In this document: piece by piece, positions 1 through 64,000 of the stretch
How the letters are laid out: every line of letters starts with the position of its first letter
Numbering within the stretch: the first letter of the stretch is position 1
DNA from: Polynucleobacter sp. MWH-Svant-W18
GTDB lineage: Bacteria > Pseudomonadota > Gammaproteobacteria > Burkholderiales > Burkholderiaceae
Direction: 5' to 3'
Assembly: GCF_018687495.1 (NCBI RefSeq)
Contig: NZ_CP061293.1
Span: 62,001 to 126,000, forward strand
Length of the DNA: 64,000 bases
The notes under the pieces: model-generated
Databases searched by the model: none
Seen by the model: the letters and a program-made list of their open reading frames with translations, nothing else
Told to the model about the DNA's origin: nothing
Translations under genes and position numbers: made by a program

Positions 1-22
1 AGCAGTGTTTTTCATTAATTCC

Positions 23-46
23 GGGTTTTAGCTTTCGTTAAAGCCC
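23..46 (+). other. Hairpin in the leader before rplN
   Basis: Bases 23-32 pair with 37-46 in a 10-bp stem that includes two G-U pairs, around a TTTC loop. No T-tract follows, so it is not a standard terminator. I found no reading frame in bases 1-97 resembling the end of rpsQ (S17), the usual upstream neighbour, so this stretch is probably the rpsQ-rplN spacer. It could be an RNA processing or regulatory hairpin; function unknown. Confidence 0.3.
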
Positions 47-97
47 ATAGACGGAACCAAGACTGTTTGCCTTTGGCTAATAAGTTGGGGATTAGAA

Positions 98-466
98 ATG
101 ATACAAACCGAAAGTAGATTGCAGGTCGCCGATAACACAGGCGCCAGTGAAGTTTTGTGCATCAAGGTATTGGGCGGCTCTAAGCGTCGTTACGCCAGTA
201 TCGGTGATGTCATCAAAGTCAGCGTTAAGTCAGCTGCTCCACGTGGCCGTGTAAAAAAAGGTGATATTTATAACGCTGTTGTAGTGAGAACAGCTAAGGG
301 TGTTCGCCGTCCAGACGGTTCATTGATTAAGTTCGATGCAAACGCTGCGGTATTGCTCAACGCTAAGTTAGAGCCAATTGGCACACGTATCTTCGGACCA
401 GTAACACGCGAATTGCGTACTGAGAAGTTCATGAAGATCGTTTCTCTCGCCCCCGAAGTGATTTAA
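98..466 (+). CDS. rplN: 50S ribosomal protein L14
   Basis: L14 binds 23S rRNA on the subunit interface and takes part in an intersubunit bridge. The 122-residue length is standard for bacterial L14. The opening [16 protein letters not shown] and the segment [22 protein letters not shown] are family hallmarks. It is the first complete gene of the ribosomal cluster here, followed after 9 bases by rplX, the usual spc-operon order. The start sits just after the purine-rich GGGGATTAG. Nothing unusual is seen in the protein. Confidence 0.98.
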
Positions 467-475
467 GAGGCTGAT

Positions 476-784
476 ATGAAAAAGATTCGTAAAGGTGATT
501 CCGTAGTTCTGTTGACTGGCCGCGATAAAGGCAAGCAAGGAACTGTAACGGCCGTTCTCGAGAACAAATTAGTGATCGAAGGCGTAAATATTTATAAAAA
601 GAGCGTTAAGCCAAACCCAGCTGCAGGTGTAACCGGCGGCATGATTGACAAGACTATGCCTGTTCACATTTCTAATGTGGCTTTGGTTGACGGTAACGGT
701 AAACCATCACGTGTTGGTATCAAACTCGTAGATGGCAAAAAGCAACGTTTCCTCAAAACCACTGGCGCAACTTTAAGCGCATAA
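476..784 (+). CDS. rplX: 50S ribosomal protein L24
   Basis: L24 is an early assembly protein that binds the 5' domain of 23S rRNA near the exit tunnel. Its N-terminal KOW motif is visible at about residues 5-25 ([20 protein letters not shown]), followed by the conserved [15 protein letters not shown] segment near residues 34-48. The 102-residue length is normal. It lies between rplN and rplE with short spacers, so it is cotranscribed with them. Confidence 0.98.
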
Positions 785-800
785 GGGGCACGGAGAAATT

Positions 801-1343
801 ATGAGCACACGTTTCCAAGAACATTACCAAGCAAAAGTCGTTGCTGATTTGATCGCCAAATTTGGCTACAAGTCTGTAATGGAAGTTCCACGTATTACTA
901 AAGTAACCCTGAACATGGGCCTCGGTGATGCAGTGAACGACAAGAAAATTATTGAAAATGCAGTAGGCGATTTAACTAAAGTTGCGGGTCAAAAGCCAGT
1001 TGTAACTAAAGCTAAAAAAGCGATTGCGGGTTTCAAAATTCGTCAAGGCTACCCAATCGGCGCCATGGTGACATTGCGTGGTCAACGCATGTATGAATTT
1101 TTAGACCGTTTTGTGACTGTTGCATTGCCACGAGTACGTGACTTCCGCGGTATTTCTGGTAAAGCATTTGATGGCCGTGGTAACTACAACATCGGCGTTA
1201 AAGAACAGATCATTTTCCCTGAAATTGAATACGACAAGATTGATGCCCTCCGTGGTCTCAATATCAGTATTACGACGACTGCTAAAACCGACGAAGAAGC
1301 AAAAGCTTTGTTGGCAGCATTCAAATTCCCTTTCCGCAATTAA
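801..1343 (+). CDS. rplE: 50S ribosomal protein L5
   Basis: L5 binds 5S rRNA in the central protuberance and touches P-site tRNA. The 180-residue length is typical. Recognisable blocks are the [16 protein letters not shown] segment (about residues 35-50), the [19 protein letters not shown] block (about 63-81) and the [18 protein letters not shown] block (about 125-142). GGCACGGAGA lies upstream of the ATG and supplies the ribosome binding site. In E. coli, S8 represses this operon by binding mRNA around the start of rplE; I did not establish an equivalent fold here. Confidence 0.98.
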
Positions 1344-1352
1344 GAGGCTAAC

Positions 1353-1658
1353 GTGGCAAAACTATCCCTAATTGAGCGCGAGAATAAGCGCGCTAAAACT
1401 GTAGAGAAGTACGCTGCCAAGCGTGCTGAACTGAAAGCGATCATTGCTGATCAATCACGCAGCGATGAAGAGCGCTATGAAGCTCGCTTGAAACTACAGG
1501 CACTTCCACGTAACGCAAGCCCGATTCGTCAAAGAAATCGTTGTTCATTAACCGGTCGCCCACGTGGCACATTCCGCAAGTTCGGTTTGGCTCGTAGCAA
1601 GATTCGTGAAATCGCCTTCCGTGGCGAAATCCCCGGTTTAACCAAGGCCAGCTGGTAA
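1353..1658 (+). CDS. rpsN: 30S ribosomal protein S14, long zinc-free form
   Basis: S14 helps assemble the 30S head near the A site. At 101 residues it is the long form and it lacks the paired CXXC zinc-binding cysteines of the short form. The C-terminal block with [20 protein letters not shown] (about residues 62-81) identifies it. It follows rplE after 9 bases, with the AAGAGGC purine run serving as ribosome binding site. Confidence 0.97.
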
Positions 1659-1682
1659 GCGGCGAAAGAATTAGGAGAACTC

Positions 1683-2078
1683 ATGAGTATCAGCGATCCA
1701 ATCGCCGACATGTTGACCCGGATCCGCAATGCGCAAGCAGTGCAGAAGCCACTAGTCACTATGCCGTCGTCAAAAGTAAAAGTAGCCATCGCAAAAGTTT
1801 TGCAAGATGAAGGCTATATCGAAAGTTTCGAAATCAAAGGTGAAGCAGCTAAGCCAGTGCTCCACATTGATCTCAAATACTATGCAGGCCGCCCTGTTAT
1901 TGAGCGTATTGACCGTGTATCTACACCAAGTCTACGTATCTATAAAGGCCGTCATGACATTCCAGAAGTAATGAATGGCTTGGGCATTGCAATTATTTCA
2001 ACCCCTCAAGGCGTAATGACCGACCGTAAAGCACGTGCAACAGGCGTGGGCGGCGAAGTTATTTGCTACGTAGCTTAA
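1683..2078 (+). CDS. rpsH: 30S ribosomal protein S8
   Basis: S8 is a primary 16S rRNA binder that organises the central domain. In E. coli it is also the translational repressor of the spc operon. The 131-residue protein opens with [17 protein letters not shown] and ends with the conserved [17 protein letters not shown] block. TTAGGAGAAC immediately precedes the ATG and is a strong Shine-Dalgarno sequence. Its place between rpsN and rplF is canonical. Confidence 0.98.
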
Positions 2079-2088
2079 GGAGCGAAAT

Positions 2089-2622
2089 ATGTCCCGCGTA
2101 GGTAAATCACCAATTACAGTTCCTAAAGGAGCTGAAATCAGCATCAATGGTGCAAACATTACTGTTAAAGGCCCATTAGGCACATTGACACATAACTTGC
2201 ATCCGACTGTTGGTTTGAAACAGGAAGATGGCGTATTGACAGTGGTTGTAAACAGCGACTCACCAGAAGCTGGTGCACAGTCAGGTACAGCACGCGCTTT
2301 GGTAAACAACATGGTTGTTGGCGTAACTACTGGCTTTGAGCGCAAGCTCAGCTTGGTAGGCGTTGGTTATCGTGCTGCTGCTCAAGGCGAAACATTGAAG
2401 TTGCAGTTAGGTTTCTCACACGACATTATTTACAACCTACCAAAGGGTGTAAAAGCGGAGACTCCAACTCAAACTGAAATCATTATTAAAGGTTCCAACA
2501 AGCAGCAAGTTGGCCAGGTCGCAGCTGAAGTTCGCGCCTATCGTTCACCAGAGCCATACAAAGGTAAGGGTGTTCGCTACGTGGATGAGGTTGTGCATCT
2601 GAAAGAAACTAAGAAGAAGTAA
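2089..2622 (+). CDS. rplF: 50S ribosomal protein L6
   Basis: L6 binds 23S rRNA near the base of the L7/L12 stalk and the sarcin-ricin loop. The 177 residues form the usual two-domain repeat. The N-terminal block is [17 protein letters not shown]. The C-terminal signature near residues 150-165 ([16 protein letters not shown]) is diagnostic. TAAGGAGCG precedes the start. It sits between rpsH and rplR in standard order. Confidence 0.98.
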
Positions 2623-2635
2623 GCGAGATTAGAAA

Positions 2636-2989
2636 ATGAATAAAGACGAATCCAGACAAAGACGTGCTCGGCAGACTCGCATTCGCATTGCCGAAGCATT
2701 GGCAAATCGCTTAACAGTTATCCGTAGCAATTCACATATTTCTGCTCAGGTATATAGCCCATGTGGAACAAAAGTTGTTGCAGCTGCTTCAACTATGGAA
2801 AAAGAATTGCGCCAAGCGATCAAAAACGGCGGCAACGCTGATGCGGCTAAACAAATCGGCAAGTTGGTTGCTGAGCGCGCTGTTAAGGCAGGCATTGTTG
2901 ATGTTGCTTTTGACCGTTCCGGTCATCGTTACCACGGCCGTATTAAGGCCTTAGCTGAAGCTGCGCGTGAAGCCGGCCTGAAGTTCTAA
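2636..2989 (+). CDS. rplR: 50S ribosomal protein L18
   Basis: L18 binds 5S rRNA together with L5 and L25. The 117-residue protein has the basic N-terminus expected for RNA binding ([12 protein letters not shown]). The C-terminal family block [20 protein letters not shown] lies at about residues 88-107. It follows rplF after 13 bases and precedes rpsE, the normal order. Confidence 0.98.
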
Positions 2990-3007
2990 AAGGGTTTAGG
3001 AAAAAAC

Positions 3008-3526
3008 ATGGCAAAAATGCAAACTAAGATGCAAAACGAAGAGCGTGATGATGGTCTTCGCGAGAAGATGATCGCTGTTAATCGTGTAACTAAAGTGGTT
3101 AAGGGTGGCCGTATTCTCGGTTTCGCTGCACTTACTGTAGTTGGCGATGGCGATGGCCGCATCGGTATGGGTAAAGGCAAATCAAAAGAAGTTCCAGTTG
3201 CCGTTCAAAAAGCAATGGATGAAGCTCGTCGCAAGATGATCAAGGTTTCCTTACGTAAGGGCACCTTACAGCACACTGTTACTGGTCAGCATGGCGCGTC
3301 ACGCGTTTTGATTTCTCCAGCTAAAGACGGTACTGGAATTATTGCTGGCGGCCCAATGCGCGCGATTTTCGACGTAATGGGCGTAACGAACGTTGTTGCT
3401 AAGTCACTTGGGTCTACAAACCCTTACAACTTGGTTCGAGCAACGATTGATGGTTTGAGCAAGATGAGTACTCCTGCTGAGATTGCTGCTAAGCGCGGCA
3501 AGTCAGTCGAAGAGATTCTCGGCTAA
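3008..3526 (+). CDS. rpsE: 30S ribosomal protein S5
   Basis: S5 lies at the mRNA entry channel with S3 and S4 and affects decoding accuracy. The 172-residue protein has the N-terminal double-stranded-RNA-binding fold, with [20 protein letters not shown] at about residues 27-46 and [18 protein letters not shown] following. A C-terminal S5 domain contains [20 protein letters not shown]. The ATG follows GTTTAGGAAAAAAC. Position and length are canonical. Confidence 0.98.
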
Positions 3527-3549
3527 GACTAAAGATTAGGAATCTACAA

Positions 3550-3738
3550 ATGACAACATCTAACTCCAAAGTCAAACTGCAATTAGTTCGCAGCTTGATT
3601 GGCACACGCGAAAGCCACCGTGCAACTGTACGTGGTTTAGGCCTAGGTCGTATCAATTCAGTTTCTGAATTGGAAGATACACCAGCGGTTCGCGGCATGA
3701 TTAATAAAGTTTCTTATCTAGTTAAAGTTGTTGGCTAA
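3550..3738 (+). CDS. rpmD: 50S ribosomal protein L30
   Basis: L30 is a small 23S rRNA-binding protein of the large subunit. The 62-residue length is typical. The [20 protein letters not shown] segment (about residues 12-31) matches the family signature, and the C-terminal half carries the usual [13 protein letters not shown]. It lies between rpsE and rplO, preceded by the AGGAATC ribosome binding site. Confidence 0.97.
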
Positions 3739-3762
3739 CTAGCAAGTAAATAGGCGAAGAAT

Positions 3763-4203
3763 ATGGAACTCAATACACTCAAGCCCGCAGAGGGCTCCAA
3801 GAAAAACCGTCGTCGCGTAGGTCGCGGCATTGGTTCTGGTCTTGGTAAAACTGCTGGCCGTGGTCACAAAGGTCAAAAATCCCGTTCTGGCGGATTCCAC
3901 AAAGTGGGCTTCGAAGGCGGTCAGATGCCGATGTACCGTCGTTTGCCAAAACGTGGATTCGTGTCTTTGACACGTCGTCACGTTGGCCAAATTACCTTGA
4001 ATGACTTAGCCAAAATCAATCTGCCAGAAGTGGACTTGTTGGTTTTGAAAGCGCATGGTTTTGCTGGTGAGCAAATCAATGCTGTGAAGGTTGTGAAGAC
4101 TGGCGAACTCAAGATTGCTGTAACCCTCAAAGGTATTACAGCTACCGCTGGCGCTAAAGCAGCTATTGAAGCAGCTGGCGGCAAATTGGTTGAGTTGGCT
4201 TAA
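3763..4203 (+). CDS. rplO: 50S ribosomal protein L15
   Basis: L15 joins late in 50S assembly and has a long basic glycine-rich N-terminal extension that threads into rRNA. This extension is visible here as repeated [16 protein letters not shown] motifs over about residues 20-50. It is followed by [18 protein letters not shown] near residues 50-67. The 146-residue length is normal. The gene precedes secY, the usual order in the spc operon. Confidence 0.98.
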
Positions 4204-4221
4204 TAGAATCTTTTATTCAAT

Positions 4222-5556
4222 ATGGCATTAGCACCTACCAATAACACAAGTACTGCAACAGGAGGCAAGTTTGGCGAATTACGTCAACGCTTGATTTTCT
4301 TGGTGCTGGCTTTGCTCGTGTTCCGTTTAGGTGCTCATATTCCTGTTCCAGGCATTGATCCAGACCAATTGGCGCAGTTATTTGCTGGTCAAAAAGACGG
4401 TATCTTGGGAATGTTTAACCTATTCTCAGGCGGTGCTTTATCTCGCTTCACCGTTTTTGCTTTGGGAATCATGCCTTACATTTCTGCATCAATCATCATG
4501 CAGCTAATGACGATTGTTGTGCCTTCACTCGAGTCTTTGAAAAAAGAAGGCCAAGCTGGTCAGCGCAAAATTACCCAGTACACCCGTTATGGCACTGTAT
4601 TCTTGGCTACTTTCCAGGCTTTAGGAATTTCTGTTGCCCTGCAAGCACAGCCAGGTTTAGTAGTGCATCCAGGCTTGATGTTTGAATTGAATACAGTGGT
4701 TACTTTAGTTACTGGCACCATGTTCTTGATGTGGCTTGGTGAGCAAATTACTGAGCGTGGTTTGGGTAACGGTATCTCCATCATTATTTTCGGCGGTATT
4801 GTTTCTGGCCTGCCAAATGCATTGGCTAGTCTGTTAGAGTTGGTGCGTACCGGGTCAATGAACATTGTTTCTGCACTATTGATCGTTGTGATTTGCGTAG
4901 CAGTGACTTATTTTGTGGTGTTTGTAGAGCGTGGTCAGCGCCGTATCTTGGTGAACTACGCTAAGCGTCAAGTTGGCAACAAGATCTATGGCGGTCAGTC
5001 CTCTTATTTCCCATTGAAGTTAAATATGGCAGGCGTTATTCCTCCTATTTTTGCTTCTTCTATTATTTTGTTCCCTGCAACGATTGCTGGCTGGTTTACA
5101 TCCGGTGAGCCAAGAAATATTTTTAGTCGCATCATTAAAGATTTGGCAGCTACTTTGGCCCCAGGTCAGCCTGTGTACACCATTTTGTATGCTGCAGCGA
5201 TTATTTTCTTCTGCTTTTTCTATACCGCCTTGGTATTTAACAGCCGTGAAACAGCAGATAACTTGAAAAAGAGTGGCGCATTTGTTCCAGGAATTCGTCC
5301 CGGTGATCAGACGGCGCGTTACATCGACAAGATCTTGGTGCGTTTGACTTTGGCTGGTGCAATTTATATGGTTTTGGTTTGCTTGTTGCCAGAATTCTTA
5401 GTGTTGAAGTACAACGTGCCGTTTTATTTCGGTGGTACTTCACTGTTGATTATTGTTGTTGTTGCGATGGATTTTATGGCTCAAGTTCAGTCATATGTCA
5501 TGCAGCAACAGTACGGCTCTTTGATGAAAAAAGCCAACTTTAAGATGGGCGCCTAA
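4222..5556 (+). CDS. secY: Protein translocase subunit SecY
   Basis: SecY is the channel-forming inner-membrane subunit of the SecYEG translocon. At 444 residues with about ten hydrophobic segments it matches the family. Visible landmarks are the N-terminal block ending HIPVPGIDP, the plug region rich in Gly, Phe and Ser ([14 protein letters not shown]), and the cytosolic loop containing [14 protein letters not shown]-like residues ([10 protein letters not shown]). It is embedded between rplO and infA with an 18-base and a 4-base spacer, so it is cotranscribed with the ribosomal genes. Confidence 0.98.
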
Positions 5557-5560
5557 CTGA

Positions 5561-5779
5561 ATGTCTAAAGACGATGTAATTCAGATGGCGGGGGAAGTTG
5601 TAGAGAATTTGCCGAATGCGATGTTTCGCGTGAAGCTTGAAAACGGACATGTGGTTCTAGGGCACATTTCCGGAAAGATGCGGATGCATTACATCCGTAT
5701 TTTGCCGGGAGATAAGGTAACAGTGGAGATGACTCCTTACGACCTTACGCGCGCCAGAATCATTTTCCGAGCGAAGTAA
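5561..5779 (+). CDS. infA: Translation initiation factor IF-1
   Basis: IF-1 is a single OB-fold protein that occupies the A site during initiation. The 72-residue sequence matches the family throughout ([19 protein letters not shown], then [16 protein letters not shown]). It starts 4 bases after secY ends, suggesting translational coupling. Some Burkholderiales carry a second infA elsewhere in the genome; this one is the operon copy. Confidence 0.97.
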
Positions 5780-5813
5780 AGATTAAGTAGTACCTATTTT
5801 TAAGAGGTGAGTT

Positions 5814-5930
5814 ATGAAAGTTTTAGCATCCGTTAAGTGTATTTGCAGAAATTGCAAGATCATTAAGCGCAAACGCGTTGTGCGCGTGATCTGTTCTTCA
5901 GATGCACGTCATAAGCAGCGTCAAGGCTGA
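5814..5930 (+). CDS. rpmJ: 50S ribosomal protein L36, zinc-binding form
   Basis: Translation from the ATG at 5814 gives a 38-residue protein that starts [20 protein letters not shown] and ends HKQRQG, an unmistakable L36. It retains the zinc-ribbon ligands of the C+ form: Cys11, Cys14, Cys27 and His33, with an additional Cys at position 9. TAAGAGGTGAGTT gives a good ribosome binding site. It lies in the canonical place between infA and rpsM. Confidence 0.97.
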
Positions 5931-5954
5931 TCTGGTTAATTAAGAGGAAATCTC

Positions 5955-6320
5955 ATGGCACGTATCGCTGGGGTAAATATCCCAAATCATCAACATACTG
6001 TTATCGGTTTAACAGCAATTTTTGGAATTGGCACAACTCGTGCACGCAAAATTTGTGAAACCACAGGTGTTGCTATCGACAAAAAAGTAAAAGACCTGAC
6101 TGACGGCGACTTAGAAAAGTTGCGTGATGAAGTTGGTAAGTTCATTACCGAAGGTGACCTTCGTCGTGAAGTAACTATGAGCATCAAGCGTTTGATGGAC
6201 TTGGGTTGCTATCGTGGCGTGCGCCATCGTAAGGGCTTGCCTGTTCGTGGTCAACGTACTAAGACGAATGCGCGTACCCGTAAGGGCCCACGTAAGTCTG
6301 GCATCGCACTGAAGAAATAA
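5955..6320 (+). CDS. rpsM: 30S ribosomal protein S13
   Basis: S13 sits in the 30S head and contacts the P-site tRNA and the 50S subunit. The 121-residue sequence has the N-terminal [20 protein letters not shown] block. The basic C-terminal tail ([20 protein letters not shown], about residues 92-111) is also typical. TAAGAGGAAATCTC precedes the start. In E. coli the alpha operon begins here and its leader is the S4 target, but the gap before this gene is only 24 bases, leaving little room for such a leader. Confidence 0.98.
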
Positions 6321-6338
6321 TCAAGAAAGTTTATTGAC

Positions 6339-6746
6339 ATGGCAAAACAACAATCCGCTTCCGCTGCTTCACAGCGCGCTCGCAAGAAGGTTAAAAAGAA
6401 CGTTGCTGACGGCATCGCACACGTTCATGCTTCTTTTAACAACACCATTATTACGATCACTGATCGTCAAGGAAATGCGCTTTCATGGGCAACTTCTGGC
6501 GGTCAGGGCTTCAAAGGCTCACGTAAATCAACGCCATTTGCTGCTCAGGTAGCTGCAGAGGTTGCTGGTAAAGCTGCTGTTGAATGCGGTATCAAGAATT
6601 TGGAAGTTCAGATCAAGGGCCCAGGTCCAGGTCGCGAATCTGCGGTTCGTGCATTGAACTCATTGGGTATCAAGATCACTGAGATTCAAGACGTTACCCC
6701 AGTTCCACACAATGGTTGCCGTCCTCCTAAGCGTCGTCGTATCTAA
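6339..6746 (+). CDS. rpsK: 30S ribosomal protein S11
   Basis: S11 lies on the 30S platform near the E site. The 135-residue protein carries the family blocks [19 protein letters not shown] (about residues 28-46) and [13 protein letters not shown] (about residues 93-105). The C-terminal basic tail [13 protein letters not shown] is typical. It follows rpsM after 18 bases. An unusually long gap of 116 bases then separates it from rpsD. Confidence 0.98.
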
Positions 6747-6796
6747 GCTAGGAAGTTGGTAGCACAAGTTTTGTAGTTTTTTATTAAAAGCCCACT

Positions 6797-6844
6797 GTTC
6801 ATCTGAATTAAAGGGTGAACTCACCGCCGGTCGTAAGACTGCGG
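6797..6844 (+). promoter_or_regulatory. Structured leader upstream of rpsD
   Basis: Two hairpins lie in the 116-base gap before rpsD. Bases 6797-6803 pair with 6814-6820 (7 bp including one G-U). Bases 6824-6832 pair with 6837-6844 (8 bp with C6827 bulged and one G-U), closed by a GTAA loop of the GNRA type. The second hairpin ends 18 bases before the GTG start of rpsD. This is by far the largest gap in the ribosomal cluster. A role in S4 autoregulation is an inference; the folds were worked out by eye. Confidence 0.4.
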
Positions 6845-6862
6845 CAAAGAAAGGAAAGCATC

Positions 6863-7486
6863 GTGGCACGTTACTTAGGGCCTAAGGCCAAATTAGCACG
6901 TCGGGAAGGTACCGACTTATTTTTAAAGAGCGCACGTCGCGCCCTGTCAGACAAGTGCAAGTTAGATACTAAGCCTGGTCAACATGGTCGTACATCTGGC
7001 TCAAGAACATCGGATTACGGTAATCAATTGCGTGAAAAGCAAAAGGTTAAACGTATCTATGGCGTATTAGAGCGTCAATTCCGTCGTTACTTCGCAGAAG
7101 CTGAGCGTCGTAAGGGCAATACTGGCGAAACTTTGCTCCAGTTGCTAGAGTCACGTCTCGACAACGTGGTTTATCGCATGGGCTTTGGTTCAACTCGCGC
7201 AGAAGCACGTCAGTTGGTTTCTCACGGTGCGATTACCTTAAATGGTAGCGCTGTGAATATTCCATCCATTCAGGTTAAACCTGGTGATGTAGTTGCGATC
7301 CGCGAAAAAGCGAAGAAGCAGGCGCGTATTGCAGAATCACTCAATTTGGTTCAGCAAATGTCTGCAGTTACCTGGGTTTCAGTTGATGCAGCCAAGCTGG
7401 AAGGAACATTTAAGCAAGTGCCCGACCGCGAAGATATCAGCGGTGAAATTAATGAAAGTTTGATCGTCGAATTGTATTCACGCTAA
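6863..7486 (+). CDS. rpsD: 30S ribosomal protein S4
   Basis: S4 is a primary 16S rRNA binder at the mRNA entry site and, in E. coli, the repressor of the alpha operon. The GTG at 6863 gives a 207-residue protein beginning [16 protein letters not shown], exactly where family members begin. AAAGGAAAGC provides the ribosome binding site. The upstream in-frame ATG at 6815 would add 16 unconserved residues. The S4 RNA-binding domain ([20 protein letters not shown] then [14 protein letters not shown]) is at about residues 96-132. Rho-independent signals are absent until after rplQ. Confidence 0.97.
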
Positions 7487-7509
7487 TTAGGCACTCTCAA
7501 GGAAAAAAT

Positions 7510-8490
7510 ATGCAAACAAATTTGCTCAAGCCAAAAATTATTTCTGTTGAAGCGCTTACCGCCAACCAAGCTAAGGTTGTTATGGAGCCGTTCGAGCGTG
7601 GCTATGGCCACACACTCGGAAATGCATTACGTCGCGTACTCTTGTCTTCAATGGTTGGTTATGCACCAACTGAAGTAGCGATTGCAGGTGTAGTTCATGA
7701 ATATTCCACTTTAGATGGCGTTCAAGAAGATGTTGTTAATCTCTTGCTCAACCTCAAAGGTATCGTATTTAAGTTGCAGTCACGCGATGAAGTCACTATC
7801 AATTTGCGTAAAGAAGGCCCAGGCGTCGTTACAGCAAAAGATATCGATCTTCCACATGATGTAGAAATCATGAACCCTGATCATGTCATCGCGCATTTGT
7901 CGGCTGGTGGCAAGTTGGATATGCAGATCAAGGTTGAAAAAGGCCGTGGCTATGTTCCAGGTAACGTACGTCAGTACAACGACGAAACTACTAAGATCAT
8001 TGGCCGTATCGTGTTGGATGCTTCTTTTAGCCCAGTTAGCCGTGTTAGCTATGCTGTTGAGTCTGCTCGTGTTGAGCAACGTACCGACCTCGATCGTCTC
8101 GTAATGACTATTGAAACCAACGGTGTGTTGTCTCCTGAGGAAGCGATTCGTCAGGCAGCTAGCATCTTAGTGGATCAGTTGGTAGTATTCGCAGCTCTTG
8201 AGAGCAGCGAAGTTTCTGGTGATTTAGCACCAAATCGCTCTTCAATGGTTGATCCAATGTTGATGCGTCCGGTTGATGATCTCGAGCTCACAGTTCGCTC
8301 TGCAAATTGCTTGAAGGCTGAGAACATTTACTACATTGGTGACTTGATTCAACGTACAGAGAATGAATTGTTGAAGACGCCTAATTTGGGTCGTAAGTCT
8401 TTGAATGAAATCAAAGACGTATTGGCTGCTCGTGGTTTAAGTCTTGGCATGAAACTCGAAAGCTGGCCTCCAGCCAACCTCGAGAAATAA
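7510..8490 (+). CDS. rpoA: RNA polymerase alpha subunit
   Basis: RpoA forms the dimer that nucleates RNA polymerase assembly; its C-terminal domain contacts UP elements and activators. The 326-residue protein shows the N-terminal domain with [18 protein letters not shown] (about residues 32-49). After a linker comes the helix-hairpin-helix C-terminal domain, with [20 protein letters not shown] (about residues 260-280) and [19 protein letters not shown]. Order rpsD-rpoA-rplQ is canonical for the alpha operon. Confidence 0.98.
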
Positions 8491-8506
8491 TTAGAAAGGA
8501 AGCATC

Positions 8507-8902
8507 ATGCGTCACGGAAACGGCTTACGCAAACTAAACAGAACATCTTCACATCGCTTGGCGATGCTGCGCAACATGTCCAATTCTCTTTTGGAGCACG
8601 AAGTGATTAAAACCACTTTGCCAAAAGCAAAAGAATTGCGCATGGTTGTTGAGCCTTTGATTACCTTGGGTAAAAAAGATAACTTGGCAAACCGTCGCTT
8701 GGCATTCAATCGCACTCGTGATCGCGATATCGTGACCAAACTCTTCACTGAGCTCGGCCCACGTTACGCAACACGTCCAGGTGGCTACCTTCGTATTTTG
8801 AAGTTTGGCTTTCGTCATGGCGACAATGCTCCAATGGCATTAGTAGAGCTGGTTGATCGTCCAGAAGCTGAAGAAACAGCAGTAGTAGCTGAAGAGGCTT
8901 AA
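8507..8902 (+). CDS. rplQ: 50S ribosomal protein L17
   Basis: L17 lies near the peptide exit tunnel. The 131-residue protein starts [20 protein letters not shown], the family signature. It retains the [20 protein letters not shown] block at about residues 91-110 and ends in an acidic, alanine-rich tail. It is the last gene of the ribosomal cluster and is followed 18 bases later by a strong terminator. Confidence 0.98.
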
Positions 8903-8920
8903 GTCTCACAGCCGCATATA

Positions 8921-8946
8921 AAGCCAGGCTTCGGTCTGGCTTTTTT
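8921..8946 (+). terminator. Rho-independent terminator of the ribosomal operon
   Basis: AAGCCAG (8921-8927) pairs with CTGGCTT (8936-8942). The stem is extended by a G-U and a C-G pair closing a TTCG tetraloop, and a T-run follows. It is the first clear terminator after rplN and closes the S10/spc/alpha transcription unit. Confidence 0.92.
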
Positions 8947-8969
8947 CATTTACGGGTTATAAATACGCT

Positions 8970-9320
8970 ATGCCTCACGCTCCCTCTGTTAATTCCAATA
9001 AGCTTTTAGTGGTCGTTACGAGCCTTCCAAATATGGAGTCCGCTAGCACCATAGCTCGAGCCCTAGTAGAGGCTCAGCTCGCAGCCTGCGTACAGATAAC
9101 CGAAGGGATATCTTCCATATATCGCTGGGAAGGCAAGGTGTGCGAAGAGCAGGAGGTTCTTTTATCTGCCAAGACAGTAGCGCACCGATGGGACGAGATT
9201 TGCATCTTTATTAAAGATAGTCATCCCTACGATCTACCTGAAATTTTGGCATTTTCCCCAGAGCAATACGATCAGCAATATGGTGAGTGGGTACAAGCTG
9301 AGGTAAATTCGAAAGCATGA
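8970..9320 (+). CDS. cutA: CutA-family divalent-cation tolerance protein
   Basis: CutA1 proteins are small cytoplasmic trimers with a ferredoxin-like fold, linked in E. coli to copper tolerance, although their biochemical role is not settled. The 116-residue protein has the family core AQLAACVQITEGISSIYRWEGK at about residues 31-52 and the motif SSHPYDLPEIL in the variant DSHPYDLPEIL near residues 82-92. Its stop overlaps the dsbD start by 4 bases (ATGA). In E. coli cutA also lies directly upstream of dsbD, which supports the assignment. Confidence 0.92.
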   Translation: MPHAPSVNSNKLLVVVTSLPNMESASTIARALVEAQLAACVQITEGISSIYRWEGKVCEEQEVLLSAKTVAHRWDEICIFIKDSHPYDLPEILAFSPEQYDQQYGEWVQAEVNSKA

Positions 9321-10986
9321 GAATGCAATCTTTTCTGAAAACCGTTATCGCATTGCTCGTGCTGTTATCGGCACAAGTTTTCGCTGCACCGGATTTCCTG
9401 CCCCCAGAAAAAGCATTCCGAGTCGAAGCTACTTGGTTAGAAAATTCCAATCAAATTGAACTGGAATTTATGCCTTCCAAAGGCTACTACATCTATCAAG
9501 AATCACTTCAATTCGAGGCGGGTACTGAGGCTGGAAAGCTATATAAAATAAGGCCTGCACTGCCAGTGGGGATTGAGAAGTTTGATGAAACTTTTCAGAA
9601 AAAACTACAAATCTACAAGCAGCCTTTCATAGTGTTGCTAGATGTTAAAACCATTACTGGCAAGCCTATTCATGTTGATGTGGCCCTACAAGGTTGCGCA
9701 GAAGCTGGTATCTGCTATCCGCCAATGACATTGAAATTTTTATTAGCGGCTCCTGGGGTTAAGGCAGCGCCGATACCAGAAGCATTGGATGGTTTGCAAA
9801 ACAACGCAGATCAGAAAGTGACCCAATTTAGTGTGTTTGATCTTTGGCGTGAGCGAGATGATGTCAATGCTATTGGCCGCTTTTTAGAAGGTACATCTAC
9901 CACTTATTTATTCTTAGCCTTTTTTATTTTGGGTCTCGCTTTAGCGTTTACCCCCTGTGTTCTACCAATGCTACCCATTCTATCGAGTGTGATTTTTGGA
10001 ACCCAAGATGGCAAAGCAATTTCCAAGAGACGCGCCAGTATCCTGGCACTCGCATATGTGCTTGGCATGGCTTTAGTCTATGCCTTGGCAGGAACCTTGA
10101 TGGCAGCTTTGGGCGGTAGTGTGCAAAGGGTGCTCCAAAGCCCACTAGCACTTGCCGCTTTTGCCATACTGCTTTTGATCCTCTCAGGTAGCTTATTTGG
10201 GCTCTATGAGCTACGTTTGCCCCACTCATGGCACCAGCATATCGATAGACTCGCGGGGCGCCAAAAGGGCGGTAGCGTGTTTGGGGCATTTGCCTTGGGT
10301 GGAATTTCCACTTTGGTGGCTAGCCCGTGCATTACGGCCCCACTTGCAGGTGTGTTGGCCTTTATTGCCCAGACTGGGTCAATCAGCCTGGGGGCAGGAT
10401 TGCTCTTTGTAATGGCGCTGGGCATGGGTCTGCCACTCCTATTGATTGCGATCGAGGCACGTATTTTGATTCCATCTACAGGCATGTGGATGGTTTGGTT
10501 ACAGCGTACCTTAGGCATCCTATTGGTGGCAACGGCAGCTTGGATTGCATCGCCATTAATTCTGAAAAATGAGCCGATTGGATCAGTCAAAACAATCAAT
10601 GGGCAGAGAATTCATCAAGTTGGAGAATTATCTTTTCTGGTGATTCATACGCCTGCAGAGTTAGACACACAACTCAGTAGGGCTAAAGCAGAGGGCAAGT
10701 TTGTCCTGCTGGATTTTTATGCAGACTGGTGCATTAGTTGCAAAGAAATGGAAGTCAATACTTTTGCAAACCCTCAAGTTGGGGCTGAACTAAAACAATT
10801 TGTTTTATTGCAAGCAGACGTCACTAGCAATAGTATCGATAACCAAGCGTTACTCAAACGTTTTAGACTATTTGGGCCGCCGGGTATTGTGATTTTTAAT
10901 CTCAACTCAGATGAGTTAAAAGATCAACGAGTGATTGGCTATATGCCACCGCAGCGTTTTATTGAACGCTTAAAACAGGTAGTAGC

Positions 10987-11002
<16 letters not shown>
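9317..11002 (+). CDS. dsbD: Thiol:disulfide interchange protein DsbD
   Basis: DsbD passes electrons from cytoplasmic thioredoxin across the inner membrane to periplasmic thiol partners such as DsbC. The 561-residue protein has a signal peptide (about 1-23) and the periplasmic alpha domain with Cys127 and Cys133. The membrane beta domain (about 190-415) carries the paired cysteine motifs FTPCVLPM and ASPCITAP. The C-terminal thioredoxin-like gamma domain has the active site Cys472-I-S-Cys475. All six redox cysteines are therefore present. A second in-frame ATG at 9323 is an alternative start. Confidence 0.95.
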
Positions 11003-12677
<1,675 letters not shown>

Positions 12678-12792
12678 GTCCAGAAGCTATTGTAAAATCA
12701 CGCAAAATCATGAAATATCTCATGGTGTTGGGTAAAAAGGTTGTAAATGCAGGGCCCAAACACTTTTAGGAATTTTTGCCAAGGTAAACATA

Positions 12793-13512
12793 ATGCGTCA
12801 AACCTCCCAAATCTCCAAATTCACTAGCTTGCGTGCTGGTTTTGCGGTTCTCTCTATTTTCGCTCTGATCGGTATTTCTGGTGCAGTAATTGCTGCTGAT
12901 GCTGATCCGATGGCACCTGCGGCCAAGGCTGAAGTTCCTGGCAAGCCAAAGGCTGATGCTGTTGCTGGTGAGGCGCTTTACTCTAATGGCGACGCAAGTC
13001 GCGGCGTGACTGCTTGTATTACTTGCCACGGCCCTAAAGGCCAGAGTGCAATTGGCACATGGCCAAAATTATCAGCACAACATGCTGCTTACACGGCTAA
13101 GCAATTGAGAAACTTTAAAGAGGGCTCTCGTGCTAATCCAATCATGATGGGAATGGCAGCTACTTTGACAGAGCAAGATATGGTGAATATTGCAGCCTTC
13201 TTGAGTAAGCAGCCCGTCTCCCAAGGCGTTGCTCAAAACAAAGAAACCATTCAGTTGGGCCAGAGCATTTATCGCGGTGGTATTGCAGCTAAAGGCGTAC
13301 CAGCTTGTGCAGGCTGTCATAGCCCTAATGGCGCTGGAATTCCGGCTCAATACCCACTCTTAGGCGGCCAATGGGCAGACTACTCTTACGCGCAGTTGGT
13401 GGCGTTCAGCAACGGCACTCGTAAGAATGGCCCAATGATGACAACCATCGCTACGAAATTGTCAGATCAAGAGATGAAGGCAGTGGCAGATTACATTGCT
13501 GGCTTGCATTAA
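12793..13512 (+). CDS. Dihaem cytochrome c4-type protein
   Basis: Periplasmic cytochromes c4 carry electrons from the bc1 complex to terminal oxidases. The 239-residue protein has an N-terminal hydrophobic signal region (about residues 14-35). Two cytochrome c domains follow, with haem sites Cys75-I-T-Cys78-His79 and Cys172-A-G-Cys175-His176. Likely axial methionines lie in NPIMMGMAA and NGPMMTT. The start follows AAGGTAAACATA. The 115-base gap to the divergent engB must hold both promoters. A strong terminator follows. The petABC genes in this window encode the likely electron donor complex. Confidence 0.9.
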   Translation: MRQTSQISKFTSLRAGFAVLSIFALIGISGAVIAADADPMAPAAKAEVPGKPKADAVAGEALYSNGDASRGVTACITCHGPKGQSAIGTWPKLSAQHAAYTAKQLRNFKEGSRANPIMMGMAATLTEQDMVNIAAFLSKQPVSQGVAQNKETIQLGQSIYRGGIAAKGVPACAGCHSPNGAGIPAQYPLLGGQWADYSYAQLVAFSNGTRKNGPMMTTIATKLSDQEMKAVADYIAGLH

Positions 13513-13531
13513 TCAGATAGCGACTTTAAAT

Positions 13532-13560
13532 AAAAACCCCGCTCAAGTAGCGGGGTTTTT
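13532..13560. terminator. Bidirectional terminator between cytochrome c4 gene and lysA
   Basis: AAAAACCCCGCT (13532-13543) is a perfect 12-bp match to AGCGGGGTTTTT (13549-13560) around a 5-base loop. It lies between two convergent genes and has a T-run on either strand, so it can stop transcription from both sides. Confidence 0.92.
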
Positions 13561-13582
13561 ATTTATCTGCAAGTTTTCTGAA

Positions 13583-14881
13583 TTACTCCGGCAAAACATT
13601 CTCACTTGCAAACAAGTCAGCTATTTTTTCACGAGCTCGAATGACGTAAACATTTTTTCCGTCAACCATAATCTCGGCGGGTTTAGGGCGCGTGTTGTAG
13701 TTAGATGCCATCACAAAGCCATATGCGCCTGCAGACAGAATTGCTAAAAGATCTCCCTCTTCGACAGCGAGTTTTCGATCTCTTCCCAACCAATCCCCTG
13801 ATTCACAGACTGGTCCGACTACGTCGTAAGTTAAGGCCTTGGCATCTTTGCTCCGAACCGGAACAATCCCATGATGGGCTTCATATAAGGCTGGACGCAT
13901 GAGTTCAGTCATTGCTGCATCAACGATGCAAAAATTCTTCTCGGCACCTGGTTTAAGGTATTCCACTTTGGTGAGAAGCACACCTGCATTGCCCACCAAG
14001 GATCTACCTGGCTCAAGCACAACATCAAGGTGCGCAAAACCTCGCTCTGCTACATGGTTCAAAAGAGTATTAGTGAATTCAGTAATATCAGGCGGTGTTT
14101 CATCACCATAGGAAATTCCAAGGCCCCCACCTAGGTCCAAGTGGTGAATCACGATGCCTTCCCTTTTAAGGTGCTCAACTAAATCTAACACTTTATCGAG
14201 TGCATCTAAGTACGGTGCAGTTGTTGTGATTTGAGAGCCAATATGACAATCAATACCAACAACATCAATTTGTGAAAGCTGGGATGCTTCGCGATAGGTT
14301 TTTAATACTTCGTGATACGCAATGCCAAACTTATTTCCTTTGAGGCCTGTAGAGATGTAAGGGTGCGTTTGTGCATCCACATCTGGATTGACGCGCAATG
14401 AAATTGGAGCGCGGCAGTGAAGCTTGACGGCGATCCGATTGATATTGTGAAGTTCTGCAATGGATTCCACATTGATACATTTGACACCAGCGTTTAGGGC
14501 TTGGGCAATTTCTTCAGAGGATTTTCCGACACCAGCAAACACTAGGCTTTTGGGGTCTGCACCGATAGCTAGTGCACGCGCTAATTCACCTCCGCTCACT
14601 AGGTCAAAACCTGCCCCTAGTTTTTTAAAGCAATCAATTACTGCTAGATTGCTATTCGCTTTCATTGCGTAATGAACTCGAGCGCGACGTTTGCCTTTGC
14701 TATCAATACAGGCTTTGTCATACGCTTGGTAGGCCTCAGTCAGTGCCTTTTTACTGTAAACATACAGTGGGGTGCCAAATTCGTTTGCGAGATCCGCGAG
14801 CGGAATTTCTTCAGCGAACCAATTGCCACCCTGCTCGCTAAAGCCTGATAGTTTTGGAAGAGGAGTTGCTTTGCTTGTCAT
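13583..14881 (-). CDS. lysA: Diaminopimelate decarboxylase
   Basis: LysA is a PLP enzyme of the alanine-racemase fold that converts meso-diaminopimelate to lysine. The 432-residue protein carries the PLP lysine Lys74 in HYAMKANSN, the glycine-rich phosphate-binding loop LDLGGGLGISYGDE and the EPGRSLVG motif. Near the C-terminus are CESGDWLGRDR and the GAYGFVMASNYN block. It overlaps the end of lptM by 4 bases, so the two form an operon. It converges on the cytochrome c4 gene. Confidence 0.96.
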   Translation of the reverse strand: MTSKATPLPKLSGFSEQGGNWFAEEIPLADLANEFGTPLYVYSKKALTEAYQAYDKACIDSKGKRRARVHYAMKANSNLAVIDCFKKLGAGFDLVSGGELARALAIGADPKSLVFAGVGKSSEEIAQALNAGVKCINVESIAELHNINRIAVKLHCRAPISLRVNPDVDAQTHPYISTGLKGNKFGIAYHEVLKTYREASQLSQIDVVGIDCHIGSQITTTAPYLDALDKVLDLVEHLKREGIVIHHLDLGGGLGISYGDETPPDITEFTNTLLNHVAERGFAHLDVVLEPGRSLVGNAGVLLTKVEYLKPGAEKNFCIVDAAMTELMRPALYEAHHGIVPVRSKDAKALTYDVVGPVCESGDWLGRDRKLAVEEGDLLAILSAGAYGFVMASNYNTRPKPAEIMVDGKNVYVIRAREKIADLFASENVLPE

Positions 14882-15072
14882 TGCTTTGCCGGTGATGGAT
14901 TGCTAGTACTAGCAGGAGTTTGAGGTGGATAGAGCTTACCTTGAGGTTCGGGCTCAGTAGGGGCTGGCGGCACAGGGGGCACATTGGGCATAAAGAGTGG
15001 TCCCCTAACCCCACATCCAGAAAGGGCTATTAGGAGGCTAATGCACAGGGCTCTATTGAGAATCGCTATCAT
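14878..15072 (-). CDS. lptM: LptM (YifL)-type small lipoprotein
   Basis: LptM is a short outer-membrane lipoprotein that, in E. coli, helps the LptD-LptE LPS translocon mature. Starting at 15072 the product is 64 residues. It has a signal peptide and the lipobox LSGC, with Cys20 as the lipidated residue, followed directly by GVRGPLFMP, the conserved LptM core. The rest is a proline-rich tail. A longer frame begins upstream but would bury the signal peptide. The lptM-lysA pair divergent from cyaY is conserved in many proteobacteria. Confidence 0.85.
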   Translation of the reverse strand: MIAILNRALCISLLIALSGCGVRGPLFMPNVPPVPPAPTEPEPQGKLYPPQTPASTSNPSPAKQ

Positions 15073-15119
15073 GAATGTCTCTAAAACGAATGATTGAATA
15101 TAGCATGCAGGACTCCAAT

Positions 15120-15497
15120 ATGAATCTAAATAATTTGAGTGTTGAAGCCATTGATGACAAGCAGTTTCACCAGTTAGGCAGCAATTTATTGCAGTCAATC
15201 GAACTTGCTCTAGAGACTGCTGATGACCAATTGGATCTTGATCTCGATATTGAGCGTCAAGGGGGTAATGTGATCAACATTCGTTTTCGGGATAAAAGTG
15301 TGATTGTGGTCAATACCCAGCCACCGCTTCATGAAATCTGGGTGGCCGCCAAATCAGGTGGATATCACTATCGTTGGGCGGGTACTATGGCTAAGCCTTT
15401 GTGGCTCGATACCAAAACCGGTAAAGAACTGTTAAGCGATTTGACTGAATTTGCCAGTGATCAGGCTGGTCAAGCCCTCAAAATTCAGCTGATCTAA
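15120..15497 (+). CDS. cyaY: Iron-sulfur assembly protein CyaY (frataxin)
   Basis: CyaY binds iron and regulates the IscS-IscU cluster assembly system. The start at 15120 gives 125 residues and has AGGA 7 bases upstream; further in-frame ATGs lie at 15075, 15090 and 15105. The frataxin fold is recognisable from the acidic first helix ([20 protein letters not shown]), the strands [20 protein letters not shown] and the SGGYHYRW motif. The gene is divergent from lptM and overlaps the end of aroB by 4 bases. Confidence 0.9.
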
Positions 15498-16579
15498 GCC
15501 GCTCCAGTAGCGGCGAGGGTTTCTAGAACTACTGTATCGGGTACGCTTTTGATTTGGGCTTTGCCAATCTTTTCTAGAAGTACATAACGAATTTGTCCGC
15601 CCTCAGTTTTTTTATCAACTTGCATTAGCTCCATATAGCGAGCAGCGCCAAATTGAGGTGGAACAATAGGCAAGTTCATGGACTGAATAATCTTGGTGAG
15701 CCGATCGAGTTCAGCCTTGCTGATCTGATTTAGTCGGTGCGATAAATCAGCTCCCATCACCATGCCGCAGCCAACTGCCTCACCATGGAGCCAAGTGCCA
15801 TAACCCATACCAGCTTCAATTGCATGTCCAAAGGTGTGGCCAAAATTCAGGGTGGCACGAATGCCGCCCTCTCTCTCATCAGCAGATACAACTGCAGATT
15901 TAATTTCACAAGATCGCAGTACGGCGTGCCCTAAAGCAGTTGTGTCACATGCTAATAAGGCCGCTGCATTGGCTTCAATCCAATCTAAAAATGAGGCATC
16001 AGCAATCGCACCATGTTTTACAACTTCAGCAAGGCCGGCGGATAGCTCTCTAGGCGGCAAAGTTTTGAGCGTGTTTAAATCGGCAATGACGGCCACAGGC
16101 TGATGAAAAGCGCCAATCATGTTTTTACCTAAAGGATGATTGATGCCAGTTTTTCCTCCAACCGAAGAATCTACTTGAGAAAGCAGGGTGGTTGGAACTT
16201 GAATGAAGCGAATGCCGCGCATGAAGCTAGCAGCCGCAAACCCTGTCATATCGCCGATAACACCGCCACCTAAAGCAATTAACAGGGTTTGGCGATCTGC
16301 TCCAAATTTTAGGAGGTCATCAAAAATGAGCTGAAGATTTTTCCAGTCCTTATAAGACTCTCCATCAGGCAGGGTAATCGTTCTCACAGGCTTGCCAAAG
16401 GTTTCTAAAGTCTTGGTGAGGCGAGCTGCATAAAGAGGTGCAACCGTAGTATTGGTAACGATGTAGATTGAAGTTGCTTTTTCGCAGGCAACAAATAGAC
16501 TTGCTTGATCAATGAGATCAGTGCCAATATAAATTGGGTAGCTGCGGTTGCCAAGATCAACTTCTAGTGTTTTCATCAT
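15494..16579 (-). CDS. aroB: 3-dehydroquinate synthase
   Basis: AroB converts DAHP to 3-dehydroquinate, the second step of the shikimate pathway, using NAD and a divalent metal. The 361-residue protein carries the glycine-rich [17 protein letters not shown] block (about 99-115). It also has the [20 protein letters not shown] signature (about 128-147) and the metal-binding histidines in [11 protein letters not shown] and LHGEAV. It is downstream of aroK with a 13-base gap. Its stop codon overlaps the stop of convergent cyaY. Confidence 0.97.
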
Positions 16580-16592
16580 AGTGCCAATATAT

Positions 16593-17117
16593 TTAAGCGG
16601 AAAGTTCGAGTTGCATGATTAAGGTGTTGACTAATTGATTGACACTAGGTTTGCCAGTTTCAATCACATGATCGGCGATTTCACGATAAAGTGGGTCGCG
16701 TATCGCATATAAATTTTCAAGAATTTTTTTGGCATCACCATTGCGTAAAAGAGGGCGACCTTCCCCGCCTTTAGTGCGATGCCACAGTTCGGCCGGATTG
16801 GCATGCAAATAAATTACGATGCCACGCTCTTTAAGTGCTTGTCGATTTTCAGGAAGCAAAATAGCGCCACCGCCAGTAGCCAAAACAATGTCATGTTCAG
16901 CGGTAATCTCACGAATGGCTTGAGCCTCTCGTTTACGAAAACCCTCCTCACCTTCCATTTCAAAAATGACAGGAATTTTGACACCACAACGCTCTTCGAT
17001 CACATGATCGGCGTCTAAAAATCGGCGCCCGAGTTTCTTTGCCAACACTTTACCTACGGTCGACTTCCCGGCGCCCATCAGGCCGATCAGAAAAATATTG
17101 TTTTTCGAAGAATTCAC
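16593..17117 (-). CDS. aroK: Shikimate kinase
   Basis: AroK phosphorylates shikimate to shikimate-3-phosphate. The 174-residue protein has the P-loop GLMGAGKST (residues 12-20) and the [11 protein letters not shown] segment with the shikimate-binding aspartate. The motif TGGGA (about 80-84) and the lid segment GGEGRPLL (about 116-123) are also present. It lies 12 bases after the secretin gene and before aroB; pilQ-aroK-aroB order is widely conserved in proteobacteria. Confidence 0.96.
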
Positions 17118-17129
17118 CCTTTGATTTTA

Positions 17130-18227
17130 TTAGGGTTTATCGAGGACGGTAGGCGTTAAGAAGACCAGCAGCTCAGTTTTATCTTGTAATTTAGATTTAT
17201 GGCGAAATAAATGCCCTATTAGAGGAATATCACCCAGAAGTGGGATTTTTACTTCATCTTCCCGTTCGGTGGTCTGAAAAATTCCGCCGATTATGGCTGT
17301 CCCGCCATTTTCAACGGTGACCTCAGAACTCAGGCTTTTGGTATCAATCGCGTACCCTTGCTCTGTTTTCATGCCAATAGTGTCTTTATTGATGCCAACT
17401 AGCATAGAGATTTTTCCATCTGGATGAATTTTGGGCAGAACTTCAAGGCGCAAATTGGCTTTTCTAAATTGAAGTTTGCTGCCATTTTGGGAGGTAGTTT
17501 GATAGGGCAGTTCAGTACCTTGTTCAATCGTGGCCTTGACCTGATCGCCAGTCATGATGCGTGGGTTCGAGAGAATTTTTCCTTGCCCATCCGATTCAAG
17601 AGCTGAGAGCTCCATTTGCAGAAGTCGACTGCCATTTCGGGAAACTAGGGTGGCTGCGATGGTAGCTGGATGAAAGCCGTTTAAACCTGCTCCAGCGAGA
17701 TCCATATTGCCAACAACTTTTTGGTTGGGGGTATTTTGAGCGTTTGCTTGATAACCCAGTTTGACTCCAAGTTCACGGGCAAAGCGTTTGTCCGCCTCCA
17801 CAATACGTGCCTCAATCAAAATTTGCCGCGGGCTATTGATGTGGTCGCCACCAAAAGGCAGCGCCGCATCCTCGCGCCGGTGTTTTTGAAATGCTTGAAT
17901 TTCTGCATGTGGACCAATCCAATAGATATCTCCATTGCGGACTAATCGCAGACCTCTGCTAGCAAGAATGGAGTGCAAAGCGGTTTGCCATGGCGTATTT
18001 ATTAGGTCAATCGTAATGCGCCCCTTGATGGATTCACTTAATAAAAAATTGCTGCCCCCTAATTTGGCAAGCGCTTGCAACAGTTCCACAAGCTCAATAT
18101 TGTTAAATTGCAAGCTGACAGGATCTTCGGGAGAGAAATTTCCAGAAGTATTGGCGCCGACCGGATTTACTGAAAATGTAAGAAATAGGAGGAGCCACGT
18201 AACGAATCTTTTAAAAACTTTAGGCAT
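17130..18227 (-). CDS. Short PilQ/HofQ-type outer-membrane secretin
   Basis: Secretins form the outer-membrane ring through which type IV pili or DNA pass. The 365-residue protein has a signal peptide (about 1-25). An N0/STN-like domain covers about 36-112 (LQFNNIELVELLQALAKLGG). The secretin domain runs from about residue 134 to the end, with GTELPYQT, the NGGTAIIGGIFQTTE block and the C-terminal VPLLGDIPLIGHLF-like motif (here IPLLGDIPLIGHLFRHKS). It lacks the AMIN repeats and second N-domain of full PilQ proteins, which are about twice this length, and resembles HofQ/ComE. The partner gene immediately upstream looks PilP-like. Confidence 0.85.
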   Translation of the reverse strand: MPKVFKRFVTWLLLFLTFSVNPVGANTSGNFSPEDPVSLQFNNIELVELLQALAKLGGSNFLLSESIKGRITIDLINTPWQTALHSILASRGLRLVRNGDIYWIGPHAEIQAFQKHRREDAALPFGGDHINSPRQILIEARIVEADKRFARELGVKLGYQANAQNTPNQKVVGNMDLAGAGLNGFHPATIAATLVSRNGSRLLQMELSALESDGQGKILSNPRIMTGDQVKATIEQGTELPYQTTSQNGSKLQFRKANLRLEVLPKIHPDGKISMLVGINKDTIGMKTEQGYAIDTKSLSSEVTVENGGTAIIGGIFQTTEREDEVKIPLLGDIPLIGHLFRHKSKLQDKTELLVFLTPTVLDKP

Positions 18228-18231
18228 GCAG

Positions 18232-18936
18232 TTACGGTCCAGATAAGTTCGGATTAGTGGATTTGAGAACGAGTGTTTTTCCTAGGGGATGGGTTAGGGT
18301 GACAAACTCTTTTTCGATTTGCGTTAAACGCCAGTCCCCTAAAACAAGAGCGCCTTTTTGAAACGCCCCATTCTTTTTGCCGGTATGAAAAAACGCTTGG
18401 TGAGACCCCCGAATTTGAGCCGTGCCTAAAAAGCGCCAATTTTTGAGTTCAGACTCATGGGGGGTGGGCTGAGGCTTGGGATTTCCTTTGAAAAGAGGCT
18501 TATTTTCTTTTAAAAAGTGAATGCTTACTTCTAATAAATCTATTTCCTCATATAGATTATCCTCGATATTTTGTAATTCTGTACGCAATAGACCTAATTC
18601 CTTTTGGAGCGCAGAAATTTGATTTTGCGATTCCTGAATGAGAGACTCTGAGCGGGATTCGATGGACTCAAAGGCAATAAATAGAGCGAGAGAAAGGCCA
18701 ATCAAACAAAGGCCAATCCCGATAAACGGTCCCAATTTTTGAACTTGAGGTCCAGCAGTAAGAGCGCTCAAAGCATCGAGGGGCTGACGCACTTTGGATG
18801 GATTTTTAGGCTGTTGATGGGCGGTTTTGGGCGCGGGTGTTTTACGGATCCCATGAGGATCAGGAATTGCTGGATCATCCCCAAGCTCACTCAAAATTTC
18901 ATCAAAGGATTGCGGAGATATGTGGCGAGATGGCAT
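18232..18936 (-). CDS. PilP/PilO-like inner-membrane protein of a reduced pilus locus
   Basis: The 234-residue protein has a proline-rich cytoplasmic N-terminus (1-67), one membrane segment (about 69-90) and a predicted coiled coil (about 93-145). After a linker comes a beta-rich C-terminal domain (about 165-228). That domain contains FLGTAQ, KGALVLGDWRLTQIEKEFVTL and a terminal LVLKS, the pattern of PilP and GspC domains that contact the secretin. TM plus coiled coil is the plan of PilN or PilO. It starts 4 bases before the secretin gene and is divergent from mrcA, exactly where pilMNOP sit in relatives. The PilP-like call is by pattern, not by alignment. Confidence 0.6.
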   Translation of the reverse strand: MPSRHISPQSFDEILSELGDDPAIPDPHGIRKTPAPKTAHQQPKNPSKVRQPLDALSALTAGPQVQKLGPFIGIGLCLIGLSLALFIAFESIESRSESLIQESQNQISALQKELGLLRTELQNIEDNLYEEIDLLEVSIHFLKENKPLFKGNPKPQPTPHESELKNWRFLGTAQIRGSHQAFFHTGKKNGAFQKGALVLGDWRLTQIEKEFVTLTHPLGKTLVLKSTNPNLSGP

Positions 18937-19038
18937 GCCACCATTTTTCTGGACCTAGACTTGTAGGGCAATCAGAATACTTTGAATTGAGCGTCAGAAA
19001 GGCGGCAGAAATTGACTCTTACAGGGTTTTTGGAGGAT

Positions 19039-19067
19039 TTAGTTAAATTGCTTAAGCACCCTATAAT
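19039..19067 (+). promoter_or_regulatory. Sigma70-type promoter directly before mrcA
   Basis: A perfect TATAAT (19062-19067) lies 17 bases after a weak -35 element TTAGTT (19039-19044). Transcription would begin about 7 bases later, near 19074, while the mrcA ATG is at 19076. No Shine-Dalgarno sequence is visible before the ATG. Together these suggest a leaderless transcript; the alternative is a chance match. Confidence 0.5.
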
Positions 19068-19075
19068 TCGAACAT

Positions 19076-21409
19076 ATGGCCTTACCTCCAAATGACAAGC
19101 CAACGCCAAATCAGCGGCCAATTCGTCAGTTCAATAGACGTCCAGGTCAGCCTCGCTTTGATCCAGGTACGCCACGTAAATCTTCCAGTAGTCCGCTGAT
19201 CAAAGCAGTTTTAATTATTGGCGTAGTGATTGCCGTGATGGTGATGGTATTGGTGGGCTATGCATTCTTAGTGGCGAAGCCTAATTTGCCAAAAATTTCT
19301 GCTTTAACAGATTACAACCCTAAAACTCCTCTGCGTATTTATACGGCAGATAAGGTGCTCATTGGTGAGTTTGGCGAAGAGCGTCGCAGAGTCATTCCGC
19401 TTGCAGAGATACCCTTGAGTATGCGCAATGCTGTATTAGCAATTGAGGATGATCGTTTCTATTCTCATGGCGGAGTTGATTACGTTGGAATTTTGAGGGC
19501 CACGGTTACCAATTTGCGCGGGCACTTATCGCAGGGCGCCTCAACGATCACGATGCAGGTGGCTCGAAACTTTTTTTTAAGTAACGAGAAAACCTTTAGT
19601 CGAAAAATCTATGAAGTCTTATTGGCTTGGGAAATTGAGTCGCAGCTAACGAAAGACAAGATTCTAGAAATCTATATGAATCAGATCTTTTTGGGTCAGC
19701 GGGCTTATGGATTCTCAAGCGCAGCCCAAATCTATTTTGGCAAAGAGTTAAAAGACATCACGATTGCAGAGTCCGCAATGTTGGCAGGCTTGCCAAAAGC
19801 ACCGTCTGCCTACAACCCCGTTAGCAATTTCCGACGGGCCAAAATTCGTCAAGAATATATTTTGCAGCGTATGCGCGATCTTGGATATATCTCTCCTGAC
19901 GAGTATCAAAAGGCTATGACTGAAGAATTGCATATTCGTGGCCTGGGAAATGAGTTTGCTGTGCGCGCTGACTTCCCTGCAGAAATGGTGCGTCAGTTAT
20001 TGTTTGCGCAATATGGTGAAGCTATTTATTCCCAAGGTATTGATGTTTATACAACCATACTGAAGGCTGACCAAGATGCAGCCTACAAAGCAGTGCGCCG
20101 AGGAATTTTTGAGTATGACTTACGACATGCTTACCGTGGACCAGAGGGATTTATTGAGCTTCCTGAGGATCCAGTAAAACGTCAGCGCGCCATTGATGAA
20201 GCTTTACTGGCTTATCCGCAATTAGATGATTTGCAGTCTGGCGTTGTCTTAGATGTAAAGCCAAAAGAAATGCAGGTGATGATTGCCACGGGCGATACGA
20301 TCACCCTCAAAGGTGAAGGCATGAAATTGGCAGCTGCATCATTAACCGATAGCACTCAACCTAAGAAAAGGTTGCGTCCAGGTGCGGTTGTCAGGCTCTT
20401 ATTGGATGGTGGGGTTTGGAAGTTAGCCCAGTTACCTCAGGTGGAGGCCGCATTTGTTTCTATGAATGCAGATACTGGAGCGATCCTGTCCTTGGTTGGT
20501 GGCTTTGACTTCCGTCGCAATCAATTTAATCACGTCACTCAAGCCCTGCGTCAACCAGGCTCATCCTTCAAGCCATTTATTTATGCTGCCGCTATTGAAA
20601 AAGGCTTCACACCGAGCACTATGGTGAACGATGCTCCTCTATCGATTGGCAGTATGGAGACGGGTAGCCAAGCCTGGGAACCAAAGAACTACGATGGTAA
20701 ATACGATGGCATGATGCGTTTACGGAATGCTTTAGCAAAATCAAAGAACTTGGTTTCAGTTCGCATCATTCGAGCAATTGGCCCTTCATACGCACAGGAA
20801 TACATTCAACGTTTTGGTTTTGAGCCAGAGAAACATCCGCCGTATTTAACAATGGCGCTTGGTGCAGGTTCAGTTACTCCATTGCAAATGGCCTCAGCCT
20901 ACAGCGTGTTTGCTAATGGTGGCTACCGCGTCGATCCTTTCTTGATTAACAAGATGATCGATTCAAAAGGCGTTGTGATTTTTGAAGCCAAGCCAGCCAC
21001 TGTGGGTGATGGCGCACCGCGAGTGTTAGATGCCCGCACAGCCTTTGTGATGGACAGCATGCTGCAAGAAGTTACTAAGACTGGTACCGCCGCATCTGCT
21101 CGTGCAAAGCTTGGGCGTGCTGATATTGCGGGTAAAACTGGTACGACTAATGAATCACACGACGCGTGGTTTGCGGGCTATAACCCTAAAGTGGTCGCTA
21201 TTGCATGGATTGGTTTTGATAAACCAGCAAGCCTAGGTGATCGTGAAACAGGCGGTGGCCTAGCTCTGCCAATGTGGATTTCTTATATGTCTGTTGCTTT
21301 GAAAGAGATTCCACAAGAAACTCGTGCGGTGCCAGAGGGTGTCACGCAGGTTGACGGCGATTGGTTTATTCCAGAGTTTGCTCGCGGCGGTACACGCGAC
21401 CTACAGTAG
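19076..21409 (+). CDS. mrcA: Penicillin-binding protein 1A (bifunctional)
   Basis: PBP1a polymerises and cross-links peptidoglycan. The 777-residue protein has a proline-rich cytoplasmic tail and one membrane anchor (about 41-66). The GT51 glycosyltransferase domain carries the catalytic Glu124 in EDDRFYSHGG. The transpeptidase domain has the SxxK motif Ser496-S-F-Lys499, an SKN motif (AKSKNLVS) and KTGTT at 687-691. In related genomes mrcA is divergent from pilMNOPQ, as it is here from the PilP-like gene. No ribosome binding site is visible before the ATG. Confidence 0.96.
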   Translation: MALPPNDKPTPNQRPIRQFNRRPGQPRFDPGTPRKSSSSPLIKAVLIIGVVIAVMVMVLVGYAFLVAKPNLPKISALTDYNPKTPLRIYTADKVLIGEFGEERRRVIPLAEIPLSMRNAVLAIEDDRFYSHGGVDYVGILRATVTNLRGHLSQGASTITMQVARNFFLSNEKTFSRKIYEVLLAWEIESQLTKDKILEIYMNQIFLGQRAYGFSSAAQIYFGKELKDITIAESAMLAGLPKAPSAYNPVSNFRRAKIRQEYILQRMRDLGYISPDEYQKAMTEELHIRGLGNEFAVRADFPAEMVRQLLFAQYGEAIYSQGIDVYTTILKADQDAAYKAVRRGIFEYDLRHAYRGPEGFIELPEDPVKRQRAIDEALLAYPQLDDLQSGVVLDVKPKEMQVMIATGDTITLKGEGMKLAAASLTDSTQPKKRLRPGAVVRLLLDGGVWKLAQLPQVEAAFVSMNADTGAILSLVGGFDFRRNQFNHVTQALRQPGSSFKPFIYAAAIEKGFTPSTMVNDAPLSIGSMETGSQAWEPKNYDGKYDGMMRLRNALAKSKNLVSVRIIRAIGPSYAQEYIQRFGFEPEKHPPYLTMALGAGSVTPLQMASAYSVFANGGYRVDPFLINKMIDSKGVVIFEAKPATVGDGAPRVLDARTAFVMDSMLQEVTKTGTAASARAKLGRADIAGKTGTTNESHDAWFAGYNPKVVAIAWIGFDKPASLGDRETGGGLALPMWISYMSVALKEIPQETRAVPEGVTQVDGDWFIPEFARGGTRDLQ

Positions 21410-21421
21410 TTCGTTGCCAAC

Positions 21422-22126
21422 ATGGCTAGGCAAGCACGCACTGTTATCCCTGGTCAAGTCATGCATGTGATGGTCCGTGGCAATAATCGGGAAACCCTTT
21501 TCTTTACTCCAGAAGATCGACGTACCTATCTCGAATGGTTGCGAGAAGCAGCCAGACAGTTTGGCTGTGCAGTACATGCATTTGCATTAATGCCCAATCA
21601 TGTTCATCTCTTGTTGACACCGCAAAACGAAGACTCGCTTGCCAAAACTATGCAGTCTCTAGGTCGACGCTATGCTCAATACTTCAATCAGCAGCATCAA
21701 CGTTCGGGAACTATTTGGGAAGGACGCTACCGCTCCTCTCTGATCGATCCAGATTATTTTTTGCGCTGCATGCGTTATATAGAGCTCAATCCTGTCAGGG
21801 CAGGCTATGAATCTAGCCCTCAAGATTCGACATGGACCAGTTTTGTAAGCCATATCGGGGGAAATTCTGAGCCCTGGTTGGTAGATCACCAGCATTTTTG
21901 GAAATTAGGTAATACACCCTTTGAGAGGCAAATGGCGTGGGCGCATTTTGTAAAGGAGGGCGCTCCCCACTGGGAAGATCGTCAAATCACTGAATCCCTA
22001 CTGCGCTCCAAGCCTTGGGTGAGCGATATTTACGCCAAAAGACTCTTTAAAGATAATCCGCAGATAGCTCAGATCCGACATCGTGGGCGCCCTAGAAAGA
22101 TAAGCTCTTTAAATTCAGCAACTTAG
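21422..22126 (+). CDS. REP-associated tyrosine transposase (RAYT, Y1_Tnp family)
   Basis: RAYT proteins are single-strand endonucleases of the HUH class (IS200/IS605-like), usually immobile single copies linked to spread of REP palindromes. The 234-residue protein has the His-x-His pair His60-V-His62 in MPNHVHLLL and candidate catalytic tyrosines Tyr84/Tyr87 in GRRYAQYFNQQH. It also has the conserved WEGRYRSSLI and YIELNPVRAG blocks. It begins 12 bases after mrcA with no clear ribosome binding site. It is followed by an inverted repeat and an AT-rich palindromic stretch that may be its recognition element. Confidence 0.88.
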   Translation: MARQARTVIPGQVMHVMVRGNNRETLFFTPEDRRTYLEWLREAARQFGCAVHAFALMPNHVHLLLTPQNEDSLAKTMQSLGRRYAQYFNQQHQRSGTIWEGRYRSSLIDPDYFLRCMRYIELNPVRAGYESSPQDSTWTSFVSHIGGNSEPWLVDHQHFWKLGNTPFERQMAWAHFVKEGAPHWEDRQITESLLRSKPWVSDIYAKRLFKDNPQIAQIRHRGRPRKISSLNSAT

Positions 22127-22165
22127 AGAGATAGTTCGAGTCAGAGACCGTGAGTGTTACATGAC

Positions 22166-22220
22166 TCTGTCCCTTTTTCGATAATTCATTTTGGTGCGGT
22201 GGCAAAATAAATGGGACAGA
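22166..22220. repeat. Inverted repeat downstream of the RAYT gene, possible REP-like element
   Basis: TCTGTCCC (22166-22173) is exactly complementary to GGGACAGA (22213-22220), separated by 39 bases. The second arm is part of an AT-rich imperfect palindrome from about 22204 to 22231 (AAAATAAATG then CATTTTATTT flanking GGGACAGACT). A GAGTCA...TGACTC pair also brackets 22138-22166. These fit the structured sites that RAYT enzymes recognise, but only one copy is present in this window. Confidence 0.45.
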
Positions 22221-22310
22221 CTCATTTTATTTCTATTGCATCGACATGGGTATTCACCTATATTTGATCCTCCAAAAGTACTCAGGCCTTTGTCGCCACT
22301 CGGAAATACT

Positions 22311-25300
22311 ATGACTACACAATTGAATACCGATCTTCGCCCAATCGCTCAAGGTCTTTATGACCCTAGCAATGAACATGATGCATGCGGCGTAGGATTC
22401 GTTGCACATATTAAGGGTAAGAAATCCCACGAGATAGTTGCTCAAGGTTTGAAGATCCTGGAAAACCTCGACCATCGCGGCGCGGTTGGCGCCGATCCTT
22501 TGATGGGTGATGGTGCAGGAATATTGATTCAGATACCTGACACTTTGTATCGAGAGGAAATGGCCAAACAAAGTGTGACATTGCCACCTTTAGGTGAGTA
22601 CGGTGTCGGCATGATTTTCTTACCTAAAGAGCACGCATCCCGTTTGGCATGTGAACAAGAGTTAGAGCGCACTGTGCGTTTGGAAGGTCAAGTAGTGCTC
22701 GGGTGGAGAGATGTTCCGGTAGATGTGAAATTGCCGATGTCACCAACAGTACAAATGACTGAGCCATTTATTCGCCAAATTTTTATTGGCCGCGGTCGCG
22801 ACATCATGACAACTGATGCGCTTGAGCGCAAGTTGTATGTCATTCGTAAAACAGCAAGTCATGCGATCCAAGATTTACATTTGAAGCATGGCAAAGAATA
22901 TTTCGTCGCGTCTATGTCTGCGCGAACCATTGTTTATAAGGGTTTGCTGTTAGCGAATCAAGTAGGTGCCTATTACCAAGATTTGCAAGACAAGCGGACT
23001 GTATCAGCGCTCGCCTTAGTGCATCAACGCTTCTCTACCAACACATTCCCTGCATGGGAATTGGCGCACCCATATCGCATGATTGCGCACAACGGTGAGA
23101 TCAATACGGTTAAAGGTAACGTCAACTGGGTAAACGCACGAGAAGGCGCCATTAGTTCACCAGTTCTTGGCGATGATTTAAAGAAACTTTGGCCTTTAAT
23201 TTATCCAGGTCAATCAGATACTGCCTGTTTTGATAACTGTTTAGAGTTATTGGTAATGTCCGGTTATCCATTGGCCCAAGCAATGATGATGATGATTCCT
23301 GAGGCATGGGAACAGCATGCATTGATGGATGACAACCGCCGTGCTTTCTATGAATACCATGCAGCCATGATGGAGCCATGGGATGGTCCTGCTGCCATGG
23401 CATTTACAGATGGTCGTCAAATTGGGGCAACTTTGGATCGCAATGGTTTGCGCCCTGCACGTTATTACGTGACGGATGATGACTTGGTCATCATGGCATC
23501 TGAAGCGGGTGTATTGCCTATTCCAGAGAGCAAGATTGTTCAAAAATGGCGCTTGCAACCCGGCAAGATGTTCATGATCGACATGGAGCAAGGCCGCATT
23601 ATTGATGACGTTGAACTCAAAAATGCTGTTTCTAAAGCCAAGCCTTATAAGAGCTGGATCGATGCTGTACGCGTCAAGTTAGACGAAGTTGATGCTAGCA
23701 AGGCTGACTTAGTAGATGAAAAAAATACGATTCGCCCAGCAGCTAAATTGTTAGATCGCCAACAAGCATTTGGATACACCCAGGAAGACATTAAGTACCT
23801 GATGGCCCCAATGGCGATGAACGGTGAAGAGGCGATTGGCTCCATGGGCAATGACAGCCCATTGGCAGTTCTGTCCAATAAGAACAAGCCTTTGTATAAC
23901 TACTTCAAACAATTGTTTGCACAGGTTACCAATCCCCCGATTGATCCAATCCGTGAAAATATGGTGATGTCTTTGGTGTCATTTATTGGGCCAAAACCCA
24001 ATTTATTAGATACCAACAACATCAACCCGCCAATGCGTTTGGAAGTGAGTCAGCCCATTTTAGATTTTGATGATATGACGAAGATTCGTCATATTGGTCA
24101 CTACACCAATGGCAAGTTCCGCTCATATGAATTGGATATTTGTTATCCAGCAGTTTGGGGTAAGGCTGGTATTGAAGCGCGTTTAGCATCACTGTGTGCT
24201 GAAGCAGCAGATGCGGTTCGCTCTGGTTACAACATTCTGATCGTGAGTGATCGTCAGGTAGATGAGAAGCATGTGGCGATTCCTGCGCTATTGGCAACTT
24301 CAGCAATCCATCAGCATTTAGTACAAAAAGGTCTGCGTACTAGCGTTGGCCTCGTTGTGGAAACCGGTAGTGCGCGTGAAACACATCACTTCGCACTCTT
24401 GGCTGGCTATGGTGCAGAAGCCGTTCATCCATACCTTGCCATGGAAACTTTGACCGAGATGGCTAAAGGCTTGTCGGGCGATTTATCTGGTGAAAAAGCT
24501 GTTAAGAATTTCATCAAAGCGGTTGGCAAGGGCTTGCAAAAAGTGATGTCTAAGATGGGCATCTCTACTTACATGTCTTATACCGGCTCACAGATTTTTG
24601 AAGCCATTGGTTTGAACCACGACATCATTGATCAGTACTTCAAAGGTACGCCATCTAACGTGGGTGGTATTGGTGTATTTGAAGTTGCTGAAGAAGCCTT
24701 GCGTATGCACACTTCTGCCTTTGGTAATGATCCAGTGTTGACCAATATGCTCGATGCTGGCGGTGAATATGCTTTCCGTATTCGTGGTGAAAACCATATG
24801 TGGACTCCAGACACAATTGCGAAGTTGCAACATTCCACACGCATTGGTGCCGACAAGGGCTATCAGACTTACAAAGAGTACGCCAATATCATCAATGATC
24901 AAACTAAGCGTCAAATGACATTGCGTGGCTTATTCGAGTTCAAGATTGATCCAGCAAAAGCAATTCCATTGGATGAAGTAGAGTCCGCTAAAGAAATCGT
25001 CAAACGTTTCGCAACGGGTGCGATGTCCTTGGGTTCTATCTCTACTGAAGCGCACGCTACTCTGGCGATTGCCATGAACCGTATCGGTGGCAAGTCCAAT
25101 ACCGGTGAGGGCGGCGAAGATCCTAACCGTTATGTGAATGAGCTTAAAGGCATTCCAATTAAGAAGGGCGAAACCCTCGCAAGCGTCTTGGGAAGTGATG
25201 TGGTTGAAGCCAATATTCCTTTGTTGGATGGTGACTCATTGCGTTCCAAAATTAAACAAGTTGCCTCAGGACGTTTCGGCGTTACGACTGAATATTTGCG

Positions 25301-27056
25301 TTCTGCCGATCAAATTCAGATCAAGATGGCTCAGGGCGCTAAGCCTGGCGAAGGTGGTCAATTGCCTGGAGGCAAAGTTTCTGACTACATCGGTAAGTTG
25401 CGTTTCTCAGTCCCGGGCGTAGGTTTGATTTCGCCTCCTCCGCACCATGACATTTACTCGATTGAAGATATCGCTCAGTTGATTCATGATTTGAAAAACG
25501 TCAATCCAAAAGCCGACGTTTCTGTGAAGCTGGTCTCTGAGGTTGGTGTTGGTACAGTTGCCGCTGGTGTTGCCAAAGCGAAAGCAGATCACGTAGTGAT
25601 CGCTGGCCATGATGGCGGTACGGGCGCATCCCCACTTTCATCGATTAAACATGCCGGCTCTCCTTGGGAACTCGGTCTTGCTGAAACACAGCAAACCTTA
25701 GTACTCAACGGCCTGCGTAGCCGTATTCGTGTTCAGGCTGACGGTCAAATGAAGACGGGTCGCGATGTGGTGATTGGTGCCTTGTTGGGCGCTGATGAGT
25801 TTGGTTTTGCGACCGCTCCATTGGTGGTCGAGGGTTGCATCATGATGCGTAAGTGTCATTTGAATACTTGTCCTGTTGGTGTGGCCACTCAAGATCCAGA
25901 GCTACGTAAAAAGTTCTCTGGTAAGCCAGAACATGTTGTGAACTTCTTCTTCTTTATTGCTGAAGAGGCGCGCGAGATCATGGCGCAATTGGGCATCCGT
26001 AAGTTTGATGATTTGATTGGCCGCGTTGATTTGTTAGATACCCGTAAAGGCATTGAGAACTGGAAGGTTCACGGTTTGGATTTCAGCAAGATTTTTGCTG
26101 AACCTCAAGTAGCTGCTGAAGTTCCACGCTATCAGGTTCTGACACAGGATCACGGTTTGGGAAATGCGCTCGATAATATTTTGATTGAAAAGAGTGAGCC
26201 TGCACTGGAGCGTGGCGAGAAAGTGTCTTTCATTGTTCCAGTGAAAAACGTCAACCGCACTGTGGGCGCGATGCTCTCTGGTGAGTTGGCGCAGCGTTAT
26301 GGCCATGCAGGCTTGCCTGATGACACCATTCATATACAGCTCAATGGCACTGCCGGCCAAAGCTTTGCAGCTTTCTTAGCTCGGGGCATTACCTTAGATT
26401 TAGTAGGCGATGGTAATGACTATGTTGGTAAGGGCTTATCTGGTGGTCGGGTGATCGTTCGTGCTCCGCATGAGTTCCGTGGTGATACTTCACAGAACAT
26501 CATTGTGGGTAATACTGTCCTCTATGGTGCAATTGCCGGTGAAGCATTCTTTAATGGCGTTGCTGGTGAGCGTTTTGCAGTTCGCAACTCCGGGGCAACT
26601 ACCGTTGTTGAGGGTGCTGGCGATCACGGTTGCGAATACATGACTGGTGGCACCGTAGTTGTATTGGGAACCACTGGCCGTAACTTTGCTGCCGGTATGA
26701 GTGGTGGTATTGCTTATGTCTATGACGAAGACGGCATGTTTAGTAAGCGTTGCAACACCAGCATGGCAACTTTGGAAAAGGTTCTGCCTTCAGCTGAGCA
26801 AATCGCCAAGATGCCAAAGTCTGAATGGCATGCTCCAGTCGATGTTAAGGATGGCGGCGAACGTTTAACCGATGAGCAAATTCTGAAGAGCTTGATTGAA
26901 CGTCATTTCCGCTATACCGGCTCAGAGCGGGCAAAAGCCCTCTTGGCCGATTGGGAAAATGCACGCGGTCGTTTTGTGAAGGTTCTTCCAACGGAGTACA
27001 AGCGTGCTTTAGGTGAGTTGTGGGATAAAGCGCAAAACAAAACTGTTGCTGCTTAA
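22311..27056 (+). CDS. gltB: Glutamate synthase (NADPH) large subunit
   Basis: GltB transfers glutamine amide nitrogen to 2-oxoglutarate, forming glutamate with GltD. The start at 22311 gives 1581 residues. The sequence [13 protein letters not shown] places the N-terminal nucleophile at Cys26, exposed after removal of a propeptide. The glutaminase domain is followed by the central and FMN domains. The 3Fe-4S cysteines are Cys1176, Cys1182 and Cys1187, and the C-terminal GXGXG beta-helix domain ends the protein. An in-frame extension back to 22191 overlaps the RAYT-linked repeat and lacks conservation, so it is rejected. Confidence 0.97.
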
Positions 27057-27094
27057 CTGATGCTGACATTAAGAAAAGATACTAAGGATTAGAT

Positions 27095-28558
27095 ATGGGT
27101 AAGGTCACTGGATTTATGGAATTTGAGCGCGTCGACGAAACATACGAAGCGCCCGTGAAACGTCTCCACCACTACAAAGAGTTTGTTGCAGCCCTAACTG
27201 ACGAAGAAGCTAAGATTCAAGGCGCTCGCTGTATGGATTGCGGTATTCCGTTTTGCAATAACGGTTGCCCAGTGAATAACATCATTCCCGACTTCAATGA
27301 TTTGGTGTTTCATAACGATTGGAAAAATGCTTTAGACGTTTTGCAATCGACCAATAACTTCCCTGAATTTACTGGCCGTATTTGTCCAGCACCTTGCGAA
27401 GCTGCTTGTACCTTAGGCATTAATAATGACGCTGTTGGTATTAAATCCATTGAGCACGCGATTATTGATAAAGGCTGGGAGAGCGGTTGGGTTAAACCAC
27501 AGCCACCTAAAACGAAGACCGGAAAAAAAGTCGCAATTGTCGGTGGCGGCCCTGCAGGTATGGCAGCTGCACAACAGCTGGCTCGCGTTGGTCACGATGT
27601 CACCGTCTTTGAAAAGAACGACCGTGTTGGCGGCTTACTGCGCTACGGCATTCCTGATTTCAAGATGGAAAAGTGGTTGATTGATCGTCGCGTAGAGCAA
27701 ATGCAAGCTGAGGGCGTGAAATTCGAAACCGGTGTTTTTGTTGGTAAAGAAGCGATTGGTGCTGAAGTAAAAAATTACTCTAATAAGACTGTGTCCCCTG
27801 AGCAGTTGATGAAAGATTTTGATGCAGTAGTGATCAGTGGTGGCGCTGAACAACCACGCGATCTCCCAGTACCAGGCCGCGAACTCTCCGGAGTGCACTA
27901 TGCATTAGAGTTTTTGATTCCACAAAACAAAGAGAATGCTGGTGATTTCAAAAATGAAATCCGCGCTACTGATAAGCATGTTGTTGTTATTGGTGGTGGC
28001 GATACGGGTTCTGATTGTGTGGGCACCTCAAATCGTCATGGCGCTACAAAAATTACTCAGTTTGAGTTACTTCCACAACCTCCAGAAGTGGAGAATAAGC
28101 CTTTGGTGTGGCCATATTGGCCAACCAAGCTACGCACCTCTTCTTCTCACGAAGAAGGCTGTGATCGCGATTGGTCTGTCGGCACAAAACGCTTTGAAGG
28201 TAAAAACGGCAAAGTAGAAAAACTCATTGGCGTGCGTTTGGAGTGGAAAGACGGCAAGATGGCTGAAGTTCCCAATTCTGAATTTGAGATCAAGGCAGAT
28301 TTAGTGCTTTTAGCGATGGGATTTGTCTCTCCAGTGCAACAAGTTCTCAATGCTTTTGGTGTAGAGAAAGATGCTCGTGGCAATGCCAAAGCCACTGTAG
28401 ATGGCCAAAATGCTTATCAAACAAACGTTCCAAAGGTATTTGCGGCTGGTGATATGCGTCGTGGACAGTCTTTGGTGGTTTGGGCAATTCGTGAAGGGCG
28501 TCAATGCGCCCAGGCAGTAGACGAGTATTTGATGGGGTCATCTGTTTTACCCCGATAA
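27095..28558 (+). CDS. gltD: Glutamate synthase (NADPH) small subunit
   Basis: GltD takes electrons from NADPH through FAD and iron-sulfur clusters to GltB. The 487-residue protein has N-terminal cluster cysteines Cys46, Cys49, Cys54 and Cys58, plus Cys97, Cys101 and Cys105. The FAD-binding motif is GGGPAGM at 151-157. A second dinucleotide motif, [13 protein letters not shown], is near residue 290. C-terminal [14 protein letters not shown] is the FAD-contact block typical of the family. It follows gltB after 38 bases, so they form one operon. Confidence 0.97.
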
Positions 28559-28566
28559 TATCGGGG
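28550..28566 (+). other. Hairpin overlapping the gltD stop and preceding mlaF
   Basis: CCCCGAT (28550-28556) and ATCGGGG (28560-28566) form a perfect 7-bp stem with an AAT loop. The gltD stop codon TAA lies across the loop, and the mlaF ATG begins 2 bases after the stem. No T-tract follows, so this is not a typical terminator. Folding would hide the GGGGA run just before mlaF and could tune its translation. Confidence 0.4.
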
Positions 28567-28568
28567 AT

Positions 28569-29420
28569 ATGAACATTGCCCACTCACACTCTTTGGATGC
28601 AAGTACGCAAACAGCAGGAGAGGTAGTCGTCTCCATTAAAGACGTTAACTTTTCTTATGCTGCAGGGGAGCGACAGATTCTGTCGGGGCTCAATATGGAG
28701 TTTCGGCGTGGTCAAGTAGTTGCCGTGATGGGTGGCTCTGGGTGTGGCAAGACAACCATTCTGCGTTTAATTGGCGGTCAAAATATTGCCCAATCTGGCG
28801 AAGTGTTATTTGAAGGTCAAGACATTGGCAAGATGACCACTGATCAGTTGATGGCATCACGTCGCCGTATGGGAATGTTATTTCAGTTTGGCGCATTGTT
28901 TACGGATTTGAGTGTCTTTGAGAATGTCGCTTTTCCTTTGCGCGAGCACACTGACTTAAGTGAAGAACTATTGCGCTCACTGGTGTTGATGAAATTAAAT
29001 GCCGTTGGCTTGCGTGGTGCTCGTGATTTAATGCCTTCACAGATTTCTGGGGGAATGGCGCGACGAGTTGCCTTAGCAAGAGCCATTGCTTTAGATCCTC
29101 CACTCATCATGTACGACGAGCCGTTTGCTGGCTTGGACCCTATCTCCTTGGGTATTACAGCTCGGTTGATACGGGATTTGAATAATGCACTTGGCGCCAC
29201 CAGTCTGTTAGTGACGCACGATGTTGAGGAGACCTTTGAGATTGCAGACTACGTGTACTTTATTGCTAATGGCAGTATTGGTGCGCAAGGCACGCCAGAG
29301 GAATTAAGTCGTTCAACAGATCCGTTTGTCAGACAGTTTTTAGATGCAGCACCTGATGGACCAGTGCCATTTCACTATCCAGGACAAAGCTTGGCAGAAG
29401 ATTTTGGAGTAAGTGTTTGA
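28569..29420 (+). CDS. mlaF: Mla phospholipid transport ATP-binding protein MlaF
   Basis: MlaF is the ATPase of the MlaFEDB inner-membrane complex that moves phospholipids between inner and outer membranes. The 283-residue protein has Walker A GGSGCGKTT (55-63), the ABC signature ISGGMARR (about 159-166) and Walker B LIMYDEPFAGLDP (Asp183, Glu184), followed by a switch histidine in LLVTHDVEE. It opens a complete mla set and overlaps mlaE by 4 bases. Confidence 0.95.
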   Translation: MNIAHSHSLDASTQTAGEVVVSIKDVNFSYAAGERQILSGLNMEFRRGQVVAVMGGSGCGKTTILRLIGGQNIAQSGEVLFEGQDIGKMTTDQLMASRRRMGMLFQFGALFTDLSVFENVAFPLREHTDLSEELLRSLVLMKLNAVGLRGARDLMPSQISGGMARRVALARAIALDPPLIMYDEPFAGLDPISLGITARLIRDLNNALGATSLLVTHDVEETFEIADYVYFIANGSIGAQGTPEELSRSTDPFVRQFLDAAPDGPVPFHYPGQSLAEDFGVSV

Positions 29421-30208
29421 TGAATGCACTTCTCAATTTTTTTGGCGACCTTGGATTTTTCATTCGCAGTAATTTAGCGAGTCTTGGGCTTGCTGCCCGC
29501 ATGTTCGTAGCAGTGATTTGGCGTTCAGGATTTTTATTAAAACGACCGCGTTTAGTGGTGGATCAAATTCTGTTTGTTGGAAATCACTCTTTTGTGATCA
29601 TTGCGGTATCGGGCTTGTTTGTCGGCTTTGTCTTAGGATTGCAGGGCTATTACACCTTGAACCGTTATGGCTCTGAGCAGGCATTAGGTTTATTGGTAGC
29701 GCTTTCTTTAACTCGCGAGTTAGGGCCTGTCATTACTGCTTTATTGTTTGCTGGGCGCGCAGGCACTTCCTTAACTGCAGAAATCGGGTTGATGAAGGCT
29801 GGCGAACAATTGAGCGCAATGGAAATGATGGCTGTGGATCCACTAGGTCGTGTGATTGCTCCTCGATTATGGGCGGGCATTATTTCAATGCCGATTTTGG
29901 CAACGATCTTTACGGCAGTGGGTGTCATGGGCGGCTATTTTGTCGGAGTTCCACTGATTGGGGTCGATTCTGGGGCGTTCTGGTCTCAGATGCAGGGAGG
30001 AGTAGACCTCTTTTCTGATATCGGCAACGGCTTAATTAAAAGCATGGTTTTTGGTGTGGCAGTGACATTTATTGCTCTCTATCAAGGCTATGAGGCTAAA
30101 CCGACGCCTGAGGGCGTTTCACAAGCGACCACCCGTACGGTGGTGATTTCTTCTTTATCGGTTTTAGCGTTGGATTTCTTGCTAACCGCAATGATGTTTT
30201 CAAATTAG
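29417..30208 (+). CDS. mlaE: Mla phospholipid transport permease MlaE
   Basis: MlaE is the membrane permease of the MlaFEDB complex. The 263-residue protein has five to six hydrophobic segments. The family core includes SLTRELGPVITALLFAGRAG (about 94-113), then TAEIGLMKAGEQLSAMEMMA and the VAVTFIALYQGYEA block near the C-terminus. It starts within the last codons of mlaF (ATGA overlap). An N-terminal amphipathic stretch typical of this family precedes the first membrane helix. Confidence 0.95.
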   Translation: MMNALLNFFGDLGFFIRSNLASLGLAARMFVAVIWRSGFLLKRPRLVVDQILFVGNHSFVIIAVSGLFVGFVLGLQGYYTLNRYGSEQALGLLVALSLTRELGPVITALLFAGRAGTSLTAEIGLMKAGEQLSAMEMMAVDPLGRVIAPRLWAGIISMPILATIFTAVGVMGGYFVGVPLIGVDSGAFWSQMQGGVDLFSDIGNGLIKSMVFGVAVTFIALYQGYEAKPTPEGVSQATTRTVVISSLSVLALDFLLTAMMFSN

Positions 30209-30229
30209 AAAGAATAAACTGGGGCCCTT

Positions 30230-30712
30230 ATGAGAAAAAGTGCAATTGATATTTGGGTAGGAATTTTTGTTGCCATTGGATTGTTGGCCGCGTTATTTCT
30301 TGCATTGAAAGTGGGCAATATGAATGCGGTGTCATTTGCACCGACATACAAAATTTCTGCACGCTTTGACAATATTGGTGGTTTGAAGCCACGCGCACCA
30401 GTCAAAAGTGCTGGAGTAGTGGTCGGTCGAATTGCCAGCATCTCTTTTGACGATAAGACCTATCAAGCAACAGTAGTGATGACCATTGAAGACGCCTATA
30501 AATTTCCCAAAGATTCATCCGCCAAGATTTTGACATCCGGTCTGCTGGGCGAACAATATATTGGTCTTGAGGCGGGTGGCTCGGATGATATGTTGGTGAA
30601 TGGCGAAAAGATTGCTCAGACTCAATCAGCCATTGTTTTGGAAAACTTGATTAGCCAGTTTCTCTACAACAAGGCAGCAGATAGCGGTCAAGACAAGGGT
30701 GCAGCAAAATGA
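30230..30712 (+). CDS. mlaD: Mla phospholipid transport MCE protein MlaD
   Basis: MlaD forms the periplasmic hexameric MCE ring through which lipids pass. The 160-residue protein has one N-terminal membrane helix (about 8-28). A single MCE domain follows (about 38-115), with FDNIGGLKPRAPVKSAGVVVG and the ILTSGLLGEQYIGLEAGG motif. The start follows GGGGCCCTT, a rather poor ribosome binding site. Its stop overlaps the start of mlaA by 4 bases. Confidence 0.95.
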   Translation: MRKSAIDIWVGIFVAIGLLAALFLALKVGNMNAVSFAPTYKISARFDNIGGLKPRAPVKSAGVVVGRIASISFDDKTYQATVVMTIEDAYKFPKDSSAKILTSGLLGEQYIGLEAGGSDDMLVNGEKIAQTQSAIVLENLISQFLYNKAADSGQDKGAAK

Positions 30713-31470
30713 GTTTGTGGGTACTAGGTCTGCAGCATAAGCTTAAGCACATAGTGCTCCTGGGTTTTGCTGCTGTTCTAGTAGGCTGTGCCTCGATTCC
30801 TGCTGGCGTAGAGCCCTCGCCACACGATCCCTGGGAGCCCTTTAATCGCTCTGTCTTCGAGTTCAACGAAGGTTTGGATGCTTATCTTCTGAAGCCGGTA
30901 GTTGCTGGGTATCGATTTGTGTTGCCTGAGTTTGTGCGTGAAGGTATCTATAACTTCTTTAGTAATTACAACGATATCTATACGGCACTATTTAATCTCT
31001 TACAAGGCAAGCCTGATTACGCTTTCAGTGATTTGATGCGTGTCGTAGTAAACACTACTTTTGGTTTAGGCGGTTTGATTGATATGGCTACTCCCGGTGG
31101 TCTTGAAAAGCATAAAGAGGATTGGGGCCAAACTTTAGGCGTCTGGGGTGTTCCTGCAGGTCCATATGTTGTCTTGCCATTCTTTGGGCCAAGTAACGTG
31201 CGCGATACTTTCGGTACAGTGGCAGATCTAGAGTCCGATTACCTATTTAGCATCATGCCCAATGTGGCACTTCGAAATAGCATTACTGGGCTGCGCGTAG
31301 TAAATGCTCGTAATACCTATTACGAAGCGGGTGATTTGTTGGATGGTGCTGCGATTGATAAATACAGCTTCATGCGGGATGCCTATATTCAGCGGCGCGA
31401 GTATCAAATCAATGAGGGGCGCGATGATGAAGAGCCTCCAATGCCGGTATATGAAAACCCCTACGAATAA
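30709..31470 (+). CDS. mlaA: Outer-membrane lipoprotein MlaA (VacJ)
   Basis: MlaA removes misplaced phospholipids from the outer leaflet of the outer membrane and hands them to MlaC. The 253-residue protein has a signal peptide ending in the lipobox LVGC with Cys27. The VacJ core contains DPWEPFNRSVFEFNEGLD (about 40-57), then YNFFSNYNDIYTALFNLLQG and the ETFGQTLGVWGVPAGPY-like motif (here DWGQTLGVWGVPAGPYVVLP). It overlaps mlaD by 4 bases. Having mlaA inside the mla operon is usual in betaproteobacteria but not in E. coli. Confidence 0.94.
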   Translation: MSLWVLGLQHKLKHIVLLGFAAVLVGCASIPAGVEPSPHDPWEPFNRSVFEFNEGLDAYLLKPVVAGYRFVLPEFVREGIYNFFSNYNDIYTALFNLLQGKPDYAFSDLMRVVVNTTFGLGGLIDMATPGGLEKHKEDWGQTLGVWGVPAGPYVVLPFFGPSNVRDTFGTVADLESDYLFSIMPNVALRNSITGLRVVNARNTYYEAGDLLDGAAIDKYSFMRDAYIQRREYQINEGRDDEEPPMPVYENPYE

Positions 31471-31494
31471 TTGATATAACGAGAAGGGGCTAAA

Positions 31495-32178
31495 ATGAGT
31501 CCCAGTCTAGATAAAGATAGCGAGATAGTGGATATGAAAAGTTACCAAAGCATTTTCAGATTTTTAGTATGTGGCTTGCTGTCCATCTCTAGTGCAGTCT
31601 TTGCTCAAACTCCAGATCAAACAACCACTCCAGATGCCTTGATCAAAATGGTCGTCACCGACGTGATGGCCTCAGTCAAAGCAGACCCAGATATTCAAAA
31701 GGGCAATATTCCTAAAATTGTTGAGTTAGTCGACAAGAAAATTGTTCCCTATACCGATATGCGTCGTACTACCGAAATGGCCATGGGTCCAAATTGGAAG
31801 AAGGCAACTCCTGAGCAACAAAACCAGTTGGTTTCAGAATTTAAAAACCTCTTGATTCGCACTTACTCAGGCGCGTTAAGTCAGCTGCGCGATCAGACAG
31901 TGCAATTCAAACCACTTCGTGCTGCACCTGACGATAAAGAGGTAGTTGTAAAAACGGTTGTACTTGGGCGCGGAGATCCAGTCCCATTAGATTACCGTCT
32001 TGAGAAAACTGACAAAGGCTGGAAAGTCTACGACATGAACATCATGGGTGTTTGGTTGGTAGAGGCTTACCGCAACCAGTTCACCAACCAAATTAGTCAA
32101 AACGGTATTGATGGTCTAGTGAAATTCTTGCAAGACCGCAATAAGCAGCTAGCTAGCGCTAAGCCTACGAATTCTTAA
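31495..32178 (+). CDS. mlaC: Periplasmic phospholipid-binding protein MlaC
   Basis: MlaC shuttles phospholipid across the periplasm between MlaA and MlaFEDB. The protein shows the MlaC fold signatures VDKKIVPYTDMRRTTEMAMG and a GWKVYDMNIMGVWLVEAYRN block near the C-terminus. The start at 31495 (227 residues) follows a good ribosome binding site, GAGAAGGGG. The signal peptide, however, begins only at the in-frame ATG at 31534 (MKSYQSIFRFLVCG), so the real start may be there; 31495 would give an acidic leader unusual for exported proteins. Confidence 0.92.
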   Translation: MSPSLDKDSEIVDMKSYQSIFRFLVCGLLSISSAVFAQTPDQTTTPDALIKMVVTDVMASVKADPDIQKGNIPKIVELVDKKIVPYTDMRRTTEMAMGPNWKKATPEQQNQLVSEFKNLLIRTYSGALSQLRDQTVQFKPLRAAPDDKEVVVKTVVLGRGDPVPLDYRLEKTDKGWKVYDMNIMGVWLVEAYRNQFTNQISQNGIDGLVKFLQDRNKQLASAKPTNS

Positions 32179-32201
32179 TTGATCACTTTCAATATCTAGC
32201 A

Positions 32202-32459
32202 ATGCCATTCTTTTTGCCAAAAACAGTAACGCAAGAAAATGCATTGCAGCTTGAGAAAGGGGGCTTGTTAAATCTAGCAAGCCTACAAATGGTTGACTGT
32301 TCAGCATTGAAGGATTTTGATTCTACGGTGCTGACGGTTTTATTGGCTTGGCAAAAAAAGCTTCAAAGCGATGGCCATTCTCTTGTAGTAGAGCATGCAC
32401 CCGAGAAATTGAAAGTACTTGCTGGCCTGTATGGTGTTTCTGCATTGCTAGGTTTGTAA
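32202..32459 (+). CDS. mlaB: STAS-domain protein MlaB
   Basis: MlaB is a cytoplasmic STAS-domain subunit that binds and stabilises MlaF. The 85-residue protein matches the STAS core, with the conserved stretch MVDCSALKDFDSTVLTVLL (about 30-48), in which Ser/Thr follows the Asp at the usual site. It lies 23 bases after mlaC and 4 bases before an ABC-transporter gene. Its size and place make MlaB the best call. Confidence 0.85.
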   Translation: MPFFLPKTVTQENALQLEKGGLLNLASLQMVDCSALKDFDSTVLTVLLAWQKKLQSDGHSLVVEHAPEKLKVLAGLYGVSALLGL

Positions 32460-32463
32460 CGGC

Positions 32464-33216
32464 ATGCATCCTGCAATCTCTGTCAAAAATATATCTAAAC
32501 ATTACGGGGCACTTCAAGCCCTAGATGATGTTTCTTTAAATATTGAACAGGGCGAATTTTTTGGTTTACTTGGCCCAAATGGTGCTGGTAAGACCACCCT
32601 AATTTCCATTTTGGCCGGCTTAGTGACCCCAGATAAGGGTCGTGCCGCCATCATGGGCGCCGATGTGCAAAAAGCATTTCGTGAGGCGCGTCGTATGTTG
32701 GGTGTGGTTCCACAAGAATTGGTATTTGATCCCTTTTTTACTGTACGTGAGACTTTACGTTTTCAGTCAGGTTATTTTGGCATTCGCAATAACGATGCCT
32801 GGATTGATGAGATTATGTCCAACCTCGATCTCACCTCCAAAGCAGACAGTAATATGCGCTCCTTGTCAGGTGGTATGAAGCGGCGAGTTTTAGTTGCTCA
32901 GGCATTAGTGCATCGCCCCCCAGTCATTATTTTGGATGAGCCAACTGCAGGGGTAGATGTTGAGCTACGTCAGTCTTTGTGGCAATTTGTCAGCAGACTC
33001 AATCAAGATGGACACACCATTGTTTTGACGACCCATTATTTAGAGGAGGCTGAGGCCCTATGTCAGCGGATTGCCATGCTCAAGCAAGGCAAGATTGTTG
33101 CTCTTGATACAACCTCTAACTTATTGGCTCGCTATGGCTCAGTCAAAAAAGATGGTGAGGGCAAGACGGATTTGGAAGAAGTTTTTGTCAACATCATGTC
33201 TGGAGGCGCCTTATGA
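32464..33216 (+). CDS. ABC transporter ATP-binding protein, YadG-type
   Basis: The 250-residue protein is an ABC-2-type exporter ATPase. It has Walker A GPNGAGKTT (about 38-46), signature LSGGMKRRV (about 138-146) and Walker B VIILDEPTAGVD (about 158-169), with switch histidine in LTTHYLEEAE. It overlaps the next gene by 4 bases (ATGA). The pair resembles E. coli YadG-YadH, whose substrate is unknown. Its placement between mlaB and the bolA-family gene suggests cotranscription with the mla operon but not a proven role in lipid transport. Confidence 0.9.
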   Translation: MHPAISVKNISKHYGALQALDDVSLNIEQGEFFGLLGPNGAGKTTLISILAGLVTPDKGRAAIMGADVQKAFREARRMLGVVPQELVFDPFFTVRETLRFQSGYFGIRNNDAWIDEIMSNLDLTSKADSNMRSLSGGMKRRVLVAQALVHRPPVIILDEPTAGVDVELRQSLWQFVSRLNQDGHTIVLTTHYLEEAEALCQRIAMLKQGKIVALDTTSNLLARYGSVKKDGEGKTDLEEVFVNIMSGGAL

Positions 33217-34001
33217 AGCATGGGCTCAATACACCTCCCCTGGAGTACGGCAGCGGCTTCCCTACCTTGCTCAGCAAAGAAATCAAACGCTTTTATAAGG
33301 TAGGGTTTCAAACGGTTGCTGCCCCAGTACTAACCGCTATTTTGTATCTCATGATTTTTGGTCATGTACTCGAAGGTAAAGAGGTTTATGGGCGCTTAAG
33401 CTACACCGCGTTTTTGATACCGGGCTTAGTGATGATGAGTGTTTTGCAAAATGCTTTTGCCAATGCTTCCTCATCTTTAATTCAATCTAAGGTTACGGGT
33501 AACCTAGTGTTTGTCATGCTTGCCCCCTTGAGTCACTTTGATTTTTATGCTGCTTACGTATTGGCGGCAGTATTTCGGGGTGTGGTGGTAGGTTTCGGTG
33601 TCTTTTTAGTAACAGCTTGGTACGGCATGCCCGCAATTGAGTATCCGTTGTGGATTTTGATCTTTGCTTTTTTAGGAGCCGCTATTTTGGGGAGCCTCGG
33701 CCTCATCGCTGGCATTTGGGCAGATAAATATGATCAACTTGCCGCTTTCCAGAACTTTGTGATCATGCCAGCCACGATGTTGTCAGGGGTCTTTTATTCC
33801 ATTCATTCCTTACCAGCAGCATGGCAAGTCGTCTCGCATTTCAACCCTTTCTTTTACATGATTGATGGTTTCCGTTTTGGTTTCTTTGGGGTATCTGATA
33901 TTTCCCCATGGAATAGTTTGGCAATCGTTGCTTCCTTTTTTGTGGTGGTAGCGGCAATTGCCCTACGCTTGTTGCAAAAGGGCTATAAGCTCAGGCACTA
34001 G
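33213..34001 (+). CDS. ABC-2 type transporter permease, YadH-type
   Basis: The 262-residue membrane protein has about six hydrophobic segments. It also has the ABC-2 permease pattern with PGLVMMSVLQNAFANASSSL (about 68-87) and the MPATMLSGVFYSIHSLPAAW motif near residues 185-205. It is the permease partner of the preceding ATPase, whose stop overlaps this start. The family exports diverse substrates; none can be assigned from sequence. Confidence 0.9.
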   Translation: MKHGLNTPPLEYGSGFPTLLSKEIKRFYKVGFQTVAAPVLTAILYLMIFGHVLEGKEVYGRLSYTAFLIPGLVMMSVLQNAFANASSSLIQSKVTGNLVFVMLAPLSHFDFYAAYVLAAVFRGVVVGFGVFLVTAWYGMPAIEYPLWILIFAFLGAAILGSLGLIAGIWADKYDQLAAFQNFVIMPATMLSGVFYSIHSLPAAWQVVSHFNPFFYMIDGFRFGFFGVSDISPWNSLAIVASFFVVVAAIALRLLQKGYKLRH

Positions 34002-34018
34002 GATTGATAGGAGAAATG

Positions 34019-34267
34019 ATGTTACCGACCCCAGAACAAATTGAGAACTATATCAAGCAAGGCATTGAGTGCACGCATATTCAGGTAGAGGGTGATGGCC
34101 AACACTTTTTTGCAACCATTGTGAGCCCCCAGTTTGAAGGCAAGCGTTTGGTGCAGCGTCATCAACTGGTCTATGGTGCAATGGGCGATCGCATGAAAGC
34201 TGAAGTGCATGCTTTATCAATCAAGGCTTTTACACCGGAAGAATTTGCTCAGAATTCTGCTGTATAA
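34019..34267 (+). CDS. ibaG: BolA-family protein, IbaG-like
   Basis: BolA proteins partner with CGFS monothiol glutaredoxins to handle [2Fe-2S] clusters; IbaG is the paralogue linked to envelope and acid response. The 82-residue product has the class signature HFFATIVSPQFEGKRLVQRH, including the conserved His of RHQLVY (about 45-50), and the VHALSIKAFTPEEF end. Two ATGs lie at 34016 and 34019; AGGAG spacing favours 34019. E. coli ibaG also lies between mla genes and murA. A CGFS glutaredoxin is encoded at 59153 in this window. Confidence 0.85.
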   Translation: MLPTPEQIENYIKQGIECTHIQVEGDGQHFFATIVSPQFEGKRLVQRHQLVYGAMGDRMKAEVHALSIKAFTPEEFAQNSAV

Positions 34268-34304
34268 ATTTTATTAAATACCCCGTTTTTATTGGAATTG
34301 CTTC

Positions 34305-35579
34305 ATGGATAAATTACGAATGCTTGGCGGCTCACCACTGAAAGGTGAGGTGATCATCGCAGGCGCTAAAAATGCAGCACTCCCAATTTTGTGCGCGTGC
34401 CTACTAACGGATGAGCCGGTGGTATTGCGTAATGTGCCTGATTTGCAAGACGTGCGCACTATGCTCAAACTGTTGCAAGAAATTGGTGTGACCGTCAGCT
34501 TTCCAGATCCAGCAGCCCGCAGCCATTTGATATTGAATGCCGCAGTGATTAAGAGTTCAGAGGCAACGTATGAGATGGTGAAAACCATGCGAGCCTCCAT
34601 TTTGGTGTTAGGCCCGCTTTTGACTCGTATGCATAACGCCAAAGTATCTTTACCTGGTGGGTGTGCTATTGGTGCCCGCCCGGTAGATCAGCATATCAAG
34701 GGTCTCAAAGCGATGGGGGCCAACATCAAGATTAAGAGCGGCTACATTCAGGCAGAGACTCAGTCGCCAGCGGATCGCTTAAAGGGTGCTTCAATTTTGA
34801 CTGACATGATTACAGTCACTGGTACAGAAAATTTACTGATGGCTGCCACCTTGGCGTCGGGGACGACAATTCTGGAAAACGCAGCACGTGAACCTGAGGT
34901 TGGCGACCTTGCTGAATTGCTCGTGAAGATGGGCGCCAAAATTACTGGCATTGGTAGCGATAGATTAGTGATCGAAGGCGTTGAAAGGCTGCATAGTGCT
35001 GAGCACTCCGTTATTCCGGATCGTATTGAAGCAGGCACATTCTTATGCGCAGTTGCTGCGGCTGGTGGCGATGTGCTAGTGAAGCATTGCCGTCCCGATA
35101 CCTTAGATGCTGTGATGGTCAAGCTCAAGGAAGCAGGATTGCAAATGGAAGTTGGTTCGGATTGGATTAAGGCTTCTATGCAAGAACGTCCAAAGGCAGT
35201 GAGTTTCCGCACCTCTGAGTACCCTGCGTTCCCAACTGACATGCAGGCACAGCTGATGGCTGTCAATGCAGTAGCAAACGGTAGCTCTACGATTACAGAA
35301 ACGATTTTTGAGAATCGGTTTATGCACGTTCAAGAGCTCAATCGTTTGGGTGCAGACATTGCAATTGAAGGTAATACGGCAATTGCGCAGGGTGTGGAAA
35401 AGCTTTCTGGCGCCATTGTGATGGCGACCGATCTGCGCGCTTCCGCAAGCTTGGTCATTGCTGGCTTGGCTGCCCAAGGTGAAACTCAAGTGGATCGGAT
35501 CTACCATTTGGATCGTGGCTATGACCGTATGGAGCAGAAATTGACGCTGTTAGGCGCTAAGATCGAGCGCATTAAGTAA
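34305..35579 (+). CDS. murA: UDP-N-acetylglucosamine 1-carboxyvinyltransferase
   Basis: MurA transfers enolpyruvate from PEP to UDP-GlcNAc, the first committed step of peptidoglycan synthesis and the fosfomycin target. The 424-residue length is typical. It has the Lys22-Asn23 pair in [10 protein letters not shown] and the catalytic Cys120 in [15 protein letters not shown], so the enzyme is of the fosfomycin-sensitive Cys type. It precedes hisG by 20 bases, the usual Burkholderiales arrangement. Confidence 0.96.
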
Positions 35580-35599
35580 GCCTGATGGATAATTAGTCC

Positions 35600-36226
35600 A
35601 TGAAATTGACTTTAGCCCTCTCTAAAGGGCGTATCTTCGAAGAGACTGCTGAGATCTTATCCAAGGTCGGCATTGTGCCGAAGGAAGATCCTGAGAAGTC
35701 CCGCAAACTCATTATTGAGACCTCCAATCCTGATGTTCGTTTGATCATTGTGCGGGCCTCAGACGTGCCTACTTATGTGCAATTTGGTGGGGCTGATTTT
35801 GGTGTAGCAGGCTTAGATGTGCTTATGGAAAAAGGCACCGATGGCCTCTATGTGCCATACGATCTGAATATTGCCAAGTGCCGTATGTCAGTGGCTGTGC
35901 GCGAAGGTTTTGACTACGCAGCAGCTGTCAAACAAGGCTCACGTTTAAAAATTGCAACCAAGTATGTCAATTGCGCTCGTGAACACTTTGCGAATAAAGG
36001 CGTACACATCGATACGATTCAGCTCTATGGATCGATGGAGCTGGCTCCACTGGTGGGTTTAGCAGATGCGATTGTGGACCTGGTATCAACCGGTAATACT
36101 TTGCGTGCCAATGGCCTGGTTGAGGTTGAGCCGATTGCTGATATCAGTGCACGTTTGGTGGTAAATCAAGCTTCTTACAAGCGTAAGCGTGCTCAGCTGC
36201 AACCGATTTTCGAGTTGCTCAAGTAA
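35600..36226 (+). CDS. hisG: ATP phosphoribosyltransferase, short form
   Basis: HisG catalyses the first step of histidine synthesis, ATP + PRPP to phosphoribosyl-ATP. At 208 residues it is the short form. It has the catalytic domain with [11 protein letters not shown] at the N-terminus and the PRPP-binding stretch [16 protein letters not shown] (about 157-172). It lacks the C-terminal regulatory domain of long HisG. Short HisG needs a HisZ partner for activity and feedback control; hisZ is not in this window. Confidence 0.96.
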
Positions 36227-36253
36227 GCACCAAAAGAACGCAACACATTCCAA

Positions 36254-37576
36254 ATGTCCGCAAAAATTAACGTCAAGCGCCTCAATAGTCAGGATGCGGG
36301 TTTTAAAGAAACCTTGCACTCTAGTCTTTCATTACCGATGGCTGATGATGAAGCGATTGATAGCGCTGTCGCAAAGATTCTTCTGGCGGTTAAAGAGAAG
36401 GGTGATGAGGCTGTTCTGGATTTCACGAAACAGTTTGATCGTCTAAATGCGACTAAGGTTTCTGAATTAGAGATTTCCCGGCAAGATTTAGAGCAAGCTT
36501 ATAAGACCTTATCAGCCGAGCAAAAGAATGCCTTAGACATTGCCGCCCAGAGAGTACGTGCATATCATGAGAAGCAAAAAATGGAAGCAGGTTGCCACTC
36601 TTGGGAATATGAAGAGGCAGATGGCACGCGTTTAGGTCAAAAAGTGACTCCATTGGATCGCGTTGGTATTTATGTACCTGGTGGTAAAGCAGCTTATCCA
36701 TCCTCTGTTTTGATGAATGCCATCCCTGCAAAAGTGGCCGGTGTTGAGCAAGTCATCATGGTGGTGCCAACCCCAGATGGTGCGCGCAACCCATTGGTGT
36801 TGGCTGCTGCTTATTTGGCCGGTGTTGATCGTGTCTTTACGATTGGTGGCGCTCAGGCAGTAGGTGCTTTGGCTTATGGAACCAAGACAATCCCAGCCGT
36901 AGATAAGATTGTTGGTCCAGGCAATGCCTATGTTGCCGCTGCAAAGCGCAGAGTATTTGGCATTGTGGGCATCGATATGATCGCTGGTCCTTCAGAAATT
37001 CTGGTGCTATGCGATGGCTCAAGCAATCCCGATTGGGTTGCAATGGATTTGTTTTCACAAGCAGAGCATGATGAGCAAGCCCAATCCATTTTGCTGTGCC
37101 CTGATGTTGCTTTTATTGAGCAAGTGCAAGCCAGTATCAATAAGCTGCTTCCGGAGATGCCCAGAGCAAAAGTCATTGAAACCTCTCTCGTAAATCGTGC
37201 ACTTTTGATTCAGGTGAGCAGTATGGATGAGGCCTGCGAGATTGCTAATGCAATCGCAGCAGAACACTTAGAGATTTGTGCGGCTGAACCCCGGAAGTGG
37301 GCGGAGAAGATTCGTCATGCAGGCGCAATCTTTATGGGTAACTACACCAGTGAATCCCTAGGCGATTACTGTGCAGGACCGAACCATGTCCTCCCTACAG
37401 CTCGTACAGCACGCTTTTCATCGCCATTGGGTGTCTATGACTTTATCAAGCGTTCCAGCATGATTGAAGTGAGTGAAGCTGGAGCCCAAACCTTGGGTGC
37501 GGTAGCGAGCACGCTTGCCCACGGTGAGGGGTTACAAGCCCATGCCCGCGCAGCTGAAATGCGCCTGAAAAGCTAA
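36254..37576 (+). CDS. hisD: Histidinol dehydrogenase
   Basis: HisD is a zinc- and NAD-dependent enzyme that oxidises L-histidinol to histidine in the last two steps of the pathway. The 440-residue protein has the family block [13 protein letters not shown] (here [20 protein letters not shown], about 137-156). It also has the [12 protein letters not shown] motif and the C-terminal AGPNHVLPT with the metal-binding His. It is the last his gene in normal order before the operon is interrupted by a glycosyltransferase gene. Confidence 0.97.
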
Positions 37577-37588
37577 AGTTTTGACTGT

Positions 37589-38287
37589 ATGGAGAACTTC
37601 GATCTTCCGATAAGAATTATTTGTGCAACTAGAATTGGCCAAAATGAATTTTTAAGCAAAACAGCCACAGGGAAAAGCATCAAAAACTTTATCAATGTAT
37701 CAAAGGTAGAGGTTAGGCTATATGCAAATAATTCAACACCATTAGGTATTTTATATAACCAAGCTATTGAGGAGTCTAAGGAATCTCCTGCAATTTTAAT
37801 TTTTATGCATGACGATATCTGGCTCGGAGATTATTTTTGGGCCCAAAGAATACGAGATGGTTTAAGTCATTGGGACATTATTGGTTTGGCAGGAAATAAG
37901 CGACGAGTTTCTGGTCAACCATCGTGGGCATTTGTGAATGACAAATTTCAGTGGGATGAGGCTAAAAATCTGAGTGGAGCCGTCGGGCATGGCAATGTAT
38001 ATCCACCTATGGCCGTTACCCCCTTTGGCCCGATTAATCAAGAATGTAAATTAATGGATGGGTTATTTCTAGGCGTAAAAAGCGAGACGTTATTAAAGAG
38101 TGGGCTGAGATTTGATGAGCAGTTTAAATTTCATTTTTATGATTTGGATTTCTGTAGACAGGCAGAGGTATTAAATCTAAAAATGGGTACTATCGGGCTA
38201 GCAGTAGCACATGAAAGTGGTGGAAATTTTAATAGTGATGCTTGGAAATTGGCTTATCAATACTACTTGCATAAATGGAAAGAGTAG
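37589..38287 (+). CDS. StrF-like GT-A glycosyltransferase-family protein (insertion in the his operon)
   Basis: This 232-residue soluble protein resembles the StrF-type 'glycosyltransferase like' family (GT-A fold). Visible motifs are LIFMHDDIWLGD (about 70-81), with HDD as the likely nucleotide-sugar/metal motif. MDGLFLGVKSE follows at 156-166, then FHFYDLDFCRQA (about 181-192) and a histidine in AHESGG. It has no membrane segment. It starts 12 bases after hisD and is markedly richer in A/T than its neighbours, which suggests transfer. The gene converges on an inverted hisC. Substrate unknown. Confidence 0.7.
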   Translation: MENFDLPIRIICATRIGQNEFLSKTATGKSIKNFINVSKVEVRLYANNSTPLGILYNQAIEESKESPAILIFMHDDIWLGDYFWAQRIRDGLSHWDIIGLAGNKRRVSGQPSWAFVNDKFQWDEAKNLSGAVGHGNVYPPMAVTPFGPINQECKLMDGLFLGVKSETLLKSGLRFDEQFKFHFYDLDFCRQAEVLNLKMGTIGLAVAHESGGNFNSDAWKLAYQYYLHKWKE

Positions 38288-38311
38288 CCGCACACTAAAA
38301 TTTGAGTTAGG

Positions 38312-39379
38312 TCAAGATAGAATTTCTTTTAAAGCGGCGACGAGTTCGCCGCTTTGTTCATCTGTGCCAATCGTGATTCGTAAAAAATTGTCGATGCGTG
38401 GCAATTTAAAGTGACGCACGATAATGCCGCGATCTCGTAATGCTTGATAGAGCTCTGCGCCAGAATGCTTTGGGTGGCGAGTGAAAATAAAGTTAGCAGT
38501 TGAGGGTAGAGTTTCGAATCCGAGGACACTGAGTTCACTGACTAACTTGGTGCGCGTATTGATCACCTTGGCAGAGGTTTCCTCTAGATGGGCCTGGTCT
38601 TCAATTGCAGCAATGGCGCCTGCCTGCGCTAAGCGACCCAAGGGATAAGAGTTAAAGCTATTTTTGACTCTCTCTAAGCCTTCTATTAAAGCGGGGTGTC
38701 CGACCGCAAAACCAACCCGCAGACCTGCTAATGCGCGGGACTTAGAGAGTGTATGAATTACCAAGAGATTTTCTGGGCAAGAGGCACCTCGCAGTAGTGG
38801 AATGCAAGACTGCGTGCCGTAATCTACATAAGCCTCATCAATCACTACTACTGAGTGTTTGTTTTGAGTGAGCAGAGTTTCAATTTCAGAGCGGGCTATC
38901 GACCTACCCGTTGGCGCATTGGGATTGGGAAAAATAATCCCCCCATTAGGTTTGTTGTAGTCGCTGATATTGATCTCAAAATTTCCTCCGAGAGGAATGG
39001 TTTTATGTTCAATGCCAAATAGCTTGCAGTAAACCGGATAAAAGCTATAAGTCACATCAGGAAATAAAACGGGTTGGCTGTGTTTTAAGAGTCCAGCAAA
39101 CACATGTGCCAGAACTTCGTCTGAGCCATTTCCCAAAAAGACTTGTTTTGGATCTAGTTCATGCAGTTTGGCAATCGTCTGTTTCAGTGCAACACCTTCG
39201 GGATCTGGATACAGGCGCAAATCTTCAGTGTTTTGGGATTGAATTGCGGCAAGCGCTTTGGGTGAAGGGCCGTAAGGGCTTTCGTTGGTGTTGAGCTTCA
39301 CCAGCCGCTGCATTTGCGGTTGCTCCCCAGGAACATAAGGGGTCAAAGTTTGAACAACAGGGCTCCAAAAACGGCTCAT
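38312..39379 (-). CDS. hisC: Histidinol-phosphate aminotransferase, inverted in the operon
   Basis: HisC is a PLP aminotransferase that makes histidinol phosphate from imidazole-acetol phosphate. The 355-residue protein opens with [15 protein letters not shown], the family signature. It has the PLP motif [16 protein letters not shown] with the Schiff-base lysine and the C-terminal [20 protein letters not shown] block. It lies on the strand opposite to all other his genes, between the glycosyltransferase gene and hisB, so it needs its own promoter in the 74-base gap to hisB. The 3' end codes a perfect hairpin. Confidence 0.95.
38331..38355. terminator. Hairpin within the 3' end of hisC, probable shared terminator
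   Basis: AAAGCGGCGA (38331-38340) and TCGCCGCTTT (38346-38355) form a perfect 10-bp stem with a 5-base loop. It lies inside the hisC coding sequence, 17 bases before the hisC stop in its reading direction. It follows the end of the convergent glycosyltransferase gene by 43 bases. T-rich tails are short, so termination efficiency is uncertain. Confidence 0.5.
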
Positions 39380-39453
39380 GAGGGTACTCAGCTCAAAAAT
39401 CAGTAAGAAAGTGAAGCAATAACGGCATTTAAATCTCTGCTAGGAATGATATT

Positions 39454-40083
39454 ATGAGGCTTCAATCAACACTTCGCCTCGCGGCGCAACGAAGCATGCG
39501 GCAAGCCGACGTTACCCGAAACACTTCGGAAACCAAAATTCAAATTTCCATCAATTTAGATGGTACTGGTAAGGCTGAGCTAGCCTCCGGTGTCCCTTTT
39601 CTAGACCATATGTTGGATCAGATCGCCCGTCACGGCATGATCGATCTCAAGGTGGTTGCCAATGGCGACACTCATATTGATGATCATCACACCGTTGAAG
39701 ATGTAGGAATTACATTGGGTCAAGCTTTTGCTAAGGCAGTAGGTGATAAAGCGGGCATTACCCGTTATGGCCACTCCTATGTTCCTTTGGACGAAACACT
39801 TTCACGTGTCGTGATTGATTTTTCAGGTCGTCCCGGCTTGGAATTTAATGTGCCATTTACCCGTGCGCGTGTGGGTGACTTTGACGTTGATCTCAGTATT
39901 GAGTTCTTCCGTGGTTTTGTGAACCACGCTGGAGTGACTTTGCACATCGATAATCTGCGCGGTATTAATGCGCACCACCAAATCGAAACGGTCTTCAAAG
40001 CCTTTGGCCGTGCCTTGCGCATGGCTCTGGCTATTGATCCACGAGCATCCGGTGCAGTTCCCTCCACTAAAGGTAGTCTCTAA
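39454..40083 (+). CDS. hisB: Imidazoleglycerol-phosphate dehydratase (monofunctional)
   Basis: HisB dehydrates imidazole-glycerol phosphate. The protein has the family blocks [16 protein letters not shown], the metal-binding [10 protein letters not shown] and the second histidine motif [18 protein letters not shown]. The ATG at 39454 follows TAGGAA at good spacing and gives 209 residues. Most family members begin near the internal ATG at 39496 ([13 protein letters not shown]), which would give 195 residues. The first 14 residues are therefore either a real extension or an upstream-start artefact. Confidence 0.94.
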
Positions 40084-40133
40084 TCTAGACACCCTATAGT
40101 TGCTCTGTAGACAATTGCGAAAGACAGGCTAAA

Positions 40134-40796
40134 TTGGCGCAAACCATTGCGATCATCGATTACGGAATGGGAAATCTTCGTTCCGTATATCAAGCATTTC
40201 ATCATGTAGCGCCTGATGACAATGTCTTGATTGCCCATCATCCCGACGAAATTCGTTCTGCTGATCGCGTGGTTTTGCCTGGTCAAGGAGCAATGCCAGA
40301 CTGCATGAAGCACTTGAAAGAATCCGGTCTATTGGATGCTTTATTAGAGGCCTCTAAAAATAAACCCCTTCTTGGAGTATGTGTAGGCGAACAAATGCTG
40401 TTTGATCAAAGTGCCGAAGTACGTCTATCTGAAAACGCGCAGTGGACCCCCTGTTTGGGCTTGATTCCGGGCGAGGTTCGCCGTTTTGAGCTAGCAGGTA
40501 AGAAACAGGCGGACGGCTCTGTTTATAAAGTCCCCCATATGGGCTGGAATCAGGTTCGTCAGGATAGTAAGCACTCTCTTTGGAATGGCATTCCTGACTT
40601 AACAAGCTTTTATTTCGTCCATAGTTACTATGTTGTACCGCAGCGCAAAGAGGATATTGCTGGCTCAACGGAGTATGGAGACTGGTTTACATCTGCAGTA
40701 GCGCGAGATAATATTTTTGCGACACAATTTCATCCAGAAAAAAGTGCAGAATACGGATTAAAGCTTTATCAAAATTTTGTTTCTTGGCAACCTTAA
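40134..40796 (+). CDS. hisH: Imidazole glycerol phosphate synthase glutaminase subunit
   Basis: HisH supplies ammonia from glutamine to HisF. The 220-residue class I glutamine amidotransferase has the triad Cys83 (GVCVGEQ), His200 and Glu202 (FHPEKS). It opens [16 protein letters not shown], so the start must be close upstream. The only candidate is TTG at 40134, with a weak ribosome binding site. It is followed 27 bases later by hisA. Confidence 0.95.
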
Positions 40797-40823
40797 TACT
40801 TTCTTAACCTTTAGCCCTTAGTT

Positions 40824-41585
40824 ATGCTGCTGATTCCTGCAATTGATCTCAAAGACGGCCACTGTGTTCGCCTTGAACAAGGTGATATGGATAGGGCGAC
40901 GATTTTTTCTGAGGATCCTGGCGCGATGGCAGCCCATTGGATTAGTAAAGGTGCGCGGCGCTTACATTTAGTCGATCTAAATGGTGCCTTTGCAGGCAAG
41001 TTAAAAAATGAAGCAGCGATTAAATCCATTCTTAAAGCAGTTGGCGATGAAATTCCAGTTCAGCTGGGCGGCGGTATCCGTGATCTCGAAACCATTGAGC
41101 GCTTATTGGATGACGGCATTAGCACCGTCATTATTGGTACTGCCGCAGTAAAAAATCCCGGTTTTGTCCAGGACGCTTGCACTGCATTCCCCGGCCATGT
41201 CATGGTGGGCTTGGACGCCCGTGATGGCAAAGTTGCTACTGATGGCTGGAGCAAGATTACTGGTCATGAAGTGATTGATCTTGCCAAGAAATTCGAAGAT
41301 TGGGGTGTTGAGGCCATTATCTATACCGATATTGGGCGCGATGGCATGCTTAAGGGCGTCAATATTGAAGCGACTATCAAGTTGGCTCAGGCGATTCGGA
41401 TTCCGGTCATTGCCAGTGGCGGCCTTTCAAACAATCACGATATCGAGGTGCTTTGTAAGGCGGAAGAAGAGGGCGTCATGGGTGTCATTGCTGGCCGCTC
41501 TATTTACGCTGGCGATCTGGATCTCGCAGCTGCACAAAAATATGCTGATGAGTTAACACTCAAGTATGCAAAGAAAATTAGCTAG
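40824..41585 (+). CDS. hisA: ProFAR isomerase (HisA)
   Basis: HisA is a TIM-barrel enzyme that isomerises phosphoribosyl-formimino-AICAR phosphate. The 253-residue protein starts [17 protein letters not shown], with the catalytic Asp in AIDLKDG. It has the phosphate-binding segments [15 protein letters not shown] and [14 protein letters not shown], and the second catalytic aspartate in [10 protein letters not shown]. Its stop codon overlaps the start of hisF by one base (TAGTG). Confidence 0.96.
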
Positions 41586-42343
41586 TGTTAACCAAGCGAA
41601 TTATTCCTTGTCTCGATGTCACTGCAGGGCGCGTTGTTAAAGGTGTGAACTTTGTAGGTTTGCGCGATGCAGGCGACCCTGTAGAAATCGCTAAGCGCTA
41701 TGACACGCAAGGTGCAGACGAATTAACTTTTCTCGATATCACCGCAACTTCAGATGGTCGCGATTTAATCTTGCACATCATTGAAGATGTGGCATCACAA
41801 GTATTTATCCCCTTGACTGTGGGGGGTGGCGTGCGCGCTGTAGCAGATGTGCGACGCTTACTCAACGCTGGCGCAGATAAGGTGAGTATGAATTCCTCGG
41901 CAGTCGCTAATCCCGATTTGGTTTCTGATGCTGCCGCCTATTACGGCTCACAGTGCATCGTAGTTGCTATCGATGCCAAGCAAACCGCTGCTGGGAATTG
42001 GGAAGTCTTTACCCATGGCGGTAGAACCGCTACTGGCATGGATGTGGTGGATTGGGCTATTGAAGTTACCAAACGCGGCGCCGGTGAAATTTTGCTCACC
42101 AGCATGAATCGTGACGGCAGTAAAGATGGCTTTGACTTGGCCTTAACTGCCGCAGTCAGTGATGCCGTTTCTGTCCCGGTCATCGCTTCGGGGGGTGTCG
42201 GCAACCTGCAGCATTTAGTCGACGGCATTACCAAAGGCCATGCAGATGCTGTATTAGCAGCGAGTATTTTTCACTATGGTGAATACACCGTGGGACAAGC
42301 AAAAGAATATATGGCAGCCCAAGGGATCCCGGTTCGTATTTAG
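41585..42343 (+). CDS. hisF: Imidazole glycerol phosphate synthase cyclase subunit
   Basis: HisF is the TIM-barrel cyclase that joins with HisH to make imidazole-glycerol phosphate and AICAR. The GTG start overlaps the hisA stop by one base, suggesting translational coupling. The 252-residue protein begins [20 protein letters not shown], with the catalytic Asp in CLDV. It has the second catalytic Asp in [14 protein letters not shown] and the phosphate loops GGGVR and ASGGVGN. Confidence 0.96.
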
Positions 42344-42375
42344 CTGTATTTCCTGATTCGCTGTAAAGTTCATCT

Positions 42376-42783
42376 ATGAGCAATCCACAAAGTACTTTTA
42401 CCCCCCTGCAATCTTTGCAAGCCGGTGCTTGGCTAGATGCCGTCGCTTGGAATGAGCAAGGCTTGGTGCCGGTTATCGCGCAAGAGTTTGGGAGTAAGGA
42501 CATCTTGATGATGGCTTGGATGAATCGCGATGCCTTATTAGCGACTTTGCAGCTGGGTGAGGCAGTCTATTGGACACGCTCACGTCAAAAGCTGTGGCAT
42601 AAAGGTGAAGAGTCTGGCCACACTCAGAAGGTAAAAGAGATTCGCTTAGATTGTGATGGCGATACGATTTTGCTGATGGTTGAGCAAAAAGATGGTATTG
42701 CTTGCCATACCGGTGAACATAGCTGTTTCTTCTTGCAATGGGATTCGAATAAATCTGCCTGGGTAGATGAATCTCAGAAGTGA
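42376..42783 (+). CDS. hisI: Phosphoribosyl-AMP cyclohydrolase
   Basis: HisI opens the purine ring of phosphoribosyl-AMP with a zinc centre. The 135-residue protein contains [31 protein letters not shown]-type core segments (key motif [16 protein letters not shown]). It also has the [14 protein letters not shown] block with metal-binding aspartates and cysteine, and HTGEHSCFF at the C-terminus. It is a separate gene here, not fused to HisE as in E. coli. Confidence 0.95.
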
Positions 42784-42811
42784 ACTCAGTAAAAAGACAT
42801 AAAATCTAGCC

Positions 42812-43213
42812 ATGACTAGTTCAGTAAATAAACCGAGCAATGTAGATTCCGCATTTGCGCATTTAGCGGATGTGGTGGATCAACGTCGTGATGCCTTTAA
42901 GGCAGGCCAAGCCGATCCTAAAACTTCATATACCGCCTTGCTCTTTTCTAAGGGTGATGATGGGATCTTGAAAAAGATTGGTGAAGAGGCAACAGAAACG
43001 GTGATGGCGGCTAAGGATGCCCGCAGCGCAAATTTGGCGCCTGAGCAGCAAAAGCAGTTTGTGGGTGAAATGGCCGATCTTTGGTTTCATTGCCTGATTG
43101 CATTGTCACAATTTCATTTGCGCCCAGAAGACGTGATCGCCGAATTAGATCGTCGCCTTGGAACCTCTGGAATAGAAGAAAAAGCCGCCAGAAAAGCATC
43201 TGGTCAGGAGTAA
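42812..43213 (+). CDS. hisE: Phosphoribosyl-ATP pyrophosphatase
   Basis: HisE hydrolyses phosphoribosyl-ATP to phosphoribosyl-AMP, the second step of the pathway. The 133-residue all-helical protein carries the MazG-like metal-binding motif [14 protein letters not shown] (about 55-68) and the [17 protein letters not shown] segment (about 87-103). It lies 28 bases after hisI and closes the his gene set; a HIT-family gene follows after 6 bases. Confidence 0.95.
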
Positions 43214-43219
43214 ATTGGC

Positions 43220-43576
43220 ATGTCACACGATCCCAATTGCCTCTTTTGCAAGATTTCACAAGGTTTGATCCCCTCACAGAAGGTTTATGAGGATGAGGAG
43301 ATCTATGCCTTTAAAGATATCAATCCAGCAGCACCAGTACATTTTCTGATGATTCCTAAGAAGCATATTCCCATGCTGGAGTCAGCGGAAAGCATAGACG
43401 CCCCTTTGCTGGGTAGAATGATGGAATTAGCACCCCGTCTTGCCAAAGAACAGGGCTGCCGTCCAGGCAAGGATGGAGGCTTTAGATTGATGGTGAACAA
43501 TGGTGCGGATGGAGGGCAGGAGGTTTATCACCTGCATTTGCATGTGATGGGCGGTCCGCGCCCCTGGAAAAAATAA
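43220..43576 (+). CDS. HIT-family (HINT-like) nucleotide hydrolase
   Basis: HINT proteins hydrolyse adenosine phosphoramidates and acyl-adenylates. The 118-residue protein begins with CLFCKISQGLIPSQKVYED and contains the histidine triad His104-L-His106-L-His108 followed by VMGGPRPW. Placement between hisE and tatA is common in betaproteobacteria. It is probably cotranscribed with the his genes; a direct role in histidine synthesis is not implied. Confidence 0.93.
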   Translation: MSHDPNCLFCKISQGLIPSQKVYEDEEIYAFKDINPAAPVHFLMIPKKHIPMLESAESIDAPLLGRMMELAPRLAKEQGCRPGKDGGFRLMVNNGADGGQEVYHLHLHVMGGPRPWKK

Positions 43577-43593
43577 TCCAAGGAGATTAAAAA

Positions 43594-43815
43594 ATGGGCT
43601 CATTTAGCATTTGGCACTGGTTAATTGTTTTGGTCATCGTGATGTTGGTATTTGGTACCAAGAAATTACGCAACATCGGTCAAGATTTAGGTGGCGCCGT
43701 AAAAGGTTTTAAAGATGGTATGAAAACATCTGAAGAACCAAAAGAGCAGATCCAACAAGGTGCTTCAACAGTCGATAAAACCGTTGATGTGCAGGCCAAA
43801 GACCTCAACAAATAA
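43594..43815 (+). CDS. tatA: Sec-independent translocase protein TatA
   Basis: TatA oligomers form the transport pore of the twin-arginine system. The 73-residue protein has an N-terminal membrane helix (about 5-20, [15 protein letters not shown]). The [20 protein letters not shown] amphipathic helix follows, then a charged tail. CCAAGGAGAT precedes the ATG and is a strong ribosome binding site. It begins a tatABC unit. Confidence 0.95.
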
Positions 43816-43865
43816 TTATTGATAGCGCAATCGAAATTCATGCAGTTTTCAGAAGACTGGTTTAA

Positions 43866-44342
43866 ATGATTGATCTCGGAGTTTCAAAACTTGCGCTTAT
43901 CGCAGTGGTTGCTTTAGTTGTTGTAGGTCCAGAACGCTTGCCAAAAGTGGCGCGCATGGCTGGTAATTTATTCGGCCGAGCGCAGCGCTATATGGCTGAA
44001 GTGAAATCTGAGGTCAATCGCCAGATGGAGATTGATGAGCTCAAAAAATTCCGTGAAGAAAGTACTGCGGCGCTCAAGGAAGTGGAGAGCAGCATTCATT
44101 CCACTGTTCAAGAAGCCAACACCAATCTGAGTGATCAAGCGGACATCTTTGAAACTTCTTTTGAGAAACCGCCACTTGACGAAAAAGAAGTGCTACGCAA
44201 ATCCAAGCGCCAAGGCCGAAATAGCTGGGGCGTGAGGCGCGCAGCTCGGCCAATGTGGTTTAAGCGCTCAACAGGACTGCGTACTCGCGTGCAGTCTGGC
44301 GCTGCTCGGATGAAGCGCTTTCATCACAGCACTAATAAATAA
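43866..44342 (+). CDS. tatB: Sec-independent translocase protein TatB
   Basis: TatB forms the receptor complex with TatC that recognises twin-arginine signal peptides. The 158-residue protein starts MIDLGVSKLALIAVVALVVV, then GPERLPKVARMAG, both diagnostic of TatB. An amphipathic helix and a charged tail follow, ending in a very basic arginine- and lysine-rich C-terminus. It lies 50 bases after tatA and 20 bases before tatC. Confidence 0.94.
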   Translation: MIDLGVSKLALIAVVALVVVGPERLPKVARMAGNLFGRAQRYMAEVKSEVNRQMEIDELKKFREESTAALKEVESSIHSTVQEANTNLSDQADIFETSFEKPPLDEKEVLRKSKRQGRNSWGVRRAARPMWFKRSTGLRTRVQSGAARMKRFHHSTNK

Positions 44343-44362
44343 AAGCCGAATAAGACCCTTGC

Positions 44363-45136
44363 ATGACTGATAGCCACTCAACTGAAGACTCTGGTTTACA
44401 AGAATCATTTCTGTCGCACTTATATGAGCTGCGCGATCGTGTCATTAAGGCAGCGCTGGCAATTATTGTGGTGTTTATAGGCTTAGTCTATTGGGCGCCG
44501 GATATTTTCCATTTATTTGCTCAGCCATTATTGGAAGCTTTGCCTGCGGGCGGCAAGATGATCGTGACCGATGTCACCGGCTCTTTCTTTGTACCGATGA
44601 AGGTCACCATGCTGGTTGCTTTCATTATTGCGCTCCCAATCGTGATGTACCAGTTGTGGGCGTTCATAGCCCCAGGTTTGTATCTACATGAGCGCAAGTT
44701 AATCTTGCCATTGGTAGTCAGCAGCTACACCTTGTTCATCATCGGCATGGCATTTGCGTATTTCTTGGTATTTCCGACAGTATTTAAATTCATGGCAAGT
44801 TATAACGCTCCCTTGGGCGCCGAGATGTCGACCGACATTGATAACTATTTAAGTTTTGCCATGACCACTTTCTTGGCTTTTGGTATTACTTTTGAAGTGC
44901 CCGTAGTAGTAGTTGTCCTAGTGCGCATGGGAATTGTGCCTTTAGCCAAGCTGAAAGAGATTCGTCCTTATGTGATCGTGGGTGCTTTTGTGATCTCGGC
45001 AGTAGTGACTCCGCCCGATGTGCTTTCTCAACTGCTGTTAGCGGTTCCAATGACTTTGTTATATGAGTTGGGCTTATTAGTTGCGCGCTTCTATACCCCT
45101 AAGCCTGCGGATGAAGAGGTCAATTTAGAAAATTAA
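44363..45136 (+). CDS. tatC: Sec-independent translocase protein TatC
   Basis: TatC is the six-helix membrane receptor for twin-arginine signal peptides. The 257-residue protein has SFLSHLYELRDRVIKAA near the N-terminus, the YQLWAFIAPGLYLHERK motif and about six hydrophobic segments. The final segment contains VVTPPDVLSQLLLAVP. Its stop codon overlaps that of the convergent Sel1-repeat gene by 4 bases. The bc1 Rieske protein encoded at 51553 is a likely substrate. Confidence 0.96.
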   Translation: MTDSHSTEDSGLQESFLSHLYELRDRVIKAALAIIVVFIGLVYWAPDIFHLFAQPLLEALPAGGKMIVTDVTGSFFVPMKVTMLVAFIIALPIVMYQLWAFIAPGLYLHERKLILPLVVSSYTLFIIGMAFAYFLVFPTVFKFMASYNAPLGAEMSTDIDNYLSFAMTTFLAFGITFEVPVVVVVLVRMGIVPLAKLKEIRPYVIVGAFVISAVVTPPDVLSQLLLAVPMTLLYELGLLVARFYTPKPADEEVNLEN

Positions 45137-46593
45137 GCTAGCTCGGCATTCATCTGAGGTTTTGGCGCCTTGGCGAAGGTGGTCATTAGCCAATCAGTAA
45201 CGCGATCAAAGCGATAACGTCTTTGTCGTAAGTTGCCTTCGATTTCTAAATCAGAACTAGCAAACACTTTGCCTGCAGCTAATAAAGCACGACGCTGCTG
45301 AATAGTCTCGATCTGAATCAATCTTGGCAAGATCTTAGGTAACTCCCAGCGAATATCCACTACAACACAGTGCTCATGTTGTAGCTGGCCTACCTCACAG
45401 AGCAACAACTCCGCCTTACTGAAATGAAATTGATTGGCAATCACAATGCGATGGCATAGCAATAACCAGTCTTCATCTAGTTGGTGCTCTGCATGGTGAT
45501 TAATAGCTTGCTCGGCCTGAAGTGCAAGCTCGTGCCAATCATTTTTCTGAGGATCCGGGCAACTCTCTAAAATTTTTCCGAACAATTCTTTGGCTTCTGC
45601 AATGCCTTGCTGGTGGGCTTGCCATACCCAGTAGGAGGCTTGCAAGCCACGAACTTTTTCATCAGACTTTTCTCGTTTACGCCAGAGGTTGGCGCCTTTG
45701 CGCAGTTGCGCTTGAGCATGGCCAAGATCGGCAGCCCTATCAAAACAACGATCACTCTCCGTGGCACTGTAGCCAGAAAACTGCGGGCGACGATAAATTT
45801 CCCCGAGGGAGTACCAAGCATCACGATCACCATCTTTGGCTGCAAGCTCTAACCAATAAGCCGCCTTTTTAAGTGAGGCATTGGATTTAGTATCCCCGCC
45901 ATCTAATTGGGCAAGCCGAAGCCCTAAGGTCAATCTTGCAATGGTGAGTCCAAGCTCAGCAGCTTGTAGCAAAGCCCCTTCATTTTTATCATCAAGCCAA
46001 GAGATCCATAAAGACGATAGCGCTGCATTTTTCGGTTGGAGTTTGATGAGCAGCTCTTTAGCTGCTGATGTAAATGGAGAGTCGGTCTCAGCGAGCTCCT
46101 GTAAAAATTGTTTTGCAATTTTTTGCAGACCTTTTAAATCCAGTCCAGCAATTGCTTCAAGAGAGCTTGAAATATTTTTGCCTTTGAGAAACTCCATGAG
46201 TTGAGCTTGAATTTCTTGGTGGTCTGGGTTGATCAAGAGGTTAGCAAGCTGCCACTTGGCAGCTAAATGGATTTGTGTTTCAGCTTTGCTGTGAGCCAAT
46301 TGCCAAAATGAGGTCCAGCCAAAGCCAAACGCTGGAGACTGAAAGGTTTGAGCTAGGGGAATTCGGGCTATTTGAGCCAAAATCTCAGAAATAGGCCCTG
46401 AACCAGCCTGCTTATCTTTAAGCTCTTGATTTGTAATAGAAAAATAGGATTTCTCGAGCCAAATGAGTGCGTTTGCAGGCTGAATAGGGGTTTTAAACGC
46501 CCCTGTTAAGTAGGCGTCTGCCAGCTTTTGTTGCGCTAATACATCACCTAAGCGGGCTGAACTGAGGATTTTTAAGAATTCGCGGCTTGCCAT
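45133..46593 (-). CDS. Sel1/TPR-like repeat protein of unknown role
   Basis: The 486-residue soluble protein contains helical repeats with the Sel1 pattern: ARLGDVLAQQKLADAYLTG near residues 13-31, DGDRDAWYSLGEIYRR near 252, and LGHAQAQLRKGANLW near 288. Such repeats usually bind other proteins. There is no signal peptide, so it is probably cytoplasmic. A perfect 14-bp palindrome lies immediately upstream of its start codon. It shares a 208-base intergenic region with the divergent porin gene and converges on tatC. No specific function can be assigned. Confidence 0.75.
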   Translation of the reverse strand: MASREFLKILSSARLGDVLAQQKLADAYLTGAFKTPIQPANALIWLEKSYFSITNQELKDKQAGSGPISEILAQIARIPLAQTFQSPAFGFGWTSFWQLAHSKAETQIHLAAKWQLANLLINPDHQEIQAQLMEFLKGKNISSSLEAIAGLDLKGLQKIAKQFLQELAETDSPFTSAAKELLIKLQPKNAALSSLWISWLDDKNEGALLQAAELGLTIARLTLGLRLAQLDGGDTKSNASLKKAAYWLELAAKDGDRDAWYSLGEIYRRPQFSGYSATESDRCFDRAADLGHAQAQLRKGANLWRKREKSDEKVRGLQASYWVWQAHQQGIAEAKELFGKILESCPDPQKNDWHELALQAEQAINHHAEHQLDEDWLLLCHRIVIANQFHFSKAELLLCEVGQLQHEHCVVVDIRWELPKILPRLIQIETIQQRRALLAAGKVFASSDLEIEGNLRQRRYRFDRVTDWLMTTFAKAPKPQMNAELA

Positions 46594-46594
46594 G

Positions 46595-46608
46595 TGACAA
46601 TTTTGTCA
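46595..46608. promoter_or_regulatory. Perfect palindrome before the Sel1-repeat gene
   Basis: TGACAATTTTGTCA is a perfect 14-base palindrome ending one base from the start codon of the minus-strand Sel1-repeat gene, where its ribosome binding site should be. No other Shine-Dalgarno sequence is evident. It could be a repressor site or a chance AT-rich palindrome. Confidence 0.35.
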
Positions 46609-46682
46609 TCTAGAGGCCATAAAAGACAGGAATCTGAATCCTTGTTGCCGAGATACAACGAAGAAAACCAAAAAACTACCTT

Positions 46683-46709
46683 TTGACAAGCAAAAAGAGG
46701 TCCTAAATA
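46683..46709 (+). promoter_or_regulatory. Candidate promoter of the porin gene
   Basis: A consensus -35 TTGACA (46683-46688) is followed after 15 bases by TAAATA (46704-46709), a fair -10 with slightly short spacing. Transcription from about 46716 would give a 5' untranslated leader of roughly 85 bases, typical of porin mRNAs. The remainder of the 208-base gap contains TTGGAGATTTAAAG, the ribosome binding region, just before the ATG. Confidence 0.4.
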
Positions 46710-46801
46710 CCCTTACCCCCAGTCTGTGAGGGCAAAACCAGCAAAATTCATTGGTCCCAGTTTTATTTGGGCATTACTTTTAATTTTTGGAGATTTAAAG
46801 A

Positions 46802-47998
46802 ATGAAAAAATCACTACTAGCAGTTGCAGCCTTAGGTGCTTTTGCATCTGCTGCTCAAGCTCAATCTAGCGTAACCGTTTACGGTATTTTGGACGTTGGC
46901 TATATTGGTTCAAATACTAGCGCTCAAAATGCTGGCACTAACAAAGTTATCAAGCAAACTACCAGCGCATTCAGTGACAGTGCTGAGAGCACATCCCGCC
47001 TTGGTTTCAAAGGTACTGAAGATTTAGGTGGCGGTTTGTCTGCATTCTTCACCATTGAGACTGCTGTTTCACCAAACGCTTCAACTGCTATCTCTAGCTC
47101 TACAACTTCTAACCGTCAAGTATTTGCTGGTTTGAAGAAGAGCGGTATCGGTGATTTCGCGGTTGGTACACAGTACACACCAATTCACAATGCTGTTTCA
47201 GCTACTGACCCTGGCATGACTAACAACGTTGGTGGTAACGTTGTTTATGACCGTGTATTCTCAAGCACAGCTTCTTCTTCACCAAACGGTAACAACTCTG
47301 GATATACAGTTCGCGTTGCTAACGCCTTGACTTTGAATACTGAAAAAATGGCTGGCTTTCAAGTTCATGGAATCTTGATTCAGAACAATGCTAACGCTAC
47401 ACAAACTGCTACATCAACTTCTACGGCTAACGGTGGTATCAACAACCAAAATGGTTGGGGTATTGGCGTTGACTACGCATGGCAAAAGTTGTTTGTAACT
47501 GCCAACTACCAGTCTTTGACATCTAAGCAAACAGCTAACACTACAGTTCCTACTGTTGCTAGCGTTTGGGGTGTAGGTGGTGCGAACTCTGCTGGTTATA
47601 ACATTCAAGACAACCAACAGTACTATGCTGCAACTTATGACTTTGGTATCTTGAAGGCATATGCTCAGTACGTAAACCGTAAAGCTAGTAGCCAAATTAG
47701 CAACAACTACTACGTAAGCCGTTCTGCTGAGCAGATTGGTGTTCGTAGCTACATTACTCCAACTATCGAAGCTTGGGTAAGTGGTGGTTTGGGTAAAACA
47801 GCCGCTTACGGCGCGTCAGTTCCATCCGCATCATTTAATGCATGGCAGCTTGGTTCAAACTACTGGTTGAGCAAGCGTACTAACCTCTATGCAATTTATG
47901 GTCAAGCGTCAACATCAAACTTTTCAACAAGCTCATCTGTAAACATGAGCAGCTTTAACGGCAATTCATACGCTGTTGGCTTGCGTCACACTTTCTAA
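46802..47998 (+). CDS. General bacterial porin (Burkholderiales type)
   Basis: Gram-negative trimeric porins admit small hydrophilic solutes through the outer membrane. The 398-residue protein has a signal peptide (1-20, ending AAQA). The opening SSVTVYGILDVGYIGSN and the segment RLGFKGTEDLGGGLSAFFTIE near 63-83 are typical of the Porin_4 family. It ends in phenylalanine (VGLRHTF), the outer-membrane sorting signal. Ser/Thr/Asn-rich loops are expected. A strong terminator follows, so the gene is probably monocistronic and highly expressed. Confidence 0.93.
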   Translation: MKKSLLAVAALGAFASAAQAQSSVTVYGILDVGYIGSNTSAQNAGTNKVIKQTTSAFSDSAESTSRLGFKGTEDLGGGLSAFFTIETAVSPNASTAISSSTTSNRQVFAGLKKSGIGDFAVGTQYTPIHNAVSATDPGMTNNVGGNVVYDRVFSSTASSSPNGNNSGYTVRVANALTLNTEKMAGFQVHGILIQNNANATQTATSTSTANGGINNQNGWGIGVDYAWQKLFVTANYQSLTSKQTANTTVPTVASVWGVGGANSAGYNIQDNQQYYAATYDFGILKAYAQYVNRKASSQISNNYYVSRSAEQIGVRSYITPTIEAWVSGGLGKTAAYGASVPSASFNAWQLGSNYWLSKRTNLYAIYGQASTSNFSTSSSVNMSSFNGNSYAVGLRHTF

Positions 47999-48037
47999 TT
48001 TAACGCTAGCGTAAGCTAGCTGACAATTAGTAAGACT

Positions 48038-48070
48038 AAAAACCCACTGTGTAAAAACAGTGGGTTTTTT
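48038..48070 (+). terminator. Rho-independent terminator after the porin gene
   Basis: A 13-bp stem is formed by 48038-48050 (AAAAACCCACTGT) and its complement 48057-48069, with a 6-base loop and a T-run to 48070. A small extra hairpin (GCTAGC, GTAA loop, GCTAGC at 48005-48020) lies between the stop codon and the terminator. The stem may also serve the convergent TPR gene. Confidence 0.92.
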
Positions 48071-48100
48071 ATTGCCTTGAATTATGCCGACTACCTTTTC

Positions 48101-49798
48101 CTAGTTTGAGGGAGCCAAGGTGCGTAAATGGGCAATCACTTGGTTCATGACAGATTCCCAATCGCCCGCTTTGGGCTGATTGATGATTTTGGCTTCTGGG
48201 TACCACCAAGTTTTGTTTTGATCAATTTGCCAGCGCCAACAGGAGTCAAAGCGATTTAAGAGCCAGAAAGGCTTACCCAATGCTCCTGCAAGATGGGCTA
48301 TCGATGTATCAACGCAGATTATTAGATCCAAGCAATCCACTAGGGCAGCCGTATCTGAGAAATTAGAAAGCTGATCTCCCAGAATGGTAAGGTTATCGCT
48401 TGGCCATAGTGCATCTCTTAGTTGAGTTAATTCAGATTCAGCCGGCTCTCCTTTTTGGAGGCTAAAGAATTGGATTTCATCGACTTCTTGTAATTTTGCG
48501 ATTTCGGCAAGTGGAAGATTCCTCCTAGCGTTAACACCCCAGCATTCTGGCTGATTAGGACGAAAGCCTCCGTTCCATACGATTCCTACTTTCAGTTTGT
48601 TCGCGCCTGCCATTTCTTTTTGCCAAGCTATTCTTTTGTCAACGTTTGAGAGCAAATAGGGAGAAAAAGTTGGAAGCGCGAAATTACTGCTCGAGAATAA
48701 ATATGGAAGACTAAGCAGGGGAATTTGATGCGTAATATTGGGCGGCGCTTTAGTATCAATAGCGATCACGCTATCAAGGTATGCTTGCTCGCTCAGTAAA
48801 TCTATTAAAGGTTGTTGTGTCGCCAAGGTGAAGTGAGCACCCAATTCTTTTAAGGCTGGTAAGTATCTGCAGAATTGAAGGGTATCGCCTAAACCTTGCT
48901 CGGACCAAATTAAGATGCGTTTATTTTTAAGATCATCTAGGCTGCTCAAGAGTGGCGTGTCATTAAAAAATCTTTTTGGTGCATTTTGCCGCAGCCACCG
49001 ATTTTCATAATTTCTCCAGCCGCGTTCGTAGTCGCCGAGCGCTAGCTGCAGAAGAGATTGATTGTAGAGCGTATCCTTATCGTCCGGAGCGATTTGCAGA
49101 GCCTTGTCAAATAATTGGGCAGCTTCGGTATGCCTCTTTAGACTAATCAATAGGTTGCCCTTGTTAGTGAATGCCTCAACATATTGGCTATTAAGCTCTA
49201 TTGCTCGATCAAAACAAGTTAAGGCTTCCGTTGGATTATTCATGGCTTCAAAAGTTACCCCTTTGTTGAGCCAAATGTATGAGTTATCTGGATCTAATTC
49301 CTGAGCTCTACTTAAATGCTTGAGTGATCGACCATATTCACCAAGATTATTCAAACAAGAGCCGAGATTCATTTGTGCTTCAAAAGAGTTCGGATCGATT
49401 ACACATGCCTGCTCAAAATATTTTTCTGCAGTTTGGTACTGAAATAGTGAGGCGTGAGCGAGTCCGAGATTATGAAGTGCCTCAAATAGAGGACCATGTT
49501 TTGATAATATTTGCTGATAAAGGTTGATTGCTCTATTTGTCTGGCCAGACTCCAAGTAAAGGTCACCAAGCATCAATAATATATTTGGAGGGGAGCTTTC
49601 ATCACAGATCTTCTGTAAAAGAGCGATTGCCGCAAGATCATTATTGAGATGGGTATAGATTTTTGCCAGTAGCTCATAAGCTTGTGGGTTATCTGAGTCC
49701 ACGCGGATCATTTCTTCAAGTAGCTCTTTTGCTGAATCAATCAACCCTTCCTTCAGCCAATATTTAGCTAACTCTAGGTTTTGAGCTGCCTTATTCAT
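48101..49798 (-). CDS. TPR protein with C-terminal GT9-like glycosyltransferase domain
   Basis: The 565-residue protein begins with a run of tetratricopeptide repeats over about residues 1-275 (for example ALTCFDRAIELNSQYVEAFT). A domain like heptosyltransferase-family (GT9) glycosyltransferases follows, with ILIWSEQGLGDTLQFCRYLP, KVGIVWNGG and VDCLDLIICVDTSIAHLAGA. The start at 49798 overlaps the htrA stop by 8 bases; an upstream ATG at 49828 would overlap further. There is no signal peptide. Such TPR-GT fusions are common in betaproteobacteria, but their substrates are mostly unknown. It is probably cotranscribed with mscL and htrA. Confidence 0.8.
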   Translation of the reverse strand: MNKAAQNLELAKYWLKEGLIDSAKELLEEMIRVDSDNPQAYELLAKIYTHLNNDLAAIALLQKICDESSPPNILLMLGDLYLESGQTNRAINLYQQILSKHGPLFEALHNLGLAHASLFQYQTAEKYFEQACVIDPNSFEAQMNLGSCLNNLGEYGRSLKHLSRAQELDPDNSYIWLNKGVTFEAMNNPTEALTCFDRAIELNSQYVEAFTNKGNLLISLKRHTEAAQLFDKALQIAPDDKDTLYNQSLLQLALGDYERGWRNYENRWLRQNAPKRFFNDTPLLSSLDDLKNKRILIWSEQGLGDTLQFCRYLPALKELGAHFTLATQQPLIDLLSEQAYLDSVIAIDTKAPPNITHQIPLLSLPYLFSSSNFALPTFSPYLLSNVDKRIAWQKEMAGANKLKVGIVWNGGFRPNQPECWGVNARRNLPLAEIAKLQEVDEIQFFSLQKGEPAESELTQLRDALWPSDNLTILGDQLSNFSDTAALVDCLDLIICVDTSIAHLAGALGKPFWLLNRFDSCWRWQIDQNKTWWYPEAKIINQPKAGDWESVMNQVIAHLRTLAPSN

Positions 49799-50972
49799 GG
49801 CTGAACTTTGGTTTGGGTCTTTTCCCAATCAGCACCTTCAGCACAAGCTCTTTATTTTTACGCAGAAGACTAAATGTAGCCTCAGTGCCTGGTTTTAGTT
49901 CGGATACCTTGCTGAGCAGCGCTCGAACGTCCCTAATGCTTTGGCCATTGACCCCTGTTAGAACGTCTCCAGGTCTGATTCCTGCTCGATCTGCTGGCCC
50001 TCCCTCGAGGACTCCTGATAACAGTACACCTTGTGATTGTTTGGCAATGCCAAGCGATTCTGCAAGTTCCTCGGAAAGGTTTTGAGGTTCAACCCCAATC
50101 CAGCCCCGAGTCACACCCCCATTGTTGATGATGGACTCCATAACTTGTTTTGCAAGATTTACAGGAATAGCAAATCCAATGCCCATCGACCCGCCATTGT
50201 TTGAGTAAATGGCCGTGTTAATACCGATGAGATTGCCGCGGGTATCAATCAACGCCCCACCAGAATTTCCTGGATTAATTGCTGCGTCCGTTTGAATAAA
50301 GTTTTCAAAAGTATTGATTCCAACATGATCACGGCCAAGAGCAGAAACAATACCAGAGGTAACAGTTTGACCAACCCCAAAAGGATTGCCAATTGCCAGC
50401 ACGACATCACCTACATGCACGGACTCAATTCTTGCAAAAGTGATTGGTGGTGGTAATTGTTTGGCCTCAATTTTTAACACGGCAATATCCGTTTCAGGAT
50501 CGCTGCCAATCATTTTTGCTTTCACTTTTCGACCATCAGAAAGTGCAACATCAATATCTGTTGCATCACTAATCACGTGATGGTTGGTAAGAATGATTCC
50601 CTCAGGGCTCACTAAAACCCCAGAGCCTAGGCTGGAGCTGGGTTCTTCGTCTGGTGGCTGTTCACCAAAAAAGAATTTAAATAAAGGGTCAGAGGAGTTT
50701 GGCTTGCCCCCTTTACGCGCTTTGGGTTTGGTGGAATTCTTGCTACTGAAAATATTTACCACTGCTGGCGCTGATTTCTTCACTGCATCATGGTATGAAC
50801 CAGGACTTAGGGTGTCACCCTCAGCCACCCCTTCTTTAAGAGTAACATTGCTCACTATCGAGCCAACACTTTCATCAGATAACCAATTTGGTTTTAGAGT
50901 GACGACAATGAATAGTGCCGCAAGAAGAATGGTTACGGCTTGTGCAAACAATAACCATAGGCGCTTAAACAT
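49791..50972 (-). CDS. HtrA-family serine protease, membrane anchored (DegS/DegQ-like)
   Basis: Trypsin-like periplasmic protease of envelope quality control. The 393-residue protein has an N-terminal anchor (about 8-26). Its protease domain carries the triad His132 (TNHHV), Asp162 (DPETDIAVLK) and Ser237 (NPGNSGGAL). One PDZ domain (about 285-385) follows, with VLLSGVLEGGPADRAGIRPGD. One PDZ plus an anchor fits DegS or AlgW; a soluble DegQ form is also possible if the N-terminus is cleaved. The stop overlaps the downstream TPR gene by 8 bases. It lies 20 bases after mscL. Confidence 0.92.
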   Translation of the reverse strand: MFKRLWLLFAQAVTILLAALFIVVTLKPNWLSDESVGSIVSNVTLKEGVAEGDTLSPGSYHDAVKKSAPAVVNIFSSKNSTKPKARKGGKPNSSDPLFKFFFGEQPPDEEPSSSLGSGVLVSPEGIILTNHHVISDATDIDVALSDGRKVKAKMIGSDPETDIAVLKIEAKQLPPPITFARIESVHVGDVVLAIGNPFGVGQTVTSGIVSALGRDHVGINTFENFIQTDAAINPGNSGGALIDTRGNLIGINTAIYSNNGGSMGIGFAIPVNLAKQVMESIINNGGVTRGWIGVEPQNLSEELAESLGIAKQSQGVLLSGVLEGGPADRAGIRPGDVLTGVNGQSIRDVRALLSKVSELKPGTEATFSLLRKNKELVLKVLIGKRPKPKFSHE

Positions 50973-50992
50973 TTAGCAGTTCACTTTATGAA

Positions 50993-51415
50993 TTATTTTT
51001 TGAGGCTGTCACGAATTTCACGCAACAACACAATATCTTCTGGTGTTGGTGGTGGAGGAGGGGCATCCATAATGCGAATTTTGTTGACAACCTTGACCAT
51101 TTGAAAAATTACGAATGCCAGCAAAATGAAATTAATAGAAATAGTGATGAAGTTGCCATAGGCGAAAATCGGCACCCCAGCCTTTTTGAGGGCGTCAAAA
51201 GTTCTGGGAACTCCCTCTGGGACGTGACCCAAGACAATAAATAGGTTTGTAAAGTCGATATGACCCCCAAAAAGGGTCGAAATAACCGGCATGACGACAT
51301 CATTTACCAAGGAATCGACGATTTTGCCGAAGGCCCCGCCAATAATCACACCAACTGCCAAATCAATCACATTGCCCTTAACGGCAAAGTCCCGAAATTC
51401 CTTTAAAACGCTCAT
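50993..51415 (-). CDS. mscL: Large-conductance mechanosensitive channel
   Basis: MscL is a pentameric inner-membrane channel that opens under membrane tension to relieve hypo-osmotic shock. The 140-residue protein has [20 protein letters not shown] at the N-terminus. The first helix [20 protein letters not shown] follows, then a second membrane helix (about 85-108) and the charged C-terminal bundle segment [15 protein letters not shown]. It heads a probable mscL-htrA-TPR/GT unit on the minus strand, divergent from petA. Confidence 0.96.
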
Positions 51416-51472
51416 TTAGCCTTCCCTTCCTATCTGGATCCTGATTAACTCGAGATTAACCCCATAACTTTC

Positions 51473-51500
51473 TTGCTTACCCCACTTTTTACTTTAAAAT
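51473..51500 (+). promoter_or_regulatory. Candidate promoter for petABC
   Basis: A TTGCTT -35 element (51473-51478) is followed after 16 bases by TAAAAT (51495-51500). This is a good sigma70-type match 52 bases before the petA start, in the 137-base gap shared with divergent mscL. Confidence 0.5.
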
Positions 51501-51552
51501 CCTATCTTTAAGCAATTTCCACCCATAAATACCCTTTTTAGGAATTTTGTAA

Positions 51553-52155
51553 ATGAGTGACAAGCCCTCAATGGACAAGGATCGCCGTAACTGGTTGATC
51601 GCCACTTCGGCAGTAGGTGGTGTAGGTGCAGCAGCAGCCCTTTACCCTTTTATAGATAGTTTTGAGCCATCAGAGCGTGCAAAAGCCGCTGGTGCTGCAG
51701 TCGAAATCGATATCACTGGCATGCAGCCTGATGAGATGAGAACAGTTGAATGGCGCGGTAAGCCTGTTTGGGTTATTCGTCGCACACCAGAGCAAGTTGC
51801 TGAACTTTCTAAGTTGGATAGTGAATTGGCTGATCCAGATTCATTGCGTGATCCTGCTCAGTTCACTCCACCTTATGCTCAGAATCAATGGCGCTCCATT
51901 AAGCCTGAATACCTTGTGGTAGTTGGTATTTGCACTCACTTGGGTTGTTCACCAAATGCGAAGTTTGAAGCGGGTCCACAACCATCCTTGCCAAATACTT
52001 GGCCAGGTGGTTTCCTTTGCCCATGTCATGGCTCTACTTTTGACATGGCCGGCCGTGTGTATAAAAACAAACCAGCCCCAGATAACCTTGAAGTGCCGCC
52101 ACATATGTATTTGAGCGATACCAAGATTTTGGTTGGCGACGATAAGAAGGCCTAA
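51553..52155 (+). CDS. petA: Ubiquinol-cytochrome c reductase Rieske iron-sulfur subunit
   Basis: The Rieske protein takes electrons from ubiquinol in the bc1 complex. The 200-residue protein has a twin-arginine-type N-terminus (DRRNWLIATS, Arg11-Arg12). A hydrophobic anchor (about 14-33) follows. Cluster boxes are Cys127-T-His129-L-G-Cys132 and Cys156-P-Cys158-His159. The twin-arginine motif indicates Tat-dependent membrane insertion; tatABC are in this window. It leads a petABC operon with 10- and 41-base spacers. Confidence 0.96.
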   Translation: MSDKPSMDKDRRNWLIATSAVGGVGAAAALYPFIDSFEPSERAKAAGAAVEIDITGMQPDEMRTVEWRGKPVWVIRRTPEQVAELSKLDSELADPDSLRDPAQFTPPYAQNQWRSIKPEYLVVVGICTHLGCSPNAKFEAGPQPSLPNTWPGGFLCPCHGSTFDMAGRVYKNKPAPDNLEVPPHMYLSDTKILVGDDKKA

Positions 52156-52165
52156 GGAGAGATAG

Positions 52166-53566
52166 ATGGCATTCCACGAAAAACAAGTTCCAGCAGACGC
52201 CTCTGCTGCTCAAAAGCTGATGGCTTGGGTTGACTCACGCCTGCCGGTAACAGAAGCTTTCAAGCGGCATATGAGTGAGTATTACGCACCAAAGAATTTA
52301 AATTTCTTCTATATTTTTGGCGCCTTAGCGATTGTTGTGTTGGTAAACCAGATATTTACCGGTATTTTCTTGACCATGAACTACAAGCCTGACGCTGCCA
52401 AGGCGTTTGATTCTGTTGAGTACATCATGCGCGAAGTGCCGTGGGGCTGGGTGATTCGCTATATGCACTCTACCGGCGCCTCTATGTTCTTCGTAGTGGT
52501 TTACATGCATATGTTCCGCGGTTTGATCTACGGTTCTTATCGCAAGCCACGTGAATTGATTTGGATTTTCGGTTGCGCAATTTTCTTGTGCTTGATGGGC
52601 GAGGCATTCTTCGGTTACTTGCTCCCATGGGGTCAGATGTCTTACTGGGGCGCTCAAGTAATTGTGAACTTGTTCTCTGCAATCCCATTCATTGGTCCAG
52701 ACCTATCCCTTTGGTTGCGTGGTGATTATGTTGTGGGTGATGCAACTCTGAACCGCTTCTTTGCATTCCACGTGATTGCGATTCCACTGATATTGGTTGG
52801 TTTGGTAGCAGCCCATATTCTTGCTTTGCATGAAGTTGGTTCCAATAATCCTGATGGCGTTGAGATCAAAGATACCCTTGATGCAAACGGACACCCAGTA
52901 GACGGCATTCCTTTCCATCCTTATTACAGCGTGCATGACGTGATGTATTTGGGCGGATTTTTAATGGTCTTTGCTTGCATCGTGTTCTTTGCTCCAGAGA
53001 TGGGCGGCTACTTCCTTGAAGCCAATAACTTTGTACCTGCAAATCCATTGCAAACGCCTCCACACATTGCGCCGGTCTGGTATTTCACACCGTTCTACTC
53101 TATGTTGCGTGCAACTACCTCAAACTTCTTGTTGCCCTTATGGATTTTCTTGGCAGTGATTTTGGGTATGTTTGCCTTGAAAACCAAAGATCTTAAGGTG
53201 AAGGGTGCTTGTGCTGCAATCGCTTTGGCTTTAGCTGGCGGCTTCTATTTGTTTGATGCTAAGTTTTGGGGTGTTGTGATCATGGGTGGTTCTGTAGTGA
53301 TCATGTTCTTCTTGCCATGGCTTGATCATTCCCCAGTGAAATCCATTCGCTATCGCCCAGATTTCCATAAATATATTTATGGCGTCTTTGTGGTGAGCTT
53401 CGTGATCTTGGGTTACTTGGGAATTCAGCCACCATCACCAGTATTTGAAAAGATTTCTCAGGTTTGCACTATTTACTATCTGGGCTTCTTCTTAGGAATG
53501 CCGTTCTGGAGCACGCTTGGTACATTCAAGCCAGTTCCAACACGCGTTACCTTTAAGTCCCATTAA
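52166..53566 (+). CDS. petB: Cytochrome b of the bc1 complex
   Basis: Cytochrome b holds the two b-type haems and both quinone sites of the bc1 complex. The 466-residue protein has about eight or nine membrane helices. Haem-ligand histidines lie in IRYMHSTGASMFFVVVYMHM and in FFAFHVIAIPLILVGLVAAH. The family motif ETEAFFGYLLPWGQMSYWGA-type is present as GEAFFGYLLPWGQMSYWGAQ. The PEWY-type quinol site appears as a proline-rich loop after APVWYFTPFYSMLR. It follows petA after 10 bases. Confidence 0.96.
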   Translation: MAFHEKQVPADASAAQKLMAWVDSRLPVTEAFKRHMSEYYAPKNLNFFYIFGALAIVVLVNQIFTGIFLTMNYKPDAAKAFDSVEYIMREVPWGWVIRYMHSTGASMFFVVVYMHMFRGLIYGSYRKPRELIWIFGCAIFLCLMGEAFFGYLLPWGQMSYWGAQVIVNLFSAIPFIGPDLSLWLRGDYVVGDATLNRFFAFHVIAIPLILVGLVAAHILALHEVGSNNPDGVEIKDTLDANGHPVDGIPFHPYYSVHDVMYLGGFLMVFACIVFFAPEMGGYFLEANNFVPANPLQTPPHIAPVWYFTPFYSMLRATTSNFLLPLWIFLAVILGMFALKTKDLKVKGACAAIALALAGGFYLFDAKFWGVVIMGGSVVIMFFLPWLDHSPVKSIRYRPDFHKYIYGVFVVSFVILGYLGIQPPSPVFEKISQVCTIYYLGFFLGMPFWSTLGTFKPVPTRVTFKSH

Positions 53567-53607
53567 TTTAAGCCTGCGATAACAGCGAAGAGAAATTAGG
53601 AACTAGT

Positions 53608-54381
53608 ATGAAACGAATTCTGCAAACTTTGATGGGCATCTGCCAAGCCACAGTATTAGTTGCCGCCCTTGGTCTGAGTCTGAATGCCAATGCAAATGAA
53701 GGCGGCTTTCCATTAGACGCTGCACCTAACCGCGTAAGCAACAATGCTTCATTGCAAAACGGTGCAAAGATTTTTGTGAACTATTGCTTAAATTGCCACG
53801 CAGCATCTAGCATGCGTTACAACCGCTTGCGCGATATTGGCCTAACTGATCAGCAAATCAAAGACAATCTGATTTTTACTGATGCCAAGGTGGGTGACTT
53901 GATGACCATTTCAATGTCTCCAAAGGAGGCTAAGGCATGGTTTGGTAAGAATCCTCCAGACTTATCTGTAGAGGCTCGTGCGCGTGGAACGGATTGGCTG
54001 TATACCTACTTCCGTACCTTCTACAAAGACGACACCACTCAAACGGGTTGGAATAATTTGGTTTATCCAAACGTAGGTATGCCGCATGTTCTTTGGCAGC
54101 TACAGGGTGAGCGTGCTGCGAAGTTTGAAGAGCACAAAGATCCGCATGATGAAGGCAGAATGGAAAAGGTGTTTGTTGGCTTTGAGCAATTAACACCTGG
54201 AACGATGAAGCCCCAAGAATATGACGACAACATCGCTGACTTGGTTGCTTTTATGTCTTGGATGGCCGAGCCAGTCCAACTGGAGCGTAAGCGTCTTGGC
54301 GTGATAGTGCTTTTGTTCTTGGCGATCTTCACGATCTTGGCTTGGCGTCTAAACAAAGCTTATTGGAAAGATATCCACTAA
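53608..54381 (+). CDS. petC: Cytochrome c1 of the bc1 complex
   Basis: Cytochrome c1 accepts electrons from the Rieske protein and passes them to soluble cytochrome c. The 257-residue protein has a signal peptide (about 1-30). The haem-binding Cys60-L-N-Cys63-His64 is followed by AASSMRYNRL, and a likely axial methionine lies in NVGMPHVLW. The C-terminal membrane anchor is near 229-248 with a basic tail. AAATTAGGAAC precedes the ATG. The soluble partner may be the cytochrome c4 encoded at 12793. Confidence 0.96.
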   Translation: MKRILQTLMGICQATVLVAALGLSLNANANEGGFPLDAAPNRVSNNASLQNGAKIFVNYCLNCHAASSMRYNRLRDIGLTDQQIKDNLIFTDAKVGDLMTISMSPKEAKAWFGKNPPDLSVEARARGTDWLYTYFRTFYKDDTTQTGWNNLVYPNVGMPHVLWQLQGERAAKFEEHKDPHDEGRMEKVFVGFEQLTPGTMKPQEYDDNIADLVAFMSWMAEPVQLERKRLGVIVLLFLAIFTILAWRLNKAYWKDIH

Positions 54382-54387
54382 TGTAGT

Positions 54388-54414
54388 TCATGAGCCCTGA
54401 ATTGGGACTCATGA
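54388..54414 (+). other. Hairpin after petC
   Basis: TCATGAG (54388-54394) pairs with CTCATGA (54408-54414), extended inward by CCC/GGG with one bulged A and a 6-base loop. No T-tract follows, so it may be a processing or weak termination signal between petC and sspA. Confidence 0.35.
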
Positions 54415-54478
54415 GTGAAAAGATTTAACGCTGATGTGCGTTTGTTGTATTGAAGTAGAAATTTAAGGAACTATATTT

Positions 54479-55090
54479 ATGATGGTGTTGTACTCGGGTA
54501 CTAACTGCCCCTTCTCGCAACGCTGCCGTTTGGTGCTTTTTGAAAAAGGCATGGATTTTGAAATCCGCGATGTTGACTTGTTTAATAAGCCAGAAGATAT
54601 CTCGGTGATGAACCCTTATGGCCAAGTGCCGATCTTGGTTGAGCGCGATCTTATTTTGTATGAATCAAACATCATCAATGAATATATTGATGAGCGTTTT
54701 CCTCATCCACAGTTGATGCCGCCTGATCCAGTAGCCCGTGCGCGTGCACGTCTCTTCCTCTTCAATTTTGAGAAAGAGTTATTTGTACACGTTGCCTCAT
54801 TGGAAAATGAAAAAGGTAAGGCTGCAGAAAAGAATCATGAAAAAGCGCGTTTAGCTATTCGTGATCGCTTGACACAGTTGGCGCCGATTTTTGTTAAGAA
54901 TAAGTACATGCTCGGTGATGAGTTCTCAATGCTAGACGTTGCCATTGCGCCATTGCTATGGCGTCTTGAGCACTACGGTATTGATCTTTCTCGTAATGCT
55001 GCAGCACTCTTGAAATACGCTGAGCGTATTTTCAGCAGACCAGCCTATATCGAAGCATTGACCCCTTCAGAAAAGGTCATGCGCCGCTAA
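54479..55090 (+). CDS. sspA: Stringent starvation protein A (GST-fold)
   Basis: SspA is a glutathione-S-transferase-fold protein that binds RNA polymerase and aids stationary-phase and acid survival in E. coli. The 203-residue protein has the N-terminal thioredoxin-like domain GTNCPFSQRCRLVLFEKGMD, lacking the catalytic residues of true GSTs. The NEYIDERFPHPQLMP segment (about 64-78) and a helical C-terminal domain follow. It lies upstream of sspB and downstream of petABC, a typical betaproteobacterial order. TTTAAGGAACTAT precedes the start. Confidence 0.93.
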   Translation: MMVLYSGTNCPFSQRCRLVLFEKGMDFEIRDVDLFNKPEDISVMNPYGQVPILVERDLILYESNIINEYIDERFPHPQLMPPDPVARARARLFLFNFEKELFVHVASLENEKGKAAEKNHEKARLAIRDRLTQLAPIFVKNKYMLGDEFSMLDVAIAPLLWRLEHYGIDLSRNAAALLKYAERIFSRPAYIEALTPSEKVMRR

Positions 55091-55118
55091 GCAATTCTAG
55101 CGGTTCATTATGGTCGGG

Positions 55119-55526
55119 ATGTCTGACGTTCCAAGCAATAAACCCTATCTAATCCGTGCCCTACATCAGTGGTGCACGGATTTTGGTTTTACACCCTTCA
55201 TTGCTGTTTTTGTAGATGCAAGGGTTGAGGTGCCAATGGAGTTTGTGAAGAATGATGAGATTGTTTTAAATCTCTCGCTAGAGGCATGTCACCAGCTGCA
55301 AATGGAAAATGATTGGATCAGCTTTCAAGCCCGGTTTGGGGGCGTTCCTAGAAAGATTATGGTGCCCGTGAGCCATGTCTTGGCGATTTATGCCAGAGAG
55401 AATGGGCAGGGCATGTCTTTCCCGTTTGATCCTGCCAAAGCCAGGGATCTACACGTTGCTGATTCTGGGGATCAGGAGTCTGAAAAACCCAAAGCCGGCA
55501 GACCTTCCTTGAGGATTGTGAAATAA
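55119..55526 (+). CDS. sspB: ClpXP adaptor SspB
   Basis: SspB delivers ssrA-tagged proteins to ClpXP. The start at 55119 gives 135 residues; an ATG at 55110 would add three. The substrate-binding domain is recognisable from KPYLIRALHQWCTDFGFTPF near the N-terminus, then FQARFGGVPRKIMVPVSHVL and IYARENGQGMSFPF. A flexible linker follows, and the C-terminal GRPSLRIVK tail is the ClpX-binding motif. The tRNA-Thr gene follows. Confidence 0.94.
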   Translation: MSDVPSNKPYLIRALHQWCTDFGFTPFIAVFVDARVEVPMEFVKNDEIVLNLSLEACHQLQMENDWISFQARFGGVPRKIMVPVSHVLAIYARENGQGMSFPFDPAKARDLHVADSGDQESEKPKAGRPSLRIVK

Positions 55527-55543
55527 GTTAAAATATCCCTGTT

Positions 55544-55619
55544 GCCCCTTTAGCTCATCTGGTAGAGCAACTGATTTGTAATCAGTAGGTGGTCTGTTCG
55601 AGTCGGACAAGGGGCACCA
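55544..55619 (+). tRNA. tRNA-Thr (anticodon TGT)
   Basis: The 76-base gene has a 7-bp acceptor stem GCCCCTT/AAGGGGC and a D-arm with GGTAGAGC. The anticodon stem ACTGA/TCAGT surrounds loop TTTGTAA, anticodon TGT. The TTCGAGTC T-arm, discriminator A and encoded CCA end complete the gene. It reads threonine ACA codons (and probably ACG). It is followed at once by a terminator and precedes the convergent transporter gene. Confidence 0.96.
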
Positions 55620-55627
55620 AAAAATTC

Positions 55628-55662
55628 AAAAGCCACTAAGCAGATTGCCTTGGTGGCTTTTT
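55628..55662 (+). terminator. Terminator after tRNA-Thr
   Basis: Bases 55628-55640 and 55649-55661 form a 13-bp stem with one G-U pair and an 8-base loop, followed by T-rich sequence. It ends the tRNA transcript and may also stop the convergent MFS gene. Confidence 0.85.
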
Positions 55663-55671
55663 CTTTTGGGG

Positions 55672-57021
55672 CTAGAGTCTTAAGTCCGCATTTCTGGTCT
55701 CGGGTAAATATAAAAGTGCAATAAGTGCCGCGCAAGCAAGAAAGATTGTTGGGTACCATAAACCTGCCAAATCATTACCCCATTGTTGATTAAGCCAGGT
55801 AATAACCAGCGGCAAAAGTCCACCAATCCACCCGGCTGCAAGATTATGGGGGAGGGTGGCGGCACTATTTCGAGTCTTAGCCGGAAATAGCTCCGCCAAT
55901 AGAGCTGTTTGTGGGCCAATCACTAAGGCTAGCGACAAAGAGAGAGCCGTTAAAAGTAGTCCGATCAAAATGATGGTGCTGTTGGTATTTGGCGCTTCAA
56001 GATATTGCCCGCTTAAACTTTGCAGCATTTCAAACGCTGGTTGAGTAAATACTGCGCCCAACAAAAGCCCGCAAATCACAACCGGCCTTCTCCCAACTTT
56101 ATCTGATAGCCAGCCAGCAAAAAGTGTGAAAGGGAAAAGGGCTAAGGTCGCATAAATACTGAGTTGGTCTACTAGTCCCGCCGGTAGCTTAACTGAGGTC
56201 TTTAAAAAGATTGCGGTATAAACCTGAACACAGAAAAACAGGACGGCTCCGCCAGCCGAGATGCAAAAGAAAAGCAAGAACATGTGCTTACGAGTTTGCG
56301 GGTCACGAAAATTACTCAGCAATGGATGCACAGTCTTTTGCTGAGTTTTGCTAAGCCCCAAAAATATAGGGGTCTCTTCTAGGGACCGTCGAGTGTAAAA
56401 AGCAATGATGAGTAAAAAAAACGAAATCCAAAAAGGTACGCGCCATCCCCATGATAGAAACTCTTCTGGTGATAAGCATTGCCTCAGAAAAGCAATCTGC
56501 AATGTTGAAAATAAAATTCCCAGTGGACCCATCAACTGCAAAAAACTGGTCTTAAAGCCCCTATATTTGCTGCCAGCGTGCTCGGTAAGATAAACGGCGC
56601 CACCGCCAATTTCACCACCGGCAGATAAACCTTGAAGTAGGCGCAAACTTACCAAGAGGATTGGGGCCCAGATACCAACTTGTGCATAAGTGGGTAAAAA
56701 TCCCACGCTGACTGTTGCGAGACCCATCAGCGCAATGGTCATCATGAAAACGGGTTTGCGACCAATGCGATCGCCCATTGAGCCGAATATTGCTGCGCCA
56801 ACAGGACGGACTACCATTCCAACCCCAAAGGTCGCTAAGCTGGCCAAAAGGCCTGTGCTTGGGTCGCTTGACGGAAAGAAAAGGGGCCCAAAAACAACCG
56901 CTAGGGTAGCAAAGGTCAGAAAGTCATACCATTCCAAAAATGTCCCAAAGCAGGTTGCAATGGCTATTTTTCGATAGGAATTTGAACCTTTAATTTTTTC
57001 TAAGTTATTGATTTTATTCAA
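55672..57021 (-). CDS. MHS-family MFS transporter (ShiA/ProP-like)
   Basis: Major-facilitator proton symporter of the metabolite:H+ symporter family. The 449-residue protein has 12 hydrophobic segments. Family motifs are CFGTFLEWYDFLTFATLA (about 19-36), GDRIGRKPVF between helices 2 and 3, and LLQGLSAGGEIGGGAVYLTE in helix 4. The family takes up organic acids, shikimate, proline or betaine; the substrate cannot be read from sequence. The gene converges on tRNA-Thr and shares a 173-base region with the divergent phasin gene. Confidence 0.9.
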   Translation of the reverse strand: MNKINNLEKIKGSNSYRKIAIATCFGTFLEWYDFLTFATLAVVFGPLFFPSSDPSTGLLASLATFGVGMVVRPVGAAIFGSMGDRIGRKPVFMMTIALMGLATVSVGFLPTYAQVGIWAPILLVSLRLLQGLSAGGEIGGGAVYLTEHAGSKYRGFKTSFLQLMGPLGILFSTLQIAFLRQCLSPEEFLSWGWRVPFWISFFLLIIAFYTRRSLEETPIFLGLSKTQQKTVHPLLSNFRDPQTRKHMFLLFFCISAGGAVLFFCVQVYTAIFLKTSVKLPAGLVDQLSIYATLALFPFTLFAGWLSDKVGRRPVVICGLLLGAVFTQPAFEMLQSLSGQYLEAPNTNSTIILIGLLLTALSLSLALVIGPQTALLAELFPAKTRNSAATLPHNLAAGWIGGLLPLVITWLNQQWGNDLAGLWYPTIFLACAALIALLYLPETRNADLRL

Positions 57022-57043
57022 TTTATATAATCTTGTGAATTAT

Positions 57044-57060
57044 TTGTTGCAAAGCAGCAA
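57044..57060. promoter_or_regulatory. Candidate PhaR-type operator upstream of the phasin gene
   Basis: TTGTTGC-AAA-GCAGCAA (57044-57060) is a near-perfect inverted repeat with a TGC-N3-GCA core. In Rhodobacter and Paracoccus the PHB-responsive repressor PhaR binds CTGC-N3/4-GCAG-type sites upstream of phasin genes. The site lies 135 bases before the phasin start, in the shared promoter region. The match to that motif is partial. Confidence 0.35.
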
Positions 57061-57194
57061 AAAGTTCTTGATTTGCCATATTCCTTCAGTTACAGTTTGA
57101 TGGTGCAGTGCAATATTTAAGCATCCGAAGTTTCCAAATTATTAAATCGCGCACTTAATGAACTAGTTGTACCACTGAATTTATGGAGAAATAC

Positions 57195-57779
57195 ATGAAC
57201 CAAGCTCAAATCACCGCTAAATTGTCTCAAATGAATAGCAAAGGCCTCGAGGCCTCATTTTCTTTAAGCGAAGCTGCTTTGGAAAATGCCCAAAAATTGG
57301 CTGAGTTGAACTACGCTGCTTCTAAGGATGTATTGGTAAATGCTCAAGATGGTATTGCGCAAGTATTGTCTGCTAAAGACCCAAAAGAAGTTACAGAACT
57401 TTTGAGTACAGAAACATTGCAAGCTGCCAGCAATCAAGCAGTTGCCTACCAAAAGAAAGTTAGCAAAGTATTGCGCGAAGGCAATAAAGAATTTGCAAAT
57501 GTAGTTGATGCCAGCATCGACCAGTTGCAAGATGGATTCCAGGATTGGATGAATACCTTTGCCGCTAATGCACCTGCAGGCTCAGATGTATTTTTGTCTT
57601 CTTTCAAAACTGCATACGGTAGCGCATTGCAAGGCTTTGAGCAGTTCCGCGCTGCTAGCAAAGAAGCATTTGCAACTGCAGAAAAAACTACTGATCAAGC
57701 AATTGAAGCGGTTCAAGGTCAAATTGCTCAAGTAAAGAAAGCAGCTACACCGGCATCACGTGCACGTAAATCTGTATAA
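57195..57779 (+). CDS. Phasin (PHB granule-associated protein)
   Basis: Phasins coat polyhydroxybutyrate granules and control their size and number. The 194-residue all-helical protein matches the family: NQAQITAKLSQMN at the start, then KLAELNYAASKDVLVNAQ and a repeated Ala/Gln-rich helix. A basic C-terminal tail (ARKSV) ends it. TGGAGAAATAC before the ATG at 57195 is the ribosome binding site; the ATG at 57183 overlaps that site and is rejected. A terminator follows, so it is probably monocistronic. Confidence 0.88.
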   Translation: MNQAQITAKLSQMNSKGLEASFSLSEAALENAQKLAELNYAASKDVLVNAQDGIAQVLSAKDPKEVTELLSTETLQAASNQAVAYQKKVSKVLREGNKEFANVVDASIDQLQDGFQDWMNTFAANAPAGSDVFLSSFKTAYGSALQGFEQFRAASKEAFATAEKTTDQAIEAVQGQIAQVKKAATPASRARKSV

Positions 57780-57820
57780 GTCACTGAAGCAATAGATTTA
57801 TCGGAATTGGGTTTTAAATA

Positions 57821-57855
57821 AATCCCCGCTTAGTACGAACTAGGCGGGGATTTTT
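57821..57855. terminator. Terminator between the phasin gene and rmuC
   Basis: A 13-bp stem (57821-57833 with 57840-57852, one G-U pair) and a 6-base loop are followed by a T-run. It lies between two convergent genes and probably works in both directions. Confidence 0.92.
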
Positions 57856-57865
57856 CTTGCTTGGT

Positions 57866-59140
57866 TTACTCAGAATCCGAAGAGGATTCGATCAGGGGGG
57901 TTGATAGGTTCTTGCTGGGTTTGACGCCGAGCTCACGAACTTTTTCAGCGGAGCGAATCAGATTGCCTTTGCCAGTCTTGAGCTTATTAAAGGCATCGTG
58001 GTAGCTGGTTTGTGCTTGATCCAGACGTTGCCCAAGCTTTTCTAAGTCTTCAACAAAACCTACAAATTTGTCATAAAGATTGCCACACTGTTTAGCAATT
58101 TCGAGTGCATTGCGGTTCTGGTGATCTTGTCTCCAGAGATGAGCGACAGTACGTAAGGTTGCCATCAGCGTACTTGGGCAAACCAACACAATATTCTTAG
58201 ACAAGGCTTCTTGATAGAGATTTGGCGCTGTCTTTAAAGCCAATAAAAATGCGGGTTCAATGGGTACAAACATTAAAACAAAATCAACAGAGCCAGCGCC
58301 ATACAAGGCGCTATAGTTCTTTCCAGAAAGCCCTTGAATATGCTGACGTAAAGACTGGATGTGGGCCGCTAGCTCTTGTTCGGCGATTACTGGGTCAGTA
58401 GTCTCGGCATGCCTTGCGTAAGCGGTAATGGAGACCTTGCTATCGACGACCAGACTTCTTCCTTCGGGAAGCTTAATGACTACGTCGGGCTGAAGACGTG
58501 AGCCATCAGCTTGCGTATGGCTATCCTGCACAAGGTACTCTTCACCCTTGCGAAGGCCAGAGGATTCTAGGATGGATTCCAGAACGAGTTCGCCCCAGTT
58601 GCCTTGAACCTTGGAGTCACCTTTGAGTGCTTGGGTGAGGGAACGTGTCTCATCAGACATGCGCAGATTCAGATTAGCAAGGCGCTCAATTTCACTTTTG
58701 AGGGCATGGCGTTCGCGCGCTTCATTGCCATAAGAGGTATTGACCTGCTCTTTGAATTCAGTCAACTTGGTTTGCAAAGGCTTAAGAAGTGCATCAAGGC
58801 TGGCAGTATTTTGTTCTGCAAAGCGCTTTGACTTATCTTCTAAAATCTCATTAGCCAGATTTTTAAATTGATTTGTAAGAGCCTCTTTAGCTTCATTCAA
58901 TGATTCAATGCGTCCAAGACCTTGCTTGCGTTCAGAATCTAATTCAGCCTCGAGACGAATGGCATTTTGAAGGGCTTGATCACGTTCGGCCCTGAGACTA
59001 AATGCTAGAGCAACTTCGGTTTGTATTTGAAGTTCTGCACGCGCAAGACTTGAGCGCAAACTGAGCGCATAAACCAAAAGGCCTGCACATACAGCAAATG
59101 GCAGGCCAAATAGTAGGAGGGAGTTTAGATCAAAAGTCAC
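57866..59140 (-). CDS. rmuC: RmuC-domain DNA-recombination protein
   Basis: RmuC-family proteins limit inversions at short repeats in E. coli and have a PD-(D/E)XK-like nuclease fold. The 424-residue protein has an N-terminal membrane segment (about 6-24) and a long coiled coil (about 28-150). The RmuC core has KVQGNWGELVLESILESSGL, a predicted catalytic patch RLQPDVVIKLPEGRSLVVDSKVS, and FVPIEPAFLLAL. It follows grxD after 12 bases in the same direction. Confidence 0.92.
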   Translation of the reverse strand: MTFDLNSLLLFGLPFAVCAGLLVYALSLRSSLARAELQIQTEVALAFSLRAERDQALQNAIRLEAELDSERKQGLGRIESLNEAKEALTNQFKNLANEILEDKSKRFAEQNTASLDALLKPLQTKLTEFKEQVNTSYGNEARERHALKSEIERLANLNLRMSDETRSLTQALKGDSKVQGNWGELVLESILESSGLRKGEEYLVQDSHTQADGSRLQPDVVIKLPEGRSLVVDSKVSITAYARHAETTDPVIAEQELAAHIQSLRQHIQGLSGKNYSALYGAGSVDFVLMFVPIEPAFLLALKTAPNLYQEALSKNIVLVCPSTLMATLRTVAHLWRQDHQNRNALEIAKQCGNLYDKFVGFVEDLEKLGQRLDQAQTSYHDAFNKLKTGKGNLIRSAEKVRELGVKPSKNLSTPLIESSSDSE

Positions 59141-59152
59141 TCAGGCAATACT

Positions 59153-59461
59153 TTAGGCTTTAACCAGTTTCTGAAGTTCACCTGACTGGAACATTTCAGT
59201 CATGATGTCTGAGCCACCAATGAACTCGCCGTTGATATATAGCTGAGGGATGGTTGGCCAATTGGCATACTCTTTGATGCCTTGGCGAATCCCAGCATCC
59301 TCCAATACGTTCACAGTATGGAGTTTTTCAACGCCGCTAGCTTTCAAGATATTGATTGCGTTGCCAGAGAATCCACATTGCGGAAACTGTGCAGTTCCCT
59401 TCATAAATAAGACAACAGGATGGCTAGTAACGATTTCTTTGATTTGAGCTTGTGTGTCCAT
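59153..59461 (-). CDS. grxD: Monothiol glutaredoxin (CGFS type)
   Basis: Grx4-type proteins carry [2Fe-2S] clusters and pair with BolA-family proteins. The start at 59461 gives 102 residues, MDTQAQIKEIVTSHPVVLFM; the upstream ATG at 59485 would add 8 residues. The CGFS motif is Cys29-G-F-S, followed by the family's WPTIPQLYINGEFIGGSDI (about 69-87). The BolA-family gene at 34019 is a candidate partner. It precedes rmuC by 12 bases. Confidence 0.93.
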   Translation of the reverse strand: MDTQAQIKEIVTSHPVVLFMKGTAQFPQCGFSGNAINILKASGVEKLHTVNVLEDAGIRQGIKEYANWPTIPQLYINGEFIGGSDIMTEMFQSGELQKLVKA

Positions 59462-59559
59462 AAATTCTTTCTTGAAAGCAGTCATTCTGTAAAAAGGGCT
59501 TGAAACGCTATAGGATAGATTTTAAGACTTTATGTGGAAAAAGGTTATTAAAGAAACTT

Positions 59560-60411
59560 CTAGGCATCAGCTTTCCTTCCAGAGGCGACGCGCCTATGAC
59601 CGGCCAAATCCAGGTGCGCCTGAATGTCAGCAAACCCGGCAGCCCTCATCAAACCCATCACTGCATCCGATTGGTCAAAGCCATGTTCAAGCGCCAGTAG
59701 GCCATTGGGGGTGAGATATTTCTTTGCGTCACTGATGATGGCCCTTATGCACTCAAGTCCATCGGCCTGATCAGTCAGTGCTGAGATAGGCTCAAAGCGA
59801 AGGTCACCCTGAGTCAAGTGCGGATCTTGTTTGGCAATATAAGGGGGATTGCTGAGGATGATGTCAAAGCAAGTTTCAGCATCTAAGGCCTGATACCAGT
59901 TGCCCTGTAAAAATTGCACTTGATTCTCTAAATCCAAAAGTTTGGCATTGGTTTTTGCAATCTCCAAAGCCTCAGAGAACTGATCTGTGGCTATCACTAT
60001 TGCATTGCGTGCCGAAGATGCGACTGCTAAAGCAATGGCTCCAGAGCCAGTACCCAAATCCAATACCTTCGCTGAGTGATGAAGGCGTTTGATTTCTCGC
60101 AGACCAATTTCAACTAATAACTCAGTTTCAGGGCGGGGGATGAGGACGCCAGGTGCAACTTGGAGCTCAATATTGTGAAAACCTCTTTTACCAATGAGGT
60201 AAGCAATTGGTTCACCTTGAATTCTTTTGGACTCAAGGTACTTCCAGCTCTCTAGTGCCTTGGCGTTGAGCTCTAGATCATCCCGCGATAACAGGGCAGA
60301 GCGTGGTAATTGGTAATGGACATCAAGTACGTGCGCCATCAGAATGCGCGCTTCATTTGGTGGCAGTACAGAAGCGCCCAGCAAAGAGCGTAAGCGCAAT
60401 TCTTGCCCCAT
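59560..60411 (-). CDS. prmC: Release-factor glutamine methyltransferase
   Basis: PrmC methylates the GGQ glutamine of release factors RF1 and RF2 with S-adenosylmethionine. The 283-residue protein has an N-terminal helical domain (about 1-75) and the SAM-binding motif VLDLGTGSGAIALAVA (about 115-130). The NPPY catalytic motif in ILSNPPYIAKQD is near 184-195. It lies directly after prfA, its substrate gene, in the hemA-prfA-prmC unit. Confidence 0.96.
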   Translation of the reverse strand: MGQELRLRSLLGASVLPPNEARILMAHVLDVHYQLPRSALLSRDDLELNAKALESWKYLESKRIQGEPIAYLIGKRGFHNIELQVAPGVLIPRPETELLVEIGLREIKRLHHSAKVLDLGTGSGAIALAVASSARNAIVIATDQFSEALEIAKTNAKLLDLENQVQFLQGNWYQALDAETCFDIILSNPPYIAKQDPHLTQGDLRFEPISALTDQADGLECIRAIISDAKKYLTPNGLLALEHGFDQSDAVMGLMRAAGFADIQAHLDLAGHRRVASGRKADA

Positions 60412-60417
60412 GAATGC

Positions 60418-61497
60418 TTAGCTGTCGCCCAGGGCGGCGAGCAGTTCTGCTTGGTGCTCAGAGGCTAAAGCATTGCACAGATCATCAATGTCACCATCCA
60501 TCATGGCATCTATTTTGTAGAGTGTGAGATTGATGCGGTGGTCAGTGATGCGTCCTTGTGGAAAGTTATAAGTACGGATGCGATCACTTCGATCACCCGA
60601 GCCAATCAGGGATTTTCGGGTTTGGGCTTCAAGCTGATGCTTCTCACGCTCACGCGCATCCATAATCCGAGAGACTAAGACTTTCATAGCCTGCTCACGA
60701 TTGCGATGTTGGCTGCGATCATCCTGGCATTCCACTACTGTACCGGTAGGTAAGTGGGTGATGCGGACGGCAGAATCAGTTTTATTGATATGCTGGCCAC
60801 CAGCACCAGAGGCGCGGAAAGTATCGATGCGTAACTCAGCAGGATTAATCTTCACGGCTTCTAATTCATCTGCTTCGGGCATCACTGCTACGGTACAAGC
60901 CGATGTATGAATACGTCCCTGAGTTTCTGTCTGGGGAACGCGTTGTACGCGATGCCCTCCAGACTCAAACTTGAGGCGAGAATAAACGGATTGACCAACC
61001 AAGCGGAGGACAACCTCTTTATATCCACCCAAGTCAGATTCAGCGGCACTCACAACCTCTACTTTCCAGCCTTGACGTTCTGCAAAGCGGGTGTACATAC
61101 GCAAAAGATCGCCAGCAAAGAGGGCGCTTTCATCACCACCAGTTCCTGCTCGAATTTCTAAGAAGACATTGCGCTCATCATTTTCATCTTTAGGTAGTAG
61201 TAGCTTTTGCAAAGTTCCTTCAAGCAATTCCATGGTGGCTAAGGCTTCTTTTTGCTCCTCATCGGCAAAGTCCTTCATATCTGGATCTTTGCGCATTTCT
61301 TCTGCAGCTTGTGCATCTGCCTCAGCTTGCTTGTAGAGGCCAAACTGCTCCACCACAGTCGCGATATCAGAATGTTCACGCGTGAGTTTCCGATAGGCAT
61401 CCATATCTTTGGTTGCTTCTTCGGAAGTTAACAGGGAATTAAGTTCGGCTAAGCGCGTGTCTAGATGTTCTAGCTTAGCCCGCATGCTAGGCTTCAT
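60418..61497 (-). CDS. prfA: Peptide chain release factor 1
   Basis: RF1 ends translation at UAA and UAG. The 359-residue protein has the GGQ peptidyl-transferase motif ([16 protein letters not shown], about 232-247) and the PxT-type stop-recognition loop region in the middle ([17 protein letters not shown]). The ATG follows immediately after the hemA stop (TAGATG). PrmC, which methylates the GGQ glutamine, is encoded next. Confidence 0.97.
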
Positions 61498-62814
61498 CTA
61501 ATGGTCTTCTGGCTTAGCGTGGGAGGCAAATAGTTTGGGTAAGAGCTTAATGAGGGCATCACGTTCTGCCCCATTGGAATGTTGTAAGGCATGAAGCGAG
61601 CCATGTAAAAATTTATTGGTCAAACCTTGTGCCATGGCATTGAGCACTTCTTGCGGGTCTTCACCACGCATGAGACGTTTCATGGCGCGCTCTAACTCAA
61701 GTTGTCTGAGGCGCTCACCTTGCTGCTGGATATCTTGAATAATTGGTACGGTATTGCGTCCTTGCATCCAATGCATGAAGTTCCCAACCCGATCTTCAAT
61801 AATAGCTTCGGCTTGACTGACTGCAGCTTGGCGTAAGTTAGCGCCAGTTTGAATCATCACACCCAAATCATCTACGGTGTATAGATAGACATCGTCCAAA
61901 CGAGAGATCTCGGGCTCAAAGTCACGAGGTACGGCAAGATCAATCATGACCATCGGCTTATGGCGGCGTTGTTTCAGAGCACTTTCGACCATACCCAGAC
62001 CAATGATCGGCAAGGAAGAAGCTGTACTAGAAACAATAATGTCAAATTCATGGAGGCGGCCAGGAAGTTCTGAAAGCTTAAAGGACTGGGCGTCAATACC
62101 TTGAGCGGAAATGGAGTCTGCTAATTCTTGACCACGTTCAATCGTGCGGTTGGCGATCACTACATTTTTTGGTTTACGTGCAACAAAATGCGTCGCGCAA
62201 AGCGAGATCATGTCGCCAGCACCAATAAACAAAATACGCTGATCAGAAATCTTTTCAAAGATTCTTTCGGTAAGACGAACTGAGGCAGCTGCCATTGAAA
62301 TCGAATGGGCGCCAATTTCAGTAGAACCACGCACTTCTTTTGCTACTGCAAATGTTTTCTGAAAAAGTTGATTGAGGTAGGTTCCCAATACGCCCGCATC
62401 ATTTGCAGTCCGAACTGCATCTTTCATTTGTCCCAAAATTTGGGTCTCACCAATCACCATGGAATCCAAGCCACAGGCAACCCTGAAGGCATGACGCACT
62501 GCATCGGATTGGGGTAATGAGTAAATATGGGGCTGTAGACTACTTGTTGAGACCTGTTGGGTTTTGGCTAGCCAATCAAAAGTAGCTTCGTGAAGAAGGC
62601 TGGCAGCGCTGGCATCATTTGCTGCGCAGTAAACCTCAGTACGATTGCAGGTTGACAAGATGGTTGCTTCAGGCAGGCCGGTCTGATTCGCGCCAACCAA
62701 ATGTTGGCGTAAATCGTGCAACGCTTCTTGAAGAAATTCAGGGTCGAAGGCGACCTTTTCCCGAATGGCGACCGGCGCTGTGTGATGATTGATGCCGAGT
62801 GTCAACAACTTCAT
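61498..62814 (-). CDS. hemA: Glutamyl-tRNA reductase
   Basis: HemA reduces glutamyl-tRNA to glutamate-1-semialdehyde, the first committed step of haem synthesis in the C5 pathway. The 438-residue protein has the catalytic Cys56 in [10 protein letters not shown]. The [19 protein letters not shown] block and the NADPH-binding [12 protein letters not shown] motif are also present. It heads the hemA-prfA-prmC unit. HemB, two steps later in the pathway, is at 11009. Confidence 0.97.
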
Positions 62815-62815
62815 A

Positions 62816-63112
62816 ATGGTGATTATAGATTTGATGGCGGCATTAATGGGGGCAACAATGGGGTTTTTGGCTTTTCTGGTGATTGGGGGTATTTCTGGGG
62901 CTTCAGCCTGGATTTTTTATCCTGGGCAAGCTGCTCGACCAAAGGCGGGCAGGCTTTTGCTGGCGGCCTTTCTGGGCTTTTTGGCTGCAATCGTGAGCTC
63001 CTACCTTGGGCAATATCTGGGATTTTTTCAGTCAGGGCAAATGCTAGAGTGGTTTAGCGCCATTTTTGCCTCTTGCCTGGTGGGCTGTATTTTTACCGCT
63101 CTAGCGAAATAG
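62816..63112 (+). CDS. Small membrane protein, GlsB/YeaQ/YmgE-like
   Basis: Starting at 62816 the product is 98 residues with about three hydrophobic segments. The pattern [15 protein letters not shown], then [20 protein letters not shown] and a final [16 protein letters not shown] resembles the GlsB/YeaQ/YmgE family of stress-linked membrane proteins of unknown function. The start lies 2 bases from the divergent hemA start, so the promoter must lie inside hemA or the gene is weakly expressed. The end overlaps ung by 12 bases. An ATG at 62834 is an alternative start. Confidence 0.6.
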
Positions 63113-63868
63113 TTCCGCCTGATCTGTTGAAGCAATCCACCGAATCTCTTCTTTGCCAAACTGTTTTAGCCATTGGTTGGTTTTGGTGAAGTGCCCACAG
63201 CTTGCTTTAGCGCCAGGCTCTAAAAAAGGCTGATTGGTCTTATATACGCCCAGGCCTGAAGGGTGTGATGATTGCAGAATGACTTGATCCTTGCCCGCTT
63301 CTATCAGTGGGAGTTTGGATTGGGCATGACCACCCCACAGCATCCAAATTAAATGTGGTTTTTGGAATGCTAGACCTGAAATCAATTGATCAACAAAGCC
63401 TTTCCATCCCAGATTAGCGTGACTGCCTGCTTCTCCCAATCGAACGCTCAGTGCAGTATTAAGTAGCAACACCCCTTGCTTTGCCCAATGTTGTAAATCT
63501 CCATTTGGTAAATTGCCAAAGCCTTCGAGCATTAGTGCTTTACTGATGTTGCGCAATGAGCTGGGAAACTCGCGAGAGTTTGTAGGGATATTTTTGGGGA
63601 TCGAAAATGCAAGGCCTTGTGCAAGGCCAGGGGAATGATAAGGATCCTGCCCAAGAATCACAACCTTAGTGGATGCTACCGATGTCAACGCTAAGGCTTT
63701 AAAAAAATGACTAGGCTCAGGTCGAATCATTTTTGGATCAGCATCAAGGACGGCTTGTAAATTGCTTTGCAATGTATTCCAAGCGTCAGAATCTAGATAG
63801 TCGCCTAATAATTTGCGCCAATCTTCAGGTATGTTGTCTTTAGAAAAAGTAGACACTAGAAAAGTCAA
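63101..63868 (-). CDS. ung: Uracil-DNA glycosylase
   Basis: Ung removes uracil from DNA. The 255-residue protein has the water-activating motif GQDPYHSPGLAQGLAFS with Asp75, a VLLLNTALSVR block and the C-terminal histidine motif. That motif reads SHPSGLGVYK (His202, Leu206), with Gly where most enzymes have Pro or Ala. The start is TTG at 63868, overlapping the stop of the upstream gene (coupling), or GTG at 63856. Its last 12 bases overlap the small membrane-protein gene on the other strand. Confidence 0.93.
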   Translation of the reverse strand: MTFLVSTFSKDNIPEDWRKLLGDYLDSDAWNTLQSNLQAVLDADPKMIRPEPSHFFKALALTSVASTKVVILGQDPYHSPGLAQGLAFSIPKNIPTNSREFPSSLRNISKALMLEGFGNLPNGDLQHWAKQGVLLLNTALSVRLGEAGSHANLGWKGFVDQLISGLAFQKPHLIWMLWGGHAQSKLPLIEAGKDQVILQSSHPSGLGVYKTNQPFLEPGAKASCGHFTKTNQWLKQFGKEEIRWIASTDQAELFR

Positions 63869-64000
63869 TGAGATTTAGTTTTGGCGCTATTGGCAATGAG
63901 CTCGTACTGGGCGGGTAATTGATTCGGATTCAAGCTCGCAATTCGTTCGTGTTCCAAGTCATCTCGATAGAAACAGAAATGAATATTTTGGCCTTCTGCA
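63865..64000 (-). CDS. C-terminal part of an unidentified protein
   Basis: On the minus strand, frame from 63999 to the TGA at 63865-63867 reads 44 codons without interruption, ending QYELIANSAKTKSH. The segment NIHFCFYRDDLEHERIASL precedes it. The 5' end lies outside the window. Its stop overlaps the ung start. I do not recognise the family; the codon usage and fit to ung suggest a real gene. Confidence 0.5.
   Translation of the reverse strand, partial: AEGQNIHFCFYRDDLEHERIASLNPNQLPAQYELIANSAKTKSH

Follow-up and report, generated by a model that had tools for sequence, protein, structure and literature searches.

A two-gene secretin locus in Polynucleobacter, probably the outer-membrane part of a reduced pilus derived from the type IVa kind

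The window analysed here is a stretch of 64,000 nucleotides of the genome of Polynucleobacter sp. MWH-Svant-W18 (contig NZ_CP061293.1, positions 62,001 to 126,000). It includes mrcA, encoding penicillin-binding protein 1A (19076..21409, plus strand; Pfam Transgly/Transpeptidase), and the shikimate kinase gene aroK (16593..17117, minus strand; Pfam SKI and spacing), which serve as context genes. Between them lie exactly two genes, both intact and both on the minus strand, divergent from mrcA: ORF2 (18232..18936), coding for a 234-aa single-pass membrane protein, and a gene for a 365-aa secretin of the PilQ family (17130..18227). An earlier note on this DNA had described the same two genes and the absence of pilM, pilN and pilO from the locus; both open reading frames were found where it had placed them, and there is no room for the three missing genes. 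The gap between ORF2 and the secretin gene is 4 nt, and 12 nt separate the end of the latter from aroK on the same strand, a spacing by which ORF2, the secretin gene and aroK look like one operon. On its other side, mrcA is followed by a gene for a 234-aa REP-associated/Y1-type transposase-like protein (window 21422-22126); since a similar copy is present near the same locus in a deep-branching member of the genus (G005, L161:1011-1709), it may be a long-resident gene.

The secretin scored 306.9 bits against the NCBIfam PilQ model TIGR02515, above the cut-off of 284.35, whereas its GspD score lay far below the cut-off of that model. It matches the Pfam families Secretin and STN, and no AMIN domain was detected in it by Pfam search, in agreement with the earlier description of a 365-residue secretin without AMIN repeats. 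Its N-terminal part is an N0 domain (residues 36-106; 17910..18122, minus strand), identified by the Pfam families STN and GspD_N0 and by the match of residues 36-115 to the structure of meningococcal PilQ N0/N1 (4ar0, E=2.6e-11). N0 is joined, without an N1 domain, to the barrel/gate (residues 133-362; 17142..17831, minus strand; Pfam Secretin). The alignment with relatives, including those of Burkholderia type (a label used here for the layout of the locus), leaves a gap of ~75 residues exactly at the position of N1. In the structural model a single alpha/beta domain (36-106), with pLDDT near 90, is connected through a helix to the barrel, which is modelled with low confidence. The secretins of a sister genus with small genomes (g21; L101, L109) show the same gap, yet the full PilMNOP set is present there; the loss of N1 is therefore not unique to Polynucleobacter, and to judge from these sequences it would have happened more than once, or before that of the other genes.

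ORF2 is harder to place by sequence. It gave no significant match to Pfam or NCBIfam, PF04351 (the Pfam family of PilP) included, the matches seen in Pfam being rejected as coiled-coil noise, and a sequence search of the PDB returned nothing credible (best E 0.62). The AlphaFold model, built on 43 sequences, starts with a tail of low confidence that includes a single short helix (8-17), followed by a long helix (69-144) and a beta domain, in which seven strands (168-226) are predicted with pLDDT mostly >90. Accordingly to this layout, the protein can be divided into a cytosolic tail (residues 1-32; 18841..18936), the portion of the long helix predicted to cross the membrane (a hydrophobic stretch at residues about 69-93; 18658..18732), a periplasmic coiled coil (residues about 94-146, pLDDT >90 for most; 18499..18657) and a beta domain of homology-region (HR) type (residues 160-228; 18253..18459), all on the minus strand.

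The beta domain was compared with known structures and profiles. In a Foldseek search of the PDB, ranks 1-5 were all PilP and GspC (E 4e-3 to 3e-2, probability 1.00). VIA-align 2, run on the same candidates, aligned it with PilP (2y4y, Z 9.1, 68 residues aligned, rmsd 2.4; 2ivw, Z 7.8; meningococcal PilP in 4av2, chain 4av2_M, Z 7.0), with the HR of GspC (3oss, Z 8.4) and PulC (6hcg, Z 6.6) and with GspB (4wfw, Z 6.1), so that 9 of its rows 1-10 were PilP, GspC/PulC or GspB; matches of the long helix, to spliceosome, FERM and other entries, were set aside as generic coiled coils. Moreover, hhalign paired ORF2 with an alignment of PilP from related genera, the HR domains matching over their full length (pairwise E 6.5e-5; probability 64%, a support that falls to 9% when the deep lineages are left out of the ORF2 profile). 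From predicted structure and profile match, the C-terminal domain of ORF2 is thus predicted to have the PilP/GspC HR fold, which bears out the PilP/GspC-like beta domain that the earlier note had called. ORF2 does not have the make-up of a PilP lipoprotein, as the membrane helix at about 69-93 stands in place of an N-terminal lipobox. The same note had also assigned the protein a PilN/PilO plan. As a layout, namely a membrane helix followed by a coiled coil, this holds; as homology it does not, as hhalign against PilN and PilO alignments gave only short, chance-like matches and the model, made of helix and HR domain only, is devoid of the ferredoxin-like periplasmic domain of PilN/PilO. A PilN/PilO ancestry is still plausible.

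The two proteins complement each other in what they have kept. It has been reported that the HR of GspC binds the N0 domain of GspD (PMC3169554), that PilP binds N0, and not N1, of PilQ (PMC3441751), and that GspB, laid out as membrane anchor, linker and HR, likewise binds the N0 of GspD (PMC9239104). Since N0 is the domain bound by all three, the locus retains both halves of one known interface, HR and N0, and little else; N0 of the secretin is the expected docking site of the HR of ORF2.

A scan for the locus in one genome per species (84,980 species) returned 67 loci, all of them from Polynucleobacter or from unnamed Burkholderiaceae/betaproteobacterial MAGs. The order mrcA / ORF2 / secretin / aroK was intact in each of the 61 that were not cut by a contig end, and because of this the arrangement is not due to chance. 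Across these complete loci, identity to the proteins of the window was about 42-61% for ORF2 and 77-86% for the secretin. In the deep-branching lineages of Polynucleobacter (G005, G027, G032) the layout is the same, with secretins 46-48% identical; the identity of ORF2 was only 20-22% in the two that were measured (G032 and G027), and the tails of all three retain a core like [SA][FY]D, that of G032 departing most from the genus motif. When 300 genomes of the order were searched with the ORF2 profile, full-length matches were found solely within the genus.

Conservation, dN and dS were calculated from the 43-sequence alignment, dropping pairs with undefined dS. The tail (consensus MPxRxISxxSFDxILSxLGDDPAIPDPHGIRK) has a mean amino acid conservation of 0.93, with median dN of 0.06 and dS of 1.17, the adjacent linker a conservation of 0.34 with dN of 1.29, and the HR domain 0.67 with dN of 0.39. 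The synonymous sites of the tail are thus near saturation while the protein is nearly invariant, and since these sites vary, the tail is held by selection on the protein, which is not the pattern of a remnant. The view of the earlier note, that both genes look intact and may be functional and not decaying, is in line with this strong purifying selection.

To understand where ORF2 came from, the same place was read in sister genera. Loci bearing PilP occur in genera g3, g5, g19, g21, g22 and g24, three of which (g19, g21 and g22) were seen to have the complete pilM-N-O-P-Q. In loci of Burkholderia type (L137, L141, L147, L149), pilM and pilN are followed by the gene for a fusion protein of about 300 aa, in which a PilO-type part precedes the PilP-type HR domain (PilO-PilP), and then by pilQ. 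In g18, whose genomes measure 1.9-2.8 Mb, the order is pilM, a fusion of a PilN motif with PilP, and pilQ; the fusion (L145:6359-6898, L146:6214-6810), of 179-198 aa, combines a single membrane helix with the PilN motif GGFNLLPYR and ends in a PilP-type domain, PilM being kept, and PilO and the periplasmic domain of PilN being gone. In g2, g11 and g23, represented by one genome each, mrcA adjoins aroK with nothing between. The whole pilMNOPQ block is missing between the two genes in L132, L138 and L148, and also in L134, where about 2 kb hold no ORF of at least 70 aa on that strand. ORF2 is one of several separate contractions at mrcA-aroK, and its derivation from a fusion of PilN/PilO with PilP is plausible. 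A different origin, which would be compatible with the function proposed below, has in our estimate somewhat less than an even chance: ORF2 could be a diverged PilP, or an imported gene of GspC/GspB type, that gained a membrane anchor with no PilN/PilO-PilP fusion being involved. The homology detected in ORF2 is confined to the HR domain, outside the genus its HR region was matched by the profile only in G246 and in G430, where the locus, judged by its genes, is T2SS-like and encodes a protein similar to GspC, and GspB shares the layout of anchor, linker and HR (PMC9239104); on the other hand, ORF2 occupies the ancestral position of pilP in the operon, at which sister lineages carry real PilP fusions of both the PilO and the PilN-motif kind.

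The companion genes were sought by profile search of the complete genome (G000, one contig of 1,770,456 bp), and selected stretches were read. No PilN was found in it by profile search, and neither were PilO (PF04350) and PilP (PF04351), two profiles that also miss E. coli and are weak when taken alone. The sole match to the PilM profile, a 355-aa frame matched at positions 172-236 only and shared by most Polynucleobacter genomes, was rejected as MreB-like by its length and range. The absence of PilMNO, which also rests on the lack of room in the locus, on the single secretin and on the single ATPase, leaves no intact pilMNO elsewhere in the genome that could stand in for the missing genes. 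True PilM-like frames of 538-580 aa, which also contained PilN in those that were tested for it, were found in six relatives; they sit among further ATPases and secretins and were assigned to an accessory MSHA-like pilus and not to the mrcA-aroK locus. A few Polynucleobacter (G002, G023, G036) have such a second, MSHA-like cluster, in which the PilM and PilN profiles fall in one frame of 564-580 aa (for example G002:C1:1220001-1221557) and which carries its own ATPases and secretin.

The rest of a pilus machine is encoded in the genome. The pilus and competence genes whose presence the earlier note had left to a genome search, pilB, pilC, pilD, pilins, comEA and comEC, were all found, and pilT was not: the genome has just one T2SSE ATPase, PilB, and therefore neither PilT nor PilU, and just one secretin. 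PilB lies in a cluster pilB-pilC-pilD-coaE-zapD (L100). It is 359 aa long and matches the PilB model from position 175 of 564 only, and that of ComGA from position 3 of 267; it is thus devoid of the N-terminal domain (ND1), which in PilB/GspE is the part bound by proteins of PilM/GspL type (PMC8389850), as expected if PilM is gone. The platform protein PilC has HofC, and not ComGB, as its best match. PilD (166 aa, L100:5895-6395) is matched solely by the catalytic peptidase family PF01478, which suggests that the usual N-terminal (methylase) part of the prepilin peptidase may have been lost. A major pilin of the type IV family PF00114 (class IV pilin) is encoded at L122:7225-7722, and a candidate minor-pilin cluster of four small genes lies between ribBA and ribD. 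Its first gene gave weak matches to ComGE and related families, and its fourth to GspH and N_methyl, whereas the two in the middle were called mainly by position and N-terminal helix; the cluster is found at the same place in G016 and G091, and in a diverged form in G032. PilB, PilC, PilD, a type IV pilin and a secretin, the set by which a type IVa pilus was recognised, are therefore all encoded, together with the DNA-import proteins ComEC (826 aa), ComEA (154 aa) and DprA.

Taken together, these data make it likely, in our judgement, that a reduced pilus derived from the type IVa kind, most probably serving DNA uptake, has its outer-membrane half in ORF2 and the secretin. The earlier note had proposed a minimal channel for DNA uptake or secretion, and the genome context given by PilB, PilC, PilD, the pilins, ComEC, ComEA and DprA supports such a function as a prediction; DNA uptake is the best-supported role that gene content predicts. 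In this scheme, in which every physical contact is deduced from domain make-up, predicted fold and conservation, the secretin would be the outer-membrane pore passed by a PilA-type pilus, and ORF2, a proposed platform-secretin tether, would sit in the inner membrane, its coiled coil spanning part of the periplasm, setting the distance and probably oligomerising the protein. The HR domain would dock on N0 of the secretin, as PilP, GspC and GspB do, and hold the pore above the inner-membrane motor, while the near-invariant cytosolic tail would probably contact the motor directly (PilB and/or PilC), replacing the PilM-PilN link. The pilus would be assembled by PilB, PilC and PilD, and DNA presumably carried inwards by ComEA and ComEC. 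Searches of the open-access literature found no report of transformation, pili or competence in Polynucleobacter.

Natural losses of these genes bear on this role. G017, a single contig of 1.55 Mb, is probably an obligate endosymbiont, as its size and broken genes indicate. Both ORF2 and the secretin gene are broken into pieces lying in different frames there, pilB is interrupted by stops, no long frame is left of pilC, and ComEC and pilins were not found; this joint loss links the locus to pilins and DNA import. G017 is the only relative in which both genes of the pair are disrupted. In G023 the secretin gene and dprA are each frameshifted, ORF2 being open. By contrast, ComEC looks intact in G023 despite the broken secretin, and the complete genome of the deep-branching G032 gave no match to ComEC and has kept secretin, ORF2, PilB and pilins (L126-L128), so that the pilus can persist there without DNA import. 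Both cases count against DNA uptake, as does the missing PilT, even if a T4aP of Haemophilus without PilT takes up DNA (PMC6668835). The same facts could be read as a reduced pilus for adhesion, or as a protein secretion machine with a short, T2SS-like pseudopilus, with ComEC, ComEA and DprA kept for other reasons: pilus genes persist in G032, PilT is missing as in T2SS, the tether resembles GspC/GspB in having a membrane anchor and no PilP lipoprotein signal, and DprA is found in most control genomes. Nevertheless, we regard this reading as unlikely, as the secretin is of PilQ type and far from GspD by score, the major pilin belongs to PF00114, the gene order is that of T4aP (pilBCD-coaE-zapD; mrcA/pilQ/aroK), and 11 of 13 genomes encode ComEC, one of the two exceptions having lost the whole system. 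That the locus is a decaying, functionless remnant of pilMNOPQ, as the repeated gene loss at this place in the family, complete in some genera, and the broken genes of G017 and G023 might suggest, is very improbable and already largely refuted by the 61 intact loci, the strong purifying selection and the complete companion machinery.

The reduced type IVa-derived pilus proposed here can be compared with known systems. With the type IVa PilMNOPQ systems of Neisseria and Pseudomonas, Polynucleobacter shares the position of the locus, a PilQ-type secretin, a PilP-type HR, PilB, PilC and PilD, and the pilins; unlike them, it is devoid of PilM, PilN, PilO, the PilP lipoprotein and PilT, its secretin is without AMIN and N1, its PilB without the N-terminal domain, and its peptidase reduced to PF01478. 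The Com pilus of monoderms (ComG) consists of one major and four minor pilins, a peptidase, a platform and an extension ATPase, without MNOP (PMC10191384). Polynucleobacter has the same core set without MNOP, and the alignment of its ATPase with ComGA covers almost the full length; however, it adds an outer-membrane secretin and a tether, and by position and family its set is a derivative of the T4aP of Burkholderiaceae, not falling in the ComG clade by any test made here. The set also comes close to the ancestral filament machine that has been proposed, with its five parts of pilins, peptidase, ATPase, platform and secretin (PMC10191384). With GspC and GspB of type II secretion, whose HR binds the secretin N0 (PMC3169554, PMC9239104), ORF2 shares the inner-membrane anchor, the linker and the HR, and differs from them by the absence of a PDZ or peptidoglycan-binding extension, by its conserved cytosolic tail and by its PilQ-type partner. 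The PilO-PilP and PilN-motif-PilP fusions of other Burkholderiaceae have in common with it the locus and a PilP-type domain on a membrane anchor, but in those lineages PilM is kept, as is PilN in the PilO-PilP case, and the secretin has N1. Finally, the Cts transformation system of Campylobacter jejuni similarly is a secretin-based DNA uptake by a partly known set resembling T2SS/T4P (PMC10046745), whereas it has other components (CtsP, CtsX, Cj0683).

PilMNOP is essential for pilus assembly in N. meningitidis (PMC6668835), and for this reason the lack of PilMNO in a descendant of T4aP marks a genuine departure; why T4aP need PilMNOP and Com pili do not has been raised as an open question in reviews (PMC10191384, PMC6668835). 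It could be, and we put this forward tentatively, that the type IVa pilus of a diderm was reduced secondarily almost to the proposed ancestral filament machine, with one new protein replacing PilM-N-O-P, its HR holding the secretin N0 and its tail coupling to the PilB/PilC motor. Polynucleobacter appears to offer a natural diderm pilus in which PilMNOP is reduced to one tether and PilB, PilD and the secretin are trimmed too, and thus a natural test of what a pilus minimally needs, the contacts predicted to be truly required being those of HR with N0 and of the tail with the motor. These predictions can be addressed in bacteria that are culturable and not pathogenic, and the system would give a widespread freshwater genus with small genomes a route for gene uptake.
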